Source of the DNA: Olsenella sp. An290
GTDB taxonomy: Bacteria > Actinomycetota > Coriobacteriia > Coriobacteriales > Atopobiaceae
Assembly (NCBI RefSeq): GCF_002159535.1
Contig: NZ_NFIU01000001.1
Span: 1-64,000, forward strand
Length of the DNA stretch: 64,000 nucleotides
Direction of reading: 5' to 3'
Positions within the stretch are counted from its first letter, which is position 1, and the number at the start of each line of letters is the position of its first letter. The position numbers and the translations under genes were made by a program. The notes below the pieces were generated by a model. It had not been told where the DNA came from and searched no databases. It saw nothing but the letters and a program-made list of their open reading frames with translations. Below are positions 1 to 64,000 of the stretch, in pieces.

Positions 1-216
1 GCGCCGGCCCCCGCGCCCCCCGCCGAGCTCGCCCCGGAGTTTGCCGACATCGCCGCCATGCTCACGGCCGCGTTCGGCGAGCCCGTCTCGGTGAGCGTGG
101 AGTCCGCCGCCACGACCTCCGACGAGGACGCCGCGGCCGAGCTCGCCTATGATGAGGACCGCTCCCGCGACGCCGGCTTCACCGACGAGCCCGTCGAGGA
201 CGGGGACGAGGACTAG
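1..216 (+). CDS. dnaX: DNA polymerase III gamma/tau subunit, C-terminal fragment
   Basis: An open frame runs from the first base to a TAG at 214-216 and gives 71 residues of an acidic, alanine- and proline-rich tail. No catalytic domain is inside the window. The identification rests on position: dnaX directly precedes ybaB and recR in most bacteria, and this tail ends 62 bases before ybaB. The motif region FADIAAMLTAAFGEPVSV resembles the last folded segment of tau. The low-complexity end itself carries no diagnostic motif, so the call is mainly contextual. Confidence 0.6.
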   Translation, partial: APAPAPPAELAPEFADIAAMLTAAFGEPVSVSVESAATTSDEDAAAELAYDEDRSRDAGFTDEPVEDGDED

Positions 217-278
217 CCCCGGCGCGCCGGGGGCCCACCACGCAACCGCAGCAGACCGCAAGAAAGAAGGGAACCGCA

Positions 279-614
279 ATGTCCAAGGGATTCAACATGG
301 GCGGCATGAACCGCAACCAGATGATCGCCCAGGCCCGCAAGATGCAGGAGCAGCTCATCGCCGCACAGGAGAAGGTCGCCCTCACGGAGGTCTCGGCCAG
401 TACCGGCGGCGGGGCCGTCAAGGTCTCCGCGACGGGCAACATGCGCCTCACCTCGCTGACCATTGACCCGGCCGCCCTCGACCCCGAGGACGTCGAGATG
501 CTCCAGGACATGATCTTGGCCGCGGTCAACGACGCGCTCGAGTCCGCCGAGAAGGCCGCGAGCCAGCAGCTCAGCTCCGTGACCGGCGGCCTCAACATCC
601 CGGGCCTCTTCTAG
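279..614 (+). CDS. ybaB: YbaB/EbfC family nucleoid-associated protein
   Basis: This 111-residue protein has the family pattern: a methionine- and glutamine-rich first helix ([19 protein letters not shown]), then a beta hairpin region with [21 protein letters not shown], then an amphipathic C-terminal helix. Family members form small DNA-binding dimers associated with the nucleoid and are almost always encoded between dnaX and recR, as here. The ribosome site AGAAGGGA lies just upstream of the ATG. Length is normal and nothing is missing. Confidence 0.95.
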
Positions 615-618
615 TCCC

Positions 619-1233
619 ATGGAGTCCCTCGTCAACGACGGCCGCGCGCTCCAGCGCCTGCTCGACGAGCTCGGAAGGCTTCCCGGAATCGGGCCCAAGT
701 CGGCCCAGCGGATCGCCTACCACCTGCTCGAGGCGGACGCCGAGGAGGCGCGTCGGCTCGCCCACGCGATTCTCGAGGTCAAGCAGCAGGTGCACTTCTG
801 CCCTGTGTGCTTCTCGTATGCCACGCGCGAGACCTGCGACGTCTGCGCGGACGGCTCGCGCGACCGCGCCTCGATCTGCGTGGTCTCGGAGCCGCGCGAC
901 GTCACGGCCATCGAGCGCACAGGCAGCTATCACGGGCTCTATCACGTCCTCGGCGGGGTCATCAGCCCCATGGACAAGATCGGCCCCGAGCAGCTGCACG
1001 TGAGGGAGCTCCTCTCGCGTCTTGCAAGCGGCGAGGTGACCGAGGTCATTCTCGCCACGAACCCAGACGTCGAGGGAGAGACCACGGCGACCTACCTCGC
1101 CCGCGTCATGAGGCCGCTGGGCGTCCGCGTGACGCGGCTTGCCAGCGGCCTGCCGGTGGGCGGCGACCTCGAGTACGCCGACGAGGTGACGCTGGGCCGT
1201 GCCATCGAGGCGCGGCGCGAGGTTTCGGCATAG
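619..1233 (+). CDS. recR: Recombination protein RecR
   Basis: RecR acts with RecF and RecO to load RecA on gapped DNA. The 204-residue protein shows the helix-hairpin-helix near the start ([20 protein letters not shown], about 17-36), the four-cysteine zinc finger CPVC...CDVC (about 59-74), and the Toprim segment beginning [10 protein letters not shown]. Length matches the family. The ATG follows the ybaB stop by four bases with no clear ribosome site, suggesting translational coupling in a dnaX-ybaB-recR operon. Confidence 0.97.
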
Positions 1234-1257
1234 CGGCCCAGGAAGGGGAGCGCAGAG

Positions 1258-2028
1258 ATGAGCAACGGAAAGTCACAGCACTCGTCGCGAGCCACCCGGG
1301 AGCGCGACCCGGAGCGCATCGCCACCATCCATGCCGGCGAGGGCGCCCGCGTGACCACGCGCAAGAACGCCGCCGAGGCGGCAGGCCGCGCGCGCCAAAA
1401 CGCCGAGAAGCGCTACTTCAAGCGCCATCCCGAGGTGATGCCCGGCAAGAACGCGCCCAAGCGCAGCACCGGCAAGGTCGTGCTGCTGGTCGTTGCGGGC
1501 ATGCTGGCGCTGGGCATCCTCTTCTGCCTGGGCACCTGCATCACGGCGGCGCTCACGCCCGCGCCCGAGCAGCGCAACGTGCAGAACGAGCAGTCGCTTC
1601 GCCCCGACGACGCCCAGCTCGAGGCCGAGGCCGCCCAGGCGGAGCACAACGCGAGCCAGGAGCAGGTCGGCACCGACGGCACGGTGTCCTACGACGGCGT
1701 GACCTTCTCGCTCTCGCAGCCGGAGGGCGGCCGCTGGGGCCTCGTGCGCACGATGGCCGACGGCACCGCCGAGACGCTCACGGAGCTCGAGGGCACCCCA
1801 ACGGCGCTCGTGCGCTGGGGCAACACGATCCTTGTCCCCGAGAACCGCGACGGGGGCTGGGACGTGGTCTGCTACGTGGTGTACGGCCACGGCTCGGCGA
1901 GCTATGTCGTGGACGGCAGCGGGGCCAAGGTCCAGGGCGCCGGTGACATCGCCTCCGTCGAGCTTGACGGCTCGGTGCTCAGGGTGACCAACGAGTCCGG
2001 CCAGACCGTTGACGTGGCGCTTGGATAG
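1258..2028 (+). CDS. Hypothetical single-pass membrane protein
   Basis: I do not recognise this 256-residue protein. It has a basic N-terminal cytoplasmic part of about 75 residues with many Arg, Lys and Ala, then one hydrophobic segment (VVLLVVAGMLALGILFCLG, about 76-94), then an acidic, Gln-rich stretch and a C-terminal extracytoplasmic domain rich in beta-type residues and glycine. A strong ribosome site GGAAGGGGAG precedes the ATG. It follows recR by 24 bases and may share its transcript. Topology suggests positive inside, soluble domain outside; no enzyme motif is visible. Confidence 0.75.
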   Translation: MSNGKSQHSSRATRERDPERIATIHAGEGARVTTRKNAAEAAGRARQNAEKRYFKRHPEVMPGKNAPKRSTGKVVLLVVAGMLALGILFCLGTCITAALTPAPEQRNVQNEQSLRPDDAQLEAEAAQAEHNASQEQVGTDGTVSYDGVTFSLSQPEGGRWGLVRTMADGTAETLTELEGTPTALVRWGNTILVPENRDGGWDVVCYVVYGHGSASYVVDGSGAKVQGAGDIASVELDGSVLRVTNESGQTVDVALG

Positions 2029-2077
2029 GGCCGCTGACCTGAGTTCTTCTCGTCCCAAAATTTTTTTCAAAAAGTGC

Positions 2078-2107
2078 TTGCCAAAGGGGATGGGAGTATG
2101 TCAGAAT
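2078..2107 (+). promoter_or_regulatory. Promoter of tRNA-Asp
   Basis: TTGCCA (2078-2083) and CAGAAT (2102-2107) are separated by 18 bases and lie 20 bases before the tRNA. An unusually AT-rich tract (AAAATTTTTTTCAAAAA, 2057-2073) sits just upstream and could be an UP element. A copy of the recurrent intergenic motif, GTTCTTCTCGTCC, lies at 2043-2055. Confidence 0.55.
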
Positions 2108-2127
2108 AACCCTCGCGCAAGGCGAAC

Positions 2128-2204
2128 GGGGTGTTAGCTCAGCTGGTTAGAGCGCCGGCCTGTCACGTCGGAGGTCGAGGGTTCGAGTCCCTTACATCCC
2201 GCCA
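2128..2204 (+). tRNA. tRNA-Asp (GTC)
   Basis: Cloverleaf: acceptor GGGGTGT pairs ACATCCC, D arm GCTC/GAGC, anticodon stem CCGGC/GTCGG with loop CTGTCAC (anticodon GTC), T arm GAGGG/CCCTT with TTCGAGT, discriminator G as usual for tRNA-Asp, and an encoded CCA end. Confidence 0.97.
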
Positions 2205-2216
2205 TTGCACTGTCTG

Positions 2217-2240
2217 AGGGCTCCTTCGGGAGCCCTTTTT
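2217..2240 (+). terminator. Rho-independent terminator after tRNA-Asp
   Basis: AGGGCTCC, tetraloop TTCG, GGAGCCCT, then a run of T to 2240. This is one of the cleanest terminators in the window and isolates the tRNA from the GH20 gene. Confidence 0.92.
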
Positions 2241-2445
2241 CATGCCGCGAGGTCGCGCGCCTCAGGTCCGCCGCGGCCTCTGGCGGCCCCGCCCACCCCG
2301 GCGAATTCCCCCGCCGGCCGATGCCGGCTTGCCTTTCAGCGTAGATTTGGCCTCATGCACTATTCTAGATGGGCTAGCAAATCGTCGGCGCGCGCCGCCG
2401 CGGCAAGGGCCGCCCGCAGCGCGCGCCAGAAGGATGAGGGATGCC

Positions 2446-5400
2446 ATGGCAGAACAGAAGAGCTGGGTGCGGCGCGCCGGGCGCGTGCTCATCGCCGGCG
2501 CCTTTGCGGGGGCCACGCTGCTCGGGGTCGCCGCCCCGGCCATCGCCGAGGGGACCGTCCCGGCGCTCACGCAGGCCCGCTACACCAACGAGGAGGCCCG
2601 CGCGCTCGTGAACCCCGTGGTCCAGGAGTACAACGTGGACCCCTCCGGCGCCGCCTGGAGCTTTGACGCCTCCACGCGCCTTGTGGTCGTGGCCTCGGAC
2701 GCCAACACCTCCAACGGGCGGCTGGCCGAGGTCGTGAAGCTCGTCAACTCCGAGTTCGCCGAGAAGAACATCGTCTCCTCCGAGCCCTTTGGCATGGTCT
2801 ACGCCCCGGCCGACCTGGCCGGCACCGCCGACGTGGTGATCGACCTCGCCTCCACGGTCACCGACCAGTCCCAGAGCGACGAGGCCTACAAGATCGAGAT
2901 CTCCTCCTCCGGCGTGCGCGTCACGGCCGCGAGCGAGAACGCGGCCATGTACGCGCTGCGCACCCTCGAGTGCCTGGCCCAGACCACCGACAACGCCCTT
3001 CCCTGCGGCACGATCGTGGACTGGCCCGACCTCCAGGAGCGCCGCCTCTTTGTCGACTGCGGCCGCAAGTACTTCTCCAAGGACTGGTTCATCCGCCAGA
3101 TCCACGAGATGAGCTACATGAAGCTCAACACGCTGGACATGCACTTCTCGGAGAACCTCGGCTTCCGCATCGAGTGTGACACCGACCCGGCGATCGTCTC
3201 GGACGAGCACCTCACCAAGGACGAGGTCCTGGAGATCCTCGAGGAGGCGCGCCTCTACGGGATCAACGTCATCCCCTCCATCGACTCGCCGGGCCACGTC
3301 GACCAGATCCTCAGGGCCCACCCCGAGTACGGTCAGATCGCCAACGACGGCGTGACGCACCTCACCTCGGGCCTCGACGTGACCAACCCCGAGGCCATTG
3401 CCTACATGCGCTCCATCTACAAGGAGTACATCGACCTCTTCAAGCAGGGCGGCGCCACCACGGACATCTCCATCGGCTGCGACGAGTACATGGAGTTCGA
3501 CCGCGCGCCCTTCACCACCATGTACCGCTCGGTGCTCGAGGGCTGGGCCGACGAGAACCTGGGCCCCGAGTACAGCTGGACCGACACCCTGGCCACCTAT
3601 ATCAACGAGCTCGCCCAGTTCTGCCGCGACAACGGCCTCGAGCCGCGCGTCTTCAACGACGGCCTCTACTACGGCGAGGGCTCGAGCTACCAGCAGAAGG
3701 TGGAGATCGACCCCACGCTGGGCGTTGACTTCTGGAGCCAGATGTCCTGGAACCGCAGCATCGCCAACCTCCAGGCCCTCGTGAACCGTGGCATGGAGGT
3801 CTTCTACAACTTCAACGCCAACTACGGCTACTTCGTCCTGCGCAACGACTCCCGCGGCGCCTCCTTCGACTACGACAACAACCTCGAGATGTGGTTCGAC
3901 GAGTGGCGCCCGGGCGACTTCCAGGACGCCCAGAACGCCAACGTGCTCGCGGACGACGACCCGCGCATCAAGGGCACGGCCATCGCCATCTGGTGCGACT
4001 ACCCTGACGTGGCCACCGAGGACGAGATCACGGAGGGCATCGCCGACTCCCTGCGCGCCATGGCCACGCGCAGCTGGAACGTCGACTCCAACCAGGGCCT
4101 CTCGCTCGACGAGTTCATGGACCTCACGGAGACCCTCGGCCACGCGGCCGCGTGGGAGAAGGGCACGAGGCTTCCCGACGCCGGCGAGATCCTGCCGGCC
4201 GAGAACGTGGGCAAGGTCACGGTCCACTACGTCGACGCCGAGGGAAGCCCGGTCGCCGACGACACCGTGAGCTACGGCACCATCGGCGACGCCTACGAGG
4301 TCAGCGCCGCCGACGTCTACGGCTACCGCCTGCTGAGCGACGAGGCCACCGTGAGCGGCACCTTTGCCAAGGAGGACGCCGAGGTCACCTTTGTCTACGA
4401 GCTCTTTACCGACAAGACCGCGCTCACCGACGCACTTGCGCAGGCGATTCCGGCCACGCAGCTGATCGACCAGACCTCGGGCGACTACCTTGACGCCCTC
4501 GAGGCTGCCCGTGCCGTCCACGAGGACCCCAAGGCCACCCAGGCCCAGGCCGACGAGGCCCTGAGCGCCGTCACCTCCGGCCGCGCCGGCGCGGTGCGCC
4601 TTGAGAACTACGCCCTCTACGCCGAGGTGGCCCACCCGCTGCCCGAGGGCGACTACGTCTCCGGCTACGATGCCTACGAGCAGGCCCTCGACGCCGCCCG
4701 CGCGCTCATCGACGACGCCGCCCCGACCACTCCCGAGGAGCGTGCCTCCGCGCTTGCCGCCATCCGCGACGCCAAGCAGGGCCTCACCAAGCCGGTGTCC
4801 ACCACGCCCACGGTGAGCGCCACGGATGGCTGGTACACCTTTGACGGCGGATATCCGTACGAGAACATGCTCGACGGCAACGCCAACACCAAGTGCTGGT
4901 TCAACGAGAACCAGGAGGTGGGCAAGGAGGTCGTCTTCACCTTCCCCACGCAGGTCATGCTGAGCGGCATCAGCGTCTCCCAGCCCACCGGCGTGGGCGC
5001 CGACCAGCTTGCCGGCGCCGACGTCCAGGTGGCGGGCGCCGACGGCGCCTGGGTGACCGTGGGCCAAATCGACGACTCCAAGCTCGACTGGTCCTTCTCG
5101 TTTGAGGAGCAGGCCGTCTCCAAGGTGCGCCTCGTGCTCACCGCGGAGAAGCCCAACTGGTACCAGATCAGCGAGGTCTCCTTTGCCGCCGAGCCGGTCA
5201 AGGAGGACACCACCCTCACCGACCTCATCACGCGCGCCGAGGACCTCCCGGTCGAGGGCAAGAGCGTGAGCCTGGTCAAGGACCTCGTGTCGGCGCTGCT
5301 CGACGCGCAGCACGCTCACGTTTCCGCCGGGGACACCGATGCCGCCGCCCAGGCGCTCTCCGCCGCCATCGCCGCGCTTGAGGGCGAGACCACGCCCACC

Positions 5401-6093
5401 GTCGAGAAGGGCGCCCTCGAGGAGCTCGTCGCCCGGGCGGACGCGCTCGACGAGAAGGGCTTCACGGACGAGAGCTGGGCTGCCCTTGCGGATGCCCTCG
5501 ACGCGGCCCACGCCGCCCTCGAGGACGGAGCCGCCACTCAGGCCCAGGTCGACGACGCGCTCGTGGCGCTCCAGTCCGCCTACTACGCGCTCGAGGCCTC
5601 GGACGGGACCGAGGAGCCCGAGCCCGTCACCCACACCGTCACCTTTGACGACCTCCTGGAGACCACCGAGAACGTGACCGTCACCGTGGAGGAGGGCCAG
5701 ACCGTTGACCCCGCGCTCGTGCCCGACCCGGTCTGCGAGGGCTACGTCTTCGAGGGCTGGTTCACGGACGTCGATCGCACGGTCCCGTTTCACTTTGCCG
5801 CGCCCGTGACCTCCGACCTCACGGTCTACGCAAAGTGGACCAAGGCCGACCCGGGCGAGCAGCCCGGCGGCGAGGAGCCCGGCACCGGCACGGAACAGCC
5901 CGGCGAGACCCCCGGCGGCGAGCAGCCCGGCACCGGCGCGCAGGCCTCGACCGGCACGAGCTCTGGCACGCAGGGGTCCGGCGCCGTCCCCGAGACCGGC
6001 GACCCGAGCACCCTCGTCGGCGCCGCGCTCGCCGGGGCAGGAGCCCTCGCGTCGCTCGCCGGAGCCGCCTCGCTGAGGCGCCGCGCCCGCTAG
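2446..6093 (+). CDS. Cell-surface GH20 beta-N-acetylhexosaminidase or lacto-N-biosidase, multidomain
   Basis: This 1215-residue protein is a secreted glycosidase likely to remove beta-linked N-acetylhexosamine or lacto-N-biose from host or milk glycans. Domains in order: signal peptide (1-36, ending APAIAEG); GH20 N-terminal domain (about 40-165); GH20 TIM barrel (about 195-560) with the catalytic pair Asp346-Glu347 in IGCDEYMEF; MucBP-like domain (588-655); FIVAR-like helices (665-730); F5/8 type C (CBM32) domain (785-913); two more FIVAR-like units (920-1052); InlB/Flg_new beta repeat (1062-1135); Pro/Gly/Glu linker; VPETGD at 1181-1186, hydrophobic segment and Arg-rich tail. The layout resembles bifidobacterial lacto-N-biosidase, but the substrate cannot be decided from motifs. 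Start chosen at the ATG behind GAGGG; ATG 2434 is an alternative. It stands alone between two terminators. Confidence 0.9.
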   Translation: MAEQKSWVRRAGRVLIAGAFAGATLLGVAAPAIAEGTVPALTQARYTNEEARALVNPVVQEYNVDPSGAAWSFDASTRLVVVASDANTSNGRLAEVVKLVNSEFAEKNIVSSEPFGMVYAPADLAGTADVVIDLASTVTDQSQSDEAYKIEISSSGVRVTAASENAAMYALRTLECLAQTTDNALPCGTIVDWPDLQERRLFVDCGRKYFSKDWFIRQIHEMSYMKLNTLDMHFSENLGFRIECDTDPAIVSDEHLTKDEVLEILEEARLYGINVIPSIDSPGHVDQILRAHPEYGQIANDGVTHLTSGLDVTNPEAIAYMRSIYKEYIDLFKQGGATTDISIGCDEYMEFDRAPFTTMYRSVLEGWADENLGPEYSWTDTLATYINELAQFCRDNGLEPRVFNDGLYYGEGSSYQQKVEIDPTLGVDFWSQMSWNRSIANLQALVNRGMEVFYNFNANYGYFVLRNDSRGASFDYDNNLEMWFDEWRPGDFQDAQNANVLADDDPRIKGTAIAIWCDYPDVATEDEITEGIADSLRAMATRSWNVDSNQGLSLDEFMDLTETLGHAAAWEKGTRLPDAGEILPAENVGKVTVHYVDAEGSPVADDTVSYGTIGDAYEVSAADVYGYRLLSDEATVSGTFAKEDAEVTFVYELFTDKTALTDALAQAIPATQLIDQTSGDYLDALEAARAVHEDPKATQAQADEALSAVTSGRAGAVRLENYALYAEVAHPLPEGDYVSGYDAYEQALDAARALIDDAAPTTPEERASALAAIRDAKQGLTKPVSTTPTVSATDGWYTFDGGYPYENMLDGNANTKCWFNENQEVGKEVVFTFPTQVMLSGISVSQPTGVGADQLAGADVQVAGADGAWVTVGQIDDSKLDWSFSFEEQAVSKVRLVLTAEKPNWYQISEVSFAAEPVKEDTTLTDLITRAEDLPVEGKSVSLVKDLVSALLDAQHAHVSAGDTDAAAQALSAAIAALEGETTPTVEKGALEELVARADALDEKGFTDESWAALADALDAAHAALEDGAATQAQVDDALVALQSAYYALEASDGTEEPEPVTHTVTFDDLLETTENVTVTVEEGQTVDPALVPDPVCEGYVFEGWFTDVDRTVPFHFAAPVTSDLTVYAKWTKADPGEQPGGEEPGTGTEQPGETPGGEQPGTGAQASTGTSSGTQGSGAVPETGDPSTLVGAALAGAGALASLAGAASLRRRAR

Positions 6094-6114
6094 CCAGACA
6101 ACCGCGCGTCCCCT

Positions 6115-6148
6115 GACCCCCGCGACCTCCCGTCGCGGGGGTCTTCTC
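6115..6148 (+). terminator. Terminator of the GH20 gene
   Basis: A perfect 12-bp stem, GACCCCCGCGAC (6115-6126) with GTCGCGGGGGTC (6132-6143), five-base loop, followed by TTCTC. The T tract is short, as is common in this GC-rich genome. Confidence 0.85.
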
Positions 6149-6431
6149 ATCCCGAACGGAAAGCTGCGCCTCCCGCGGGGCCCTGCGCGCCGGGGCTCTG
6201 CTCATCCGGCGGACGGAAATCCCGCCGAGTGCGCGCCTGCCCGCGCGTTCCGGCCGCGCCGCTTTTCTCGCCGACAAAACTGTCGCCGAGTGCGCGCTGG
6301 GCTGCGCGCACCGGGGGCGTTTCTTGTCCGAACGGACAAAGGAATTGACGAGTGCGCGCACCAGGGCGCATCCCGGGCGTACACTGGGCGGCATTTTGGG
6401 TCACGGGCGAGAAAAACCGTCGAGTGCGCGC
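6140..6431. repeat. Degenerate 61-72 bp tandem repeats in the gap after the GH20 gene
   Basis: The 11-mer CGAGTGCGCGC occurs four times, at 6226, 6287, 6349 and 6421, spaced 61, 62 and 72 bases. Each unit also carries a CTC(A/G)(T/C)CC-like or inverse GGGCGAG-like segment followed by (A)ACGGA(C)AAA-type sequence; one unit contains the small dyad TTGTCCGAACGGACAA (6324-6339). The rest of the 530-base gap (6432-6623) holds C-rich sequence and a possible -10 TATCAT at 6582. No gene is seen in the gap. Confidence 0.75.
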
Positions 6432-6623
6432 CCCCGCCCCCGTCCTGCCTGCGCCCTCGCCCCGCGCGGCCCGTCCCACCCACAAACCTGAAACCCCCTG
6501 CGACCGGGGAGAAGGCCCGCCGCCCGCCGCGTCGCCCCAGCCCAAACGAAACGCTAACGCGACGAAATGCTCACATCGCGGTATCATATGCGGGATACGT
6601 TGGGTCACGACGAGGAGGGCCCC

Positions 6624-7316
6624 ATGAGCCCCAGCGCCGAACGGCAGACATATCGGGTCGCGGTCTTTGACTTTGACGGTACCTCCATCCGGGGTCAGTC
6701 CGGGTCGCTCTTCACGTGCTACCTCATCCGCAGCGGCATGATGTCGCCCTTGCGGGCGCTTCGCCTCATCTGGTGGGGCGTTCGCTACAAGCTGCACCTG
6801 CCCTATCGCCAGGACGAGGCGCGCGAGCTCGTGCTGGGCGCGCTGCGCGGCCGCACCGCAAACGAGGTGGACGCGCTCATGGTGGGCTTCCACGACCGCA
6901 TCCTCTCGCCGCGCTACCGGGCGCGCGCGCTCGCCGCGGTGGAGGAGTGCTCCGAGGACGGCATGGTCACGCTGCTCGTCTCCGCGACGTTCGACGCCAT
7001 CGCGCGCGTCGCCGCCCAGCGCATGGGGGTCGACGGCTTCATGGCCACCACGATGGAGAAGGACGAGCGGGGCAACTACACCGGCGCCGTGGCCGGCCCT
7101 GTGGTCGCGGGGCCCGAGAAGTACCGTGCGGTCGCGCGGTGGTGCGACGAGCGCCTGGGGCAGGGGAGATGGAGGCTCGCCCGCGCCTACGGCGACCACT
7201 ACTCGGACCGGGACCTGCTCGCCCGCGCGCAGACGGCCTACGCCGTGTGCCCGGGCAAGACGCTTCGGTCGCTTGCCCGGCGCAAGCACTGGGAGGTTCT
7301 CGACTGGGACGCCTAG
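6624..7316 (+). CDS. HAD-superfamily (subfamily IB) phosphatase
   Basis: This 230-residue protein starts with the HAD motif I DFDGTS (phosphoserine-phosphatase type) near residue 15. Motif II is in LLVSAT, motif III Lys in GPEKYRAV, and motif IV acidic residues in YGDHYSDRD, so all four HAD motifs are present. Family members of this type (SerB-like/HAD-IB) hydrolyse small phosphate esters; the exact substrate is not evident and a lipid or serine phosphate is possible. The start ATG is preceded by GAGGAGG; an earlier in-frame ATG at 6567 lacks a ribosome site. The next gene, an Rrf2 regulator, follows by 46 bases. Confidence 0.85.
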   Translation: MSPSAERQTYRVAVFDFDGTSIRGQSGSLFTCYLIRSGMMSPLRALRLIWWGVRYKLHLPYRQDEARELVLGALRGRTANEVDALMVGFHDRILSPRYRARALAAVEECSEDGMVTLLVSATFDAIARVAAQRMGVDGFMATTMEKDERGNYTGAVAGPVVAGPEKYRAVARWCDERLGQGRWRLARAYGDHYSDRDLLARAQTAYAVCPGKTLRSLARRKHWEVLDWDA

Positions 7317-7362
7317 CCTGGCCGTCCCAGCGTTCGGCGCGGCGCGCCAGGGGGAGGATGAC

Positions 7363-7854
7363 ATGGAAATCTCACGCAAGACCGACTACGCGCTGCGGAT
7401 GCTCGCCGCGCTGGTGAAAGACCCGAGCGGCGTCGTGTCCGTGCGCACGGCGGCCAAGGAGAACGACATCCCGTACTCCTTTGCCCGCTCCATCCAGCAT
7501 GACCTGGCGCTCGCCGGGATCGTGGAGAACTCGCGCGGGGCGAGCGGCGGCATGCGGCTGTCCGTGGACCCGCGCGAGACCACGCTGCTGCAGCTCGTCG
7601 AGGCCGTGCAGGGGCCGGTGATCGTCTCGGCCTGCGCGACGTCCGGGGCCGAGGGCGGCGCGTGCCCGCGCCGCGGGTTCTGCCACTTCACCTCGGTCTG
7701 GTGCAACGCGGAGCGGCTGCTGCGCCAGTTCTTCTCTACCGTGACGCTCCACGAGCTCGTCGTGGAGCGCCGCTCGCCCGTCTTTGAGGGGTCGTTCCGG
7801 CTCGTCTCGGAGGACGAGGCCCGCTCCGTCGCGTGCATCGCGGCGGAGGCCTAG
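7363..7854 (+). CDS. Rrf2 family transcriptional regulator
   Basis: The 163-residue protein starts MEISRKTDYALRMLAAL, the typical opening of the Rrf2 winged-helix domain, with the recognition helix region IPYSFARSIQHDLALAGIV and wing SRGASGGMRL. The C-terminal half has a Cys cluster (SAC, GAC, GFC, VWC; four cysteines near 88-112) that in this family usually holds an iron-sulfur cluster sensing oxidants, nitric oxide or iron-sulfur status. It lies four bases before a mutY-like gene and close to rubrerythrin, which supports a redox-sensing role. Ribosome site GGGGGAGG. Confidence 0.9.
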   Translation: MEISRKTDYALRMLAALVKDPSGVVSVRTAAKENDIPYSFARSIQHDLALAGIVENSRGASGGMRLSVDPRETTLLQLVEAVQGPVIVSACATSGAEGGACPRRGFCHFTSVWCNAERLLRQFFSTVTLHELVVERRSPVFEGSFRLVSEDEARSVACIAAEA

Positions 7855-7857
7855 CCC

Positions 7858-8775
7858 ATGGGGCGGCCCGTCAGCCACGGGGCCGGCGCCGCGAGCGGCA
7901 GCCCCGCCCCCGCGCGCCCTCTCGAGGAGTTTCGCGCCCTCGTGCTGGAGCGCGGCGGCGAGCTCTACCGCGACCTTCCCTGGCGCCGCACGCGCGACCC
8001 GTACGAGATCTGGATCTCCGAGGTCATGCTCCAGCAGACGCAGACCACGCGCGTGGACGGCCGCTGGCAGCGCTGGCTCTCCCGGTTCCCCACGCTCTCC
8101 GCGCTGGCCGCGGCCGAGCCCGCCGACGTGCTCGACGAGTGGCAGGGCCTTGGCTACAACCGCCGCGCCCTCGCCGTGCACCGCGCCGCCCGCGCGGTGG
8201 CCGAGGGGGGAGGGGCGCTCCCGCGCGAGGCCGCCGAGCTCGAGGCCCTGCCGGGGATCGGCCCCGCAACGGCCGCCGGCATCCGGGCCTTTGCGTTTGA
8301 CCTCCACGCGGTCTACCTGGAGACCAACGTGCGCTCGGTCTTCCTCCACGAGCTCTTCCCCCACGAGGAGGCGGTCCCGGACCGCGTGCTCACCCCGCTC
8401 GTGGCCCAGACCTGCCCGGCCGATGCCGCAGACCCCACGGACGACCCGCGCACCTGGTACTACGCCCTTCTCGACTACGGCGCCTACCTCAAGCGCACGG
8501 TGCCCAACCCCTCCCGGCGCTCTCGGGGCCACACGCGCCAGTCGCGCTTCGAGGGGTCGCACCGCCAGAAGCGCGCGGCGCTCGTGCGCATTCTCCTGGC
8601 GCGTCGCTCGGACGCGGCCGGGGGTGCGGATTTCCCGAGCATCTGCGCCGAGCTTGCAAGCGAGGAGGCAAATGCGGGTAGAAGGCCCCTAGGCGCCGAC
8701 GACGTGCGCGCCCTTCTCGCCGAGCTCGAGCACGAGGGGTTCTGCCACGAGGACCGCGGCGTCTGGCGCGTCTAG
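7858..8775 (+). CDS. mutY: MutY-like adenine DNA glycosylase lacking the iron-sulfur cluster
   Basis: A 305-residue HhH-GPD glycosylase. The catalytic glutamate is Glu55 in SEVMLQQTQ, a MutY signature. The helix-hairpin-helix [15 protein letters not shown] is at about 128-142. The position of the second catalytic residue reads YLETNV: Glu155 stands where MutY has Asp. The C-terminal four-cysteine cluster motif of classical MutY is absent, and the C-terminal MutT-like domain is replaced by a short basic and helical segment. The family removes A opposite 8-oxoG. Cluster-less MutY proteins are known in some anaerobic or fermentative bacteria. The ATG follows the Rrf2 stop by three bases, implying coupling. 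Confidence 0.85.
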
Positions 8776-8843
8776 AGCGAGGGTACGGGGCCGGGAATGG
8801 GCCCGGCGCAATCGTCCCCGGACGGGACGGGAGAGGAGCATCA

Positions 8844-9389
8844 ATGGCCGTTGACTTCGAGAGCTCTCAGACCAAGAAGAACCTGGAGGCCGCGTTTGCC
8901 GGCGAGTCCCAGGCCACCAACAAGTACGGCTACTACGCGAGCAAGGCCAAGAAGGAGGGCTACGAGCAGATCGCCGCGATCTTCACGGAGACCTCCGGCA
9001 ACGAGCGCGAGCACGCCAAGCTCTGGTTCAAGTACCTCCACGGCGGCGAGGTGCCTGACACCCTGACCAACATCAAGGACGCCGCGGCGGGCGAGAACTA
9101 CGAGTGGACCGACATGTACAAGGGCTTCGCCGAGACCGCCGAGGCCGAGGGCTTCGCAGAGATCGCCGCCAAGTTCCGCATGGTCGGCGAGATCGAGAAG
9201 CACCACGAGGAGCGCTACCTCAAGCTCGCCGAGCGCGTCGAGAAGGGCGAGGTCTTCGCGCGTGAGGGCGTGAAGGTGTGGAAGTGCCGCAACTGCGGCC
9301 ACCTGCACGTGGGCGCCGAGGCCCCGGAGGTCTGCCCGGTCTGCAACCACCCGAAGGCCTACTTCGAGGAGCAGGCGCTCAACTACTAG
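8844..9389 (+). CDS. rbr: Rubrerythrin
   Basis: A 181-residue peroxide-reducing protein of anaerobes. The ferritin-like four-helix domain (about 1-140) has the di-iron ligands in [30 protein letters not shown] and [11 protein letters not shown]. The C-terminal rubredoxin-like domain has the two Cys pairs CRNCGH and CPVCNH (about 150-170). Length is normal. A strong ribosome site GGGAGAGGAG precedes the start. Proximity to the Rrf2 regulator and the repair glycosylase suggests a small oxidative-stress neighbourhood, though rubrerythrin is 68 bases downstream and may have its own promoter. Confidence 0.97.
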
Positions 9390-9407
9390 CGGCCTGACTC
9401 GCGGACG

Positions 9408-9473
9408 GGGCGGCCCCGGCTCCTGGGCAAGAGCGCGCCAGAAGGCGCCCTCGCCCGGCGGCCGGGGCCGCCC
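9408..9473 (+). terminator. Probable terminator after rubrerythrin
   Basis: GGGCGGCCCCGGC (9408-9420) is the perfect inverse of GCCGGGGCCGCCC (9461-9473), with smaller GGCGCC-type pairing inside the 40-base loop. The sequence after it is CTCCTTG, a weak T tract. Confidence 0.6.
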
Positions 9474-9722
9474 TCCTTGTGCGCGCCGCGCCCCCGCGCC
9501 CGTCAGCGCCGCGCACCGCGCCCCACGCCCCCGCACGTCGCCCCCTCCGCGCCGCAACGTCGCGGGGGTTTCTCTACTCACGGGAGCATTCCCCACACTC
9601 GCGGGTTTTTCATGGACACCACGTTGACGAAACCTTCACAATGGGAGTTGTTCTGCGTGCGACCCGCTCGCGGTGGAACGCCCACGCGGAGGGCGTGGGG
9701 CACCTGACCCGGAGGAGTAGAC
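9474..9722 (+). promoter_or_regulatory. Leader and possible promoter of the glycogen operon
   Basis: The rest of the 333-base gap before glgB contains two similar tracts (GTCGCGGGGGTTTCTC near 9550 and CTCGCGGGTTTTTC near 9600) and TTGACG at 9624-9629. The matching -10 at 17 bases (GTTGTT, 9647-9652) is poor, so the promoter is a guess. GGAGGAG just before the glgB ATG is a clear ribosome site. Confidence 0.35.
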
Positions 9723-11873
9723 ATGGAGACTCTCGACAGCACCCTCTACCTGAGCAACGATGACCTGTTCCTGCTTGCTCGCGGAGAGTGGTACAAGAGC
9801 TACGAGAAGCTCGGCGCGCACCCCGCCAAGGATGACTCGGGCACGTCCGGCTTCCACTTTGCCGTGTGGGCTCCCGACGTGAAGAGCGTCCACGTCATCG
9901 GCGACTTCAACGGCTGGGACGAGACGGCCAACCCGCTTGTCCCCACGCAGACCGGCGGCGTCTGGCAGGGCTTCGTCCCCGGCGTCGGCCACGAGGCCCT
10001 CTACAAGTACCTCATCGAGACCATGGACGGCCGCAAGCTCTACAAGGCCGACCCCTACGGCTTCTACGCCGAGCAGATTCCCGGCACCGCCTCGCGCACC
10101 TTCGACCTTGCCGGCTACAAGTGGGGCGACGGCACCTACATGAAGAACCGCGCCAAGCGCGACATGTTCAAGGAGCCCCTCAACATCTTCGAGGTGCACC
10201 TGGGCAGCTGGCGCCGCCACGGCGACGAGCCCCAGGGCGAGCCGCGCCCGGATGGCACCTATCCCGGCCCCGGCGACCCGTTCCCCGCGCAGCGCGGCGT
10301 GGTCTACTCCTACGACGACCTCTCCGTGGAGCTCGTGGCCTACGCCAAGGAGATGGGCTACTCCCACCTCGAGATCATGCCCGTGAACGAGCACCCCTTC
10401 GACGGCTCCTGGGGCTACCAGCCCACCGGCTACTACGCGGCCACCTCGCGCTACGGCAACCCCAAGCAGTTCATGCACTTCGTCGACGCCTGCCACAAGG
10501 CCGGCATCGGCGTGATCCTTGACTGGGTGCCGGGCGGCTTCTGCGCCGACGCCCAGGGGCTTGCCACCTTCAACGGCCAGATGCTCTACGAGCACAAGAT
10601 CCACCCCAACTGGAGCACCCACCAGTTCGACTACTCGCGCGGCGAGGTGCGCAGCTTCCTCGTCTCCAACGCCCTCTTCTGGGCCGAGTACTTCCACGCC
10701 GACGGCCTGCGCATGGACGGCGTCTCGTCGATGCTCTACATGAACTTCGGCATCGACGACCCCGGCCAGAAGCGCTTCAACGAGAAGGGCACCGAGGAGG
10801 ACCTCGACGCCTCCGCGTTCATCCGCCAGACCAACACCGCCATGGGCAAGTTCCACCCCGACGTCATGATGATCGCCGAGGAGTCCACGGCTTGGCCGCT
10901 CGTGACCTACCCGCCCGAGGACGGCGGCCTCGGCTTCCACTTCAAGTGGGACATGGGCTGGATGAACGACACCCTCCACTACCTCCAGACGGACTTCCCG
11001 TGGCGCCCCGGCAACTACCGGATGCTCACCTTCTCGTCCATGTACCAGTTCAACGAGAACTTCATCCTGCCGCTCTCCCACGACGAGGTCGTCAACGGCA
11101 AGTGCTCGCTCATCACGCGCCAGCCCGGTGACTTCTGGCGCCAGTTCGCGGGGATGAGGGCGCTCGCCTTCTACCAGATGACCCATCCCGGCGGCAAGCT
11201 CAACTTCATGGGCAACGAGATCGCCCAGTTCATCGAGTGGCGCTACTACGAGGGCATCCAGTACTTCCTGGCCGAGCAGTACGACACCCACCGTCACCAC
11301 CAGCAGTTCATTCGCGACCTCAACGCCTTCTACAACAAGAACAAGGCGCTGTGGCAGCGCGCGTTCTCCTCGGAGGGCTTCGAGTGGATCGACGCCGACA
11401 ATGCGGAGCAGTCGATCATCTCCTTCATCCGTCGCGGCGAGAAGCCCGGCGACGAGCTCGTGGTCCTCATCAACTTTGACGTCAACGCGCGCGAGAACTT
11501 CCGCATGGGCGTCCCCGAGTGGGGCGTCTGGGAGGAGCAGTTCAACTCCGACGACGAGCGCTACGGCGGCTCCGGCGTCGTGAACGTGGGCAAGATCAAG
11601 TGCCAGGACGAGCCGTGGAACGGCCGCGAGCAGTCCATCGTCGTGCGCGTCCCGCCCCTGGGCGGCATGATTCTCAAGCGCACCGGCACCCTGCGCCGCC
11701 CCGCCAAGAAGAAGCCTGCCGGCACCACCGCCAAGAAGGCCACGGCCGCCGAGGGCGAGAAGCCCAAGGCGACCACCGCAAAGCCCGCGGCCAAGAAGGT
11801 GCCGGCCAAGAGCTCCGTAAGGAGCGCGTCAGCTCAGAAGCCCGTCGCGAAGAAGAAAACCTCCGCGGAGTAA
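9723..11873 (+). CDS. glgB: 1,4-alpha-glucan branching enzyme with lysine-rich tail
   Basis: GlgB makes the alpha-1,6 branches of glycogen. The 716-residue protein has an N-terminal CBM48 domain (about 30-130) and a GH13 barrel with all catalytic residues: nucleophile Asp332 in LRMDGVSS, acid/base Glu386 in MIAEES, and LPLSHDEVV. The alpha-amylase C-terminal domain ends near 655. The last roughly 60 residues are an unusual tail made of Lys, Ala, Pro and Thr (repeated PAKK, TAKK, PAAKK blocks), which is not part of normal GlgB and looks disordered and strongly basic. First gene of the glycogen operon. Confidence 0.96.
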   Translation: METLDSTLYLSNDDLFLLARGEWYKSYEKLGAHPAKDDSGTSGFHFAVWAPDVKSVHVIGDFNGWDETANPLVPTQTGGVWQGFVPGVGHEALYKYLIETMDGRKLYKADPYGFYAEQIPGTASRTFDLAGYKWGDGTYMKNRAKRDMFKEPLNIFEVHLGSWRRHGDEPQGEPRPDGTYPGPGDPFPAQRGVVYSYDDLSVELVAYAKEMGYSHLEIMPVNEHPFDGSWGYQPTGYYAATSRYGNPKQFMHFVDACHKAGIGVILDWVPGGFCADAQGLATFNGQMLYEHKIHPNWSTHQFDYSRGEVRSFLVSNALFWAEYFHADGLRMDGVSSMLYMNFGIDDPGQKRFNEKGTEEDLDASAFIRQTNTAMGKFHPDVMMIAEESTAWPLVTYPPEDGGLGFHFKWDMGWMNDTLHYLQTDFPWRPGNYRMLTFSSMYQFNENFILPLSHDEVVNGKCSLITRQPGDFWRQFAGMRALAFYQMTHPGGKLNFMGNEIAQFIEWRYYEGIQYFLAEQYDTHRHHQQFIRDLNAFYNKNKALWQRAFSSEGFEWIDADNAEQSIISFIRRGEKPGDELVVLINFDVNARENFRMGVPEWGVWEEQFNSDDERYGGSGVVNVGKIKCQDEPWNGREQSIVVRVPPLGGMILKRTGTLRRPAKKKPAGTTAKKATAAEGEKPKATTAKPAAKKVPAKSSVRSASAQKPVAKKKTSAE

Positions 11874-11880
11874 GCTTTAC

Positions 11881-11902
11881 GGGGCCGCCCACGGGCGGCC
11901 CC
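11881..11902 (+). other. Intercistronic hairpin glgB-glgP
   Basis: GGGGCCGCC, loop CACG, GGCGGCCCC with no T tract after it. It may stabilise or partly attenuate the operon transcript. A copy of the recurrent motif as GTTCTTGTCGCCC follows at 11954-11966, immediately before the glgP ribosome site. Confidence 0.5.
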
Positions 11903-11984
11903 ACGCAACGGCCGGGCGCGGCAACCGGCCTCGCGCACCCGCGCGAACCCAGCGTTCTTGTCGCCCGTATTGAGGAGCAAAGCA

Positions 11985-14417
11985 GTGACTACCCCCAAGA
12001 TTTTCGAGAGCACGGAAGACTTCGTCGAGCAGTACCGCGAGGCCTGCGTGAACCGCTACGGCACCCCCTTCGAGGAGCTGCCGAGCCAGGAGCGCTACTT
12101 CGCGCTCGCCGAGCTCATCGCCAACAAGGGCCGTGCCCTCTTCCCGGAGTCCCACCCCAAGGGCGCCAAGAAGGTCTACTACTTCTCCCTCGAGTTCCTG
12201 CTCGGTCCCCTGCTCGACAACTACCTGATCAACTTTGGCGTCCGTGACCTCGTCGCCGAGGGCGTCAAGGAGCTGGGATCCAGCCTCGAGGACATCTGCC
12301 GCCAGGAGGTCGACCCGGGCCTTGGCAACGGTGGCCTGGGCCGCCTCGCCGCGTGCTTCCTCGACTCCATGGCCCACGAGGGCATCGCCGGCTACGGCAA
12401 CGGCATGCGCTATCGCTACGGCCTCTTCCGCCAGTACATCGAGGGCGGCCGTCAGGTGGAGCGCACGGACAACTGGCTCGCCAACGGCTTCCCCTGGGAG
12501 ACCCGCAAGGACGGCTCCGCCGTGCTCGTGCGCTTTGGCGGCCAGGTGGTCCGCCACGAGCAGGACGGCAAGTTCTGGTTCACCCAGGAGGGCGGCGAGC
12601 TCGTCCGCGCCGTCCCCTACGACGTGCCCATCATCGGCTACGGCGGCAAGGTCGTGAACAAGCTGCGCCTGTGGTCGGCCGAGCCCTACACCGAGGACTT
12701 CGACCTCGACGCCTTCAACGCCGGCGACTACGCCCGCGCCAACAAGTTCCGCTCCGACGTCGAGGCCATCTCCACGATCCTCTACCCCAACGACGCCGGC
12801 GAGCACGGCCGGATGCTGCGCCTCAAGCAGGAGTACCTCTTCGTCTCCGCGGGCCTGCAGACCATCCTGCGCACCTACGAGCGCGAGTTCGGCCCGGACT
12901 GGGAGCACCTTGGCGAGCACGTGTGCGTCCACACCAACGACACGCACCCCGCGATGTGCGGCCCCGAGCTCATGCGCCTGCTCGTGGACGAGAAGGGCGT
13001 GGACTTTGACGTTGCCTACCAGGTGGCCAGGGAGACGATCTCCTTCACCAACCACACCGTCATGCCCGAGGCGCTGGAGAAGTGGCCGATCAACACCTTC
13101 CGCAACCTCCTGCCGCGCCTCTACATGTTCATCGAGGAGGTCGACCGTCGCTACCGCGACAGCCTCGCCAACCACCTCTCGCCCAACGACGGCAAGTGGA
13201 CCGACGTCCTCAAGAACACCGCGATCCTCTGGGACGGCCAGGTCCGCATGGCCAACCTCTCGATCATCTTCTCGCACTCGATCAACGGCGTCTCCGCGCT
13301 GCACACGCAGATCCTCAAGGACAGTGTCTTCCACGAGTTCTATGAGATGATGCCGCAGCGCTTCAACAACAAGACCAACGGCGTCACGCACCGCAGGTTC
13401 CTCTGCGAGGCCAACCCGTCCTACTCCAAGCTCATCACCGAGGCCATCGGCGACGGCTGGATGGACGACGCCATGGAGCTCGAGAAGCTCATCCCCTTTG
13501 AGGAGGACGCGAGCTTCCTCGACGGCATGGAGCTCGCCAAGAAGGCCGACAAGGAGCGCCTGGCCGCCTACGTCAAGGAGACCTCCGGCGTCGAGCTTGA
13601 CACCAACATGGTCTTTGACGTGCAGGTCAAGCGCTTCCACGCCTACAAGCGCCAGCTCCTCAACGTCTTCAAGGTGCTCGACGTCTACAACCGCATCCTC
13701 GCGGACCCGAGCTACAGCCCGCGCCCGACGGCGTTCGTCTTCTCCGGCAAGGCCGCGCAGAGCTACACCTTCGCCAAGGAGGTCATCCGCCTCATCAACT
13801 CCGTCGCGGACGTGATCAACGGCGACGAGCGCGTGAGCGACAAGATCAAGGTGGCCTTTGTGCCCAACTTCGCCGTCTCCAACGCGCAGCTCATCTACTC
13901 GGCGGCGGAGATCTCCGAGCAGATCAGCGTGGCCGGTGCCGAGGCCTCCGGCACCTCCAACATGAAGCTCATGATGAACGCCGCCATCACCCTGGGCACG
14001 CTCGACGGCGCCAACATCGAGATCTCTGATCTCGTGGGTCCCGAGAACATCAAGATCTTCGGCCTGCACGCCGACGAGGTCGAGGAGCTGCGCGCCAGCG
14101 GCCGCTACTACGCCTGGGACCAGTACAACGCCGACCGCGACCGTCTGGGCCGCATCGTCGACATGCTCACGGACGGCACGCTCGCGCGCCTCTCCGGCAA
14201 CTTCGAGAGCATCCGCGACTACCTCATGGTGGACAACGACCCCGATCTGGTCCTGCGCGACTTCCACTCCTACGTCCAGGCGTGGGACGAGCTGACCGCT
14301 GACTACGCAGATCGCCGCCGTTGGAACAAGTCGGCGCTCCACAACACCGCCAAGGCGGGATACTTCTCTAGTGACCGAACGATTCGCGAGTACATGGCCG
14401 ACATCTGGAACGTGTAG
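11985..14417 (+). CDS. glgP: Glycogen phosphorylase
   Basis: GlgP releases glucose-1-phosphate from glycogen ends using pyridoxal phosphate. The 810-residue protein carries the family pattern throughout, for example ALGNGGLGRLAACFLDS-type sequence (here LGNGGLGRLAACFLDSMA), NDTHPAM, KTNGVTHRR, and the cofactor lysine Lys661 in SGTSNMKLMMN. The GTG start is behind TGAGGAG; an upstream TTG at 11958 is in frame but less likely. Encoded between glgB and glgC, so synthesis and breakdown enzymes share a transcript. Confidence 0.96.
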   Translation: MTTPKIFESTEDFVEQYREACVNRYGTPFEELPSQERYFALAELIANKGRALFPESHPKGAKKVYYFSLEFLLGPLLDNYLINFGVRDLVAEGVKELGSSLEDICRQEVDPGLGNGGLGRLAACFLDSMAHEGIAGYGNGMRYRYGLFRQYIEGGRQVERTDNWLANGFPWETRKDGSAVLVRFGGQVVRHEQDGKFWFTQEGGELVRAVPYDVPIIGYGGKVVNKLRLWSAEPYTEDFDLDAFNAGDYARANKFRSDVEAISTILYPNDAGEHGRMLRLKQEYLFVSAGLQTILRTYEREFGPDWEHLGEHVCVHTNDTHPAMCGPELMRLLVDEKGVDFDVAYQVARETISFTNHTVMPEALEKWPINTFRNLLPRLYMFIEEVDRRYRDSLANHLSPNDGKWTDVLKNTAILWDGQVRMANLSIIFSHSINGVSALHTQILKDSVFHEFYEMMPQRFNNKTNGVTHRRFLCEANPSYSKLITEAIGDGWMDDAMELEKLIPFEEDASFLDGMELAKKADKERLAAYVKETSGVELDTNMVFDVQVKRFHAYKRQLLNVFKVLDVYNRILADPSYSPRPTAFVFSGKAAQSYTFAKEVIRLINSVADVINGDERVSDKIKVAFVPNFAVSNAQLIYSAAEISEQISVAGAEASGTSNMKLMMNAAITLGTLDGANIEISDLVGPENIKIFGLHADEVEELRASGRYYAWDQYNADRDRLGRIVDMLTDGTLARLSGNFESIRDYLMVDNDPDLVLRDFHSYVQAWDELTADYADRRRWNKSALHNTAKAGYFSSDRTIREYMADIWNV

Positions 14418-14480
14418 ACGTCGGGCCTTCTGAGCGCACGGTCAGGGCCGCGGCCCTAACGGTTTGAAAGGAGTGGGGGT

Positions 14481-15629
14481 ATGAGTAAGAAAGAGTGCAT
14501 CGCTATGCTCCTGGCGGGTGGTCAGGGCAGCAGGCTCGGTGCGCTGACGAGCAACGTCGCCAAGCCGGCGGTCTCGTTCGGCGGCAAGTTCCGCATCATC
14601 GACTTTGCCCTGTCGAACTGCGCGAACTCTGGCGTCAACACCGTGGGCGTTCTCACGCAGTACCGTCCGTACCTGCTGCACAGCTACATCGGGACCGGCG
14701 AGGCGTGGAACCTCGACGACCGCACGGGCGGCGTCTCCATCCTCCCGCCCTACGCCACGCAGACGGGCGGCTCCTGGTACGAGGGCACGGCCGACGCCGT
14801 GGCCCAGAACATCGGCTACATCGAGCAGAACGACCCCGACTACGTCCTGATCCTCTCCGGCGACCAGCTCTACCGCATGGACTACGCCGACATGCTGGCC
14901 ACCCACAAGCGCCACAACGCCGACCTCACCATCGCGGTCATGCCCGTGCCCTGGGAGGAGGCCTCCCGCTTTGGCATCATCACCCAGGACGAGGACGAGA
15001 AGATCGTCAAGTTCACCGAGAAGCCGGCCAAGCCCGACTCCAACCTCGCCTCCATGGGCATCTACATCTTCAATACCGACCTCCTGCTCTCCTCGCTCAA
15101 GGAGGACGCGATCGACCAGACCTCCGAGCACGACTTCGGAAAGAACATCATTCCGAAGCTCCTCGAGGAGGGCAAGCGCCTCTACACCTACGAGTTCAAC
15201 GGCTTCTGGCGCGACGTCGGCACCATCTCGAGCTACCACGAGACGAGCATGGACCTGCTCGGGCCCAACCCGGCCTTCGACATCTACAGCAGCACGTTCC
15301 CGATCATGAGCAACTCGTCCACCCGCCCGCCCGCGTTCGTGGGCAAGGACGGCAACATCGACGACTGCCTCGTCTCCAACGGCTGCCAGGTCTACGGCAC
15401 CGCCAAGCACTCGATCCTCTCGACCGACGCCTACGTGGGCGAGCGTGCCACCGTCATCGACTCGGTGCTCCTGCCCGGCGCCCGCGTCAAGGACGGCGCC
15501 CGCGTCGTGCGCGCCATCCTCGGCGAGAACTCCGTCGTGGAGGAGAACGTGAGCCTCGGCAGCGTCGATACGACCAAGGACACGGTCGTCATTGGAAACG
15601 ACGTCGTCGTTGGGAAGGGGGAGAACTAA
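14481..15629 (+). CDS. glgC: Glucose-1-phosphate adenylyltransferase, catalytic subunit
   Basis: Makes ADP-glucose, the committed step of glycogen synthesis. The 382-residue protein begins with the nucleotidyl-transferase signature [20 protein letters not shown], has the glucose-1-phosphate region [20 protein letters not shown] and FWRDVGTI, and ends in a left-handed beta helix with hexapeptide repeats. The catalytic residues are intact, in contrast to GlgD downstream. Ribosome site AAAGGAG lies before the ATG. glgD starts two bases after its stop. Confidence 0.96.
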
Positions 15630-15631
15630 CC

Positions 15632-16726
15632 ATGGAAAAGGTCATCGGCCTCATCACCTGCAACTACTCGGCCAAGGAGACGAGCCCGCTCACCGAGAGC
15701 CGTCCCGTGGCGTCGCTGCCCTACCTCGGCCGCTACCGTCTCGTTGACTTTGCCCTGTCCAACCTGGTGAACTGCGGCATCCGTACCGTGGGCATGGTCA
15801 TGCCGTACAACTACCGCTCGATCATCGACCACACCGGCTCGGGCAAGGAGTGGGACCTCGACCGCAAGAACGGGGGCCTCTTCATCCTGCCGGGCTCGGC
15901 CTTCGGCACCTCCCGCACGGGCGCCCGCTTCCTCCTGCGCGACCTCGTGCACAACAAGGCCTACTTCACGCGCAGCACCGCCGACGCCGTGATCTTCTCG
16001 ACCGCCAACTTCGTGTACAACGTCGACCTCGACAAGGTCTACGAGGCGCACAAGGCCTCTGGCGCCGACATCACGGTCCTTACCAAGACCGCGTCCGAGA
16101 AGGACCCGGACGTGACGGCCTTCGACGTCGAGGACGGGCGCGTCTGCGGCGTCCACCACGGCACCACGTTCGGCGAGACCATGTTCCTCGACTGCTTCGT
16201 GATCGGCCGTCAGCTCCTCCTGGACATGTTCGACTGGTACGCCCCGACCGACTACCTCGACCTCTTCGAGGCCATGGTGGGCGACTTCGGCCGCGTGAAC
16301 GTGCGCACCTACGACTTTGACGGCTACGTCGCCCCGGTCTTCAACAAGCGCACCTACTTCCGCTCCAACATGGACCTGCTCGACCCGCAGATCTCCGCCG
16401 AGCTCTTCCCCGAGGACCGCTCCATCAAGACCAAGGCGCACGACACGCCTCCCGCCAAGTTCGAGATCGGCTCGCGCGTCCTCAACTCCCGCATCTCCTC
16501 GGGCGACCGCATCTACGGCAGCGTGAGCGACTCGATCCTCGGCCGCAACGTCATCGTGGAGGCCGGCGCCACCGTCCGCAACTCCATCGTGATGCAGGGC
16601 TGCGTGGTCAAGAGCGGCGCCCGCGTGGAGAACGCGATCGTGGACCGCGGCAACGTGGTCCCGGCGGGCACCGAGCTCAGGGGCACCCCCGAGGACGTGC
16701 TCATCAAGGAGAAGTCTCGCGACTAG
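15632..16726 (+). CDS. glgD: GlgD, regulatory subunit of glucose-1-phosphate adenylyltransferase
   Basis: This 364-residue protein is homologous to GlgC over its whole length (LGRYRLVDFALSNLVN, FWxD-type middle, C-terminal beta helix), but the nucleotide-binding signature is missing: the start reads VIGLITCNYSAKETSPLTES where GlgC has GGxGxRL. In Bacillus, GlgD alone is almost inactive and improves activity of GlgC in a heteromer. The same role is inferred here from the tight coupling to glgC (two-base gap). Confidence 0.94.
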   Translation: MEKVIGLITCNYSAKETSPLTESRPVASLPYLGRYRLVDFALSNLVNCGIRTVGMVMPYNYRSIIDHTGSGKEWDLDRKNGGLFILPGSAFGTSRTGARFLLRDLVHNKAYFTRSTADAVIFSTANFVYNVDLDKVYEAHKASGADITVLTKTASEKDPDVTAFDVEDGRVCGVHHGTTFGETMFLDCFVIGRQLLLDMFDWYAPTDYLDLFEAMVGDFGRVNVRTYDFDGYVAPVFNKRTYFRSNMDLLDPQISAELFPEDRSIKTKAHDTPPAKFEIGSRVLNSRISSGDRIYGSVSDSILGRNVIVEAGATVRNSIVMQGCVVKSGARVENAIVDRGNVVPAGTELRGTPEDVLIKEKSRD

Positions 16727-16742
16727 GACCAGGAGAACCACC

Positions 16743-18242
16743 GTGCCAACCACTGCCAAGCGCAGGAAGCTGAAGGTGCTCTTCGCGTCCTCCGAGGCCG
16801 TCCCGTTTGCCAAGACGGGCGGTCTCGGGGACGTCGCGGGCTCGCTTCCCCGCGCCCTCAAGCATGCCGGCGCCCGCGCCGCCGTCATCATGCCCAAGTA
16901 CGGGACCATCCCGCAGGAGTACCGCGACCAGATGAAGCACGTGGCCGAGTTCTACGTGCCGCTCGCCTGGCGCAACGAGTACTGCGGCATCGAGAAGCTC
17001 ACGCTGCAGAACCTCGACTTCTACTTCATCGACAACGAGGCCTACTTCAAGCGCGACGGCCTTTACGGCTACTTCGACGACGGGGAGCGCTTCGCGTTCT
17101 TCTCGAAGGCCATCTGCGAGGCCATCGCCAGGGTGCCGGAGCTCGAGTGCGACGTCCTGCACTGCAACGACTGGCAGACCGCGCTCTGCTGCGTCTTCCT
17201 GCGCGAGTTCTACCAGCAGATCCCGCAGTGCGCCAACGTGAAGACCGTCTTCACCGTGCACAACGTCAAGTTCCAGGGCCAGTACAGCGACAAGGTCCTC
17301 GAGGAGGTGCTGGGCCTCGCCCACATCCCGGCGGCCCGCGACCAGCTCTACTGCGACCGCGACTCCATCAACTACATGAAGGGTGCGCTCTGCTACGCGG
17401 ACTACCTCACCACGGTGAGCCCGAGCTACGCCTACGAGCTGCAGATGCCCTTCTACGGCGAGGGCCTCGACGGCATCTTCCGCCGTCGCTCGAGCGTCCT
17501 GAGCGGCATCCTCAACGGGATCGACCAGGGCATCTGGAACCCCGCGACCGACCCCATGATCCCGGCGAACTACTCCGAGAAGGACCTGGCCAACAAGGCC
17601 GAGTGCAAGCGCGCCCTCCAGGAGGAGCTGGGCCTGGCCCAGGACCCCACGCGCCCGCTCGTGGTCTCCATCGGCCGCCTCACGGACCAGAAGGGCCTCG
17701 GCCTTGTCCGCTACGCGATGGACCACCTCATGCAGCGCGGCGTCCAGGTTGCCATCCTCGGCACGGGTGACAAGGACCACGAGGACGCGTTCCGCTACTT
17801 CGGCGCCCGCTACGGCGACCAGATGTGCGCGCGCATCGCCTTTGACAACGCGCTCTCGCACCGCATGTACGCGGGCGGTGACATCCTGCTCATGCCGTCC
17901 GAGTTCGAGCCGTGCGGCCTGTCCCAGATGATCGCCATGCGCTACGGCACCCTGCCGCTCGTGCGCGAGACCGGCGGCCTGCGCGACTCGGTCCGCCCGT
18001 ACAACAAGTACACCGGCGAGGGCACGGGCTTCTCGTTTGCCAACATGAACGCCGACGAGATGGCGGACACCCTCCTCGGCGCCTGCGAGATCTTCTGGAC
18101 CGACCAGGACGCCTGGACGAAGCTCATGCTTCAGGCCATGAACGAGGACTTTAGCTGGCGCCGCGCCGCAAACGACTACATGGACATCTATCATGGTCTG
18201 CACCCAGAGATCATCAGGTACAACAAGCGGAGAGACAGGTAA
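16743..18242 (+). CDS. glgA: Glycogen synthase (ADP-glucose type)
   Basis: GT5 enzyme that transfers glucose from ADP-glucose to glycogen. The 499-residue protein has the N-terminal KTGGLGDVAGSLPRALK motif that binds ADP-glucose, HCNDWQTAL, the linker VSPSYAYE, and the C-terminal catalytic segment EFEPCGLSQMIAMRYG with ETGGLRDSV. Size is typical. The start is GTG behind a CCAGGAG ribosome site; the next gene begins three bases after its stop. Confidence 0.96.
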   Translation: MPTTAKRRKLKVLFASSEAVPFAKTGGLGDVAGSLPRALKHAGARAAVIMPKYGTIPQEYRDQMKHVAEFYVPLAWRNEYCGIEKLTLQNLDFYFIDNEAYFKRDGLYGYFDDGERFAFFSKAICEAIARVPELECDVLHCNDWQTALCCVFLREFYQQIPQCANVKTVFTVHNVKFQGQYSDKVLEEVLGLAHIPAARDQLYCDRDSINYMKGALCYADYLTTVSPSYAYELQMPFYGEGLDGIFRRRSSVLSGILNGIDQGIWNPATDPMIPANYSEKDLANKAECKRALQEELGLAQDPTRPLVVSIGRLTDQKGLGLVRYAMDHLMQRGVQVAILGTGDKDHEDAFRYFGARYGDQMCARIAFDNALSHRMYAGGDILLMPSEFEPCGLSQMIAMRYGTLPLVRETGGLRDSVRPYNKYTGEGTGFSFANMNADEMADTLLGACEIFWTDQDAWTKLMLQAMNEDFSWRRAANDYMDIYHGLHPEIIRYNKRRDR

Positions 18243-18244
18243 GT

Positions 18245-21200
18245 TTGAAGGCACGTCACGTTACATCAGAGCCGGAGTACAGAAGTCCTTTCGGTGCCGT
18301 CCAGCTGGGCGGCACCGTTTCACTGAGCATTGACGTCTGGGACGATGACGTCGTGTTCTGCACGCTGCGCGTCTGGACGGACGCCCACGGCGAGCAGCTC
18401 ATCGAGATGCACGGCTCACGCGCGGGCGAGGGCCTGCGCTTCACGGCGAGCTATCGTCCGGGCGAGACCGGCGTGGTCTGGTACAGCTTTGACATCGAGG
18501 CGAGCGACGGCGCCGTGTGGCGCTACGGGGCGCGCCCGGGCTGGACCACCGGGGAGGGCGCCTTTGCCTACGGAGACCCGCCCTCCTTCCAGATCACGGT
18601 CTACGAGCCCCGCCTGGACCAGCCCCGCTGGTACCGGGAGGGCATCGTCTACCAGATCTTCCCGGACCGCTTTGCCCGCGGCAAGGACGCGCCCGAGCGC
18701 GCCCGCACGCTCGAGGCGCACCGGCGCGGCCCGCGCCGCGAGCTCGTGGACTGGGACAAGCCCGTCGACTACGAGCGCAACCCGGACGGCTCCATCGCCT
18801 GCTGGGACTTCTACGGCGGCACGCTCGAGGGCATCCGCGAGCACCTGGACTACCTCGCCGACCTTGGCGTGACGGCGCTCTACCTCAACCCCATCTTCGA
18901 GGCCGCGTCAAACCACCGCTACGACACGGCGGACTACCTGGCCATAGACCCGCTCCTCGGCACGACCGAGGACTTCGAGCGGCTCTGCCTTGACGCGGAG
19001 GAGCGCGGCATCTCCGTCATCCTGGACGGCGTGTTCAACCACTCCGGCCAGGACTCCCGCTACTTCAACTCCTACGGCAACTACCCCGAGGTGGGTGCCT
19101 ACCAGAGCCCCGACTCGCCGTACCGCGACTGGTACTTCTTCAACGACGACGGGACCTATGCCGGCTGGTGGGGCAACGGCGACCTGCCCGCCCTGAACGA
19201 GCACAACCCGGACTACCACGCGCTCATCTGCGGCCGTCGCGGCGTCGTGCGCACGTGGCTGCGCGCGGGCGCGCGCGGCTGGCGCCTCGACGTGGCCGAC
19301 GAGCTCTCCGACGAGTTCATCGCCGACATCAAGCGCGCGCTCACGGTGGAGCGCCACGACGGCGTCCTCATCGGCGAGGTCTGGGAGGACGCCACCAACA
19401 AGCTCGCCTACGGCAAGCTTCGCCAGTACTTCCAGGGCAAGGAGCTCGACGGCACCATGAACTACCCGGTGCGCACGGGGCTTCTCGCCTACCTCTGCGG
19501 GCACATCGGGGCGCCCGAGCTCGCGGCGCGCCTCGAGCAGCTGCGCGAGAACTACCCGCCCGACAACTTCTACGCGGCGCTCAACCTCCTCGGCAGCCAC
19601 GACCGCGAGCGCCTGTTCACCGTGCTCGGCGGCGCGCCCGACCCCGACAGCATCCCCGAGGGGGAGCGCGCGGGCTGGCACCTGGCCGACGACCAGGTGG
19701 GCCTTGCCAAGGCGCGCCTGTGGCTCGCCGTCCTTCTCCAGATGACGCTGCCCGGCGTTCCGTGCGTCTACTACGGCGACGAGCTCGGCCTCGAGGGCCT
19801 GCGCGACCCGTACTGCCGGGCGAGCTTCCCGTGGGACGGCTCGCGCGGGCACGCGGACTGCCGCATGACCTACCGCAACGCGATCGCCCTGCGCAAGACC
19901 CTGCCCACCTTCGTGGACGGCGACTTCGAGCCCTTCTCGTCCGGCGAGGACGTCTTTGGCTTCTGGCGCCGCGACGGCGAGCGCAGCGTCTGCGTGCTCG
20001 TGAACGCGAGCCTCTCCGAGGCGCACGACGTTCGCGTGCCCATGGTGGGCGAGCTCGTGTGCGACGTGGTCTCGGGCAGCGTTCCCGCGGTCGAGTCCGG
20101 GCAGGCCCACGTCTTCCTCTGGCCGCTCGGCACGGCGGTCCTGCACTTCCATCGGGCCCGCCGGCTCCAGGAGCCGCTCGGGCGCGGCATGGGCGTGCTC
20201 TGCCACGTGACGTCGATCCCCAACGGCGGCCGCCCGGGCACGCTCGGCGCGCCGGCGCGCCGCTTCATCGACTGGCTCGCCGCGACCGGCCAGACCTACT
20301 GGCAGGTCCTCCCCGTGAACCCCACGGACGAGTACGGTTCGCCCTACGCGGGCGTCTCCGCCTTTGCCGGCAACACCGACCTCCTCGAGCACGATGAGTC
20401 CGAGACCCTCAAGGCGCTCGAGAAGATCGGCACCTCCGCGGACTACCTCGAGTTCTGCAGCGAGAACGACTACTGGCTCACGCCCTACGCGACCTTCCGC
20501 GCCATCAAGGAGCTCCTCGGCGAGGGGCCGTGGCAGGGCTGGCCCGCGCGCTACCGCCGCTTCAGTCCGAGCCTCGTGCGCAACCCGCGGATCGCGACGG
20601 CCGTGGAGAACCACCGGCGCCTCCAGTACGCCTTCGACCGCGAGTGGCGGGACCTTCTGGACTACGCGCACGCCCGCGGCATCCAGGTCATCGGCGACAT
20701 GCCCATGTACGTCTCGGGCGACTCGGCCGACGTCTGGAGCGAGCCCGACGTCTTTGACCTGGACGAGAACGGCTACGCCCGCCGCGTGGCGGGGGCTCCC
20801 GGCGACGCCTTCGCGCCCGAGGGCCAGATCTGGGGCAACCCCACCTATCGCTGGGACATCCTGCGCGAGCAGAACTACGGCTGGTGGCTGCGGCGCTTCA
20901 GCCGCGCGCTCGCGCTCTACGACGTGGTGCGCCTGGACCACTTCATCGGGTTCTCCTCGTTCTTCTCGGCTCCCGCGGGGTCGCCGGCGAGCGCGGGGAC
21001 GTACTCGTTTGGCCCGGGCCTCGAGCTCTTCCAGAGGGCCTTCGAGCAGTTTGGCCCGCTGCCCTTCATTGCGGAGGACCTGGGCTCGATCACGCCGGCG
21101 GTGCGCGCGCTCGTGAGCGCGACGGGCTTTGCCGGCATGGACGTCATCCAGTTCTCCGACGCCGACGTGCGCGAGGGCTACGAGCCCCGGCCCGAGACCG

Positions 21201-21502
21201 TCGCGTACACGGGCACGCACGACAACCAGACGCTCGTGGGCTTCTGCGAGACGCGCTTTGGGCTCGAGGGGGAGGCGGCCGCCTCGCTTGCCGACGAGCT
21301 TCTGCGCCGCACGCTGGACTCGACGGCCGAGGTGGCGATCGTGCCGCTCCAGGACCTGCTCGGCCTGGACGACGAGTCGCGGATGAACGTGCCCGGCGTA
21401 GCCGGCGGCAACTGGTCCTGGCGCGCGGACGAGGACGCGGTCGAGGCCGCGGCCGAGCGGGCGCGCGCGCTCGCGGAGGGGTCCGGCCGCCTGCGCGCAT
21501 AG
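18245..21502 (+). CDS. Fusion of GH13 alpha-glucosidase/neopullulanase-like enzyme with GH77 4-alpha-glucanotransferase
   Basis: A 1085-residue two-enzyme protein. N-terminal beta domain (1-120), GH13 barrel (about 125-560) with Asp349 in WRLDVADE, Glu378 in LIGEVWED and LGSHDRERL, and a short beta domain to about 645. The second half from GRGMGVLCHVTSIPN is a GH77 MalQ-type enzyme with VRLDHFIGFSS (Asp898), FIAEDLGS (Glu944) and YTGTHDNQT. Both active sites look complete. Such an enzyme could trim and rearrange short glucans produced by GlgP and GlgB action. The start is TTG behind GGAGAGACAGG, two bases after the glgA stop. Last gene of the glycogen operon. Confidence 0.93.
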   Translation: MKARHVTSEPEYRSPFGAVQLGGTVSLSIDVWDDDVVFCTLRVWTDAHGEQLIEMHGSRAGEGLRFTASYRPGETGVVWYSFDIEASDGAVWRYGARPGWTTGEGAFAYGDPPSFQITVYEPRLDQPRWYREGIVYQIFPDRFARGKDAPERARTLEAHRRGPRRELVDWDKPVDYERNPDGSIACWDFYGGTLEGIREHLDYLADLGVTALYLNPIFEAASNHRYDTADYLAIDPLLGTTEDFERLCLDAEERGISVILDGVFNHSGQDSRYFNSYGNYPEVGAYQSPDSPYRDWYFFNDDGTYAGWWGNGDLPALNEHNPDYHALICGRRGVVRTWLRAGARGWRLDVADELSDEFIADIKRALTVERHDGVLIGEVWEDATNKLAYGKLRQYFQGKELDGTMNYPVRTGLLAYLCGHIGAPELAARLEQLRENYPPDNFYAALNLLGSHDRERLFTVLGGAPDPDSIPEGERAGWHLADDQVGLAKARLWLAVLLQMTLPGVPCVYYGDELGLEGLRDPYCRASFPWDGSRGHADCRMTYRNAIALRKTLPTFVDGDFEPFSSGEDVFGFWRRDGERSVCVLVNASLSEAHDVRVPMVGELVCDVVSGSVPAVESGQAHVFLWPLGTAVLHFHRARRLQEPLGRGMGVLCHVTSIPNGGRPGTLGAPARRFIDWLAATGQTYWQVLPVNPTDEYGSPYAGVSAFAGNTDLLEHDESETLKALEKIGTSADYLEFCSENDYWLTPYATFRAIKELLGEGPWQGWPARYRRFSPSLVRNPRIATAVENHRRLQYAFDREWRDLLDYAHARGIQVIGDMPMYVSGDSADVWSEPDVFDLDENGYARRVAGAPGDAFAPEGQIWGNPTYRWDILREQNYGWWLRRFSRALALYDVVRLDHFIGFSSFFSAPAGSPASAGTYSFGPGLELFQRAFEQFGPLPFIAEDLGSITPAVRALVSATGFAGMDVIQFSDADVREGYEPRPETVAYTGTHDNQTLVGFCETRFGLEGEAAASLADELLRRTLDSTAEVAIVPLQDLLGLDDESRMNVPGVAGGNWSWRADEDAVEAAAERARALAEGSGRLRA

Positions 21503-21526
21503 CGCCGCGCCCGCCCCGCCGCCCAT

Positions 21527-21568
21527 CGCCCCGAGCCCGTGCAGTGCCGTCGGGCCGGGGCGTCTCTG
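21527..21568 (+). terminator. Terminator of the glycogen operon
   Basis: CGCCCCGAGCCCG (21527-21539) pairs with CGGGCCGGGGCG (21551-21562) with one bulged A, followed by TCTCTG. It separates the operon from mfd. Confidence 0.6.
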
Positions 21569-21600
21569 TGCCGCGGGGCCCGGGCCGGGCAAGAAGAACC

Positions 21601-21628
21601 TGTGACCGCGCGGGCCGGCCGCTACAAT
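21601..21628 (+). promoter_or_regulatory. Probable mfd promoter
   Basis: TGTGAC (21601-21606), 16 bases, TACAAT (21623-21628). Two same-strand copies of the recurrent motif frame it: GGGCAAGAAGAAC at 21587-21599 and GGGCGAGAAGAAC at 21630-21642, the latter at the expected transcription start. Confidence 0.6.
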
Positions 21629-21700
21629 GGGGCGAGAAGAACCGCCCGTCGCGACCGGCCCCGACCCCGAGGCCGGCGTGCCGTCATGTAGGGACGCCCC

Positions 21701-24700
21701 ATGCTCATAGACCGTGTTTCTCGCCAGCTGACCTCAGCGCCGGAGCTCGCCCCGCTTGTCCGGGAGCTCGGGGCGGGCCATGACGCCACGCTCGCGGTGG
21801 CGCAGTCGGCCCGTCCCCTGGTGGTCGCGGCGCTGTGGGCGGCCGACCCGCGCCCCTGCCTCTTTGTGGTGTCGGGCGAGGAGGCGGCCGACCGGGCCGC
21901 CCGGGCGCTCTCGGCGTGGCTCGGCCAGGACGCGGTGAGCCGCTACCCGGAGCGCCGTGACCGGCCGTGGTCCGAGGCCGCCCCCGAGGACGCCGTGGTC
22001 GGCGCGCGCTGCCGCGCGGTGGCGCGCCTGGCCGCGGGCGAGCGCTGCGTCGTCGTGGCGAGCGCCCACGCGCTGCTTCGGCGCGTCCCGCCGGTGGGCA
22101 GCGGCTACTTTGCCTCGAGCACCTTTGCGGTGGGGGACGAGGTCCCCTTTGAGGAGGTCCCGGCCCTGCTCGTGGGGATGGGCTACACCGATGTCGGGGG
22201 CGTGGACGCGCCCGGCACCTTCCACGTGCACGGTGACGCCGTCGACGTCTGGCCCGCTCAGGCCACGAGCCCCGTGCGCATGGAGTTCTTTGGGGACGAG
22301 ATCGACCGCGTGCGCCGCATGGTCCCCTCCACGGGCCAGACCATCGGCGAGCTCTCCGAGGTGACGGTCTCGCCCTGCCGCGAGCTCGCCCTTACGGACG
22401 AGACCGTGGGGCGCGCCGAGCGCGCGCTCTTCAACCGGGCCCGCGACAACAGCGCCGTGGCCGCCGACCTGGAGCTCATTCGCCAGCGCGCCGCCGCGCC
22501 CGCGCTGGAGCGCTACCTGGGCGCGCTCTACGGGGGCACGGCGAGCCCCCTCGAGCACATGAGCTCCGACGCGCTCGTGGTGCTCGCCGAGCCCCGCGCC
22601 CTCTTCGACGACTGCATGCGCGCCTACGACGAGCTCGAGGTGGCCGCCGGCGCCGCGCGAGTCTCCCTTGAGGGGCTCTACACCTCGCCGCGCCAGATGG
22701 ACTTTGGCAGCCAGCAGCGGCTCTCGCTCTCCTCGATCCTGCGCGCCGGCTCGGGCGCCGTCACGGCCGAGCTTCCCGTGCGCCAGCCGCAGATCGCGGG
22801 CTCGGACGCCAAGCTCCTGGGGCGCGTGCGCCAGCTCGTGGCGGACCGGGCCGTGGTGCTCTTTGCCGTGCCCGACCGCGCCGCGCGCGAGGCGCTGGAG
22901 CTCCGCTTCACCGACGAGGCCATCCCTGTGGTGGAGTCCCTGGGGACCTCGGCCGAGAACCGCGACCCGCAGGCGCCGTCCCTCGAGCGCGGCCGCGTCA
23001 CGTTCGTCGACGCGCCGGTGCCGGCGGGCATCGTGATCCCCACGGCGGGGCTCGCGGTCTTCTCGGTCTCCGACCTCACGGCGCGCACGGCCAAGAACCG
23101 CCGACGCGCGCGCCGCGTGGACCCCACGAGCGTGACCTTCCCCTTCAAGCCCGGGGACTACGTCGTCCACGCCACGCACGGCATCGCGCTCTTCTCCGAG
23201 ATCGTGCGCCAGGAGGTGGCCGGGCGCGAGCGCGACTACTTCCTTCTGGAGTACGCGGCGGGCGACAAGCTCTTCGTGCCCCTCGAGCAGGTGGACCGCA
23301 TCACGCGCTACGTGGGGCCGGACGGCGCGAGCCCGCGCCTCACGCGCCTCAACACCGCGGACTGGTCCCGCGCCACGGGCAAGGCCCGGCGCTCGGCCAA
23401 GAAGCTCGCCTTTGACCTCGTGGACCTCTACACGCGCCGGAGCTCCGTGCCCGGCTACGCGTTCTCCCAGGACACGCCCGTCCAGGAGGAGATGGAGGCG
23501 AGCTTTGCCTACGAGCTCACGCCCGACCAGCGCTCCGCCATCGCCGACATCAAGGCGGACATGGAGGCGCGCCGCCCGATGGACCGGCTGCTGTGCGGCG
23601 ACGTGGGCTTTGGCAAGACGGAGGTCGCCCTGCGCGCGGCCTTCAAGTGCTGCCAGGACTCCAAGCAGGTGATGGTGCTCTGCCCCACCACCATCCTGGC
23701 GCAGCAGCACTTCGAGACGTTCTTCTCGCGCTTTGCGCCCTTTGACCTCAAGGTGGCGGTGCTCTCGCGCTTTGTGACGCCCGCCCAGCAGCGCCGCGCG
23801 CTCGAGGGCTTTGCGGACGGCTCGGTGGACGTGCTCATTGGCACGCACCGCCTGCTCTCCGCGGACGTCAACCCGTACGACCTGGGCCTCGTCATCATCG
23901 ACGAGGAGCAGCGCTTTGGCGTGCAGCACAAGGAGCAGCTCAAGAACATGCGCGAGCAGGTGGACGTGCTCACGCTCTCGGCCACGCCCATCCCGCGCAC
24001 CATGCAGATGGCCATGAGCGGGGTGCGAGACATGAGCCTCATCATGACGCCGCCGTCCGGGCGCCTGCCCGTCAAGGTGACGGTGGGGGAGTGGGACCCG
24101 GACGTGGTCTCCGACGCCATCCGCGAGGAGCTCGCCCGCAAGGGGCAGGTCTACTACGTGAGCAACCGCGTGCACACGATCGACGACGCGGTGGAGCGCG
24201 TGATGGAGGCGGCGCCCGAGGCGCGCGTGGGCGTGGCGCACGGCAAGATGAGCGCGCGCGAGGTCGAGGACGTGATGCTGCGCTTCCAGGAGCACGAGAT
24301 AGACGTCCTGGTGGCCACCACGATCATCGAGAGCGGCATCGACAACCCGCGCACCAACACGCTCATCATCGAGGACTCCCAGCGCCTGGGCCTGGCGCAG
24401 CTCTACCAGCTCAAGGGGCGCGTGGGCCGCGGCCGCACGCAGGCCTTTGCCTACTTCATGTTCCCGGCCGAGCTGCCGCTCACGCCCGAGGCCACCGACC
24501 GCCTCACGGCCATCAACGAGTACCAGGACCTGGGCAGCGGCATGAAGATCGCGATGCGCGACCTCGAGATCCGCGGTGCGGGCTCGCTCATGGGCGCCGA
24601 GCAGCACGGCAACCTCTCCAGCGTGGGCTTTGACCTCTTCACGCAGATGCTCGGCGAGGCCGTGGCCGAGGCCCGCGGCGAGACCCGCGAGGTCGAGCAG

Positions 24701-25138
24701 GCCGAGGTCTCCATCAACCTGCCCGCCGACTTCTTCCTGGCCGAGGAGTACCTGCCGGACGTGGACAAGCGCGTGCTCGCGTACCGTCGCCTGGCGGCGG
24801 CCGTGGACCTGGCCGAGGTGGACGCCCTGCAGGAGGAGTGCGAGAAGGACTTTGGCGCGCTGCCGCTGGCGGGGCGCAACCTCTTCGACCGGGCGCGCGT
24901 GCGCATCCGCGCGCAGCGGCTCGGGTGCACCTCGGTGGGCCTCACCAACGGCCGCCTCATGTACCTGGGCGTCGAGGTCCCGCGCGCCGTGGCGCTGCGC
25001 CTCAAGGAGCGGGGGGCCCTCGTCTACCCCAAGACGCACAAGGTCGCCTACCCCTTCCATCGCAGCGAGGAGGAGGTCATGCCCGCCGCGCTCGGCGTGC
25101 TCGAGGAGATCGGAGGGGACGACGAGGTGGAGGAGTAG
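21701..25138 (+). CDS. mfd: Transcription-repair coupling factor
   Basis: Mfd removes RNA polymerase stalled at DNA lesions and recruits UvrA. The 1145-residue protein has UvrB-like N-terminal domains, the RNA-polymerase-interacting CarD-like domain (KPGDYVVHATHGIALF, about 484-545), and a RecG-type helicase with Walker A GDVGFGKTE near 633, IIDEEQRFG, SATPIPRTMQ, and the C-terminal TRCF domain. Length matches the family. In many bacteria mazG follows; here a surface GH3 gene is inserted between them. Confidence 0.97.
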   Translation: MLIDRVSRQLTSAPELAPLVRELGAGHDATLAVAQSARPLVVAALWAADPRPCLFVVSGEEAADRAARALSAWLGQDAVSRYPERRDRPWSEAAPEDAVVGARCRAVARLAAGERCVVVASAHALLRRVPPVGSGYFASSTFAVGDEVPFEEVPALLVGMGYTDVGGVDAPGTFHVHGDAVDVWPAQATSPVRMEFFGDEIDRVRRMVPSTGQTIGELSEVTVSPCRELALTDETVGRAERALFNRARDNSAVAADLELIRQRAAAPALERYLGALYGGTASPLEHMSSDALVVLAEPRALFDDCMRAYDELEVAAGAARVSLEGLYTSPRQMDFGSQQRLSLSSILRAGSGAVTAELPVRQPQIAGSDAKLLGRVRQLVADRAVVLFAVPDRAAREALELRFTDEAIPVVESLGTSAENRDPQAPSLERGRVTFVDAPVPAGIVIPTAGLAVFSVSDLTARTAKNRRRARRVDPTSVTFPFKPGDYVVHATHGIALFSEIVRQEVAGRERDYFLLEYAAGDKLFVPLEQVDRITRYVGPDGASPRLTRLNTADWSRATGKARRSAKKLAFDLVDLYTRRSSVPGYAFSQDTPVQEEMEASFAYELTPDQRSAIADIKADMEARRPMDRLLCGDVGFGKTEVALRAAFKCCQDSKQVMVLCPTTILAQQHFETFFSRFAPFDLKVAVLSRFVTPAQQRRALEGFADGSVDVLIGTHRLLSADVNPYDLGLVIIDEEQRFGVQHKEQLKNMREQVDVLTLSATPIPRTMQMAMSGVRDMSLIMTPPSGRLPVKVTVGEWDPDVVSDAIREELARKGQVYYVSNRVHTIDDAVERVMEAAPEARVGVAHGKMSAREVEDVMLRFQEHEIDVLVATTIIESGIDNPRTNTLIIEDSQRLGLAQLYQLKGRVGRGRTQAFAYFMFPAELPLTPEATDRLTAINEYQDLGSGMKIAMRDLEIRGAGSLMGAEQHGNLSSVGFDLFTQMLGEAVAEARGETREVEQAEVSINLPADFFLAEEYLPDVDKRVLAYRRLAAAVDLAEVDALQEECEKDFGALPLAGRNLFDRARVRIRAQRLGCTSVGLTNGRLMYLGVEVPRAVALRLKERGALVYPKTHKVAYPFHRSEEEVMPAALGVLEEIGGDDEVEE

Positions 25139-25216
25139 CGGCCGCGTCCCTCCTGCCGGCCGCCGTTCGACCGCGGAAATGCTCGCGTTGGCAAAAAAGC
25201 CCCGTCCAGAAACCGC

Positions 25217-25248
25217 TTGGAAAGGGGCGCGGACCTAGTATTCCTAGG
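25217..25248 (+). promoter_or_regulatory. Promoter and small dyad before the GH3 gene
   Basis: TTGGAA (25217-25222), 16 bases, TATTCC (25239-25244). The -10 lies inside a perfect dyad CCTAG-TATTC-CTAGG (25234-25248), which could be an operator. A similar TATTCTAG occurs upstream of the GH20 gene at 2361-2368. Confidence 0.45.
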
Positions 25249-25289
25249 GGACGGCCGCCCGGCCGCCACCGGAGGAGAGAGGACCGCCC

Positions 25290-27725
25290 ATGGACCGTCA
25301 GAGCAAGCGCGCCAGCATCACCCGTCGCACCCTTCTCAAGGCAGGCGCCGCCGGAGCCGCGCTCTTCTCCGGCCTCGGCCTGCTCCCGACCAAGGCCCTG
25401 GCCGCGACCCCCGACCTCGGCGACGTGGCGACCATCGTCGCCGGCATGACGCGCCGCCAGAAGATCGCCCAGAAGATCATGCCCGACTTCCGCCAGTGGG
25501 ACTCCGGCAGCGGCGTCGCCGACATGACCGTCCTTGACGAGAAGGTCGCGGAGATCGTCGACAAGTACGACCTCGGCGGCGTCATCCTCTTTGCCAACAA
25601 CGTCAAGGAGACCGAGCAGACCCTGCGCCTGTGCATGGGCCTGCAGGAGGCCGCGACGCGCAACGCCTCCGGGGAGGCCTACGGCAACATCCCGCTGCTC
25701 ATCACCATCGACCAGGAGGGCGGAATCGTCTACCGCCTGGGGTCTGGCACCGCGCTGCCCGGCAACATGGCCGTGGGGGCCACCCGCAGCGTGGACGACG
25801 CCCGCGAGTGCGGCGAGGTCATCGGCCGCGAGCTCAACGCGCTCAAGCTCAACGTCAACTTTGCCCCGTCCTTCGACGTCAACAGCAACCCCAACAACCC
25901 CGTCATCGGCCTGCGCTCCATCAGCGGCAACCCCGACCTCGTGGCCGAGCTGGGCGTTCCCATGATGAAGGGCATGCAGGAGCACAACGTCGCCACGGCC
26001 GCCAAGCACTTCCCGGGCCACGGCGACGCTGGCACCGACTCCCACACCGGGCTCCCGCGCATCGAGAAGACCGAGGAGGAGCTCTGGGAGTGCGAGTTCA
26101 TCCCGTTCCAGGCGGCCATCGACAACGGCGTCGACATGGTCATGACCGCGCACATCCAGTTCCCCAAGGTAGAGACCGACACGGCGACCTCCATCAAGGA
26201 CGGCTCCACGATCGAGCTTCCCGCCACGCTCTCGCACGTCTTCATGACCGACATCCTGCGCGGGGAGATGGGCTTCACGGGCGTTTCGGTCACCGACGCC
26301 CTCAACATGGACGCCATCGCCACCAACTTCGGCGAGGTCGACGCCGTCAAGCGCGCCTTCAAGGCGGGCGTTGACATTGCGCTCATGCCCACGATGCTGC
26401 GCTCCGCCGCCGACGAGCAGAAGCTCGCCGACCTCATCGACGCCCTCGTCGCGGACGCCGAGATCACCGACGAGATGCTCGACGAGTCCGTCACCCGCAT
26501 CCTCACCCTCAAGAAGGCGCGCGGCATCCTGCAGTACGCCGAGACCGCGGGCACCGTCGAGGACAACCTCCCCAACGCGCTCGCCGTTGTCGGCAGCGAC
26601 GAGAACCGCGCCATCGAGCGCGAGGTCTCCGCAAGCGCCGTGACCGTCATCAGGAACGAGGGCGACGTCCTGCCATTCAGGCCCGCCTCCGGCGCCCACG
26701 TGCTTCTTGTCGGCGCCTGGAGCAACGAGCAGCCCGGCATGGAGCTCACGATGCGCCGCCTTGTTGACGAGAAGGTCATCCCGGCCGACGTGACGTACGA
26801 GTCGCTCAACTATGCCGAGAGCTACTCCAGCCCGGACGAGGCGCTCGCCGACATCACGCCCAAGCTTGCCGACGCCGACTACGCGATTGTGATCTCCGAG
26901 GTGGGCAGCACCGCCAACCTCAACCCGGACCGCGTCTCCGGCAGCAGCACCTACGTGCCCACGCGCGTGGTCCGCGCCGCCAACGAGGCGGGCGTGCCCG
27001 TTGCCGTCATGAGCATCTCGCTTCCCTACGACTGCGCGATGTACGACGAGGCCCCGGCCGTCGTGGCCGTGTACGGCAACAAGGGCATGGACCCCACCGA
27101 GGGGCTGCAGCCCTCCGCCGCCTTCGGCCCCAACGTGCCCGCTGGCGTGGAGGTCATCTTCGGTTGCCACGCCGCCGAGGGCAAGCTCCCCGTGGACCTC
27201 TATGCCGTCAACGTTGACGAGAACGGCGCCTCGTTCGACCTCGACAACGTCAAGTACCCGCTTGGCTACGGTCTCACCTACCCCGGCGTGAACGACAAGC
27301 CCGCGGTTGACAACTCCGCGCTTGCCACTGCCGTCGCCGACGCCGAGAGGACCGTCCTTGCCAACAGGGACGCCTACACGGCCGACAGCCTCGCCGCGTT
27401 CCTCTCTGCCTACGACGCCGCCAAGGCGCTTCTTGACGACCCCGAGGCCACGCAGGAGGAGCTCGACGCCGCGCTCGCCAGGCTGAACGAGGCCATGGAC
27501 GCGCTCGTTTTGGCCTCCGCGGAGAAGCCTGGCGACAAGAACCCCTCCGGCACGGATTCCGGCACGGGCCCGGGCACGGGCTCCGACGGCAAGAAGCCGT
27601 CCGGCTCCGGCCCGATTCCCGAGACCGGTGACCCCACCGCCTTTGCCGCCGTGGCCGCGGCCGCCGTCGCGGGCGTGGCCGCCATGGGCGCAGGTGCCGC
27701 CATGCACGCCGAGGACGAGGAGTAA
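25290..27725 (+). CDS. Tat-exported, wall-anchored GH3 beta-N-acetylglucosaminidase-like enzyme
   Basis: An 811-residue glycosidase. It starts with a twin-arginine signal peptide (TRRTLLK at 11-17, then a hydrophobic Ala/Gly-rich segment ending near residue 38, ALAATPD). The GH3 barrel (about 45-420) has the NagZ-type loop KHFPGHGDAGTDSH (239-252), whose His/Asp dyad acts as acid/base, and the nucleophile Asp336 in SVTDALNMDAI. A second GH3 domain extends to about 660, then a FIVAR-like helical unit, a Gly/Ser/Pro linker, IPETGD (776-781), a hydrophobic segment and an acidic end. NagZ-like motifs point to beta-GlcNAc or related substrates rather than plain beta-glucosides. It has its own promoter and hairpin and lies between mfd and mazG. 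Confidence 0.92.
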   Translation: MDRQSKRASITRRTLLKAGAAGAALFSGLGLLPTKALAATPDLGDVATIVAGMTRRQKIAQKIMPDFRQWDSGSGVADMTVLDEKVAEIVDKYDLGGVILFANNVKETEQTLRLCMGLQEAATRNASGEAYGNIPLLITIDQEGGIVYRLGSGTALPGNMAVGATRSVDDARECGEVIGRELNALKLNVNFAPSFDVNSNPNNPVIGLRSISGNPDLVAELGVPMMKGMQEHNVATAAKHFPGHGDAGTDSHTGLPRIEKTEEELWECEFIPFQAAIDNGVDMVMTAHIQFPKVETDTATSIKDGSTIELPATLSHVFMTDILRGEMGFTGVSVTDALNMDAIATNFGEVDAVKRAFKAGVDIALMPTMLRSAADEQKLADLIDALVADAEITDEMLDESVTRILTLKKARGILQYAETAGTVEDNLPNALAVVGSDENRAIEREVSASAVTVIRNEGDVLPFRPASGAHVLLVGAWSNEQPGMELTMRRLVDEKVIPADVTYESLNYAESYSSPDEALADITPKLADADYAIVISEVGSTANLNPDRVSGSSTYVPTRVVRAANEAGVPVAVMSISLPYDCAMYDEAPAVVAVYGNKGMDPTEGLQPSAAFGPNVPAGVEVIFGCHAAEGKLPVDLYAVNVDENGASFDLDNVKYPLGYGLTYPGVNDKPAVDNSALATAVADAERTVLANRDAYTADSLAAFLSAYDAAKALLDDPEATQEELDAALARLNEAMDALVLASAEKPGDKNPSGTDSGTGPGTGSDGKKPSGSGPIPETGDPTAFAAVAAAAVAGVAAMGAGAAMHAEDEE

Positions 27726-27755
27726 GCGCCCCGGCCCTGATCGGGAGATCCCTTG

Positions 27756-27789
27756 CGAGGCCCCGCCCCCCCACGGGGGCGGGGCCTCG
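27756..27789 (+). terminator. Strong hairpin after the GH3 gene
   Basis: Perfect 15-bp stem CGAGGCCCCGCCCCC / GGGGGCGGGGCCTCG with a four-base loop. There is no T tract after it, so it may be a terminator of the GC-rich type or a stabilising end. Confidence 0.65.
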
Positions 27790-27886
27790 GCGTATGTTGC
27801 GACTGCCGTACCACGCCGCGGACCTCACCCCGCGCGCTCCGCGCTAGAATCGCAGACAGAAGGAACGTCCCGTCGAAGGAGCCCCC

Positions 27887-28744
27887 ATGTCTCACGCCGC
27901 CGACCGTGCCGACGCCGAGACGGCCGCCCGCCCAGGCGCGCCCGCCGCGCACCCCGAGTTCGATCGCCTCGTGCGCACGATGTGGCGCCTGCGCCAGCCC
28001 GACGGCTGCCCGTGGGACCGCGAGCAGACGCACCGCTCGATCACCAAGCACATGGTCGAGGAGGCCTACGAGGCCGTGGAGGCCATCGAGGAGGGGAGCG
28101 CCGCGCACCTTGCCGAGGAGCTGGGCGACGTGCTCGAGCAGGTGGTCCTGCACGCGCAGATTGCGGCGGACGAGGGCGCCTTCACGATCGATGACGTCGT
28201 GGCCGGCCTCAACGAGAAGCTCGTGCGGCGCCACCCCCACGTCTTTGGCGAGCTTGCGGCCGCGTCGGACGGTGACGAGGTCCAGGACATCTGGGACGAG
28301 GTCAAGGCCGCCGAGCGCGCCGCTGCGGGCGAGGAGGGCGGCGCCCGCGAGCCGGGGCTGCTCGACTCCGTGCCGCTGAGCCTTCCCGCGCTCATGCAGT
28401 GCCAGAAGCTCTCCAGGCGCGCGGCCAAGGCGGGCTTTGAGTGGCCCGACCTTGCCGGCGTCTGGGAGAAGGTCGCCGAGGAGCGCGCCGAGTTCGAGCG
28501 GGAGGCCCCGGGCAGCCGCGAGCGCACGGAGGAGTTCGGCGACCTGCTCTTCTCGCTCGTGCAGGTGGCTCGCTGGGAGGGGATCGACGCAGAGGAGGCG
28601 CTCGCCGCCAGCAACCGCAAGTTCAGGCACCGCTGGGCTAGGATGGAGGCGTTTGCCCACGAGGAGGGCGTCTCGCTGGACGGGCTCGACCCCGCGCGCT
28701 GGGACGAGCTCTGGGAACGTGCGAAGGCTGAGGAGTCGGCATAG
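27887..28744 (+). CDS. mazG: Nucleoside triphosphate pyrophosphohydrolase MazG
   Basis: A 285-residue two-domain MazG that hydrolyses NTPs and dNTPs to monophosphates. The first domain has RQPDGCPWDREQTHRSI and the metal-binding EEAYEAVEAIEEG and EELGDVLEQVVLHAQIA. The second domain repeats the pattern with KVAEERAEFE and EEFGDLLFSLVQVAR. Ribosome site GAAGGAG before the ATG; a -10-like TAGAAT lies at 27845-27850. Confidence 0.95.
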   Translation: MSHAADRADAETAARPGAPAAHPEFDRLVRTMWRLRQPDGCPWDREQTHRSITKHMVEEAYEAVEAIEEGSAAHLAEELGDVLEQVVLHAQIAADEGAFTIDDVVAGLNEKLVRRHPHVFGELAAASDGDEVQDIWDEVKAAERAAAGEEGGAREPGLLDSVPLSLPALMQCQKLSRRAAKAGFEWPDLAGVWEKVAEERAEFEREAPGSRERTEEFGDLLFSLVQVARWEGIDAEEALAASNRKFRHRWARMEAFAHEEGVSLDGLDPARWDELWERAKAEESA

Positions 28745-28836
28745 CACCAGCCGTTTGCCGCGGCGCGTCTGTTATAACAGGGGTGCGCGGCGACGCCGCG
28801 TGCCCAGCCAGAACGAACGAGAGACGAAGCCACGGC

Positions 28837-29373
28837 ATGAGCAACCTCACCACCAAGGCCGCCGCCCAGACGGCCCGGAAGCGTCCACCTGCGGGGCGGG
28901 CGAGCAGGCCCGTACGGCGCAAGAAGGGCGCGCTCGCCGAGAACGCCGAGCGCCTCGCGGCCGGCGCCACGGTCGCCGGCAAGGCGGCCGCGAGCAAGGG
29001 TGCCCAGCTCGCCGCGCTTGCCACGCGGTTTCGCGTGCCGCTTGTCGTGCTCGTGGTCCTGCTCGTGGTGGCCGGCGCGCTCTACGCGCCGGCCCAGGAC
29101 CTCTACTGCGCCTGGCGCGACCAGGAGGCCCACGAGCAGCAGCTCGAGACCCTGAACGAGGACATCTCCCAGTACCAGGGGGACATCGACCGCCTCCAGA
29201 CCCGCGAGGGAATCGAGGACGAGGCCCGCAAGCGCGGCTACGTAGCCGAGGGCGAGACGAGCCTTGTGGTCGAGGGCCTGCCCGAAGACGAGGGCGAAGA
29301 CCAGGACGACACTCCGGACAAGCCCTGGTACCTTGCCCTGGGCGACTTCATCTTCCAGTACCAGGAACCCTGA
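28837..29373 (+). CDS. Septum formation initiator (FtsB/DivIC family)
   Basis: A 178-residue bitopic membrane protein: basic cytoplasmic N-terminus (about 65 residues), hydrophobic segment VPLVVLVVLLVVAGALYAP (about 67-85), a coiled coil (EQQLETLNEDISQYQGDIDRLQ), and the motif EDEARKRGYVAEGE typical of FtsB/DivIC. Such proteins join FtsL and FtsQ in the division complex. A -10-like TATAAC is at 28773-28778. mazG-ftsB-ppx is a common neighbourhood, so the family call is secure although the exact ortholog name is not. Confidence 0.85.
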   Translation: MSNLTTKAAAQTARKRPPAGRASRPVRRKKGALAENAERLAAGATVAGKAAASKGAQLAALATRFRVPLVVLVVLLVVAGALYAPAQDLYCAWRDQEAHEQQLETLNEDISQYQGDIDRLQTREGIEDEARKRGYVAEGETSLVVEGLPEDEGEDQDDTPDKPWYLALGDFIFQYQEP

Positions 29374-29385
29374 CAGGAGCCTCTC

Positions 29386-30375
29386 ATGACCCGTCTTGCC
29401 TGCATCGACATTGGAACCGTCACCGCGCGCCTGGCCGTGGCCGACGTCGAGGGCGGCCGCGTCGCGCGCCTTGCGAAGAGCTCCCAGATCTGCAACCTCG
29501 GCGAGGGCGTCGACGCCACGGGTCGGCTCAGCGAGGATGCCATGGCGCGCGTGGTCGCGTGCGTCCGCGGTTTTGTCGCGGCCGCGCGCGAGGCGGGCGC
29601 GCCCGCCGTCTGCTGCACGATGACGAGCGCCGCGCGCGACGCCGAGAACGCCGGCGCGCTCCAGTCCGCCCTGCGCGAGCTCGGTCTTGAGCCGCTCGTG
29701 ATTCCCGGGCAGGTGGAGGGGTCGCTCACCTTCCTGGGCGTGGCGCAGGACTTTCGCGGCCGCCAGATTCTCGTTGCGGACAACGGCGGCGGTTCCACGG
29801 AGCTCGCGCTGGGGTCGCTGGGGGAGGATGGGGTCCTTCACCTGGACTTTGTGCGCTCGATTGACGTGGGGTGCCGCCGCCTCACGGAAAAGTGCCTCAG
29901 CTCGCGGGAGGTTCCCTGCGCGGAGGACCTTGCCCGCGCGCACGAGTTTGCGGCCGCCGGGTTTGCGCCCGCCGTCCGCGCGCTCTCTGCCGCCGGAGCC
30001 GCGCCCGAGGCGCTCGTGGTCTGCGGCGGCACGGTGACGAGTCTCGTGGCCATGGACGCCCGGCTCGAGCCCTACGACCCGGCGCGCGTGCACCTTGCGC
30101 ACCTCTCGCGCGAGCGGGTCGACGCGCTCGAGGCGCTGCTCGCCAGCCTCGACGTCGCGGGACGCGCGGCGCTGCCGGGCCTTCAGGCCAAGCGCGCGCC
30201 CGTGATCTTGGGCGGCGCGGTGGCCGTGTCCGAGCTCATGCGCCAGACCGGCTTTGACGGTCTTCAGGCAAGCGAGTCCGACCTGCTCTTTGGCCTTGCG
30301 CTGGCGGCCGCGTCCGCCCTGGACGGGACCGACTCGCCCGTATCCTGGAAGCCGCTGATGCGCGAGCTGCGCTAG
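29386..30375 (+). CDS. ppx: Ppx/GppA family exopolyphosphatase
   Basis: A 329-residue protein with the actin-like ATPase fold: IDIGTVTARLAVADV at the start, phosphate loop ADNGGGSTELALG (about 131-143), and CGGTVTSLVAMD near 213-224. The family degrades polyphosphate or pppGpp. It is short compared with the E. coli enzymes and consists only of the N-terminal catalytic part, as in many Gram-positive relatives. Ribosome site CAGGAG, 12 bases after the upstream stop. Its TAG stop is inside the -10 box of the following tRNA. Confidence 0.93.
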   Translation: MTRLACIDIGTVTARLAVADVEGGRVARLAKSSQICNLGEGVDATGRLSEDAMARVVACVRGFVAAAREAGAPAVCCTMTSAARDAENAGALQSALRELGLEPLVIPGQVEGSLTFLGVAQDFRGRQILVADNGGGSTELALGSLGEDGVLHLDFVRSIDVGCRRLTEKCLSSREVPCAEDLARAHEFAAAGFAPAVRALSAAGAAPEALVVCGGTVTSLVAMDARLEPYDPARVHLAHLSRERVDALEALLASLDVAGRAALPGLQAKRAPVILGGAVAVSELMRQTGFDGLQASESDLLFGLALAAASALDGTDSPVSWKPLMRELR

Positions 30376-30389
30376 GATGGTATCCGCGC

Positions 30390-30474
30390 GGGGGCGTGGC
30401 GGAATTGGCATACGCAGGAGACTTAAAATCTTCGGCCGAAAGGATTGTGGGTTCGAGTCCCACCGCCCTCACCA
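30390..30474 (+). tRNA. tRNA-Leu (TAA)
   Basis: Acceptor GGGGGCG pairs CGCCCTC, anticodon loop CTTAAAA (TAA), long class II variable arm, T arm with TTCGAGT, discriminator A and encoded CCA. The -10-like TAGGAT at 30373-30378 includes the ppx stop codon. Confidence 0.96.
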
Positions 30475-30502
30475 TGCGTCCACCCCGGCCGCGGCGCTTC
30501 CC

Positions 30503-30532
30503 GTGAGCGCCAGGCGGCACGTCTGATATACT
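30503..30532 (+). promoter_or_regulatory. Promoter of tRNA-Glu
   Basis: GTGAGC (30503-30508), 18 bases, TATACT (30527-30532), ending nine bases before the tRNA. The -35 is weak, the -10 good. Confidence 0.55.
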
Positions 30533-30541
30533 CGGCTGCGC

Positions 30542-30617
30542 GTCCCCATCGTCTAGTGGCCTAGGACATCGCCCTTTCAAGGCGACGACACGGGTTCGAC
30601 TCCCGTTGGGGGCACCA
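30542..30617 (+). tRNA. tRNA-Glu (TTC)
   Basis: Acceptor GTCCCCA pairs TGGGGGC (one G-T pair), anticodon loop CTTTCAA (TTC), T loop TTCGACT, CCA encoded. Confidence 0.97.
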
Positions 30618-30625
30618 TGACTGCC

Positions 30626-30660
30626 ACGGCCCGGAGCGCTCGCGCCCCGGGCCGTTTGCG
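30626..30660 (+). terminator. Terminator after tRNA-Glu
   Basis: ACGGCCCGG (30626-30634) pairs CCGGGCCGT (30647-30655), followed by TTG. It faces the end of the convergent minus-strand gene pair. Confidence 0.65.
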
Positions 30661-30701
30661 TGCCGCCTGCGGCCCCTCGCGCTCGCGACCCCGCCCGCGC
30701 G

Positions 30702-31673
30702 CTACCAGTCGAGTCCGCGCTCCCGGGCGAAGCGCTCGGCCGAGGCCACGAGCCAGTCGTGGCCCTGCGCCCAGTTGATGAAGTCGGGCGTGTCGGCGAT
30801 GATCGGCTCGGCCTCGCGCACGGCGAAGGTGCTCTCCTCAAAGCTGCCGGGCGCCGCTTCGGGGCGGTCCGGCAGGTAGGTCTCCACGTACGTGGGGCGC
30901 AGGAGCGCGTAGGCCCCGCCCTGGCAGAGCTCGTCGTAGCCGCGCAGCGCGCGACGTGCGGCGCTCATGCGGTCGAGCTTGAAGAGGAGCAGCGTGCGCG
31001 CGAGGTGCGACCATGGGTTCCCGTGCCGGGAAAAGCGCGCGTCAAGCTGGTCGAACCCGGCCTCGTCCTCAAGCCGCGCGAGCGCGAGCGCGTAGGTGTG
31101 GCGCGCCCCGAGGGGGTCGCCGGGCGAGGTCGCGATGACGGACTCGGCCGCGCTCGCCGCCATCCGGTAGCGTGCGGTGTCCAGGCACGTGCGCGCCACG
31201 GCGGCGCGCAGCCGCAGGCGCGGCCGGTACCAGACGTCGCCCCAGGCGTCGTCGGTCCCGGTGCGAGGCGCCCCGCCCCGCCGCCCCGCCTCGCGCTCCA
31301 GGGCAATGAGCCGCCCGAGCAGCTCGTCGGGCTCGGCGTCGGCCGCAAGCGCCTCGAGCAGGCGCGCGTCGAGGCAGCCCTCGTCAACCTCCGCGGCCTC
31401 GCGGCACGCGCGTGCAAGCAGCCCCAGGCGCTGCCTGCGCGCGCGCTCGTAGGCGTCGTCGTCCAGCAGGTCGTCGCCCAGCGTCTTGGCGCGGTACGCG
31501 TCGAGCGCGCGGGCAACGATGAGCAGGGCCTCCTCGGCCGGGTCGTCCACAAAGGCCGTGGGCTGCTCGCGCACGGCAAGCCTGAGCTCGGCGAACGCCT
31601 CGTCGGAAAGAGGACCGATCTTCTCGCGCCGTCGCTCGGCGCAGCGCTCCACAAGCTCGTCCCATGCGTTCAC
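30702..31673 (-). CDS. TPR-like repeat protein, second of a coupled paralog pair
   Basis: A 323-residue soluble, almost wholly helical protein rich in Ala, Arg, Leu and Glu. I do not recognise a named family. Its region YALALARLEDEAGFDQLDARFSR followed by LARTLLLFKLDRMSAARRAL matches the upstream protein's YALAKLEDERGLEELAARYA and LARMALAHRRCDYAKAS, so the two are paralogs with tetratricopeptide-like helical pairs. The GTG start overlaps the upstream TGA stop (GTGA, four bases), a sign of coupled translation. No membrane segment or catalytic motif is visible; a scaffold role is likely. Confidence 0.75.
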   Translation of the reverse strand: MNAWDELVERCAERRREKIGPLSDEAFAELRLAVREQPTAFVDDPAEEALLIVARALDAYRAKTLGDDLLDDDAYERARRQRLGLLARACREAAEVDEGCLDARLLEALAADAEPDELLGRLIALEREAGRRGGAPRTGTDDAWGDVWYRPRLRLRAAVARTCLDTARYRMAASAAESVIATSPGDPLGARHTYALALARLEDEAGFDQLDARFSRHGNPWSHLARTLLLFKLDRMSAARRALRGYDELCQGGAYALLRPTYVETYLPDRPEAAPGSFEESTFAVREAEPIIADTPDFINWAQGHDWLVASAERFARERGLDW

Positions 31674-32722
31674 GAGGCCTCGTCCCCCCTTCCGCGCCCG
31701 TCGGGCGCCTCGCGCCTGAGCGTGCGCCACGCGGCGGGGTCGCGGCGGGCGGTCTCGCGGATGAGCCACTCGCCAAGGACGCCCGCGCCCCGGCGGTCGG
31801 TGCCCTCCTGGAGAAGCACGATGCCCTCGCTCACGGCAATGACGAGCTCGTCCTCGCTGAAGGGGGCCACCCGCAGCCGGGAGAACTCTCCGTCGGGAAG
31901 CTCGGTCTGGCGCAGGAGCACGCCCGCCGCGCCGGGGTAGGAGTCGATGAGCCAGCCGACCTGCTCGGAGGCCTTCGCGTAGTCGCAGCGCCGGTGCGCG
32001 AGCGCCATGCGGGCCAGAGCAAGCCAGGCGTCTCCCGCGCGTGTCGGCGAGAGCGTGGCGTAACGTGCCGCCAGCTCCTCGAGCCCGCGCTCGTCCTCGA
32101 GCTTGGCGAGGGCGTACGCCAGGGTGAAGCGCACGTCGCACGAGTCTGACGGGTCGCACGCAAGCAGCCGCTCGGCAGCGCGCGCGGCGGCGTGGTTGTG
32201 CCCGCAGATGAGGGCCTCCTCGGCGAGCGTGGCCAGCCAGCGCCACCACGGCCTGAGCGCGAGCTCGCCGCCCAGCGCCGCCCGCTCCCCGTCAAGGGCG
32301 CGCAGGGCCTCGTCGCGCGCGGCCTCGCAGGACGCGCGCACCTCCTCGGCCCGGTCTGCCAGGAGCCGGTAGCGCTCCTCGATCGAGGGCGCCTCGGAGG
32401 ACGAGCGCATGCGAAGCGCGTCCCAGCAGAGCGGGTCCAGGGACAGGGCCTCGTCGAGCAGCGCCTTGCCACGGGCGATGAGCCGGTCCGCCTGCGCGCC
32501 CACGGCAAAGGGCAGGCGGTAGTCCACGACCTCGGCCGCCATGGCGACCAGGTGAAAGGCCCGGTCCGCGTCCGACTGGGGCAGGGCGTCGCGGTCCTGC
32601 TGGAAGCGACGGCCAAAGCCCGCAAAGGCCCGCGCGGCCGCGGCGGGGTCCGCTCCGTCGAGCGAGCAGGCAAACCGCAGCGCGAGCCGCTGGTAGTCCT
32701 CTCTGCGTGGGTCGTGCGCCAT
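31670..32722 (-). CDS. TPR-like repeat protein, first of a coupled paralog pair
   Basis: A 350-residue helical protein with features of tetratricopeptide proteins, such as ARGKALLDEALSLDPLCWDAL and AARAAERLLACDPSDSCDVR. It is homologous to the next gene downstream. The start has a strong ribosome site (AGGAGGACG before ATG on the minus strand). No signal peptide, membrane segment or enzyme motif is seen. The pair forms a two-gene unit convergent with tRNA-Glu and divergent from the alcohol dehydrogenase gene. Function unknown. Confidence 0.78.
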   Translation of the reverse strand: MAHDPRREDYQRLALRFACSLDGADPAAAARAFAGFGRRFQQDRDALPQSDADRAFHLVAMAAEVVDYRLPFAVGAQADRLIARGKALLDEALSLDPLCWDALRMRSSSEAPSIEERYRLLADRAEEVRASCEAARDEALRALDGERAALGGELALRPWWRWLATLAEEALICGHNHAAARAAERLLACDPSDSCDVRFTLAYALAKLEDERGLEELAARYATLSPTRAGDAWLALARMALAHRRCDYAKASEQVGWLIDSYPGAAGVLLRQTELPDGEFSRLRVAPFSEDELVIAVSEGIVLLQEGTDRRGAGVLGEWLIRETARRDPAAWRTLRREAPDGRGRGDEAS

Positions 32723-32765
32723 CGTCCTCCTCTCGTCCCCTCTATGGTAGCCGAGAAGGACCGCC

Positions 32766-32893
32766 CGCCGAGAAGAACCTCGGCGCGCAGGCGCCCGGGC
32801 CCCGTTTGGGCGCCTGCGCGACCCGCCGTCCTTCTCGCCCGGCGGGGCCGCGGCGGCGCCCCTTCCGCCTGGCGGGACGCGCCCGAGAAGAAC
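32766..32893. repeat. Palindromic element with recurrent motif copies
   Basis: A 13-bp stem CGCGCAGGCGCCC (32784-32796) / GGGCGCCTGCGCG (32808-32820) is bracketed by variants of the recurrent motif: CGCCGAGAAGAAC (32766-32778) and, inverted, GTCCTTCTCGCCC (32828-32840). A third copy, GCCCGAGAAGAAC, lies at 32881-32893. This fills most of the 386-base gap before the alcohol dehydrogenase; the rest holds two similar promoter-like sites, CCTTTGATACGCTG (near 32915) and CCTTTGCTATGCTG (near 32976). Confidence 0.7.
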
Positions 32894-33108
32894 CCTTATT
32901 CCCCACGCGGGGGCCTTTGATACGCTGCCGCCGCTCGCGGACCACTCGGCGAAAAACGGGTGGGCTCGGAGGGCCCTTTGCTATGCTGAGTCCGTCTGGG
33001 CGGCCGCTCTCCGCAGACGGGGACCGCTGCTCGTTCAACGGCTCGGACGGGAAGACCCCGCCCGCACATCCGCCGCGGTGGCGGCGGCACAAGAAGTGGA
33101 GGAGTGTT

Positions 33109-34323
33109 ATGGGACGTTTCACCAACCCGCGCGACCTGTACTTTGGTGAGGGCGCTCGCCACGAGGTCAAGAACCTCAAGGGCTCCCGCGCCATGATCGT
33201 CACCGGCGGCGGCTCCATGCGTCGCGGCGGCTTCTTGCAGGACGTCGAGGCTGACCTCAAGGAGGCCGGCTTCGAGGTCGAGATCTTCGAGGGCGTCGAG
33301 TCCGACCCGTCCGTCGACACCGTGAAGCGCGGCGCCGAGGCCATGCAGAAGTTCCAGCCCGACTGGATCATCGGCATCGGCGGCGGCTCGCCCATCGACG
33401 CGGCCAAGGCCATGTGGCTCTTCTACGAGTACCCCGAGGAGACCTTCGAGCAGGCCATCGTGCCGTTCAGCTTCCCCGAGCTCCGCACCAAGGCCAAGTT
33501 CTGCGCCATCGCCTCCACCTCCGGCACCGCGACCGAGGTCACCGCGTTCTCCGTCATCACGGACTACGAGAAGGGCATCAAGTACCCGCTCGCCGACTTC
33601 AACATCACGCCCGACGTGGCCATCGTCGACCCCGAGCTCACCTACACCATGCCGCAGAAGCTCTGCGCGCACACCGGCATGGACGCGCTGACCCACGCCA
33701 TCGAGGCCTACGTCTCCACCGCGGGCTCCATGTTCACCGACGCCAACGCCCTGCACGCCATCCGCGAGATCGTCGAGTGGCTGCCCAAGAGCTACCAGGG
33801 CGATCACGAGGCCCGTCAGCACATGCACGAGGCCCAGTGCATCGCCGGCATCGCCTTCTCCTCGGGCCTGCTCGGCATCGTGCACTCCATGGCGCACAAG
33901 ACCGGTGCCGCCTTCACCGGCGACCACATCATCCACGGCTGCGCCAACGCCATGTACCTCGGCAAGGTCATCCAGTTCAACGCCAAGGACGAGCGCGCCA
34001 AGAGCCGCTACGCCTACATCGCCAAGGAGGTCCTGCACCTCGCCGGCGAGACCGAGGACGAGCTCGTTGCCGCCCTCGTGCAGGAGATTCGCGACCTCAA
34101 CGACAAGCTGGACATCCCGCAGGGCATCAAGAACTACGGCAAGGGCGGCGTAAAGGCTGACGAGTCGATCATCGACTACGCCGAGTTCGAGTCCAAGAAG
34201 GCCGACGTGGCCGCCAACGCCATCCTCGACGCCTGCACCGGCTCCAACCCGCGCCAGCCGTCCCAGGAGGAGATGGAGAAGCTCCTCGAGTGCGTCTACA
34301 ACGACGTCGACGTGGACTTCTAG
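33109..34323 (+). CDS. Iron-containing alcohol dehydrogenase
   Basis: A 404-residue group III dehydrogenase. The dinucleotide-binding part includes GIGGGSPIDAAKAMW, and metal ligands are seen in IVDPEL, MDALTHAIEAY, GIVHSMAH and GDHIIHGCANA. Such enzymes reduce acetaldehyde, butyraldehyde or other aldehydes with NAD(P)H during fermentation; the substrate is not fixed by sequence. The ATG is behind GGAGGAG. Codon use is strongly biased to GC-ending and abundant codons, suggesting high expression. Tandem -10-like sites TACGCT and TATGCT lie upstream, and a good terminator follows. Confidence 0.93.
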   Translation: MGRFTNPRDLYFGEGARHEVKNLKGSRAMIVTGGGSMRRGGFLQDVEADLKEAGFEVEIFEGVESDPSVDTVKRGAEAMQKFQPDWIIGIGGGSPIDAAKAMWLFYEYPEETFEQAIVPFSFPELRTKAKFCAIASTSGTATEVTAFSVITDYEKGIKYPLADFNITPDVAIVDPELTYTMPQKLCAHTGMDALTHAIEAYVSTAGSMFTDANALHAIREIVEWLPKSYQGDHEARQHMHEAQCIAGIAFSSGLLGIVHSMAHKTGAAFTGDHIIHGCANAMYLGKVIQFNAKDERAKSRYAYIAKEVLHLAGETEDELVAALVQEIRDLNDKLDIPQGIKNYGKGGVKADESIIDYAEFESKKADVAANAILDACTGSNPRQPSQEEMEKLLECVYNDVDVDF

Positions 34324-34350
34324 GCCGGTCACTGCTAACGGTTCGTGTTG

Positions 34351-34380
34351 CGGCCGGGGCCTTCGGGTCCCGGCCGTTTC
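34351..34380 (+). terminator. Terminator of the alcohol dehydrogenase gene
   Basis: Eleven-bp stem CGGCCGGGGCC / GGTCCCGGCCG with tetraloop TTCG, followed by TTTC. Confidence 0.88.
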
Positions 34381-34415
34381 TGGTGGGTCGGGGGTCGCTC
34401 GGGGTGCAGGCCGGC

Positions 34416-34534
34416 GTTCTTCTCGCCCGGCGCCCGGCGATTAACGCACATAATCTGACAATCTACATCCCTGAAACCTTGATTATATAAAGTGAAAACA
34501 GATTTTGTGCATTAATCGCCGGGGCGAGAAGAAC
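34416..34534. repeat. 119-bp nested inverted repeat with AT-rich core
   Basis: Outer arms are perfect inverted copies of the recurrent motif: GTTCTTCTCGCCC (34416-34428) and GGGCGAGAAGAAC (34522-34534). Inner 22-bp arms (34436-34457 and 34499-34520) match at 20 of 22 positions around GGCGATTAAYGCACA. The 41-base centre is AT-rich, unlike the genome. It sits between two convergent genes and contains no open frame. Confidence 0.85.
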
Positions 34535-34597
34535 CCGCCCGGGGCCGCGCCCCGCCCGGGCGGCGGCCCACCCGGGGCGCGGGGCCGCGCCCGCGCT

Positions 34598-34897
34598 CTA
34601 CACGAGCTGGATCTTCTCGACGCCCTCGCGGGTGGTCTCGCGGTAGAGGGTGAACCGGCGGCCGATGACCTGCACGATCTCGGCGCCGCAGCGCTCGGCG
34701 AGCAGCTCGGCGGCCTCGCGCACGCCGAGGCTGGACGAGTCGAGCACGGAGCACTTGACGAGCTCGTGCGCCTCGAGCGCCTGGCTGGCCTGCTCGACGG
34801 TGCCGTCGTTGACGTCGGCCTTGCCAATGATGACGGTCGCGTCCAGGTGATGGGCGAGGCTGCGCAGCTGCCGGATCTGCTTTCCCTTGAGCGTCAC
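34598..34897 (-). CDS. yhbY: YhbY family RNA-binding protein (CRM domain)
   Basis: A 99-residue single CRM-domain protein, known to bind pre-50S ribosomal particles. It starts LKGKQIRQLRSLAHHLDATVIIGKADV-like (first helix and strand), has the GxxG-type loop region in VIIGKADVND, and ends with VIGRRFTLYRET. Full length for the family. The ribosome site is on the minus strand before 34897 (AGGAGGAGACAC). Confidence 0.93.
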   Translation of the reverse strand: MTLKGKQIRQLRSLAHHLDATVIIGKADVNDGTVEQASQALEAHELVKCSVLDSSSLGVREAAELLAERCGAEIVQVIGRRFTLYRETTREGVEKIQLV

Positions 34898-34950
34898 GTG
34901 TGTCTCCTCCTGGCGGGACGGGCCCGCGGGTCATGAGCCTGAATGAACCA

Positions 34951-34981
34951 TTACACGATACCAGAGCGCTCCCGCTACAAT
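34951..34981. promoter_or_regulatory. Superimposed divergent promoter-like sites
   Basis: On the plus strand TTACAC and TACAAT are 19 bases apart and face the Cof phosphatase; the same bases read on the minus strand as TTGTAG and TGTAAT, also 19 apart, facing yhbY. The palindrome GAGCGCTC (34963-34970) is at the centre. The spacing is longer than ideal for both. Confidence 0.4.
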
Positions 34982-35016
34982 GGTGCCTCGAGCAACGACG
35001 GCGAAACGGGGGAGCC

Positions 35017-35853
35017 ATGGGCAGGCGGGACGGTGCGGTCGCGTTCTTTGACGTGGACGGGACGCTCGTGTGGCACGACTACGAGAAGCTGAGCCGCGTC
35101 AAGACCGAGAAGATCGACGCGGTGACGCAGATCCGCCCGACCGAGGCCGTCTTCGAGGCCTTCCGCCGGATGCGCGCCGCCGGGCACCTCACGTTCATCT
35201 GCACCGGACGCCCCAAGTCCTTCATCGTGCCCTCGCTCTACGAGCTCAACCCGGACGGCTTTGTGGCCGCGGCGGGCGCCCACGTGATCGTGGGCGACAC
35301 CGTGGTCCGGGACGTCTCCATCCCCGAAGACCTGCTCCGCGAGACCGTCGAGCGCTTCGTGGCCGCGGGCGTGGACCTTACCATCGAGGGTCGCGCCCAA
35401 AACGTCGAGCTCAGGCCGTCGGGCGCCCCGGCGCGCTTTGAGGGCTCGGCCGTCGCGCACTCCGTGGCCGAGTTCTTCGAGGTTGCGGGCGACAACCCCT
35501 TCTCCAAGTTCTGCACCAACGGGCTCACCCTCGCCGAGCTCGGGCCCGTGCTCCCGTTCTGCGAGGAGCACTACACCGTCGCCGACCTCCAGGGCGGCGC
35601 CTTCGAGTTCTCCCTCAAGGGCGTCAACAAGGGGACGGGCATCGAGGCCGCCCTCGCCTACCTGGGCCACGGCCGCGAGCGCACCTTCGCCTTCGGCGAC
35701 TCGGAGAACGACCTTCCCATGCGCGACGCCGTGGAGACCTTCGTGGCCATGGGCAACGCCCTGCCCCGCGTCAAGGAGTGCGCCGACTACGTGACCGACT
35801 CGGCCTCCCGCGACGGCGTCGTGACCGGGCTGGAGCACTTCGGGCTCATCTAG
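35017..35853 (+). CDS. Cof-type HAD phosphatase
   Basis: A 278-residue HAD-IIB hydrolase: motif I FFDVDGTLVW (about 10-19), motif II in FICTGRP, the C2-type cap in the middle, the lysine in SLKGVNKGTGIEAAL, and motif IV GDSENDLPM. Cof enzymes dephosphorylate sugar phosphates, flavin or pyridoxal phosphate; the substrate is unknown. The closing segments VAMGNALPRVKECADYVTDS are typical. Start chosen behind CGGGGGAG; a TACAAT -10 is 36 bases upstream. Confidence 0.92.
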   Translation: MGRRDGAVAFFDVDGTLVWHDYEKLSRVKTEKIDAVTQIRPTEAVFEAFRRMRAAGHLTFICTGRPKSFIVPSLYELNPDGFVAAAGAHVIVGDTVVRDVSIPEDLLRETVERFVAAGVDLTIEGRAQNVELRPSGAPARFEGSAVAHSVAEFFEVAGDNPFSKFCTNGLTLAELGPVLPFCEEHYTVADLQGGAFEFSLKGVNKGTGIEAALAYLGHGRERTFAFGDSENDLPMRDAVETFVAMGNALPRVKECADYVTDSASRDGVVTGLEHFGLI

Positions 35854-35909
35854 CCGCGCCTCGCGGGCAGGAGGGGCCGCGCGGTGACGGCACGGCCGGC
35901 CCCGCCGCG

Positions 35910-36758
35910 CTACGGCCTGAACCCCGAGTGCTCGCGCACGGCCCGCTGGAAGGCGTCCGCGCCGTGGCGGGCCGAGTGCCCCAAAAGCACGAGGAGCGTC
36001 TTCCCCGAGCGCAGGTAGGCGCGCCGGACCGCGCGGTCCACGGCGCCGGCGACGGGGGTGATGATGGAGAAGCCCGGAAACTCGCGCCGCGCCGCCTCGA
36101 GGGCGCGCTTGCGGCCCGCGTGGGCGCCGGACTCCTCCAGAAGGGCGCAGACCTGCTGCTCCGGCGAGACGAGCAGCTCAAGGTGGCCGGGCGTGCGGAC
36201 GTGGCAGAGGCGCTCGGCGGTCGTGGCGTCGTTTCTCCCCAGGAGCTCAATGACCGTGATGGCCGCGAGCGCGGCGTCCACGGCGCGCAGCCCCACAAGG
36301 GGCAGCACCACGTTGCCGGACCAGCTCGGCGCGTGCGCGCGGAACTGCACGAACCCAAAGCGCGCGGCCTCCCGCGTGGCGCCCACGTCGGCCCGCGGGC
36401 TCGTGCGCGAGAAGGACAGCGCCCGCCCCCGACCCGTGACGGTGCCCTCGCCGGACGCCCCGAGCGCGCAGAGGACGTCGCAGGCGCCGCGCGCCCGGCC
36501 GCAGGCCCCCACGGACTCGAGGAGGAGGAAGGGGAGGTTCTTCTCGGCGGCGTTTGCGAGGTGGACGTCAAGGCGCCCCAGCTCGGCGAGGACGTCGCAG
36601 TCGCGCAGCCACTCCGCCCCGTCGTAGGTCTCGTACGCGCCCACCACGCTCACGGACCGGTAGGGCTCGGCGCCCTCGATCACCGTCCGCAGCATCAGGG
36701 AGACGGCCGTCGCATCCTGCCCGGCCGCGTCGATGCCGATGACGGTGGGGCGCGCCAT
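35910..36758 (-). CDS. Degenerate MurE paralog without P-loop (probable pseudoenzyme)
   Basis: A 282-residue protein collinear with the MurE encoded immediately upstream, minus MurE's N-terminal domain. Shared landmarks: VGAYETYDG (39-47) against MIGTVETYDG; RALSFSRTSPRADVGA (112-127) against RTLTFGVGRPEADAWA; VRTPGHLELL (187-196) against TRVPGRMEFY; RAYLRSGKTLLVLLG (246-260) against RAFELAAPQRSVVLLLAKG. The ATP-binding GTKGKTT of MurE reads IDAAGQDAT here, with the Walker lysine lost, and the DDPW region and carbamylated-lysine segment are missing. The frame is intact and highly coding-like. ATG shares one base with the murE stop (TGATG), so it is translated with murE. A regulatory or structural partner of MurE is inferred. 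Confidence 0.72.
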   Translation of the reverse strand: MARPTVIGIDAAGQDATAVSLMLRTVIEGAEPYRSVSVVGAYETYDGAEWLRDCDVLAELGRLDVHLANAAEKNLPFLLLESVGACGRARGACDVLCALGASGEGTVTGRGRALSFSRTSPRADVGATREAARFGFVQFRAHAPSWSGNVVLPLVGLRAVDAALAAITVIELLGRNDATTAERLCHVRTPGHLELLVSPEQQVCALLEESGAHAGRKRALEAARREFPGFSIITPVAGAVDRAVRRAYLRSGKTLLVLLGHSARHGADAFQRAVREHSGFRP

Positions 36759-38281
36759 CAGACGGCGTGGGCCCGGTCGTAGGCGGCGACGCCGGCCGCC
36801 GCGAGCTCGGAGTCCGTTGCGCAGGGGACAAAGCCCGTGGCCATGTGCTGGGTCGCGTCGGAGCCCTTGGCCAGGAGCAGGACCACGCTTCGCTGCGGCG
36901 CGGCAAGCTCAAAGGCGCGCGCCACCGCCTCCTCGCGGTCCAGGACAATCTCGTGGGGGAAGCCCTCGGGAATCGCGCGCTCCATCTCGTGGCAGATGTC
37001 GAGCGGGTCCTCGGTCCAGGGGTCGTCGGTGGTGAAGATGAGGTAGTCGGCGTAGCGCGCGGCGACCTCGGGCAGGTCGCGACGGCGCTCCTCGGCCTTG
37101 CCGCCCACCGCGCCAAAGACCGCGATCACGCGCGCGCCGGCAAAGGTCCCGGCCACGGCGGAGAGCAGCGAGTCAAAGGCAAGCCGGTTGTGCGCGTAGT
37201 CAACGATGGCCGTCACCTGGCGGTCGGCGGTGCGGTAGAACTCCATGCGCCCGGGGACGCGCGTGCGCTCGAGCCCGCGCACGATGTCGTCGGCGCCCGC
37301 GCCGAGAAGGTGGGCCGCGAGGGCCGCGCAGAGGGCGTTGGAGACGCTGAACTCGCCGGGGAAGGGCAGCGACACGCGCCGCTCCCAGCCGTCCAGGTGC
37401 AGGGTGAAGGAAATGCCCTCCTCCGTGGCGGCAAGGTCGTCGGCCCAGGCGTCGGCCTCGGGGCGCCCCACGCCAAAGGTGAGCGTGCGGCCGGACGCGC
37501 GCGCCGCGGCCAGGACCCGGTCCGCGTGGTCGGTGTCAAGGTTCACCACGGCCGTCCTGCCCTGCGAGAAGATCTTGAGCTTGGAGGTGAAGTAGTCCTC
37601 GAAGTCGGCGTGCTCGACGGCGGAGATGTGGTCGAGGCCAATGTTGAGGAAGCAGGCCACGTCAAGCTCCACGCCGAGGGTGCGGTCGTACTTGAGGGCC
37701 TGGCTCGAGACCTCCATGACCAGGGCGTCGAGCCCGGACGTGCGCGCGTGGGCGAGGTGGCGCCAGAGGTCGGGCGCCTCAGGGGTGGTGTTGCGCGAGG
37801 GGCCGTCCTCGACGCCGTCGTAGGTCTCGACGGTGCCGATCATCCCGCAGCTCCCGAAGCCGTGCCAGGCGTCGAGGATGGAGCGGAGCAGGTAGGCCGT
37901 CGTGGTCTTGCCCTTGGTGCCGGTGATGCCCACGAGGGGCAGCGCCCGGTCGGGCCGGCCGAAGGCCTCCGCGGAGACGATCGCCATCGCTCGGCGCAGG
38001 TCGCTCGTCACGAGGGCGGGCGCGTCCGGCGCCAGCGCCGCGAGCTCGTCCGCGCGCGACTCGTCGCAGAGGTACGCCACGGCCCCGGCCGCAAGCGCGC
38101 TCGTGAGGAACGCGGGCCGGAACGCGGCCCCCTTGCAGACGAAGACGTCTCCCGGCGCCACGGCGCGCGAGTCGCACGCGGCGCCGTGGACGCGCACGTC
38201 GTCGGCCCCGGCCGTGGCGGCGCGGAGGATGCCCGCGGTGTCAAGGGCGCGGGCGAGCCCCGTAAAGGTCATCGTATCCAT
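36758..38281 (-). CDS. murE: UDP-N-acetylmuramoyl-tripeptide ligase MurE, probably L-lysine type
   Basis: Adds the third residue of the peptidoglycan stem peptide. The 507-residue protein has the N-terminal substrate motif DSRAVAPGDVFVCKG (37-51), ATP loop GTKGKTT (121-127), EVSSQALKYDR, FLNIGLDHISAVEH, the lysine in DYFTSKLKIF that is normally carbamylated, and VPGRMEFY. Where DAP-adding enzymes have DNPR, this one has DDPW in FTTDDPWTEDP. The lack of that Arg, and similarity of the NIGxDH...EHxxFEDYF segment to streptococcal lysine-adding MurE as I recall it, favour L-lysine. TATACT lies six bases before the ATG, so the mRNA may be leaderless. Confidence 0.93.
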   Translation of the reverse strand: MDTMTFTGLARALDTAGILRAATAGADDVRVHGAACDSRAVAPGDVFVCKGAAFRPAFLTSALAAGAVAYLCDESRADELAALAPDAPALVTSDLRRAMAIVSAEAFGRPDRALPLVGITGTKGKTTTAYLLRSILDAWHGFGSCGMIGTVETYDGVEDGPSRNTTPEAPDLWRHLAHARTSGLDALVMEVSSQALKYDRTLGVELDVACFLNIGLDHISAVEHADFEDYFTSKLKIFSQGRTAVVNLDTDHADRVLAAARASGRTLTFGVGRPEADAWADDLAATEEGISFTLHLDGWERRVSLPFPGEFSVSNALCAALAAHLLGAGADDIVRGLERTRVPGRMEFYRTADRQVTAIVDYAHNRLAFDSLLSAVAGTFAGARVIAVFGAVGGKAEERRRDLPEVAARYADYLIFTTDDPWTEDPLDICHEMERAIPEGFPHEIVLDREEAVARAFELAAPQRSVVLLLAKGSDATQHMATGFVPCATDSELAAAGVAAYDRAHAV

Positions 38282-38287
38282 GCCCCC

Positions 38288-38293
38288 AGTATA
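38288..38293 (-). promoter_or_regulatory. -10 box of murE, suggesting a leaderless transcript
   Basis: TATACT on the minus strand is separated from the murE ATG by only six bases, and there is no Shine-Dalgarno sequence. Transcription would begin at or next to the start codon. No good -35 is visible. The tRNA-Val promoter diverges from it. Confidence 0.6.
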
Positions 38294-38348
38294 GGGCCCT
38301 CCGGCGGGAAGGGCGCCGACACGGCCGTGTGGTAGACTTTTGGCGTTC

Positions 38349-38424
38349 GGGCGATTGGCGCAGCGGCTAGCGCAGGTGCCTTACACGCACAAGGTCGGCG
38401 GTTCGAACCCGTCATCGCCCACCA
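38349..38424 (+). tRNA. tRNA-Val (TAC)
   Basis: Acceptor GGGCGAT pairs ATCGCCC, D arm GCGC/GCGC, anticodon loop CTTACAC (TAC), T loop TTCGAAC, CCA encoded. The outermost anticodon-stem pair is G-A rather than Watson-Crick. TAGACT at 38333-38338 is the likely -10. Confidence 0.95.
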
Positions 38425-38431
38425 GCAGACC

Positions 38432-38466
38432 ACGGCCCCCCGCCGCCTCGCGCGACGGGGGCCGTT
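38432..38466 (+). terminator. Terminator after tRNA-Val
   Basis: ACGGCCCCC (38432-38440) pairs GGGGGCCGT (38457-38465), then TTG. Short T tract. Confidence 0.6.
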
Positions 38467-38489
38467 GCGTGTCCCGCCCCGGCGGCGCC

Positions 38490-38627
38490 GTTCTTCTCGC
38501 CCGGGGCCCATGGGGTGGAAATAGCATACATAGTTGTGGTCCAACCTGAAAAAACAGCCCGTTTCGGCCAAAATTTGTATGCTATTCGCCCCGGCAGCCC
38601 CGGGCGAGAAGCCCGGGCGAGAAGAAC
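38490..38627. repeat. 138-bp nested inverted repeat with AT-rich core
   Basis: Same plan as the element at 34416-34534: outer GTTCTTCTCGCCC (38490-38502) and GGGCGAGAAGAAC (38615-38627), with an extra CCGGGCGAGAAG copy directly before the right arm. Inner arms share AATAGCATACA (left) and TGTATGCTATT (right) around an AT-rich middle that differs in sequence from the other element. It lies between tRNA-Val and rph and holds no gene. Confidence 0.82.
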
Positions 38628-38649
38628 CCCCAACCGCAAAGGAGCCCCC

Positions 38650-39384
38650 ATGCCCAGCGAGCCCACCCGCTCCCACGACCGCGCCGCCCACGAGATGCGC
38701 CCGGTCACGCTGACCCCCGGCGTCATGAAGAACGCCGACGGCTCGTGCCTCGCCGAGTTCGGCGACACGCGCGTGCTCTGCTCGGCGACGGTGGAGGAGG
38801 GCGTCCCGGCGTGGCGCAGGGGCGCGCACGCGGGCTGGGTGACGGCCGAGTACGCGATGCTTCCCGCCTCGGCCAACCGCCGCACCCCGCGCGAGTACCG
38901 CGGCCGCAAGGGCCGCTCCATGGAGATCGAGCGCCTCATCGGCCGAAGCCTGCGCGCCGTCACGCGCCTCGACCGCCTGGGCGAGCTCACCATCACCCTT
39001 GACTGCGACGTCATCCAGGCCGACGGCGGCACGCGCACGGCCTCGGTCACGGGCGCGTGGGTGGCGCTGCACCAGGCGCTCGCGGGCCTCGTGGACCGGC
39101 ACCGCCTTCCGCGCCTGCCGCTCACGGGCCAGGTCGCGGCGGTCTCGGCGGGCGTCGTGGACGGGCGCGCCCTGCTCGACCTCGACTACCCCGAGGACTC
39201 CCACGCCGAGGTGGACCTCAACCTCGTGGGCACGGACGCGGGGCGGATCGTCGAGGTGCAGGGGACCGGCGAGCGCGCCTGCTTTGACCGCGCGCAGCTC
39301 GCCGCCCTCCTCGACCTTGGGCAGGCGGGCATCGCCGAGCTCCTGGCGCTCCAGTCCGCGGTCACGGGCTTCTCCCTCTCCTAG
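38650..39384 (+). CDS. rph: Ribonuclease PH
   Basis: A phosphorolytic 3' exonuclease that trims tRNA precursors. The 244-residue protein shows RPVTLTPGVMKNADGSCLAEFGDTRVLCSAT-type opening, GWVTAEYAMLPAS, the RNA-binding GRKGRSMEIERLIGRSLRA, CDVIQADGGTRTASVTGA and LDLDYPEDSHAEVDLN. Start behind AAAGGAG. In most bacteria rdgB follows directly; here a decayed glycosidase gene separates them. Confidence 0.97.
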   Translation: MPSEPTRSHDRAAHEMRPVTLTPGVMKNADGSCLAEFGDTRVLCSATVEEGVPAWRRGAHAGWVTAEYAMLPASANRRTPREYRGRKGRSMEIERLIGRSLRAVTRLDRLGELTITLDCDVIQADGGTRTASVTGAWVALHQALAGLVDRHRLPRLPLTGQVAAVSAGVVDGRALLDLDYPEDSHAEVDLNLVGTDAGRIVEVQGTGERACFDRAQLAALLDLGQAGIAELLALQSAVTGFSLS

Positions 39385-39520
39385 CTGCTCGTCTCTCGCC
39401 GCGTCCCGATGAATTGGCGCCGCTGGCAGGCAGGTGTCGCCCGCCGTGCCGTGGCGTCTTGCGGCATTTGCTACGTGGCCCTTGGTGAGTCCGCAACAAT
39501 CGCGACCCAGGGGAGCGGCC

Positions 39521-41000
39521 ATGAGAGTCAGAGGCAGGATGAGGCGCGCGTTGGTCCTGGCGGCGGTGACGGGCCTTCTTGCCCTGGGCCTTGCCCCCGC
39601 CGCCGCGCTCGCGCGCGACGCGGCGGGCGCCGAGCTCACGGCGACGGAGATGGCCCAGCCGGGGGGGCCGGGTCGAGCTGAGCTTCAACAACGACTGGCG
39701 TTTCTGGGAGGGGGCCCTGAGCGAGGGGGCCGCCGACCCTGCCTACGACGACTCGGCGTGGATCTACGTCAACGCGCCGCACAGCACGATCAAGTACACG
39801 CCCGAGAACTACTATCAGGAGGACCTCGGCGTCTTCTGGTACCGCCGGCACTTCTCCACCCCCGAGACCGTCCAGGACGGCCGGCGCGTGCTCCTCACCT
39901 TTGAGGGCGCGATGCAGAAGGCCGACGTCTGGCTCAACGGCGAGAAGCTCGGCACCCACGAGGGCGGCTACACGCCGTTCTCCTTTGACGTCACGGACCG
40001 CCTTGCCCCCACGGGCGAGAAGAACGTGCTCGCCGTGAGGCTGGACACGCGCCCGAGCGCCTCGTGCGCGCCGGGCAAGGAGAACCCCGACTTCCAGTAC
40101 TTCGGCGGCCTCTACCGCAACGTCTTTCTCACCGTCACCGACCCGGTGCACGTCACCGACGCCGTGTCGTCGCGGCGAGCGCGTGCACCTAAACGGCGTG
40201 AACCTCCACTCCGAGACCTACCTGCTCGGCAACGCCGTCTTCGAGGAGATCAAGCGCCTGCGCGAGCTTGGCTTCACCTTCGTGCGCATGTCGCACTACC
40301 CGCACTCCCCGGCCTTCTCCGAGGCGTGCGACCGCTACGGCGTGGCCGTGCTCGACTGCCTTGCCGGCTGGCAGCAGTTCTATGACACGGACGCCTTCAA
40401 GGAGAACACCTACCAGCAGGTGCGCGAGATGGTGCGCGCCAACCGCAACCACCCCTCGATCGTCGCCTGGGAGCCGAGCCTGAACGAGAGCTCCTATACC
40501 GAGGCCTGGGCGCGCGAGGTCAACCGCATCACCAAGGCCGAGTATCCCGAGAAGGGCCTGGCCAAGGCCTGGACCTGCGGCTGGAGGTACTGGAACGTCT
40601 TTGACATGGGCTGCGGGACCCCGCAGGCAAACGTCAACGGCGACGCCGCCACCTATGCCACCAAGCCCGTCATCGTGAGCGAGTACGGCGACTGGAACTA
40701 CGGCGGCTACGACTCCACCACGCGCGTCACGCGCGAGCCCGCCCACTACGCCGACGCCAAGGGCGGCGACGAGGGCATGCTCCAGCAGGCGGACAACGTG
40801 CAGGCCTCCTACGCCTGGAACCGCGAGGGTCGGGTCCTCGCCCGAGCCCACCCCGGACCCGGGCGAAGACCCGACCCTCGCGCCCGGGACCGATGAGGTC
40901 CCCGCCCCCGGCACTGCGGGCACCGCGCGGGGCACCCCTTCTCGCCGTGGGCCTCGCGGCGGCCGGCGCGGCCGTCGCGCTCCGCCGCGCCCGATGCTAG
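39521..41000 (+). pseudogene. Decayed surface GH2 beta-galactosidase-type gene
   Basis: Pieces of one secreted glycosidase lie in successive different frames. A signal peptide (RALVLAAVTGLLALGLAPAA) ends at a G run at 39661-39667. The next frame gives a GH2 sugar-binding domain (LSFNNDWRFWEG to FGGLYRNVFLTVTDPV, to about 40165). A third frame gives part of the GH2 barrel from ERVHLNGVNLHSE through the acid/base region EPSLNESS and nucleophile region VSEYGDWNYGG (to about 40825). A Pro/Asp linker and then a hydrophobic segment with RRAR tail close it in two more frames. The middle Ig-like domain and everything after the barrel are deleted. At least four frame changes and two deletions rule out a single sequencing error. 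It resembles the two live surface enzymes in its end structure. Confidence 0.88.
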
Positions 41001-41087
41001 CGCCGCCCTGCGAGGGGCCTGCGAACGGGTACCATGAGAGGCTGTCGCCCAACCCGGGCGGCAGCCCCTTCGTCCAGAGGAGACAGC

Positions 41088-41711
41088 GTGAGCAGCATCA
41101 GCATCAGCGAGCTCGACCCGGCGGCAACCGTTGTCGTGGCCACGGGCAACGCCCACAAGGTCGTGGAGATCGAGGCCATTCTCTCCCCGGTCATGCCCGG
41201 CGTGCGCTTTGTGGCCCTCGGCGAGCTCGGGGACTTCCCCGACCCCGTGGAGGACGGCGCGACCTTCTTTGACAACGCCCTCATCAAGGCCCGCGCCGCC
41301 CAGGAGCAGACCGGCCTGCCGATGGCGGTGGCCGACGACTCGGGCCTGTGCGTGGACGCCCTCGACGGCGCGCCCGGGATCTTCTCGGCACGCTGGGCGG
41401 GCGAGCACGGCAACGACGCCGCCAACAACGAGAAGCTCATGGCCCAGATGGCCGACGTCCCCGACGAGGCCCGCACCGCCCGCTTCCACTCGAGCGTCGC
41501 GCTCGTCCGCGGGGACGAGGTCCTGCGCGGAGACGGCGACTGCGAGGGCCGCGTGGGCCGCGAGCTGCGCGGCGACCACGGCTTTGGCTACGACCCCCTG
41601 TTCCTTCCCGTCGAGACCCCGGGCCGCACCATGGCCGAGCTCTCCATGGACGAGAAGAACCGCATCTCGCACCGCTTCCACGCCCTCGAGGACCTTGCCT
41701 CCCGCCTGTAG
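41088..41711 (+). CDS. rdgB: XTP/dITP diphosphatase (HAM1/RdgB)
   Basis: Removes non-canonical purine nucleotides such as XTP and dITP. The 207-residue protein has the substrate loop VVVATGNAHKVVEIEAIL, GATFFDNALIKARAA, VADDSGLCVDALDGAPGIFSARWAG and GFGYDPLFLP, all family signatures, ending with HRFHALEDLASRL. The GTG start is behind CAGAGGAGA; an earlier ATG at 41034 would add a non-conserved extension. Linked to rph in many genomes. Confidence 0.96.
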   Translation: MSSISISELDPAATVVVATGNAHKVVEIEAILSPVMPGVRFVALGELGDFPDPVEDGATFFDNALIKARAAQEQTGLPMAVADDSGLCVDALDGAPGIFSARWAGEHGNDAANNEKLMAQMADVPDEARTARFHSSVALVRGDEVLRGDGDCEGRVGRELRGDHGFGYDPLFLPVETPGRTMAELSMDEKNRISHRFHALEDLASRL

Positions 41712-41955
41712 CGCGCTGCCGAGCCAAAGGGCGCCGCTCGTCAAAAAGACGGCGGCGCCGGCGGCGAACTGAGGCATGATAGAGGGGTCTCCGGGGTGAT
41801 GACCCCGGGTCGCCGTGGACGGGCAGGGGCCTCGACGCGACGGCTTCCTTCACAACGTTTTTGCGCGGCCTCGCCCTGGTGGTCGCCGTCACATTGGCCG
41901 CGGCCGATGGGGCCGCACGACGGGCGGGGCCCGTCTCGTAAGGAAGGGAAGCACG

Positions 41956-42690
41956 ATGAAGATTCTCCGCGCCAAGGACTACGCCGACATGAGCCGCAAG
42001 GCCGCCAACATCATCTCGGCCCAGGTCATCCTCAAGCCCGACTGCGTGCTCGGCCTGGCCACCGGCTCCACGCCCATCGGCACCTACCAGCAGCTCATCA
42101 AGTGGTACGAGAAGGGCGACCTCGACTTCTCCCAGGTCTCGACCTACAACCTCGACGAGTACCGCGGCCTCACGCACGACGACCCGCAGAGCTACCACTA
42201 CTTCATGCGCGAGAACCTCTTTGACCACGTGAACATCGACCAGGCGAACACCCACGTGCCGGACGGCTCCAACCCCGACGCCGACGCCGCCTGCGCCGAG
42301 TACGACACGATCGTGGCCGCGGCCGGCTACCCCGACCTCCAGCTCCTCGGCATCGGCAACAACGGCCACATCGGCTTCAACGAGCCCGACGACCACTTCT
42401 CCAAGGGCACGCACTGCGTCGACCTCACCGAGTCCACCATCCAGGCCAACAGCCGCCTCTTTGACCGCATCGAGGACGTGCCGCGCCAGGCCTACACCAT
42501 GGGCACGCAGACCATCATGTCCGCCCGCGCGATCCTTGTGATCGCCAACGGCGAGGCCAAGGCCCAGGCCGTCCACGACATGTGCTACGGCCCGATCACG
42601 CCGAGCTGCCCGGCCTCCATCCTGCAGCTCCATGCCAACTGCGTGGTCATCGCCGACGAGGCCGCCCTCGCCCTCTGCCCGGCGGAGTAG
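41956..42690 (+). CDS. nagB: Glucosamine-6-phosphate deaminase
   Basis: Converts glucosamine-6-phosphate to fructose-6-phosphate and ammonia, linking amino sugar use to glycolysis. The 244-residue protein has LGLATGSTPIGTYQQL, YNLDEYRGL, the active-site GIGNNGHIGFNEP and HCVDLTESTIQANSRLF. Length is typical. nagA is not in the window. The 244-base upstream gap holds an interrupted dyad near 41743-41770 and a CATGAT -10-like site near 41774, neither convincing. It would serve the GlcNAc released by the surface GH20 and GH3 enzymes. Confidence 0.96.
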   Translation: MKILRAKDYADMSRKAANIISAQVILKPDCVLGLATGSTPIGTYQQLIKWYEKGDLDFSQVSTYNLDEYRGLTHDDPQSYHYFMRENLFDHVNIDQANTHVPDGSNPDADAACAEYDTIVAAAGYPDLQLLGIGNNGHIGFNEPDDHFSKGTHCVDLTESTIQANSRLFDRIEDVPRQAYTMGTQTIMSARAILVIANGEAKAQAVHDMCYGPITPSCPASILQLHANCVVIADEAALALCPAE

Positions 42691-42715
42691 GCGTCCGGGG
42701 ACTCCGTGCCAGAGC

Positions 42716-42757
42716 GGGGCGCGGGGCGAGAAGAACGTTCTTCTCGCCCCGCGCCCC
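42716..42757. repeat. Perfect 42-bp palindrome of two fused motif copies
   Basis: Two 21-base arms with no spacer; the centre is GGGCGAGAAGAAC (42724-42736) joined head to head to GTTCTTCTCGCCC (42737-42749). It sits between the convergent nagB and peptidase genes and is followed on the plus strand by CTTGTCTTTTT (to 42770), so it may act as a bidirectional terminator. Confidence 0.9.
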
Positions 42758-42777
42758 GTCTTGTCTTTTTGGGCGGG

Positions 42778-43854
42778 CTAGTTGAGGACCGTGAGGGCCT
42801 TGGGATAGGAGTTGAGCACCTCGCAGCCGTCCTCCGTCACGATGACCAGGTCCTCGATGCGCACGCCGATGTCGCCGGGCAGGTAGATGCCGGGCTCGAT
42901 GGAGAAGCACTGCCCGGGGCGCACCGGCTCGTCGTGCGCGGCCGAGACGTCGCCCGGCTCGTGGTCCACGAGGCCGATCTGGTGGCCGAGACGGTGGTTG
43001 AAGGCCGGGCCCCAGCCGGCGTCCTCGATGACCTCGCGCGCGGCGCGGTCGATCTGGGCAAACGTCACGCCCGGGCGCACGAGGGCCTCGGCGGCCTCGT
43101 TGGCGCGGCGCACGGCCTCGTAGACCGCGCGCTGATGCTCGGTGGGCTCGGCGGTGAAGAAGGTGCGCGTCATGTCCGAGCAGTACCGGTTGCGCCTGCA
43201 GCCCACGTCAAAGAGGACGGGGTCGCCCGGGGCAAGGACGGTGTCGTCGGGCTCGTGGTGGGGGTCTGCGGCGTTGGCGCCAAAGCTCACGATGGGCGTG
43301 AAGGAGTGGTCCTGCGCGCCGAGGCGGCGATACTCGGCGAGCAGGCCGTCCGCGATCTGGCGCTCGGTCACGCCCGGCCTCACCTGCGCGACGAGCCAGG
43401 CCATGGCCTCGTCGTTCACGGCCGAGGCGGCCCGCATGAGGTCCTGCTCGCGCGCGTCCTTGATCGAGCGCGCGTCGTCCACGGCGTCGGAGGCGAGGAC
43501 AAAGCCCGCGGCGGCACGCGCCTCCATGAGGGGGACGAGCCAGCGGGCGGCGAGCTCCTTGTCCACGCCGAGCGGCTCGTCCGCGCGGCATGCGGCCGCG
43601 ACGAGGGGCACGGGGTCGTCCGTGTCGGAGAACGTGACGACGCGGGCGCCCGTGCCGGAGGCGTCCGGGAAGAGGCGGTTGGCAAAGAGCGTGCACGGTC
43701 CCTCGGCGGGCACGAGCAGCGCGAGGAAGCGCTCGTAGGGCTCGGTGTGGTAGCCGCACAGCCACCAGATGGAGAGCGGGTCAACCACGAGCGCCTGGCT
43801 CAGGCCGCGCCGGGCCAGGTTCTCGCGCACGCGCGCGAGGCGCTTCTCGTCCAT
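42778..43854 (-). CDS. Xaa-Pro aminopeptidase/dipeptidase (M24 family)
   Basis: A 358-residue metallopeptidase. The N-terminal creatinase-like domain (1-130) precedes the pita-bread domain with the metal ligands in LFDVGCRR, YCSDMTRTFF, NHRLGHQIGL, SIEPGIYL and VRIEDLV. Family members cleave peptides next to proline. The start ATG is preceded on the minus strand by GGAAGGGAGTCCC. The gene converges on nagB with the palindrome between them. Confidence 0.94.
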   Translation of the reverse strand: MDEKRLARVRENLARRGLSQALVVDPLSIWWLCGYHTEPYERFLALLVPAEGPCTLFANRLFPDASGTGARVVTFSDTDDPVPLVAAACRADEPLGVDKELAARWLVPLMEARAAAGFVLASDAVDDARSIKDAREQDLMRAASAVNDEAMAWLVAQVRPGVTERQIADGLLAEYRRLGAQDHSFTPIVSFGANAADPHHEPDDTVLAPGDPVLFDVGCRRNRYCSDMTRTFFTAEPTEHQRAVYEAVRRANEAAEALVRPGVTFAQIDRAAREVIEDAGWGPAFNHRLGHQIGLVDHEPGDVSAAHDEPVRPGQCFSIEPGIYLPGDIGVRIEDLVIVTEDGCEVLNSYPKALTVLN

Positions 43855-43950
43855 GGGACTCCCTTCCGCCCGGCGTGCCCGCGCAGGCTTGGTCGACGCT
43901 GTGGGCAGTGTAGCACCCGTGGCCTTGTCGTGACGTTCCGTTGAGACGGA

Positions 43951-43979
43951 TTGTTGGGGCCCGTGCGGGGGCGTATGAT
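43951..43979 (+). promoter_or_regulatory. Promoter of veg-ispE
   Basis: TTGTTG (43951-43956), exactly 17 bases, TATGAT (43974-43979). One of the best promoter matches in the window. A 58-base leader follows, containing GCCCCGTCTGGGCGGGGC. Confidence 0.8.
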
Positions 43980-44037
43980 GAAGGGTGCTGAATTCTACAT
44001 CTTTTGCCCCGTCTGGGCGGGGCGTTCGGAGGCTGGT

Positions 44038-44334
44038 ATGGAGAACGAGATTCCCCCCGTCAACCGGGTTGACGAGATTCGCGAGGAGCTGGGCCGTCTC
44101 GAGGGCAAGCGCCTCAAGGTGAAGGCCAATATGGGCCGCTCCCGCATCGTCGAGCGCGCCGGCACCCTCATGCACGCGCACCCCTCCCTCTTTGTGGTGG
44201 AGGTCGAGGAGCGCCGCGGCCGCACCGCGCGCCAGTCCTACCAGTACGTTGACGTCCTGACCGGCACCGTGGAGCTCTACGACGCCGAGTCGGGCGAGCG
44301 CCTCTTCGACTTTGTCGAGCCGGTCGTCGAGTAG
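44038..44334 (+). CDS. veg: Veg family protein
   Basis: A 98-residue protein with the Veg/DUF1021 pattern: VDEIREELGRLEGKRLKVKANMGRSR, then HPSLFVVEVEE and QSYQYVDVLTGTVEL. The family is small, widespread in Firmicutes and linked to biofilm formation in B. subtilis, probably through nucleic-acid or protein contacts by its SH3-like fold. In B. subtilis veg is also close upstream of ispE. The ATG is behind CGGAGG; an earlier in-frame ATG lies next to the promoter and is unlikely. ispE begins six bases after the stop. Confidence 0.92.
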   Translation: MENEIPPVNRVDEIREELGRLEGKRLKVKANMGRSRIVERAGTLMHAHPSLFVVEVEERRGRTARQSYQYVDVLTGTVELYDAESGERLFDFVEPVVE

Positions 44335-44340
44335 GCCCCC

Positions 44341-45219
44341 ATGTCCGACGCCGTGCTCGTGCGCACCCCCTGCAAGGTGAACCTTCACCTCGGGGTCCAT
44401 CGCGGCCGCGACGAGCGGGGCTACCATCGCGTCGACTCGGTGATGGCGCCCGTCGCGCTCTGGGACGACGTGGCCGTGCGCGAGGCGCCCGAGCTCGAGG
44501 TGGCGTTTTCCCCGGAGCTGGAGGTCGCGCCGGAGCGCAGCGGCGTCTGGCGGGCCGCGGCCCTCCTCGCCCGCGCGCTTGGCCGCGAGCCGCGCGTGCG
44601 GATTGACGTCGTGGCGCGCATCCCGGAGCGCGCGGGCCTGGGGGGCTCCTCGGCCGACGCCGGGGCCGCCCTGCGCGCGCTTTCCGAGCTCTGGGGCGCG
44701 GACCCGCTCGACGGGCGGGTCGTTGGCGTGGCGCGGCAGATCGGCGCCGACGTGGCGTTTTTCCTGGACCCCCGCACGGCGCTCTTTGGGGGCGCCGGGG
44801 ACGTGCTCGAGCGGGCGCTGCCCTGCCCGGAGCTGCCGGTCGCCCTGGTCATGCCCCGTGCGCAGGGCGGCTCGACCCCCGAGGCCTACGCGGAGTTCGA
44901 CCGGTCGGGCAAGGACCCCGCCTCGCCGGAGGCGCTCGTCCGCGCGCTGGAGGCGGGGGACGTGGCCGGGCTCGCGGGCTGCCTGCACAACAACCTCGCG
45001 CCCGCCGCACGCGCGCTCTGCCCGGAGGTCGGGGCCGTGGAGGCGTGGCTGCGCGGGCAGCCGGGCGTTCGTGCGGCCCAGGTCACCGGCTCGGGCACCT
45101 GCTCGTTTGCCCTCTGCGAGAGCGCGGGCGCGGCCGATCGCGTGGCCCGCGAGGCGCGCGGCCGGGGCTGGCGCGCCTGGTCCACAAAAATACTTGGTTC
45201 GTCCGCGGAAGTCTGCTAG
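44341..45219 (+). CDS. ispE: 4-diphosphocytidyl-2-C-methyl-D-erythritol kinase
   Basis: GHMP kinase of the non-mevalonate isoprenoid pathway. The 292-residue protein has CKVNLHLGV (start), YHRVDSVMAPV, the ATP motif RAGLGGSSADAGAALRAL (about 98-115), IGADVAFFL and the C-terminal VTGSGTCSFAL. Its TAG stop forms the first three bases of the -10 box of tRNA-Pro. ispD and ispF lie 12 kb further on. Confidence 0.96.
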   Translation: MSDAVLVRTPCKVNLHLGVHRGRDERGYHRVDSVMAPVALWDDVAVREAPELEVAFSPELEVAPERSGVWRAAALLARALGREPRVRIDVVARIPERAGLGGSSADAGAALRALSELWGADPLDGRVVGVARQIGADVAFFLDPRTALFGGAGDVLERALPCPELPVALVMPRAQGGSTPEAYAEFDRSGKDPASPEALVRALEAGDVAGLAGCLHNNLAPAARALCPEVGAVEAWLRGQPGVRAAQVTGSGTCSFALCESAGAADRVAREARGRGWRAWSTKILGSSAEVC

Positions 45220-45222
45220 AAT
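45194..45222 (+). promoter_or_regulatory. Promoter of tRNA-Pro inside the end of ispE
   Basis: TTGGTT (45194-45199), 17 bases, TAGAAT (45217-45222), 12 bases before the tRNA. The ispE stop codon is part of the -10. Confidence 0.8.
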
Positions 45223-45234
45223 ATCCCCTCGCAA

Positions 45235-45311
<77 letters not shown>

Positions 45312-45321
45312 CGCACGTGAC

Positions 45322-45348
45322 GCCGGGGGCGCATGCCCCCGGCTTTTT
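45322..45348 (+). terminator. Terminator after tRNA-Pro
   Basis: GCCGGGGG / CCCCCGGC with a six-base loop, followed by TTTTT. Classical structure. Confidence 0.93.
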
Positions 45349-45467
45349 CTTGCGCGATTCCCTTTGCCCTTGCCGTGACGTTCCGGCACCATGGCATGCT
45401 CTCCTCGGCCCCGTGGCGCGCGCCGTCACGGGCCAGATGGGGCGCCGGCATGTCATGGGGGTGTCGG

Positions 45468-46328
45468 ATGGACGCGCGCATCCAGAAGATCGAGGCCTTT
45501 GTCGCCACGGCGCGGCTGGGCAGCCTCACCCGCGCCGCGCGCCAGCTGGGGTTCACCCAGTCGACGGCAAGCCGCATGGTGTCGAGCCTCGAGGACGAGT
45601 GGGGCGTGCGCCTCTTTGACCGCCGCGGGCCCCTGCTGTCCCTTACGGCGGAGGGCGCGCGCCTGCTTCCCGACGCGCGCGCCGTCTGCGAGGCGAGCCT
45701 GGGGCTGGAGCGCAGCATCCGGGGCCTGCGCGACGTCGAGACGGGCGCGGTGTGCGTCGCGGCCCCCTCGAGCATCATGTCACGGCGCCTTGCGGGGCCC
45801 CTGGGCCGCTTTGTCACGGAGCACCCGAAGGTGGAGATCAGCCTCTTTGAGTGCACCTACCAAGAGGCCGAGCAGATGCTGCGCGACGGCCGCGCGGACT
45901 TCTCCTTTGTGGCCTCGCGGGTGGAGGGCCCGGGCCTGGTCTGCGCCCCCTTCGACCGCGACGAGATCGTCGTCGTGACGCCGATGGGCCACTTTGCCGA
46001 GGACGTTGACCCCATCCCGGTGCAGCGCCTGCTCGACGAGCGCTTCATCGTGGACACCGAGACGGCGCCCGTGCTTCAGCGCGAGCTCACGAGCCCCCTC
46101 ATCCGCTGCACCATCTCCGACATCACCGCCATCCTCGCGCTTGTTGAGGCGGGGCTGGGAATCTCGCTGCTGCCGAGCCTCGCGCTCGAGCGCCTCGGCC
46201 ACCACGTCGAGGTGCACCATCTCGAGGTCCCCGCGCACCGGACCGTCTACCTCGCGCACCGCCGGGAGCGCGAGCTCTCGCTCGCCGCGACGTCCTTCCT
46301 GGGGCACCTGGGGAGCGAGAGGCGGTAG
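45468..46328 (+). CDS. LysR family transcriptional regulator
   Basis: A 286-residue regulator. The winged helix-turn-helix is at 1-60 (KIEAFVATARLGSLTRAARQLGFTQSTASRMVSSLE), followed by a periplasmic-binding-like effector domain (PSSIMSRRLAGPLGRF... LVEAGLGISLLPSLALE). Ligand unknown. The start at ATG 45468 gives the normal spacing to the DNA-binding domain; ATG 45450 is an alternative. The glycerate kinase gene follows by 79 bases on the same strand, so control of that gene or of its pathway is possible. Confidence 0.92.
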   Translation: MDARIQKIEAFVATARLGSLTRAARQLGFTQSTASRMVSSLEDEWGVRLFDRRGPLLSLTAEGARLLPDARAVCEASLGLERSIRGLRDVETGAVCVAAPSSIMSRRLAGPLGRFVTEHPKVEISLFECTYQEAEQMLRDGRADFSFVASRVEGPGLVCAPFDRDEIVVVTPMGHFAEDVDPIPVQRLLDERFIVDTETAPVLQRELTSPLIRCTISDITAILALVEAGLGISLLPSLALERLGHHVEVHHLEVPAHRTVYLAHRRERELSLAATSFLGHLGSERR

Positions 46329-46407
46329 GGCCCGTCGGCCTGTCGCCCGGCGTCGCCCCGCCCCGTGGGATACTGTCAGCATGGACAGACCCTGCGAAGG
46401 AGGTCCC

Positions 46408-47571
46408 ATGGCACGCCCGCCCCGCTTTCTCCTTGCGACCGACTCCCTCAAGGGGACCCTCTCCTCGGCCGAGGCCGCCCGCCTGCTCGAGGCGGCCGCC
46501 CGGTGCCACTTCCCGGGCTGCGGCTGCGTGAGGGTTCCCCTGGCCGACGGCGGCGAGGGGACGGTCGAGGCCGTGGTGGCGGCCTCGGGGGGAAGGCTCT
46601 GCCGCGCGGCCGCGCACGACCCCTTGGGCCGGCCCGTCGAGGCCGTCTGGGGCCTGCTCCCCGACGGGCGCGCGCTCATTGAGACGGCCGCCGCCTCGGG
46701 CCTTCCCCTGCTCGGGCCCGACGAGAGAAACCCGCTCCTCACGAGCACCTACGGGACGGGCGAGCTCGTCCTCGCGGCGCTTAACGCCGGCGCGCGCGAC
46801 GTGACCCTTGCCCTGGGCGGCAGCGCCACCAACGACGGCGGCATGGGCTGCATGCGCGCCCTCGGCGCGCGCTTCCTGGACGCGCGGGGCCGAGAGCTTG
46901 CGGGCACGGGCGCCGACCTGGCCCGCGTCGCCGCGATCGACCTCTCCGGCCTCGACCCGCGCGTGCACGCGACGGCCTTCCACCTCATGTGCGACGTGGA
47001 CAGCCCGCTCACGGGCCCCGCGGGGGCGAGCGCCGTCTTTGGCCCGCAGAAGGGCGCGTCGCCCGCCATGGTGGCCGAGCTGGAGCGCGGCATGGGCTCC
47101 TATGCCCAGGTGCTCGCGCGCACGTTTGGGCGCGATCTTGACGTTCCCGGCGCGGGCGCGGCCGGCGGCCTCGGTGCTGCCGGCCTGGCGTTTCTCGCGG
47201 CCCGCCCTCAGAGCGGCGCCGCGCGCGTGCTCGAGCTCGTGGGCTTTCGCTCGCTGCTCGCGGGCGCGGACCTCTGCGTGACGGGGGAGGGCCACGCCGA
47301 CGCCCAGACCGCACGGGGCAAGGTCGTCTCGGCCGTGGCCGCCTCCTGCGCCGCGGCGGGCGTGCCCTGCGTGGCCGTGGTGGGAGGCATGTCGGCGGAC
47401 GCCGCGCGCCTGCCGGGAATTGCGGCGATGGTGCCCACCGCCATCGAGGCAATCCCGCTCGAGGAGGCGCTCTCGCGCGCCGGGGAGCTCTACGCCCTTG
47501 CGGCCGACCGGCTCTTCTCGCTGCTTGCGCTGGGCGGGCGCCTGGGCCGCACGGTGCGCGCCGGAGCCTGA
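46408..47571 (+). CDS. Glycerate 2-kinase (GarK/GlxK family)
   Basis: Phosphorylates glycerate into the glycolytic pool. The 387-residue protein shows ATDSLKGTLSSAEAARLL, PLADGGEGTVEAVVAA, the central ALGGSATNDGGMGCMRALG and VTGEGHADAQTARGKV. Length is typical. Start behind GAAGGAGG; ATG 46381 is in frame upstream but has no ribosome site. Likely linked to the adjacent LysR regulator. Confidence 0.94.
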   Translation: MARPPRFLLATDSLKGTLSSAEAARLLEAAARCHFPGCGCVRVPLADGGEGTVEAVVAASGGRLCRAAAHDPLGRPVEAVWGLLPDGRALIETAAASGLPLLGPDERNPLLTSTYGTGELVLAALNAGARDVTLALGGSATNDGGMGCMRALGARFLDARGRELAGTGADLARVAAIDLSGLDPRVHATAFHLMCDVDSPLTGPAGASAVFGPQKGASPAMVAELERGMGSYAQVLARTFGRDLDVPGAGAAGGLGAAGLAFLAARPQSGAARVLELVGFRSLLAGADLCVTGEGHADAQTARGKVVSAVAASCAAAGVPCVAVVGGMSADAARLPGIAAMVPTAIEAIPLEEALSRAGELYALAADRLFSLLALGGRLGRTVRAGA

Positions 47572-47617
47572 GCGGCTGCGGACCCCTCGGGTCCCCGAGC
47601 CCTGGGGCTCCCGGGCC

Positions 47618-48442
47618 CTACGCCCCGACGCGGGCGCCCGCGGGCACGACGCCCGCGGCGTCAGTGGCCACGAGCACGTTGTTGCCGGGCTTTCTGGGCT
47701 CGTCCGGCCACTCGGGCACGATCCCCACGTGCGCGAACTCGTGCCCGAACGCCGCCACGACCCCGTCCAGCACCCGCGCCCGCCGCCCCTCGCACGCACA
47801 GCGCACGTTGGCGAGGTAGACGCCGCCTGCGGCCAGGTGCTCGCGCACCATCCGCGCGCCCTCCTCGCTCGTGAGCGGGCCGAGCGGCCGGTTGCCCGAG
47901 AACGCGTCGTTCACGATCACGTCGTAGGGCTCCTCGGCCGCGCGGACGAAGCCCCACGCGTCATCGTTTACCAGGCGGAGCCGCCCGTTCTTCTCGGCCC
48001 CCGTCTTTTCCAGGCACTCGTCGAGGAAGAAGAGCTCGCGCGCGATCTGGGTGATTGCCGGGTCCACCTCGACGACGTCGACGCGCGCCTGGGGGACGTG
48101 GGCGGCCAGGTACTTGGGCAGCGAGTAGCCGCCCCCGCCCATCACGAGCACGCGGACGGGGCGGCCCAGGTCCTCGATCAGGCGCGCCATCTCGCGGTGG
48201 TACTCGCAGGCCAGCTCAAAGCGCAGCCCCTCGGGCACGTAGCAGGCGCTCTGGTAGGTGCCGTTGACGTTGAGCAGGCGCACGGGCGTGTGGTCGAGGT
48301 CCTCCGTGTCAAAGACGAGCGTGAGGCCAAAGCGGGTGCGCCGCAGCTCGACGCCCCGCTTGCGCAGGGCCCAGGGCATGAGGGCAAGCGCGGCGGTGCA
48401 CACGACGGTCAGGATGACGAGCGCGATGATGAGCTCTGGCAA
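47618..48442 (-). CDS. Membrane-anchored spermidine-synthase-like methyltransferase-fold protein
   Basis: A 274-residue protein with one N-terminal membrane segment (ELIIALVILTVVCTAALALMP) and a Rossmann domain like spermidine synthase: VLVMGGGGYSLPKYLA, VDVVEVDPAITQIARELF, RLVNDDAWGFVR and YDVIVNDAFSG. True polyamine synthesis is uncertain because the family includes many putative transferases without polyamine activity. A TTG start behind GGGGAGG is preferred; ATG at 48475 is in frame and possible. It converges on the glycerate kinase gene. Confidence 0.8.
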   Translation of the reverse strand: MPELIIALVILTVVCTAALALMPWALRKRGVELRRTRFGLTLVFDTEDLDHTPVRLLNVNGTYQSACYVPEGLRFELACEYHREMARLIEDLGRPVRVLVMGGGGYSLPKYLAAHVPQARVDVVEVDPAITQIARELFFLDECLEKTGAEKNGRLRLVNDDAWGFVRAAEEPYDVIVNDAFSGNRPLGPLTSEEGARMVREHLAAGGVYLANVRCACEGRRARVLDGVVAAFGHEFAHVGIVPEWPDEPRKPGNNVLVATDAAGVVPAGARVGA

Positions 48443-48492
48443 GGGACCTCCCCGGCGACGCGCGAGAAGGGGCATTTCTCGCGTGATAGAGA

Positions 48493-48522
48493 TTGTGAGT
48501 AGCACGTAACCTCGGCTATACT
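48493..48522 (+). promoter_or_regulatory. Promoter of the tatA-like gene
   Basis: TTGTGA (48493-48498), 18 bases, TATACT (48517-48522). A short dyad GCGAGAAGGGGCATTTCTCGC lies just upstream around 48462-48482. Confidence 0.65.
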
Positions 48523-48583
48523 AGCTGATGCTGCATTGGGCCCGTGGCCCACACACGACAACGCATCGGAAGGACACTTCACT

Positions 48584-48916
48584 ATGTTTCTTGGCATGGG
48601 GCCCCTCGAGCTCGTCATCATCGTCGTCATCGTGCTCATCATCTTTGGGCCCAAGAACCTTCCCAAGATCGGCTCGGCCTTGGGCAAGACGGTGAAGAAC
48701 GTCCGCGAGGGCATGGAGGAGGGCAAGGAGGAGATCGGCGAGAAGTCCGAGTCCTCCGACGAGCCCGTCGAGGTCGTCCAGGACGAGGATGACGCCGACG
48801 CCCCCGTGACCCCTGCCGACGCCGACGGTCAGTACTGCCCCAAGTGCGGTGCCCACAACGCGACCGGCGCGAGCTTCTGCGCCAAGTGCGGCGCCAAGCT
48901 CGGCTCTGACAACTAG
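48584..48916 (+). CDS. tatA: TatA/E-type protein with C-terminal zinc ribbon
   Basis: A 110-residue protein. Residues 1-45 are a TatA unit: membrane helix LVIIVVIVLIIFGPKNLPKI with the conserved FGPKNLPK hinge and an amphipathic helix after it. Residues 46-80 are acidic. Residues 85-102 hold two Cys pairs, CPKC and CAKC, the pattern of a small zinc ribbon. TatA forms the Tat export pore, but a zinc ribbon on its cytoplasmic end is not part of normal TatA. The Tat-type GH3 enzyme in this window shows that Tat export is used. No tatC is nearby. Confidence 0.85.
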   Translation: MFLGMGPLELVIIVVIVLIIFGPKNLPKIGSALGKTVKNVREGMEEGKEEIGEKSESSDEPVEVVQDEDDADAPVTPADADGQYCPKCGAHNATGASFCAKCGAKLGSDN

Positions 48917-48961
48917 TCCGCCGCTCACCCGGTTCCACACGCTTCAACAAGAGGGCAGAAC

Positions 48962-49441
48962 ATGGACAACACCAAGAAGATCGAGCTCACCCCCGAGGGT
49001 CGCCAGCGCCTCATCGACGAGCTGGCCTTCCGCGAGGGAGAGAAGCACGACGAGATCGTCGAGCGCATCAAGGAGGCCCGCGGCTTCGGCGACCTCTCCG
49101 AGAACTCCGAGTACGACGCCGCCAAGGAGGAGGAGGCCCGCAACGCCTCCCGCATCAACGAGATTCGCCAGATCCTCTCCATGGCCACCGTCGTGGAGGC
49201 CGGCTCCAGCCGTGACCTCACCGTCTCCATCGGCACGACGGTCGAGCTGAAGGACGAGAAGGGCAAGACGTCCTCCTTCACCATCGTGGGCACCACGGAG
49301 ACCAACTCTCTCGAGCACAAGATTTCGAACGAGTCGCCCGTGGGCAGCGCCCTTGTGGGCCACAAGAAGGGCGACGAGGTCGAGGTTGCCGCGCCGTCCG
49401 GCAAGACCCGCACCTACGTCATCGTCTCCATCAGCCGCTAG
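48962..49441 (+). CDS. greA: Transcription elongation factor GreA
   Basis: Rescues backtracked RNA polymerase by stimulating transcript cleavage. The 159-residue protein has the N-terminal coiled coil with the acidic tip (GFGDLSENSEYDAAKEEEARN) and the FKBP-like C-terminal domain (ISNESPVGSALVGHKKGDEVEV). Full length. greA upstream of lysS is a frequent arrangement. Confidence 0.97.
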   Translation: MDNTKKIELTPEGRQRLIDELAFREGEKHDEIVERIKEARGFGDLSENSEYDAAKEEEARNASRINEIRQILSMATVVEAGSSRDLTVSIGTTVELKDEKGKTSSFTIVGTTETNSLEHKISNESPVGSALVGHKKGDEVEVAAPSGKTRTYVIVSISR

Positions 49442-49447
49442 CACCTG

Positions 49448-49504
49448 ACCTGCGCATCTAAGAGCGAGGCGCCCCGTGTCTGCATCTGCGCAGGTACGGG
49501 GCGC
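49448..49504 (+). promoter_or_regulatory. Structured leader of lysS with two interleaved stems
   Basis: Two perfect 9-bp complements alternate: ACCTGCGCA (49448-49456) with TGCGCAGGT (49487-49495), and GCGCCCCGT (49469-49477) with ACGGGGCGC (49496-49504). The order A-B-A'-B' allows a pseudoknot or competing hairpins. The direct repeat GCGCATCTA is at 49452 and 49501. The ribosome site AAAGGA and lysS ATG follow within 22 bases. Confidence 0.65.
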
Positions 49505-49525
49505 ATCTATACGAAAGGACCACCC

Positions 49526-51736
49526 ATGGCAGAGACCCAGCAGCCCACCACCGACGAGCGCGCGATGCGCCGTGCGCGCCGCCAGGCCCTCATCGACGCG
49601 GGCGTGAACCCGTACCCCATCGCGTCCGAGGTCACGGCGCACGCCGCCGAGCTCGAGGAGCGCTACGCCGAGCTTGCCGACGGCACGGACACCGAGGACG
49701 TGGTGAGCGTGGCCGGTCGCATCCGCGCCTTCCGCAAGCAGGGCAAGGCCGCCTTCATCGTGATTGAGGACGTGACGGGCTCCATCCAGCTCTTCTGCCG
49801 CCGCGACGTGCTCGGCGACGAGGAGTGGGCGCTTCTCTCCAACCTCGACCTCGGCGACATCCTCGGCGCCACGGGCGCCGTGCTGCGCACGCGCCGCGGG
49901 CAGCTGTCCGTCTCCCCGAGCTCGCTCACCGTGCTCTCGAAGGCGCTGCGTCCCCTGCCGGAGAAGTTCCACGGCCTCACCGACCGCGAGGTCCGCTACC
50001 GTCAGCGCTACCTCGACCTCATCATGAACCCCGAGGTCCGCGACGTCTTCCGCAAGCGCAGCCAGATCGTCTCTCTCATCCGCCGCTTCATGGAGGCCGA
50101 CGGCTACATGGAGGTGGAGACGCCGATGATGCACGCCATCCTCGGCGGCGCCAACGCCAAGCCGTTCGTGACGCACTTCAACGCGCTCGACCGCGACTTC
50201 TACCTGCGCATCGCCACCGAGCTGCCGCTCAAGCGCTGCATCGTGGGCGGCCTCGAGCGTGTCTTTGAGATCGGCCGCAACTTCCGAAACGAGGGCATGG
50301 ACCTCACGCACAACCCCGAGTTCACCTCGATGGAGGCCTACTGCGCCTACGCCGACCTCTCCACGATGAAGCGCCTCTCGCAGGACCTCTTCAAGATGAT
50401 CGCGCGCGAGGTCTGCGGCTGCGAGGAGGGTCACGAGGTCATCACCTACCAGGGGCAGGAGATCGACATGTCCGGGGAGTGGGCGAGCCGCCCGCTCTCC
50501 GAGATCGCCTCCGAGGTCGTGGGCGAGCACGTGGACATGGACACCCCGATCGAGCACCTGCGCGAGCTCTGCGAGCGGCACGGCATCGAGGTGCAGCCCG
50601 GCTGGGGTGCGGGCAAGCTCCTCTTTGAGCTCTATGACGAGCTTGGCGAGCAGACCATCGTGAACCCCACCTTTGTCTGCGACTACCCGGAGGAGGTGAG
50701 CCCCCTCTCCAAGCGCAAGGACGACGACCCGCGCCTCACGGACCGCTTTGAGCTGGTCATCGCCGGCCACGAGTACGCCAACGCCTTCTCCGAGCTCAAC
50801 GACCCCGTCGACCAGGCCGGCCGCTTTGCCGAGCAGGTTGCCGCCAAGGGCATGGGCGACGACGAGGCCATGGGCTACGACTACGACTACGTGCGCGCCC
50901 TCGAGTACGGCATGCCCCCGGCGGGTGGCATCGGCTACGGCATCGACCGCATGATCATGCTCTTCTGCGACCAGCCCGCCATTCGCGACGTGCTGCTCTT
51001 CCCGGCAATGAAGCCGGAGGCCATCACGCGCGCGGACATCGAAGCGCAGGTCGCGGGTGCCGTGACCGATGGTGCCGCGGCGTCTGTGGACGCCATCGCC
51101 GAGGATGCCGAGAAGGTTACGGCCGCGCCTGCGGCGGCGCCGGCGGCGCTTGTCGCCGGGCTCTCCCGCGACGAGGCAATGGCCCTTCTTGCCGAGCACA
51201 ACAAGGAGGAGTTCCACCTCGAGCACGGCGCGACCGTGGGCGGCGTGATGCGCGTCTTTGCCGCTGAGATGGACCCCGAGAACGCCGACTTCTGGGAGAT
51301 CGCAGGCATTCTGCACGACCTCGACTGGGAGGAGCACGGTGACGACCCGGTGGGCCACACCACCTACGCGGCCGAGCTCATCCGTGCGGCGGGCGGCTCC
51401 GAGGAGCTCGTGCGTGCCATCCAGTCCCACAACTCCGACAACAACCCCGAGCTGCCCGCGCCGGAGCTCCCCATGGAGAGGGTCCTCTTTGCCGTGGACG
51501 AGCTTACCGGCCTCATCGGAGCGGCCGTGATCATGCGCCCGAGCAAGTCCGTCATGGACTTCGAGGTGAAGTCGCTCAAGAAGAAGTTCAAGGACAAGCG
51601 CTTTGCCGCGGGCTGCGACCGTGACGTCATCCGCAAGGGCGCCGAGCTCTGCGGCTGGGAGCTCGACGAGCTCTTCTCCCGCACGATCGACGCCATGAAG
51701 GCCATTGCGCCGGACCGCGATACCTTCGGCAAGTAG
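49526..51736 (+). CDS. lysS: Lysyl-tRNA synthetase (class II) fused to an HD-domain hydrolase
   Basis: A 736-residue fusion. The first roughly 500 residues are a complete class II LysRS: OB-fold anticodon domain (VAGRIRAFRKQGKAAFIVIED), motif 2 FEIGRNFRNEGMD and motif 3 GGIGYGIDRMIMLF. After an Ala-rich linker (about 515-550) comes an HD domain: His564 in HLEHG, His597-Asp598 in GILHDLDWE, then HNSDNNPE and KSLKKKFKDKRFAAG, which resembles stand-alone HDIG proteins of clostridia. LysRS is a main source of diadenosine tetraphosphate, so a hydrolase for a dinucleotide is an attractive but unproven role. The metal-binding residues are intact. Confidence 0.93.
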   Translation: MAETQQPTTDERAMRRARRQALIDAGVNPYPIASEVTAHAAELEERYAELADGTDTEDVVSVAGRIRAFRKQGKAAFIVIEDVTGSIQLFCRRDVLGDEEWALLSNLDLGDILGATGAVLRTRRGQLSVSPSSLTVLSKALRPLPEKFHGLTDREVRYRQRYLDLIMNPEVRDVFRKRSQIVSLIRRFMEADGYMEVETPMMHAILGGANAKPFVTHFNALDRDFYLRIATELPLKRCIVGGLERVFEIGRNFRNEGMDLTHNPEFTSMEAYCAYADLSTMKRLSQDLFKMIAREVCGCEEGHEVITYQGQEIDMSGEWASRPLSEIASEVVGEHVDMDTPIEHLRELCERHGIEVQPGWGAGKLLFELYDELGEQTIVNPTFVCDYPEEVSPLSKRKDDDPRLTDRFELVIAGHEYANAFSELNDPVDQAGRFAEQVAAKGMGDDEAMGYDYDYVRALEYGMPPAGGIGYGIDRMIMLFCDQPAIRDVLLFPAMKPEAITRADIEAQVAGAVTDGAAASVDAIAEDAEKVTAAPAAAPAALVAGLSRDEAMALLAEHNKEEFHLEHGATVGGVMRVFAAEMDPENADFWEIAGILHDLDWEEHGDDPVGHTTYAAELIRAAGGSEELVRAIQSHNSDNNPELPAPELPMERVLFAVDELTGLIGAAVIMRPSKSVMDFEVKSLKKKFKDKRFAAGCDRDVIRKGAELCGWELDELFSRTIDAMKAIAPDRDTFGK

Positions 51737-51744
51737 GAACGCTC

Positions 51745-51780
51745 GGCCGGGGCGCCCCTGCGGGCGCCCCGGCCGCCTTT
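51745..51780 (+). terminator. Terminator of lysS
   Basis: Thirteen-bp perfect stem GGCCGGGGCGCCC / GGGCGCCCCGGCC with a four-base loop, then GCCTTT. Confidence 0.8.
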
Positions 51781-51785
51781 GCCGG

Positions 51786-51825
51786 CCCGTTTTGCCTCCC
51801 TTGGGGCCCCGTTTTGCCTCCCTTG
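51786..51825. repeat. Two direct copies of an 18-mer
   Basis: CCCGTTTTGCCTCCCTTG occurs at 51786-51803 and 51808-51825, 22 bases apart, and a third partial copy begins at 51830 (CCGTTTTC). Confidence 0.8.
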
Positions 51826-51836
51826 AGCTCCGTTTT

Positions 51837-51965
51837 CAAGTGTTGGGTACTTTTTCGTGCGCAAGCCGAGTACCCAACACTTGAACGCTAGAAAATCCGC
51901 AGGTAGGGAAATGGCACCTGGCAGGTAGTACTAAGTGGGTGCGTCGAAAAAGTACCCAACACTTT
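51837..51965. repeat. Inverted repeat element built on GTACCCAACACTT
   Basis: Three copies: inverted at 51837-51851, direct at 51869-51883 (a perfect 15-bp hairpin with a 17-base loop), and direct again at 51945-51965. The first and third share 20 bases exactly (CGAAAAAGTACCCAACACTT), so the element is bounded by perfect 20-bp inverted repeats. It is AT-richer than the surrounding genome. Confidence 0.88.
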
Positions 51966-52043
51966 CTGGTCAGGCCCGCCGCGGCTTGCGCGGCCGCAAA
52001 ACGCGCCGTCCTGGCGGGCCGCTCGGCCGCGCCTTGGGCTAAG

Positions 52044-52184
52044 AAGCGTTACTTTGAGCGAGTTTGCTGTGGCGACTCGTCCAAAGTCACGCTTTGGGGG
52101 TCGAAAGCGTTATCTTGGGCGAGTTTGTTGACGTAGCTCACTCGAAGTCACGCTTTGAGTGCGGAAAGCGTGACTTCGAGCGAG
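52044..52184. repeat. 61-bp tandem repeat of hairpins
   Basis: AAGCGTKAYYTYGRGCGAG occurs at 52044, 52105 and 52166, exactly 61 bases apart. Between copies lie inverted forms (AAAGTCACGCTTT at 52083 and CTCGAAGTCACGCTTT at 52141), giving hairpins with eight-base loops; the last is perfect over 16 bp (52141-52156 / 52165-52180). The array ends 39 bases before the acyltransferase start and may fold in its leader. Confidence 0.85.
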
Positions 52185-52222
52185 CTGTCGCCCGACGCAC
52201 GAAGAATCGCGGACGAGAGGGG

Positions 52223-53353
52223 ATGTCCCGCATGCTGGAGACCGCCGCCGCGCGCCGCCCGCGGCAAGCCAACTGGGACCTGCTGCGCGGCCTGAGCATG
52301 CTGCTCGTGGTGGCGGTGCACACGCTGCCCACGCTTCCGCGCTTTCAGGAGTCGCGCCTGGGCGCGGCCGCGGCGGGCTTCTGCATGGTCTGCGACCCAG
52401 TCTTCTTCATGCTGTCGGGCTACTTTGCGATCCGGCCGCTGCGGGGGAGCCTGGGGTCGTACGTGCTCCGAAAGGCGTCGACCGTCCTGATGCCGCTCGT
52501 GGTGTACTCGCTCGTGCTGTACGTGACGCTGGGCTGGCCGTCGCTCAGCCCGGGCGGCTACCTGGCATGTCTTGCCGACTACCTGAGCGGTGGATGGTGG
52601 TTCGTCCCGGCCCTCGTGCCGTTTTTGCTGCTCGCCCCGTTTCTCTACCAGATGCTCGAGGGCCTCGACGATCGCTGGATCAGGCGGCTTGCCGTGCTCT
52701 GCCTCTCTCTGTTTGGCTGGGGCGCCATCTCGCACCTGCTTGCCTCCCTTGCGGGGCTGGTCGGGCGCCCCGGGGTGTCCCGCCTCGTCACCATTGGCAC
52801 CTACTTTGTTCCCACAGAGCCCCTGCGGGGCTACTTCCCCGTCTTTGTGATGGGCTATCTCTACCGGCGTCTCAGCGCGACGCTCTCGGAGAGGGCCCGG
52901 CGCCGCGCCGCGTGCGCCGGGCTCGGGGCGCTCGTGCTGAGCGCGGTTTGCGCGGGGCTCGTCGTCCCCCAGGATGACCCCAACCAGCTCTGGGTGCTCG
53001 CGGCGTTTGGCCTCATGTTTGCGTTTGAGTTCACGTGCATCCCGGAGGGGGCCGCGACGCGCGCGGCCGTGTGGGTGGGGAAGCGCTCCTTCTCGATCTA
53101 CCTGCTTCACTACTATCTCGTCCTCAGGCTTCTCGGCGCCACCCCTGCCTGGACGGGAGCGGCCGCGCTCGTCTCCGACCTCCCGCTGCCCGCGGGCGTG
53201 GCGCTGGCGGCGCTCCTGGTGCTGGGCGTCTTTGCCCTCACGCTGCTGCTCGCCTCCGTGCTTGACCCGCTCGTGCTCGCGCCCGCCCAGAGGCTCTTCG
53301 ACCGCCTCTCCGGCGCCGCGCTGCCCCGCCTCGAGAAACGCGACGTCGCTTAG
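52223..53353 (+). CDS. Membrane acyltransferase (acyltransferase 3 family)
   Basis: A 376-residue integral membrane protein with about ten hydrophobic segments. It opens NWDLLRGLSMLLVVAVHTLPTL, the family signature with the catalytic His in the first helix, then FMLSGYFAIRP, GGWWFVPALVPFLLLAP and IYLLHYYLVLRLLG. The family O-acetylates surface polysaccharides, peptidoglycan or lipids; the acceptor is unknown. Ribosome site GAGAGGGG. It stands alone between lysS and clpC, next to the repeat cluster, so it may be an accessory gene. Confidence 0.9.
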   Translation: MSRMLETAAARRPRQANWDLLRGLSMLLVVAVHTLPTLPRFQESRLGAAAAGFCMVCDPVFFMLSGYFAIRPLRGSLGSYVLRKASTVLMPLVVYSLVLYVTLGWPSLSPGGYLACLADYLSGGWWFVPALVPFLLLAPFLYQMLEGLDDRWIRRLAVLCLSLFGWGAISHLLASLAGLVGRPGVSRLVTIGTYFVPTEPLRGYFPVFVMGYLYRRLSATLSERARRRAACAGLGALVLSAVCAGLVVPQDDPNQLWVLAAFGLMFAFEFTCIPEGAATRAAVWVGKRSFSIYLLHYYLVLRLLGATPAWTGAAALVSDLPLPAGVALAALLVLGVFALTLLLASVLDPLVLAPAQRLFDRLSGAALPRLEKRDVA

Positions 53354-53358
53354 CACGT

Positions 53359-53387
53359 TTGCACCTGGCACGCCGTGGGTACAAACT
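53359..53387 (+). promoter_or_regulatory. Promoter of clpC
   Basis: TTGCAC (53359-53364), 17 bases, CAAACT (53382-53387). The spacer starts inside GCACCTGGCA (53361-53370), a decamer also present at 51914-51923. No CtsR heptad repeat or CIRCE element is seen. Confidence 0.45.
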
Positions 53388-53425
53388 AGTGACGCGAAGG
53401 CATCCGAACAAGAAAGACCCTGCCT

Positions 53426-56011
53426 ATGTTTGAGAAGTTCACCGACAAGGCTCGCAAGGTGATGAGCCTCGCGCAGGACGAGGCCCGCGGCCTCGGCCAG
53501 ATGTACGTTGGCACCGAGCACCTGCTGCTCGCCCTCATCAAGGAGGGCGAGGGCGTCGCCGCGCAGGCGCTGGCCAAGCTCGACGTGACCTACGACGAGA
53601 CGCTCGCCACGGTTCGCGAGCTCACCACAAGCGAGAACGAGCCCGTCCCCGGTGGGCACATCCCCTTCACGCCGCGCGCCAAGCGCGTGCTCGAGGGGGC
53701 CTACCGCGAGACCATGACGCACGGACAGACCTACATCGCCACGGAGCACCTGCTGCTCGGGATCGTCGCCGAGGGCAACGGTCGCGCGATGGACGCCCTG
53801 CGCCAGATGGGCGTCTCCGGGGACGCCGTGCGCAACGCCGTCTCGGACCTCGCGGGCAAGCACCCCGAGACCGCCACGCCCGCCTCGGCGGACGTGCGCG
53901 CCGGCAGCTTCATCGGCGGCCCCGGCCCGCAGCAGCAGGGCGAGGAGGGCTCGGTCCTCGAGCAGTACGGCCGCAACCTCACCAAGCTTGCCGCCGACGG
54001 CAAGCTTGACCCCGTGATCGGCCGTGACCGCGAGATCGAGCGCGTGATGCAGGTCCTCGCGCGCCGCCAGAAGAACAACCCGCTCATCCTGGGCGACCCG
54101 GGCGTGGGCAAGACGGCCATCGTGGAGGGGCTCGCCCAGCTCATCGCGGGCGGCAACGTGCCCGACATCCTGCGCGGCAAGCAGGTCTGGACGCTCGACC
54201 TCGCAAGCCTCGTGGCGGGGTCCAAGTACCGCGGCGAGTTCGAGGAGCGCATGAAGAAGGTCGTCCGCGAGCTCGAGGAGTCGGAGAACGACATCCTCTT
54301 CATCGACGAGATCCACACCGTCATCGGCGCGGGCTCGGCCGAGGGCTCGATCGACGCGGCCTCCATCCTGAAGCCTCCGCTCTCGCGCGGGGAGATCCAG
54401 GTCATCGGCGCCACCACGGCCGAGGAGTACCGCAAGCACATCGAGAAGGACTCAGCGTTCGAGCGCCGCTTCCAGCCCGTGAACATCGGCGAGCCCTCCC
54501 CCGAGGACACCATCAAGATCATCGAGGGCCTCAAGCAGCGCTACGAGCAGCACCACCACGTGCGCTACACCGACGCCGCGATCAAGGCGGCCGTCGCGCT
54601 CTCGAGCCGCTACGTCCAGGACCGGTTCCTCCCGGACAAGGCCATCGACGTGCTCGACGAGGCAGGCGCCCGCACGCGCGTCCACAAGATGTCGCTCCCG
54701 CCCGAGATCGCCCAGACCGACGCCGACCTCGCGCGCGTCCGCGAGGAGAAGTCCGCTGCCGCCGCTGCCCAGGAGTTCGAGGAGGCCGCGCGCCTGCGCG
54801 ACGAGGAGAAGGCGCTCGTCGCCCGCCGCGACGAGCTCGAGGCCTCCTGGCGCGAGGAGCTCGCGGCCAACGTGGTGACCGTGGACGAGGACGACATCGC
54901 CGACGTGGTCTCCTCCATGACTGGCGTGCCCGTCTCCAGCCTCACCGAGGCGGAGGCCTCCAAGCTCCTGCGCTGCGAGGACGTCCTCCACCAGCGCGTC
55001 GTGGGCCAGGACGAGGCCGTGACCAAGGTCGCCAAGGCCATCCGCCGCAGCCGCAGCCCCCTCAAGGACCCGCGCCGCCCCGGCGGCTCGTTCATCTTCC
55101 TCGGCCCCTCGGGCGTGGGCAAGACCGAGCTCGCCAAGGCGCTCGCCGAGTTCCTCTTCGGCTCCGAGGAGGCGCTCATCAGCTTTGACATGTCCGAGTT
55201 CATGGAGAAGCACACCGTCTCCAAGCTCGTGGGCGCCCCTCCCGGATACGTGGGCTACGACGAGGGCGGCGAGCTCACCAAGGCCGTCCGGCGCCGCCCG
55301 TACTCGGTCGTGCTGTTCGACGAGGTCGAGAAGGCCCACCCCGACGTCTTCAACGTCCTGCTCCAGATCCTGGAGGAGGGCCGCCTCACGGACGGCCAGG
55401 GCCGCCACGTGGACTTCTCCAACACCGTCATCATCATGACGTCCAACATCGGCGCGCGCGACATCGCGCAGACCACCACGATGGGCTTCTCCGCCCAGGG
55501 GGCCTCCGGCCTCTCCGACAAGGAGATCACCTCTCGCGTGATGTCCGAGCTCAAGAGGCACTTCCGCCCCGAGTTCCTGAACCGCGTGGACGAGGTCGTG
55601 GTCTTCAAGTCGCTCACCTCCGAGCAGCTCCGCGGCATCGTCGAGCTCATGGTGGCCGACCTGCGCGAGCGCCTCATCACCCAGGGCATGTCCATCGAGC
55701 TCACGGACGCCGCGCGCGACCTTGTGGCCAAGGAGGGGGCCGACCCCATCTACGGCGCTCGCCCGCTGCGCCGCGCCATCCAGACGCTCATCGAGGACCC
55801 GCTCTCCGAGGAGCTGCTGCAGGGCCTCTGGCACAAGGGCGAGATCATTCGCGTGGACGAGAAGGACGGTCAGCTCGTCTTTGAGCACACGACGGGAGAG
55901 ATTCCCGCGCCGCGCCGCCGAGAGCACATGAGCGCCCCGGACCGCTCCGCCCTGCCCGAGCCCTCCCGGGGAGCCCAGGGGGCGGGCGGCCTCAGGGCCG
56001 AGGGAGCCTAG
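53426..56011 (+). CDS. clpC: ATP-dependent Clp protease ATPase subunit ClpC
   Basis: An AAA+ unfoldase for ClpP, 861 residues. It has the double Clp-N repeat (1-143), first ATPase with [13 protein letters not shown] near 222, the UVR coiled region ([24 protein letters not shown], about 450-475) that marks ClpC rather than ClpA, and the second ATPase with [14 protein letters not shown] near 560 followed by the D2 small domain. The last 40 residues are a Pro/Ser/Arg-rich tail. No ctsR or mcsAB genes stand upstream, unlike in Bacillus. Confidence 0.97.
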
Positions 56012-56126
56012 CGTTTCGGGGACGGGGCGCGGGCGCGCCCCGTCCCTCGCCCGGGCCGGTCGCACGATATACTGCAAGGCGAGAAGAACGCCGGCCCCGA
56101 CGGCCGGCTGAGACGAAGGGTCGCCC

Positions 56127-57206
56127 ATGGAGACTTCTCAGCTGGATACCAGTGCCGCCGAGCGCGAGCAGCGCTACCAGGACGCCGTGCGCAACACGGC
56201 CCCCGGGACCCCCTTGCGCGTTGCCCTGGACATGATCTTGGCGGGGCACCTGGGGGCCCTCATCTGCGTCGGCGACACCGAGAACGTGCTCGCCGCCGGA
56301 GACGACGGCTTCAAGCTCGACGTCTCCTTCACGGCCAACCGCCTCTTCGAGCTCTGCAAGATGGACGGGGCCGTGGTCGTGGACCGCGACCTCACCAAGA
56401 TCTTGCGCGCCAACTACCATCTCAACCCGGACCCGTCGCTGCCCACCTCGGAGACGGGCACGCGCCACCGCACTGCCGCGCGCATGAGCCTGCTCACCAA
56501 GGCCATGGTGGTGTCGGTGTCCTCGCGCCGCTCGGTGGTGAACGTCTACGTCGACGGCAAGGGCTTCCAGATCAAGAGCGTGAGCGACCTGCTCACCACG
56601 GTCAACCAGCTCACGGTTGCCATGCAGAACACGCGCTCGCAGCTCGACCGGAGCCTGCTGCGCCTCACGAGCCTCGAGCTCGACAACGTGGTCACGCTCG
56701 GGGACCTCACGAACATCTTCTACCTCTTCGAGGTTCTTCTCAGCGCGGGAGGCGAGCTCAACGGCTGCATCGTCCAGCTTGGCCGCGAGGGGAAGATCGC
56801 TCAGATGCAGCGCGACGAGTACCTGGCCGGCGTCGACGAGGCCTACACGCTCATGATTCGCGACTACGCCGCGGACTCCTCCGAGGAGGCCGCGCGCGAG
56901 GTGCGCCGCAACCTGCACGACACCGTCAACACCCAGCTGCGCTCGGCCAAGACCGTGGCCAAGATCCTCGGCTTCACCGACGACCGCGGCGAGGACTCCA
57001 TCATGACGCCGCTCGGGCTGCGCACGCTCTCCCGCGTGCCCGTGGTCCGCGAGGGCATGGCCGACAAGATCGTGGACGAGTACGGCTCGCTCCAGGAGGT
57101 GCTCGAGGCCGTGGACGACGACCCCTCGCGCCTTGGCAAGATCGGCGTCAAGAACCCCGACGTGCTGGCCAACAGCCTGCATCGCATGTGGGGAAAGGGG
57201 GAGTGA
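56127..57206 (+). CDS. disA: DNA integrity scanning protein DisA, diadenylate cyclase
   Basis: Makes cyclic di-AMP and halts on branched DNA. The 359-residue protein has the DAC domain with DGAVVVDRD (80-88) and GTRHRTAAR (111-119), the helical linker, and a C-terminal helix-hairpin-helix domain (YGSLQEVLEAVDDDPSRLGKIG). Complete. TATACT (56068-56073) and an AGGCGAGAAGAAC motif copy (56077-56089) precede it, so it has its own likely promoter after clpC. The stop overlaps the ispD start (TGATG). Confidence 0.96.
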   Translation: METSQLDTSAAEREQRYQDAVRNTAPGTPLRVALDMILAGHLGALICVGDTENVLAAGDDGFKLDVSFTANRLFELCKMDGAVVVDRDLTKILRANYHLNPDPSLPTSETGTRHRTAARMSLLTKAMVVSVSSRRSVVNVYVDGKGFQIKSVSDLLTTVNQLTVAMQNTRSQLDRSLLRLTSLELDNVVTLGDLTNIFYLFEVLLSAGGELNGCIVQLGREGKIAQMQRDEYLAGVDEAYTLMIRDYAADSSEEAAREVRRNLHDTVNTQLRSAKTVAKILGFTDDRGEDSIMTPLGLRTLSRVPVVREGMADKIVDEYGSLQEVLEAVDDDPSRLGKIGVKNPDVLANSLHRMWGKGE

Positions 57207-57976
57207 TGGGCGCCGGCTCGCCCGCCCCCGCCCCGTGCGCCGCACCCGAGCTCCTGGGGACGCCCGGCGAGGGCGCGGACACCTGCGCCGTCATCGTGGC
57301 GGGCGGCACCGGCGAGCGGTTCGGCGACCCGCGCGGCAAGCAGTTCGTGGAGCTCTGCGGGCTGCCGCTCATGTGCTGGCCGCTCATGGCGTTTGACCGG
57401 GCGCCCTCGGTGGGGTCGCTCGTGGTGGTCTGCGCGCCCGAGCGCGCGGCAGAGGTCACAGGAGACGTCCTTGCGCGGCTCTCCCTCGCAAAGCCCGTGA
57501 CGATCGCGCCCTCGGGCGCGACGCGCCAGGCCTCCGTGCTCTCCGGCCTTGCGTTCGTGCCCCGTGAGCTCGAGTACGTGGCCGTGCATGACGCCGCGCG
57601 GCCCCTCGTCGAGGTCGAGGCGATCGAGCGCGTCGTCGGCGCGGTCCGGGCGGACGCGTCGCTTGCCGGCGCCATCCTGGCCACGCGCTGCACCGATACG
57701 CTCAAGCTCGTCGAGGGCGACACGATCGTCGCCACGCCGGACCGCTCCTTCTACTGGGCGGCCCAGACGCCGCAGGTCTTCCGCCGGCGCACGCTGCTCG
57801 CCGCGCACAAGGCCGCCGCGCATGACGAGTACCAGGGCACCGACGACGCCTCGCTCGTGGAGCGCGTGGGCGGGCGCGTCCGCGTGGTGGAGTCCACGCG
57901 CGACAACATCAAGGTGACCCTGCCCGAGGACCTGGCCCTTGCCGAGGCCACCCTCGAGCGGCGTCTGCTCGGCTGA
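57206..57976 (+). CDS. ispD: 2-C-methyl-D-erythritol 4-phosphate cytidylyltransferase
   Basis: Third enzyme of the non-mevalonate isoprenoid pathway. The 256-residue protein has a short N-terminal extension, then VIVAGGTGERFGDPRGKQF (CTP-binding, usually GxGxRxxxxxPKQ; here the usual PKQ reads PRGKQ, one residue longer), SGATRQASVLSGL, VAVHDAARPL and DDASLVER. Coupled to disA by a one-base overlap and followed 13 bases later by ispF. Confidence 0.95.
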   Translation: MGAGSPAPAPCAAPELLGTPGEGADTCAVIVAGGTGERFGDPRGKQFVELCGLPLMCWPLMAFDRAPSVGSLVVVCAPERAAEVTGDVLARLSLAKPVTIAPSGATRQASVLSGLAFVPRELEYVAVHDAARPLVEVEAIERVVGAVRADASLAGAILATRCTDTLKLVEGDTIVATPDRSFYWAAQTPQVFRRRTLLAAHKAAAHDEYQGTDDASLVERVGGRVRVVESTRDNIKVTLPEDLALAEATLERRLLG

Positions 57977-57989
57977 GAAGGGACCCCGC

Positions 57990-58466
57990 ATGCTAAGAAT
58001 TGGACACGGCTTTGACGTGCACGCCTTTGCGGAGGGGCGCCGGCTCGTTCTGGGCGGCGTCGACGTGCCGAGCGAGCGCGGCCTCGCGGGCCACTCGGAC
58101 GCGGACGTCGTCGCGCACGCGCTCATGGACGCCGTGCTCGGTGCCCTGCGCGAGGGGGACATCGGCAGGCTCTTCCCGGACACCGACCCCGCCTACGAGG
58201 GCGCCGACTCGCTCGCGCTGATGCGCCGCGTGGCGGGGCTCGCCTGCGAGCGCGGCTGGCGCGTGGCAGACGCCGACTGCACCATCGCCGCGCAGGCGCC
58301 CAAGCTCGCGCCGTACCGCGAGGAGATGCGCGCCAACATGGCCGCGGCCCTCGGCGTCCCCGTCGAGGCGGTGGGCGTCAAGGCCACCACCACGGAGCGC
58401 CTCGGCTTCGTGGGCCGCGAGGAGGGCATCGCCGCCTGGGCCGTGGTCCTGCTGGAGCGCGCGTAG
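57990..58466 (+). CDS. ispF: 2-C-methyl-D-erythritol 2,4-cyclodiphosphate synthase
   Basis: The 158-residue enzyme opens with the zinc-binding IGHGFDVHAF, then LAGHSDADVVAHALMDAVLGAL, GRLFPDTDPAYEGADS and the C-terminal GVKATTTERLGFVGREEGIAA. All signatures of IspF are present and the length is standard. It completes an ispD-ispF pair. Confidence 0.97.
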   Translation: MLRIGHGFDVHAFAEGRRLVLGGVDVPSERGLAGHSDADVVAHALMDAVLGALREGDIGRLFPDTDPAYEGADSLALMRRVAGLACERGWRVADADCTIAAQAPKLAPYREEMRANMAAALGVPVEAVGVKATTTERLGFVGREEGIAAWAVVLLERA

Positions 58467-58531
58467 GGCGCCCCCGCGCGACCTCGCGTCCCGCGGGCCG
58501 GCCCGGGGTCCCGCGCCGCGGCGACCCGACG

Positions 58532-58558
58532 GTTCTTGTCGCCCGCCGGCGCTATACT
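58532..58558 (+). promoter_or_regulatory. Promoter region of cysS
   Basis: TATACT is at 58553-58558. The -35 region is occupied by the recurrent motif in the form GTTCTTGTCGCCC (58532-58544); no good separate -35 is seen. Confidence 0.5.
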
Positions 58559-58597
58559 GGTCGGACGACACGACACCAGAGACGCCAAGGAGCACCC

Positions 58598-60076
<1,479 letters not shown>

Positions 60077-60078
60077 CC

Positions 60079-61008
60079 ATGGCGCGCAACCAGTCACGCA
60101 CGCCCGGGCGCGACCCGCGCCCGGGGAAGGGACGCGCCGCCCGTCCGGCCACGGGAAGGGGCGCGCGGGGCACTAAGGGCCGTGCGGTCGGGCCCCGCCC
60201 GGGCGGTCGGGGCGGAGCGCGTCCCGGCGCCGCCCCGCGCCGCGACGCCCGCGAGCGCGGCGACCTCATCGAGGGGCGTCGCGCCGTCGAGGAGGCGCTG
60301 GCCTGCGGGATGCCGCTGCGCTCGGCGCTCGTGCAGGAGCGCTCCGGCGAGCGCGACCAGACGCTCGAGGCCCTGGCCCGTCGCCTCGACGAGGCCGGGG
60401 TGCCCGTGGAGCGCGTGCCGCGCGCCCGTCTTGACGCGCTCTCGAGCCATGGCGCCCACCAGGGCGTGGTCGTGCGCACGCGCCCGTTCGAGTACGCCGA
60501 GCTCTCCGACGTGATCGCCGCGGCGGGAGAGGGGCCGGCCCTCGTGGTGGTGCTCGATCACGTGACCGATCAGGGAAACTTTGGCGCCATCGTGCGCACG
60601 GCCGAGGTCGTGGGCGCGGCGGGCGTCGTCGTGGCCAAGGCGCGCTCGGCCTCGGTGGGGGCGGGCGCGTACAAGACCTCCGCAGGTGCTGTCATGCACC
60701 TGCCCATCGCCCAGGTGCCCAACCTTGCCCGGGCGCTCGAGCAGCTCAAGCAGGCGGGGTTTTGGGCCTGCGCCGCCACGGAGCACGCGCGCGAGGACGT
60801 CTGGCACGCGCCTCTGGGCGGGCGCCTGGCGCTTGTGATGGGCTCGGAGGGGGAGGGCATCTCGCGCCTTGTGGCCGAGACCTGCGACTTCTCGTGCCGC
60901 CTGCCGCAGCGTGGGCGGGTGGAGTCGCTCAACGTGGCCCAGGCCACGACGGTGCTCTGCTACGAGTGGCTGCGCCGCGTCGAGCTGGGGGACGGAAGCG
61001 ATGCCTAG
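60079..61008 (+). CDS. rlmB: 23S rRNA (guanosine-2'-O-)-methyltransferase RlmB family
   Basis: SPOUT methyltransferase of 309 residues. The first roughly 60 residues are a very basic Arg/Gly/Pro tail. Then come the TrmH substrate-binding domain (IEGRRAVEEAL, LSSHGAHQGVV) and the knotted catalytic part with VLDHVTDQGNFGAIVRTAE, LVMGSEGEGISRLV and LPQRGRVESLNVAQA. The order cysS-rlmB-yacP matches that of B. subtilis except that the mini-RNase III gene is absent. Confidence 0.93.
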   Translation: MARNQSRTPGRDPRPGKGRAARPATGRGARGTKGRAVGPRPGGRGGARPGAAPRRDARERGDLIEGRRAVEEALACGMPLRSALVQERSGERDQTLEALARRLDEAGVPVERVPRARLDALSSHGAHQGVVVRTRPFEYAELSDVIAAAGEGPALVVVLDHVTDQGNFGAIVRTAEVVGAAGVVVAKARSASVGAGAYKTSAGAVMHLPIAQVPNLARALEQLKQAGFWACAATEHAREDVWHAPLGGRLALVMGSEGEGISRLVAETCDFSCRLPQRGRVESLNVAQATTVLCYEWLRRVELGDGSDA

Positions 61009-61546
61009 CGCCCCCTCGACGCGCGAGCTTCTGGTGGTGGACGGCTACAACGTGCTCCACAAGTCCGCGCGCTACCTTGCCCGCGCGGACGAGACCTCCG
61101 AGGGCGACCCCTTCGAGCAGGCTCGCGAGCTCCTGATCTCCGACGTGGCGGCCTATGCCAAGGGGCGGTTCAACCCGGTCGTCGTCTTTGACGCGGCGGG
61201 AAACGTCTCCCCGGAGCGCCCCGACCTCTCGCGGGCGGGCGTGCGCGTGATCTTCTCGGCGGCCGGCGAGTCAGCCGACGCGGTGATCGAGCGCCTGGTG
61301 ACCGAGGCGCGCCTGGCCCCTCGGGCCGTGACCGTGGTGACCTCGGACCGCACCATCCGGGCCACGGTGGGCGGCGTGCCCGTGACGCGCGTCTCGAGCG
61401 ACGTGCTCGTGGCGGATGTGGGCGCGCTCGCCGCGGAGTACGAGCGAGAGAACGCCGCGCGGCAGACGCAGCACATGCGTCTTGAGGACCGCATCGACCC
61501 CGCCGCCCGCGAGAGGCTCTGGAAGATTCTTCGCGGCGAGTCCTGA
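61001..61546 (+). CDS. NYN domain ribonuclease-like protein (YacP/Rae1 family)
   Basis: A 181-residue NYN (PIN-like) protein: LLVVDGYNVLHKSARYL holds the first catalytic Asp, VVVFDAAGN the next, and ESADAVIERLV and VVTSDRTIRATV the further acidic residues. In B. subtilis the relative Rae1 (YacP) cleaves mRNA in the ribosome A site. The start overlaps the end of rlmB by eight bases, so translation is coupled. A C-terminal helical tail is typical. Confidence 0.93.
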   Translation: MPSAPSTRELLVVDGYNVLHKSARYLARADETSEGDPFEQARELLISDVAAYAKGRFNPVVVFDAAGNVSPERPDLSRAGVRVIFSAAGESADAVIERLVTEARLAPRAVTVVTSDRTIRATVGGVPVTRVSSDVLVADVGALAAEYERENAARQTQHMRLEDRIDPAARERLWKILRGES

Positions 61547-61613
61547 CGGGGCAAGGGCGGCCGTTACCTTTGCCGGTCCTGTCGGCCCCGCCAAAGAGGG
61601 CGGGCGATCGTGC

Positions 61614-61642
61614 TTCTCGCCCGACGCGGGACACGCTATGAT
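61614..61642 (+). promoter_or_regulatory. Promoter of tRNA-Thr (TGT)
   Basis: TTCTCG (61614-61619), 17 bases, TATGAT (61637-61642), ten bases before the tRNA. The -35 is part of a recurrent motif copy, GTGCTTCTCGCCC (61610-61622). Confidence 0.6.
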
Positions 61643-61652
61643 GGGACGACCC

Positions 61653-61727
61653 GCCGGTATGGCTCAATGGCAGAGCAACGGTTTTGTAAACCGTGGGTTG
61701 GGGGTTCGACTCCCTCTACCGGCTCCA
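61653..61727 (+). tRNA. tRNA-Thr (TGT)
   Basis: Acceptor GCCGGTA pairs TACCGGC, anticodon stem ACGGT/ACCGT with loop TTTGTAA (TGT), T loop TTCGACT, CCA encoded. Confidence 0.96.
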
Positions 61728-61735
61728 GAGGCTTA

Positions 61736-61772
61736 AGCGAGGCCGCGGCGATGTCGTCGCGGCCTCGCTCTT
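61736..61772 (+). terminator. Terminator after tRNA-Thr (TGT)
   Basis: AGCGAGGCCGCG (61736-61747) pairs CGCGGCCTCGCT (61758-61769), then CTT. Twelve-bp perfect stem. Confidence 0.75.
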
Positions 61773-61867
61773 AGGCCTCCAACTGTCATCCTGCCGAGTT
61801 TTACCCCCTGTGAGCTGGGAATGTGTTGGACTCGTGATGATGGATACGCCCGGCGACGGGGTATACG

Positions 61868-61896
61868 TTGACAAGTTTTTTGACACGTCGTAATCT
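61868..61896 (+). promoter_or_regulatory. Promoter of the Tyr-Thr-Met tRNA block and possibly tuf
   Basis: TTGACA (61868-61873), 17 bases including a T-rich run, TAATCT (61891-61896). The best -35 in the window. The tRNA block starts about 50 bases downstream. Confidence 0.85.
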
Positions 61897-61947
61897 GTTT
61901 TCCGCCCGCGAGGGAGTACGAGCTTCGCAGGTGTCTGAAAACGGAAT

Positions 61948-62031
61948 GGGGATGTGGCACAGCGGCAACTGCGGCGGACTGTAAATCCGCTCCCTCTGGG
62001 TTCCTTGGTTCGAGTCCAAGCATCCCCACCA
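61948..62031 (+). tRNA. tRNA-Tyr (GTA)
   Basis: Acceptor GGGGATG pairs CATCCCC, anticodon loop CTGTAAA (GTA), long class II variable arm, T loop TTCGAGT, CCA encoded. Confidence 0.96.
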
Positions 62032-62034
62032 TTC

Positions 62035-62110
62035 GCCCGTGTAGCTCAGTCGGTAGAGCACTTCGTTGGTAACGAAGAGGTCACCGGTTCAAATCCGGTC
62101 GCGGGCTCCA
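62035..62110 (+). tRNA. tRNA-Thr (GGT)
   Basis: Acceptor GCCCGTG pairs CGCGGGC (one G-T pair), anticodon loop TTGGTAA (GGT), T loop TTCAAAT, CCA encoded. Three bases after tRNA-Tyr. Confidence 0.97.
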
Positions 62111-62137
62111 TCTTCCGTTTCAGGCGCAAGGCACCAT

Positions 62138-62214
62138 GCCGGTGTAGCTCAGTTGGTTAGAGCACGCGGCTCATACCCGCGATGTCACTGGTTCGAGTCC
62201 AGTCACCGGTACCA
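62138..62214 (+). tRNA. tRNA-Met (CAT), elongator
   Basis: Acceptor GCCGGTG pairs CACCGGT, anticodon loop CTCATAC (CAT), stem CGCGG/CCGCG. The three consecutive G-C pairs of initiator tRNA are not present, so elongator is favoured. CCA encoded. Confidence 0.93.
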
Positions 62215-62216
62215 GA

Positions 62217-62254
62217 GTTCTTGGCGGCGCTTCGGCGCCGCTTGGCATAAGAAC
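62217..62254 (+). promoter_or_regulatory. Hairpin in the tuf leader
   Basis: GCGGCGC, loop TTCG, GCGCCGC (62224-62241), enclosed by GTTCTT (62217) and AAGAAC (62249). It may be a processing or partial termination site between the tRNA block and tuf. Confidence 0.55.
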
Positions 62255-62306
62255 GAAGTAAGTCTATGGGTCGGCCGAACAGGTTGGTTCCAAAAGGAGG
62301 ATGGCA

Positions 62307-63512
62307 ATGGCCAAGGAGAAGTTCGATCGCTCTAAGCCCCACGTAAACATCGGTACGATTGGTCACGTCGACCACGGCAAGACCACCACGACGGCCGCTA
62401 TCACCAAGGTCCTCTCCGAGACCGAGGGCTGCAAGGCTGACTACACCGCCTTCGAGAACATCGACAAGGCTCCCGAGGAGCGTCAGCGCGGCATTACCAT
62501 CAACGTTGCCCACATCGAGTACGAGACCTGGGAGCGTCACTACGCTCACGTCGACTGCCCCGGTCACGCCGACTACATCAAGAACATGATTTCCGGCGCG
62601 GCTCAGATGGACGGTGCCATCCTCGTCATCGCCGCCACCGACGGCCCCATGGCCCAGACTCGTGAGCACATCCTGCTCGCCCGTCAGGTCGGCGTCCCCT
62701 ACATCATCGTCTTCCTGAACAAGTGCGACATGGTTGACGACGACGAGCTCATCGACCTCGTCGAGATGGAGACCCGTGACCTCCTCTCCGAGTACGACTT
62801 CCCCGGCGACGACCTGCCGATCATCCGCGGCTCCGCCCTCGGCGCCCTCAACGGCGAGCAGAAGTGGGTCGACTCCATCCTCGAGCTCATGCACGCCGTC
62901 GACTCCTACATCCCGACGCCGCCGCGTGACAACGACAAGCCCTTCCTCATGGCCATCGAGGACGTCATGACCATCTCCGGTCGTGGTACCGTCGCCACCG
63001 GCCGTGTCGAGCGCGGCGAGCTCAAGCTCAACGAGCCGGTCGAGATCATCGGCATCCGTGAGAAGCAGACCTCCGTTGCCACCGGCATCGAGATGTTCCG
63101 CAAGACCATGGACTTCTGCGAGGCTGGCGACAACGTCGGCATCCTTCTCCGCGGCATCAAGCGCGAGGACATCGAGCGCGGCCAGGTCATCTGCAAGCCC
63201 GGCTCCGTCACCCCGCACCAGAAGTTCACCGGTGAGATCTACGTTCTCACCAAGGAGGAGGGCGGCCGTCACACCCCGTTCTTCGCCGGCTACCGTCCGC
63301 AGTTCTACTTCCGCACCACGGACATCACCGGTGACATCTCCGAGCTCACCGACTCCAACGGCAACAAGGTCGAGATGGCCATGCCGGGCGACCACGTGAC
63401 GGTCACCTGCGAGCTCATCCACGCCATCGCCATGGAGCAGGGCGACAAGTTCGCCATCCGTGAGGGCGGCCACACCGTCGGCGACGGCCGTATCTCCACC
63501 ATCCTCGACTAA
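62307..63512 (+). CDS. tuf: Elongation factor Tu
   Basis: A 401-residue GTPase that brings aminoacyl-tRNA to the ribosome. It has [14 protein letters not shown] (P-loop), the switch segment [27 protein letters not shown] and domains 2 and 3 to the end (GRISTILD). AAAAGGAGG abuts ATG 62301, so the ATG at 62307 with six-base spacing and product [10 protein letters not shown] is the likely start. Codons are strongly biased with more U-ending codons than neighbours, a sign of very high expression. Located after tRNA genes rather than next to fusA. Confidence 0.98.
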
Positions 63513-63533
63513 CTTCTCCAGAAGCTAGTTTCG

Positions 63534-63566
63534 GACCCGGCGTCCCCAGGGCGTCGGGTCTTTTTT
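63534..63566 (+). terminator. Terminator of tuf
   Basis: GACCCGGCG (63534-63542) pairs CGTCGGGTC (63552-63560), followed by six T. Confidence 0.93.
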
Positions 63567-63581
63567 CTCGCCGGATCCCTT

Positions 63582-63609
63582 TTGAGACTTTTGGCGATTC
63601 TGTGATACT
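63582..63609 (+). promoter_or_regulatory. Promoter of rpmG
   Basis: TTGAGA (63582-63587), 16 bases, GATACT (63604-63609). A second candidate further down is TTGACA (63631-63636), 17 bases, TAGCGT (63654-63659). Confidence 0.65.
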
Positions 63610-63719
63610 GTCCGAGAGCGAGCGCGGAGGTTGACAAGGCCCAGGGAGGCTGGTAGCGTATACCACCGCGCCACGTTTGAGGGAAACTCCCTCCAACGAG
63701 ATGTTCTTCAGGAGGATTG

Positions 63720-63869
63720 ATGCGTACTCTAGTTACCCTCGCGTGCACCGAGTGCAAGCGCCGCAACTACACCACGGACAAGAACAAGTCCAACAACCCC
63801 GATCGCATGGAGTTGAAGAAGTACTGCCCGTGGTGCCGTAAGCACACGCTTCACAGGGAGACCCGCTAA
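63720..63869 (+). CDS. rpmG: 50S ribosomal protein L33
   Basis: A 49-residue ribosomal protein: [20 protein letters not shown], then [17 protein letters not shown]. Both zinc-binding Cys pairs (CTEC, CPWC) are present, so this is the zinc-containing form. AGGAGG lies six bases before the ATG. In many Gram-positive bacteria rpmG is followed by tRNA-Trp and then secE and nusG, and tRNA-Trp does follow here. Confidence 0.97.
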
Positions 63870-63889
63870 CCAAGGTGGGTTTTCATCAC

Positions 63890-63965
63890 AGGCCAGTAGC
63901 TCCAATGGTAGAGCGGCGGTCTCCAAAACCGTTTGTTGAGGGTTCGAGTCCTTCCTGGCCTGCCA
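63890..63965 (+). tRNA. tRNA-Trp (CCA)
   Basis: Acceptor AGGCCAG pairs CTGGCCT, anticodon loop CTCCAAA (CCA), T loop TTCGAGT, discriminator G and encoded CCA end. The window ends 35 bases later, presumably before secE. Confidence 0.97.
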
Positions 63966-64000
63966 GATTTCACCACCGGCTTTCCCTTCGGGGTTAGCCG

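Follow-up and report, generated by a model that had tools for sequence, protein, structure and literature searches.

A conserved MurE-derived pseudoenzyme encoded directly behind murE in Thermophilibacter/Olsenella (Atopobiaceae)

The window, i.e., the whole stretch of 64,000 nucleotides of Olsenella sp. An290 DNA which was analysed, carries on its minus strand a murE gene (36758..38281). Its product of 507 amino acids contains the P-loop GTKGKT, the KLKIF lysine motif and the third-residue loop DDPW. A gene for a protein of 282 amino acids, designated PAR in the following, lies directly behind it on the same strand (36758..35910, stop codon included). The stop codon of murE (TGA) and the start codon of PAR (ATG) share one base in the sequence TGATG (36756..36760, minus strand), as the original prediction for this DNA had stated, and this junction suggests translational coupling of the two genes. 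PAR residues 8–17, encoded at 36708..36737 (minus strand), read GIDAAGQDAT where MurE has GITGTKGKTT, and mark the position of the former P-loop. PAR faces a convergent gene on the plus strand (35017..35853), which we take to encode a HAD-type hydrolase. Upstream of murE a divergent gene follows on the plus strand (38650..39384), presumably rph for RNase PH, with its likely start within the open frame 38515..39384. Farther along, at 39579..40896, two overlapping frames resemble two parts of one gene, presumably of glycoside hydrolase family 2; this gene may therefore be frame-shifted.

Homology between PAR and MurE is beyond chance. Pairwise blastp yielded an E value of 2e-7 at 26% identity, and tblastn within the same genome matched PAR to murE in two stretches, which were in the same order (E 4.4e-9 and 9.6e-4). 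Comparison of a PAR profile with a MurE profile gave a probability of 100% and an E value of 6e-42 over 233 columns. An alignment of 77 rows bears out the ordered blocks of similarity which the original prediction had noted. When a profile of 16 orthologs (see below) was compared with the sequences of solved structures, the top match was a mycobacterial MurE (8g6p, E 2.7e-6). An AlphaFold2 model of PAR, obtained with a 16-row alignment (A1), had a mean pLDDT of 90.7 and a pTM of 0.87. Foldseek ranked MurE of M. tuberculosis first for this model (2wtz_A, E 1.1e-12). VIA-align 2 was run over the 1000 best chains from Foldseek and superimposed the model on T. maritima MurE with a Z score of 22.9 and an rmsd of 2.9, 267 of the 282 residues being aligned; further matches were PAP11, a chain of the plastid polymerase (Z 22.6), MurC (19.5), folylpolyglutamate synthase (19.3) and MurF (19.3). 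A missing structural match to Mur ligases had been named as evidence against the original prediction; the match is clear. PAR thus is a MurE paralog, cut down to the central and C-terminal domains of the Mur ligase fold, which are both present according to the model and the structure and profile comparisons.

Scanning of the window PAR against Pfam gave zero families at E ≤ 1, and against NCBIfam only murF, for which it reached 12.1 bits while 288.6 is the cut-off; no family cut-off of Pfam, NCBIfam or PHROGs was exceeded. Separate Pfam scans of the 16 PARs produced weak matches only, with a best E of 0.022 and no family matched by more than three of the 16 members; Mur_ligase_M was matched weakly by two (best E 0.066). 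A search of plasmids with PAR returned zero matches.

The 77-row alignment consisted of 60 MurE and 17 PAR rows. PAR starts about 107 residues into MurE, P4 being aligned with P110, and the N-terminal UDP-binding (uridine-binding) domain is missing. The P-loop GTKGK[ST] is present in all 60 MurE rows and in none of the 16 PARs. The third-residue loop (DNPx/DDPx; DDPW in murE of the window) is a gap in the majority of PARs. These three losses had been predicted and were found as described; two others go beyond the prediction. The Mg-binding stretch of some 40 residues, which in MurE contains the DH motif and the lysine that becomes carbamylated, is again a gap in most PARs, and the substrate loop NTTP is missing as well. 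Altogether, changes or deletions affect the motifs NTTP, VSSQ, DH..EH..DYF.SKL.IF, DYAHN, GGK.ERR, DDP and AKG. Judged from the alignment, PAR is devoid of the known motifs for the binding of ATP, Mg, substrate and amino acid.

In the 60 MurE rows, 122 columns are conserved to at least 95%. Of these, 20 fall within the N-terminal part which PAR lacks and 102 beyond it; 19 of the 102 are retained among the 16 PARs of the genus, at a level of at least 80%. Seven PAR positions are fixed to a residue other than the conserved one of MurE, including G124->D15, R345->H192 and D361->E208. D15 is invariant in the 16 PARs at the position of an invariant glycine of MurE, and R345 and D361 are residues which, as we assume from Mur ligase structures, touch ATP. 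C97, H192, E208 and D15 are all conserved among PARs, and 56 columns are invariant across the 16 PAR sequences.

A survey of murE neighbourhoods, as had been proposed, covered 31 genomes of the genus (Thermophilibacter/Olsenella, Atopobiaceae); in 16 of them, some belonging to gut bacteria, murE is followed immediately by a PAR ortholog. All 16 start codons are located between −8 and +9 nt from the stop codon of murE, and this junction is kept beside either of two types of murE (type A in four PAR genomes, type B in 12; see below). The frames are open throughout, the other 15 being 40–57% identical to the window copy, and the 16 proteins form one clade in the tree (support 100/100). When 140 genomes of the family were scanned and matches listed at E ≤ 1e-15, these 16 were accompanied by one remote relative, which occurs in a different genus (genome G112; E 1.8e-52). 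All further matches, from E 6e-37 onwards, lay in open frames of at least 415 residues, and the 60 rows read out were MurEs with a P-loop. At the level of the class, full-length matches at E ≤ 1e-15 occurred in seven of 197 genomes, all of them genus members, and a scan of named genomes gave 13 loci in records with Olsenella, Thermophilibacter or Atopobiaceae in the title, T. mediterraneus and T. gallinarum being among them. Where the genus lacks PAR (15 genomes), a convergent HAD match follows 0–197 nt behind murE in 10 cases; in five, the piece examined contained none. Since several genomes are incomplete bins, a few of the absences could be gaps. PAR is thus a real, conserved pseudoenzyme derived from MurE, with a narrow distribution.

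The murE loci of the 31 genomes (among L053-L081) encode two types of MurE. Type B, with at least 68% identity to the window MurE, is present in 21 genus genomes including that of the window, and type A, with 53–58% identity, in 10; the types found beside PAR are 50–58% identical to each other. In rows where the pattern was found, the third-residue loop reads DDPW in type B vs. EDPA in type A, which perhaps reflects a different third amino acid of the peptidoglycan peptide. One MurE was detected at E ≤ 1e-40 in 30 of the 31 genomes. A second, divergent one (L110, contig 117) occurs in genome G010, where contamination of the bin amounts to 5%; it shares 48% identity with the window MurE.

An rpoB tree was constructed for 29 genomes, G010 being excluded as doubtful and G011 having no returned locus. 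On this tree the presence of PAR required four changes, compared with 9.9 for shuffled labels. The type of MurE, which is scattered over the tree, required six, only slightly below a shuffled mean of 7.9 (40 of 500 shuffles were as low). Between genomes G013 and G024 the RNase PH sequences are 90% identical, those of PAR 70% and those of MurE 52%. Type B MurE was also found in a genome of another genus (G088), a genus-mate of which (G087) has type A. For three PARs of the genus which were compared, the nearest MurEs were not of type B, with 37–40% identity at best. The simplest reading of these sequence data is that murE was exchanged at a fixed locus while the PAR behind it stayed put; loss of one of two former murE copies could lead to the same picture. 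Apparently, then, an essential gene of cell wall synthesis was exchanged between types.

The relative in G112 (L082:2674-3708) is also a MurE derivative without P-loop and with similar deletions, and is situated away from murE, between genes which we take to be mfd- and rlmI-like. The maximum-likelihood tree grouped it with the other PARs (100/97), both on long branches. When the 16 PARs were omitted, it moved next to MurEs from its own genus (SH-aLRT 92; 51% identity), and this position was not rejected by the AU test (p 0.16). In view of the long branches and this p value, one or two origins have to be considered: the protein would be either a member of the PAR family or an independent, parallel case.

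Selection on PAR was estimated from the 22 closest pairs, in which dN/dS was 0.24–0.45 and hence below 1, as had been expected. MurE gave 0.10–0.30 in the 15 of these pairs which share one MurE type; the other seven compare type A with type B, and their MurE values (0.59–0.77) were excluded from this range. In most pairs with a single MurE type PAR has the higher dN/dS of the two proteins, so its constraint is moderate and weaker than that on MurE. Differences by codon position were 0.12, 0.10 and 0.27 (six pairs). A single intact frame is a weak argument in such a GC-rich genome, since in a neutral simulation along one branch of mean pairwise length the frame stayed open in 1190 of 2000 runs; the case for selection therefore rests on dN/dS. 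Absence from close relatives combined with relaxed selection had been regarded as speaking against a functional protein; the former was observed (15 of the 31 genus genomes), while the gene is under purifying selection where it is present. Lost catalytic residues and dN/dS below 1, the two marks of a pseudoenzyme paralog under selection, occur together in PAR. The gene does not give the impression of a pseudogene in decay.

The loss of the catalytic parts, the well-kept fold, the moderate purifying selection and the constant junction point to a non-catalytic protein which is made together with MurE. The likeliest function of PAR appears to be a non-catalytic one, exerted at the MurE step or close to it, although we would assign it a probability of only about 0.4. 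PAR would be produced by termination-reinitiation behind MurE; its binding partner would be MurE or some other protein of the precursor pathway, and binding would tune activity, stability or channelling. As two types of MurE occur beside PAR, any contact with MurE must be made through a surface which the types share. The old ATP site may have been rebuilt around the new invariant residues D15, H192 and E208, which replace G124, R345 and D361 of MurE, and could lock the two domains in one fixed state. Homology and fold, open frames in spite of the lost motifs, the junction with either murE type and the dN/dS values all agree with such a role. Several results argue against it or fail to support it: nearly half of the genus genomes manage without PAR, murE was apparently exchanged beside it without its loss, the G112 relative lies away from murE, and constraint is only moderate. 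Moreover, no MurE column separated genomes with PAR from those without it better than shuffled labels (top value 0.33, shuffled median 0.33). A read-through chain of MurE and PAR from genome G017 was folded with a mean pLDDT of 84.3 and a pTM of 0.63, about what is expected of two parts without fixed orientation; this was a weak test, since the PAR part had only three alignment rows. The observation behind the original prediction is confirmed as real and was largely correct in its description. Its interpretation, a pseudoenzyme which modulates or stabilises MurE, is partly supported: homology, loss of motifs, adjacency to murE and selection agree with it, and support for modulation or stabilisation itself was sought and none was found. 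The more specific proposal that PAR is co-translated with MurE, binds it (or the MurD-E-F line) and controls the ligase, while tolerating two divergent MurE types, is offered as tentative.

Since neither the fused fold nor the MurE columns lent support, and since two MurE types are involved, considerable weight has to be given to a role independent of MurE. PAR could be a repurposed protein with the MurE fold, e.g., a binding protein with a rebuilt pocket, and its position a remnant of tandem duplication. Differing murE types beside closely related PARs, the lack of co-varying MurE columns, the pTM of 0.63 of the fused chain (with its shallow alignment), the location of the G112 relative and the PAR-specific invariant residues would all fit. 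The start codon, however, is held close to the stop of murE in all 16 genomes, whichever type precedes it, and we consider an independent role possible, though somewhat less probable than one at or near the MurE step. That PAR is still an enzyme, with other, ATP-independent or trans-complemented chemistry, could be read from the conserved H192, E208, D15 and C97; with the known catalytic motifs of Mur ligases gone, it is improbable. About as improbable is an effect on translation or dosage, in which the coupled frame would protect or tune murE mRNA and the protein itself would be of little importance; the tight junction would suit it, but amino acid constraint, 56 invariant columns and a confidently modelled fold would not be expected. 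Least probable is a slowly decaying, functionless duplicate, which would account for the patchy occurrence, the faster evolution than that of MurE and, given the simulation, the open frame, but hardly for dN/dS of at most 0.45 in all 22 pairs, 16 open frames of 16 and differences concentrated at third codon positions.

Mur ligases are essential enzymes and serve as drug targets. A natural, selected dead fragment of MurE would show a surface of the enzyme which is addressable without touching the active site, and one genus, having members with and without PAR as well as both MurE types, offers a natural experiment for a direct test of the idea. The original prediction knew of no description of such a pair, and none of a MurE pseudoenzyme was found in the open-access literature, judged partly by title and start of abstract, with most subscription journals lying outside the search. 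No other pseudo-Mur-ligase regulator in bacteria is known to us, nor any citable case of control of MurE by a protein partner.

Among known systems, MurE itself (UDP-MurNAc-tripeptide synthetase, TIGR01085; for the S. aureus enzyme see PMC3829189) shares the central and C-terminal fold with PAR and differs by its N-terminal domain, P-loop, NTTP loop, carbamylated-lysine segment and DDPW loop, none of which PAR possesses. MurT of MurT/GatD, according to PMC6085368, has Mur-ligase-like central and C-terminal domains and is one half of a two-gene pair. PAR resembles it in its domains and may likewise be one of a pair, but is not MurT: there is no MurT_C match in the window PAR (E ≤ 1) or in the 16 members, the window PAR has no P-loop, and MurT_C is matched elsewhere in 30 of the 31 genus genomes. 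At one such locus (L163; G000 contig 16, 1-4500, minus strand) a single open frame of 757 residues appears to join MurT to a part which we take to be GatD; in 28 of the 31 genomes the MurT_C match lies in a frame of at least 722 residues, the L163 frame alone having been read, and the literature search found no paper on a MurT-GatD fusion. CwlM, a non-catalytic regulator of peptidoglycan synthesis which acts on MurA, is comparable in concept, since here too a Mur enzyme is tuned by a protein without catalytic function, but it is of unrelated fold and not derived from the enzyme which it controls. The plant protein PAP11, larger (539 residues in 8r6s_Q, 768 in the deposited sequence) and uncoupled from murE, is structurally close to the PAR model (8r6s_Q) and, as PMC9456514 indicates, is a MurE homologue within a protein complex, being a subunit of the plastid RNA polymerase.
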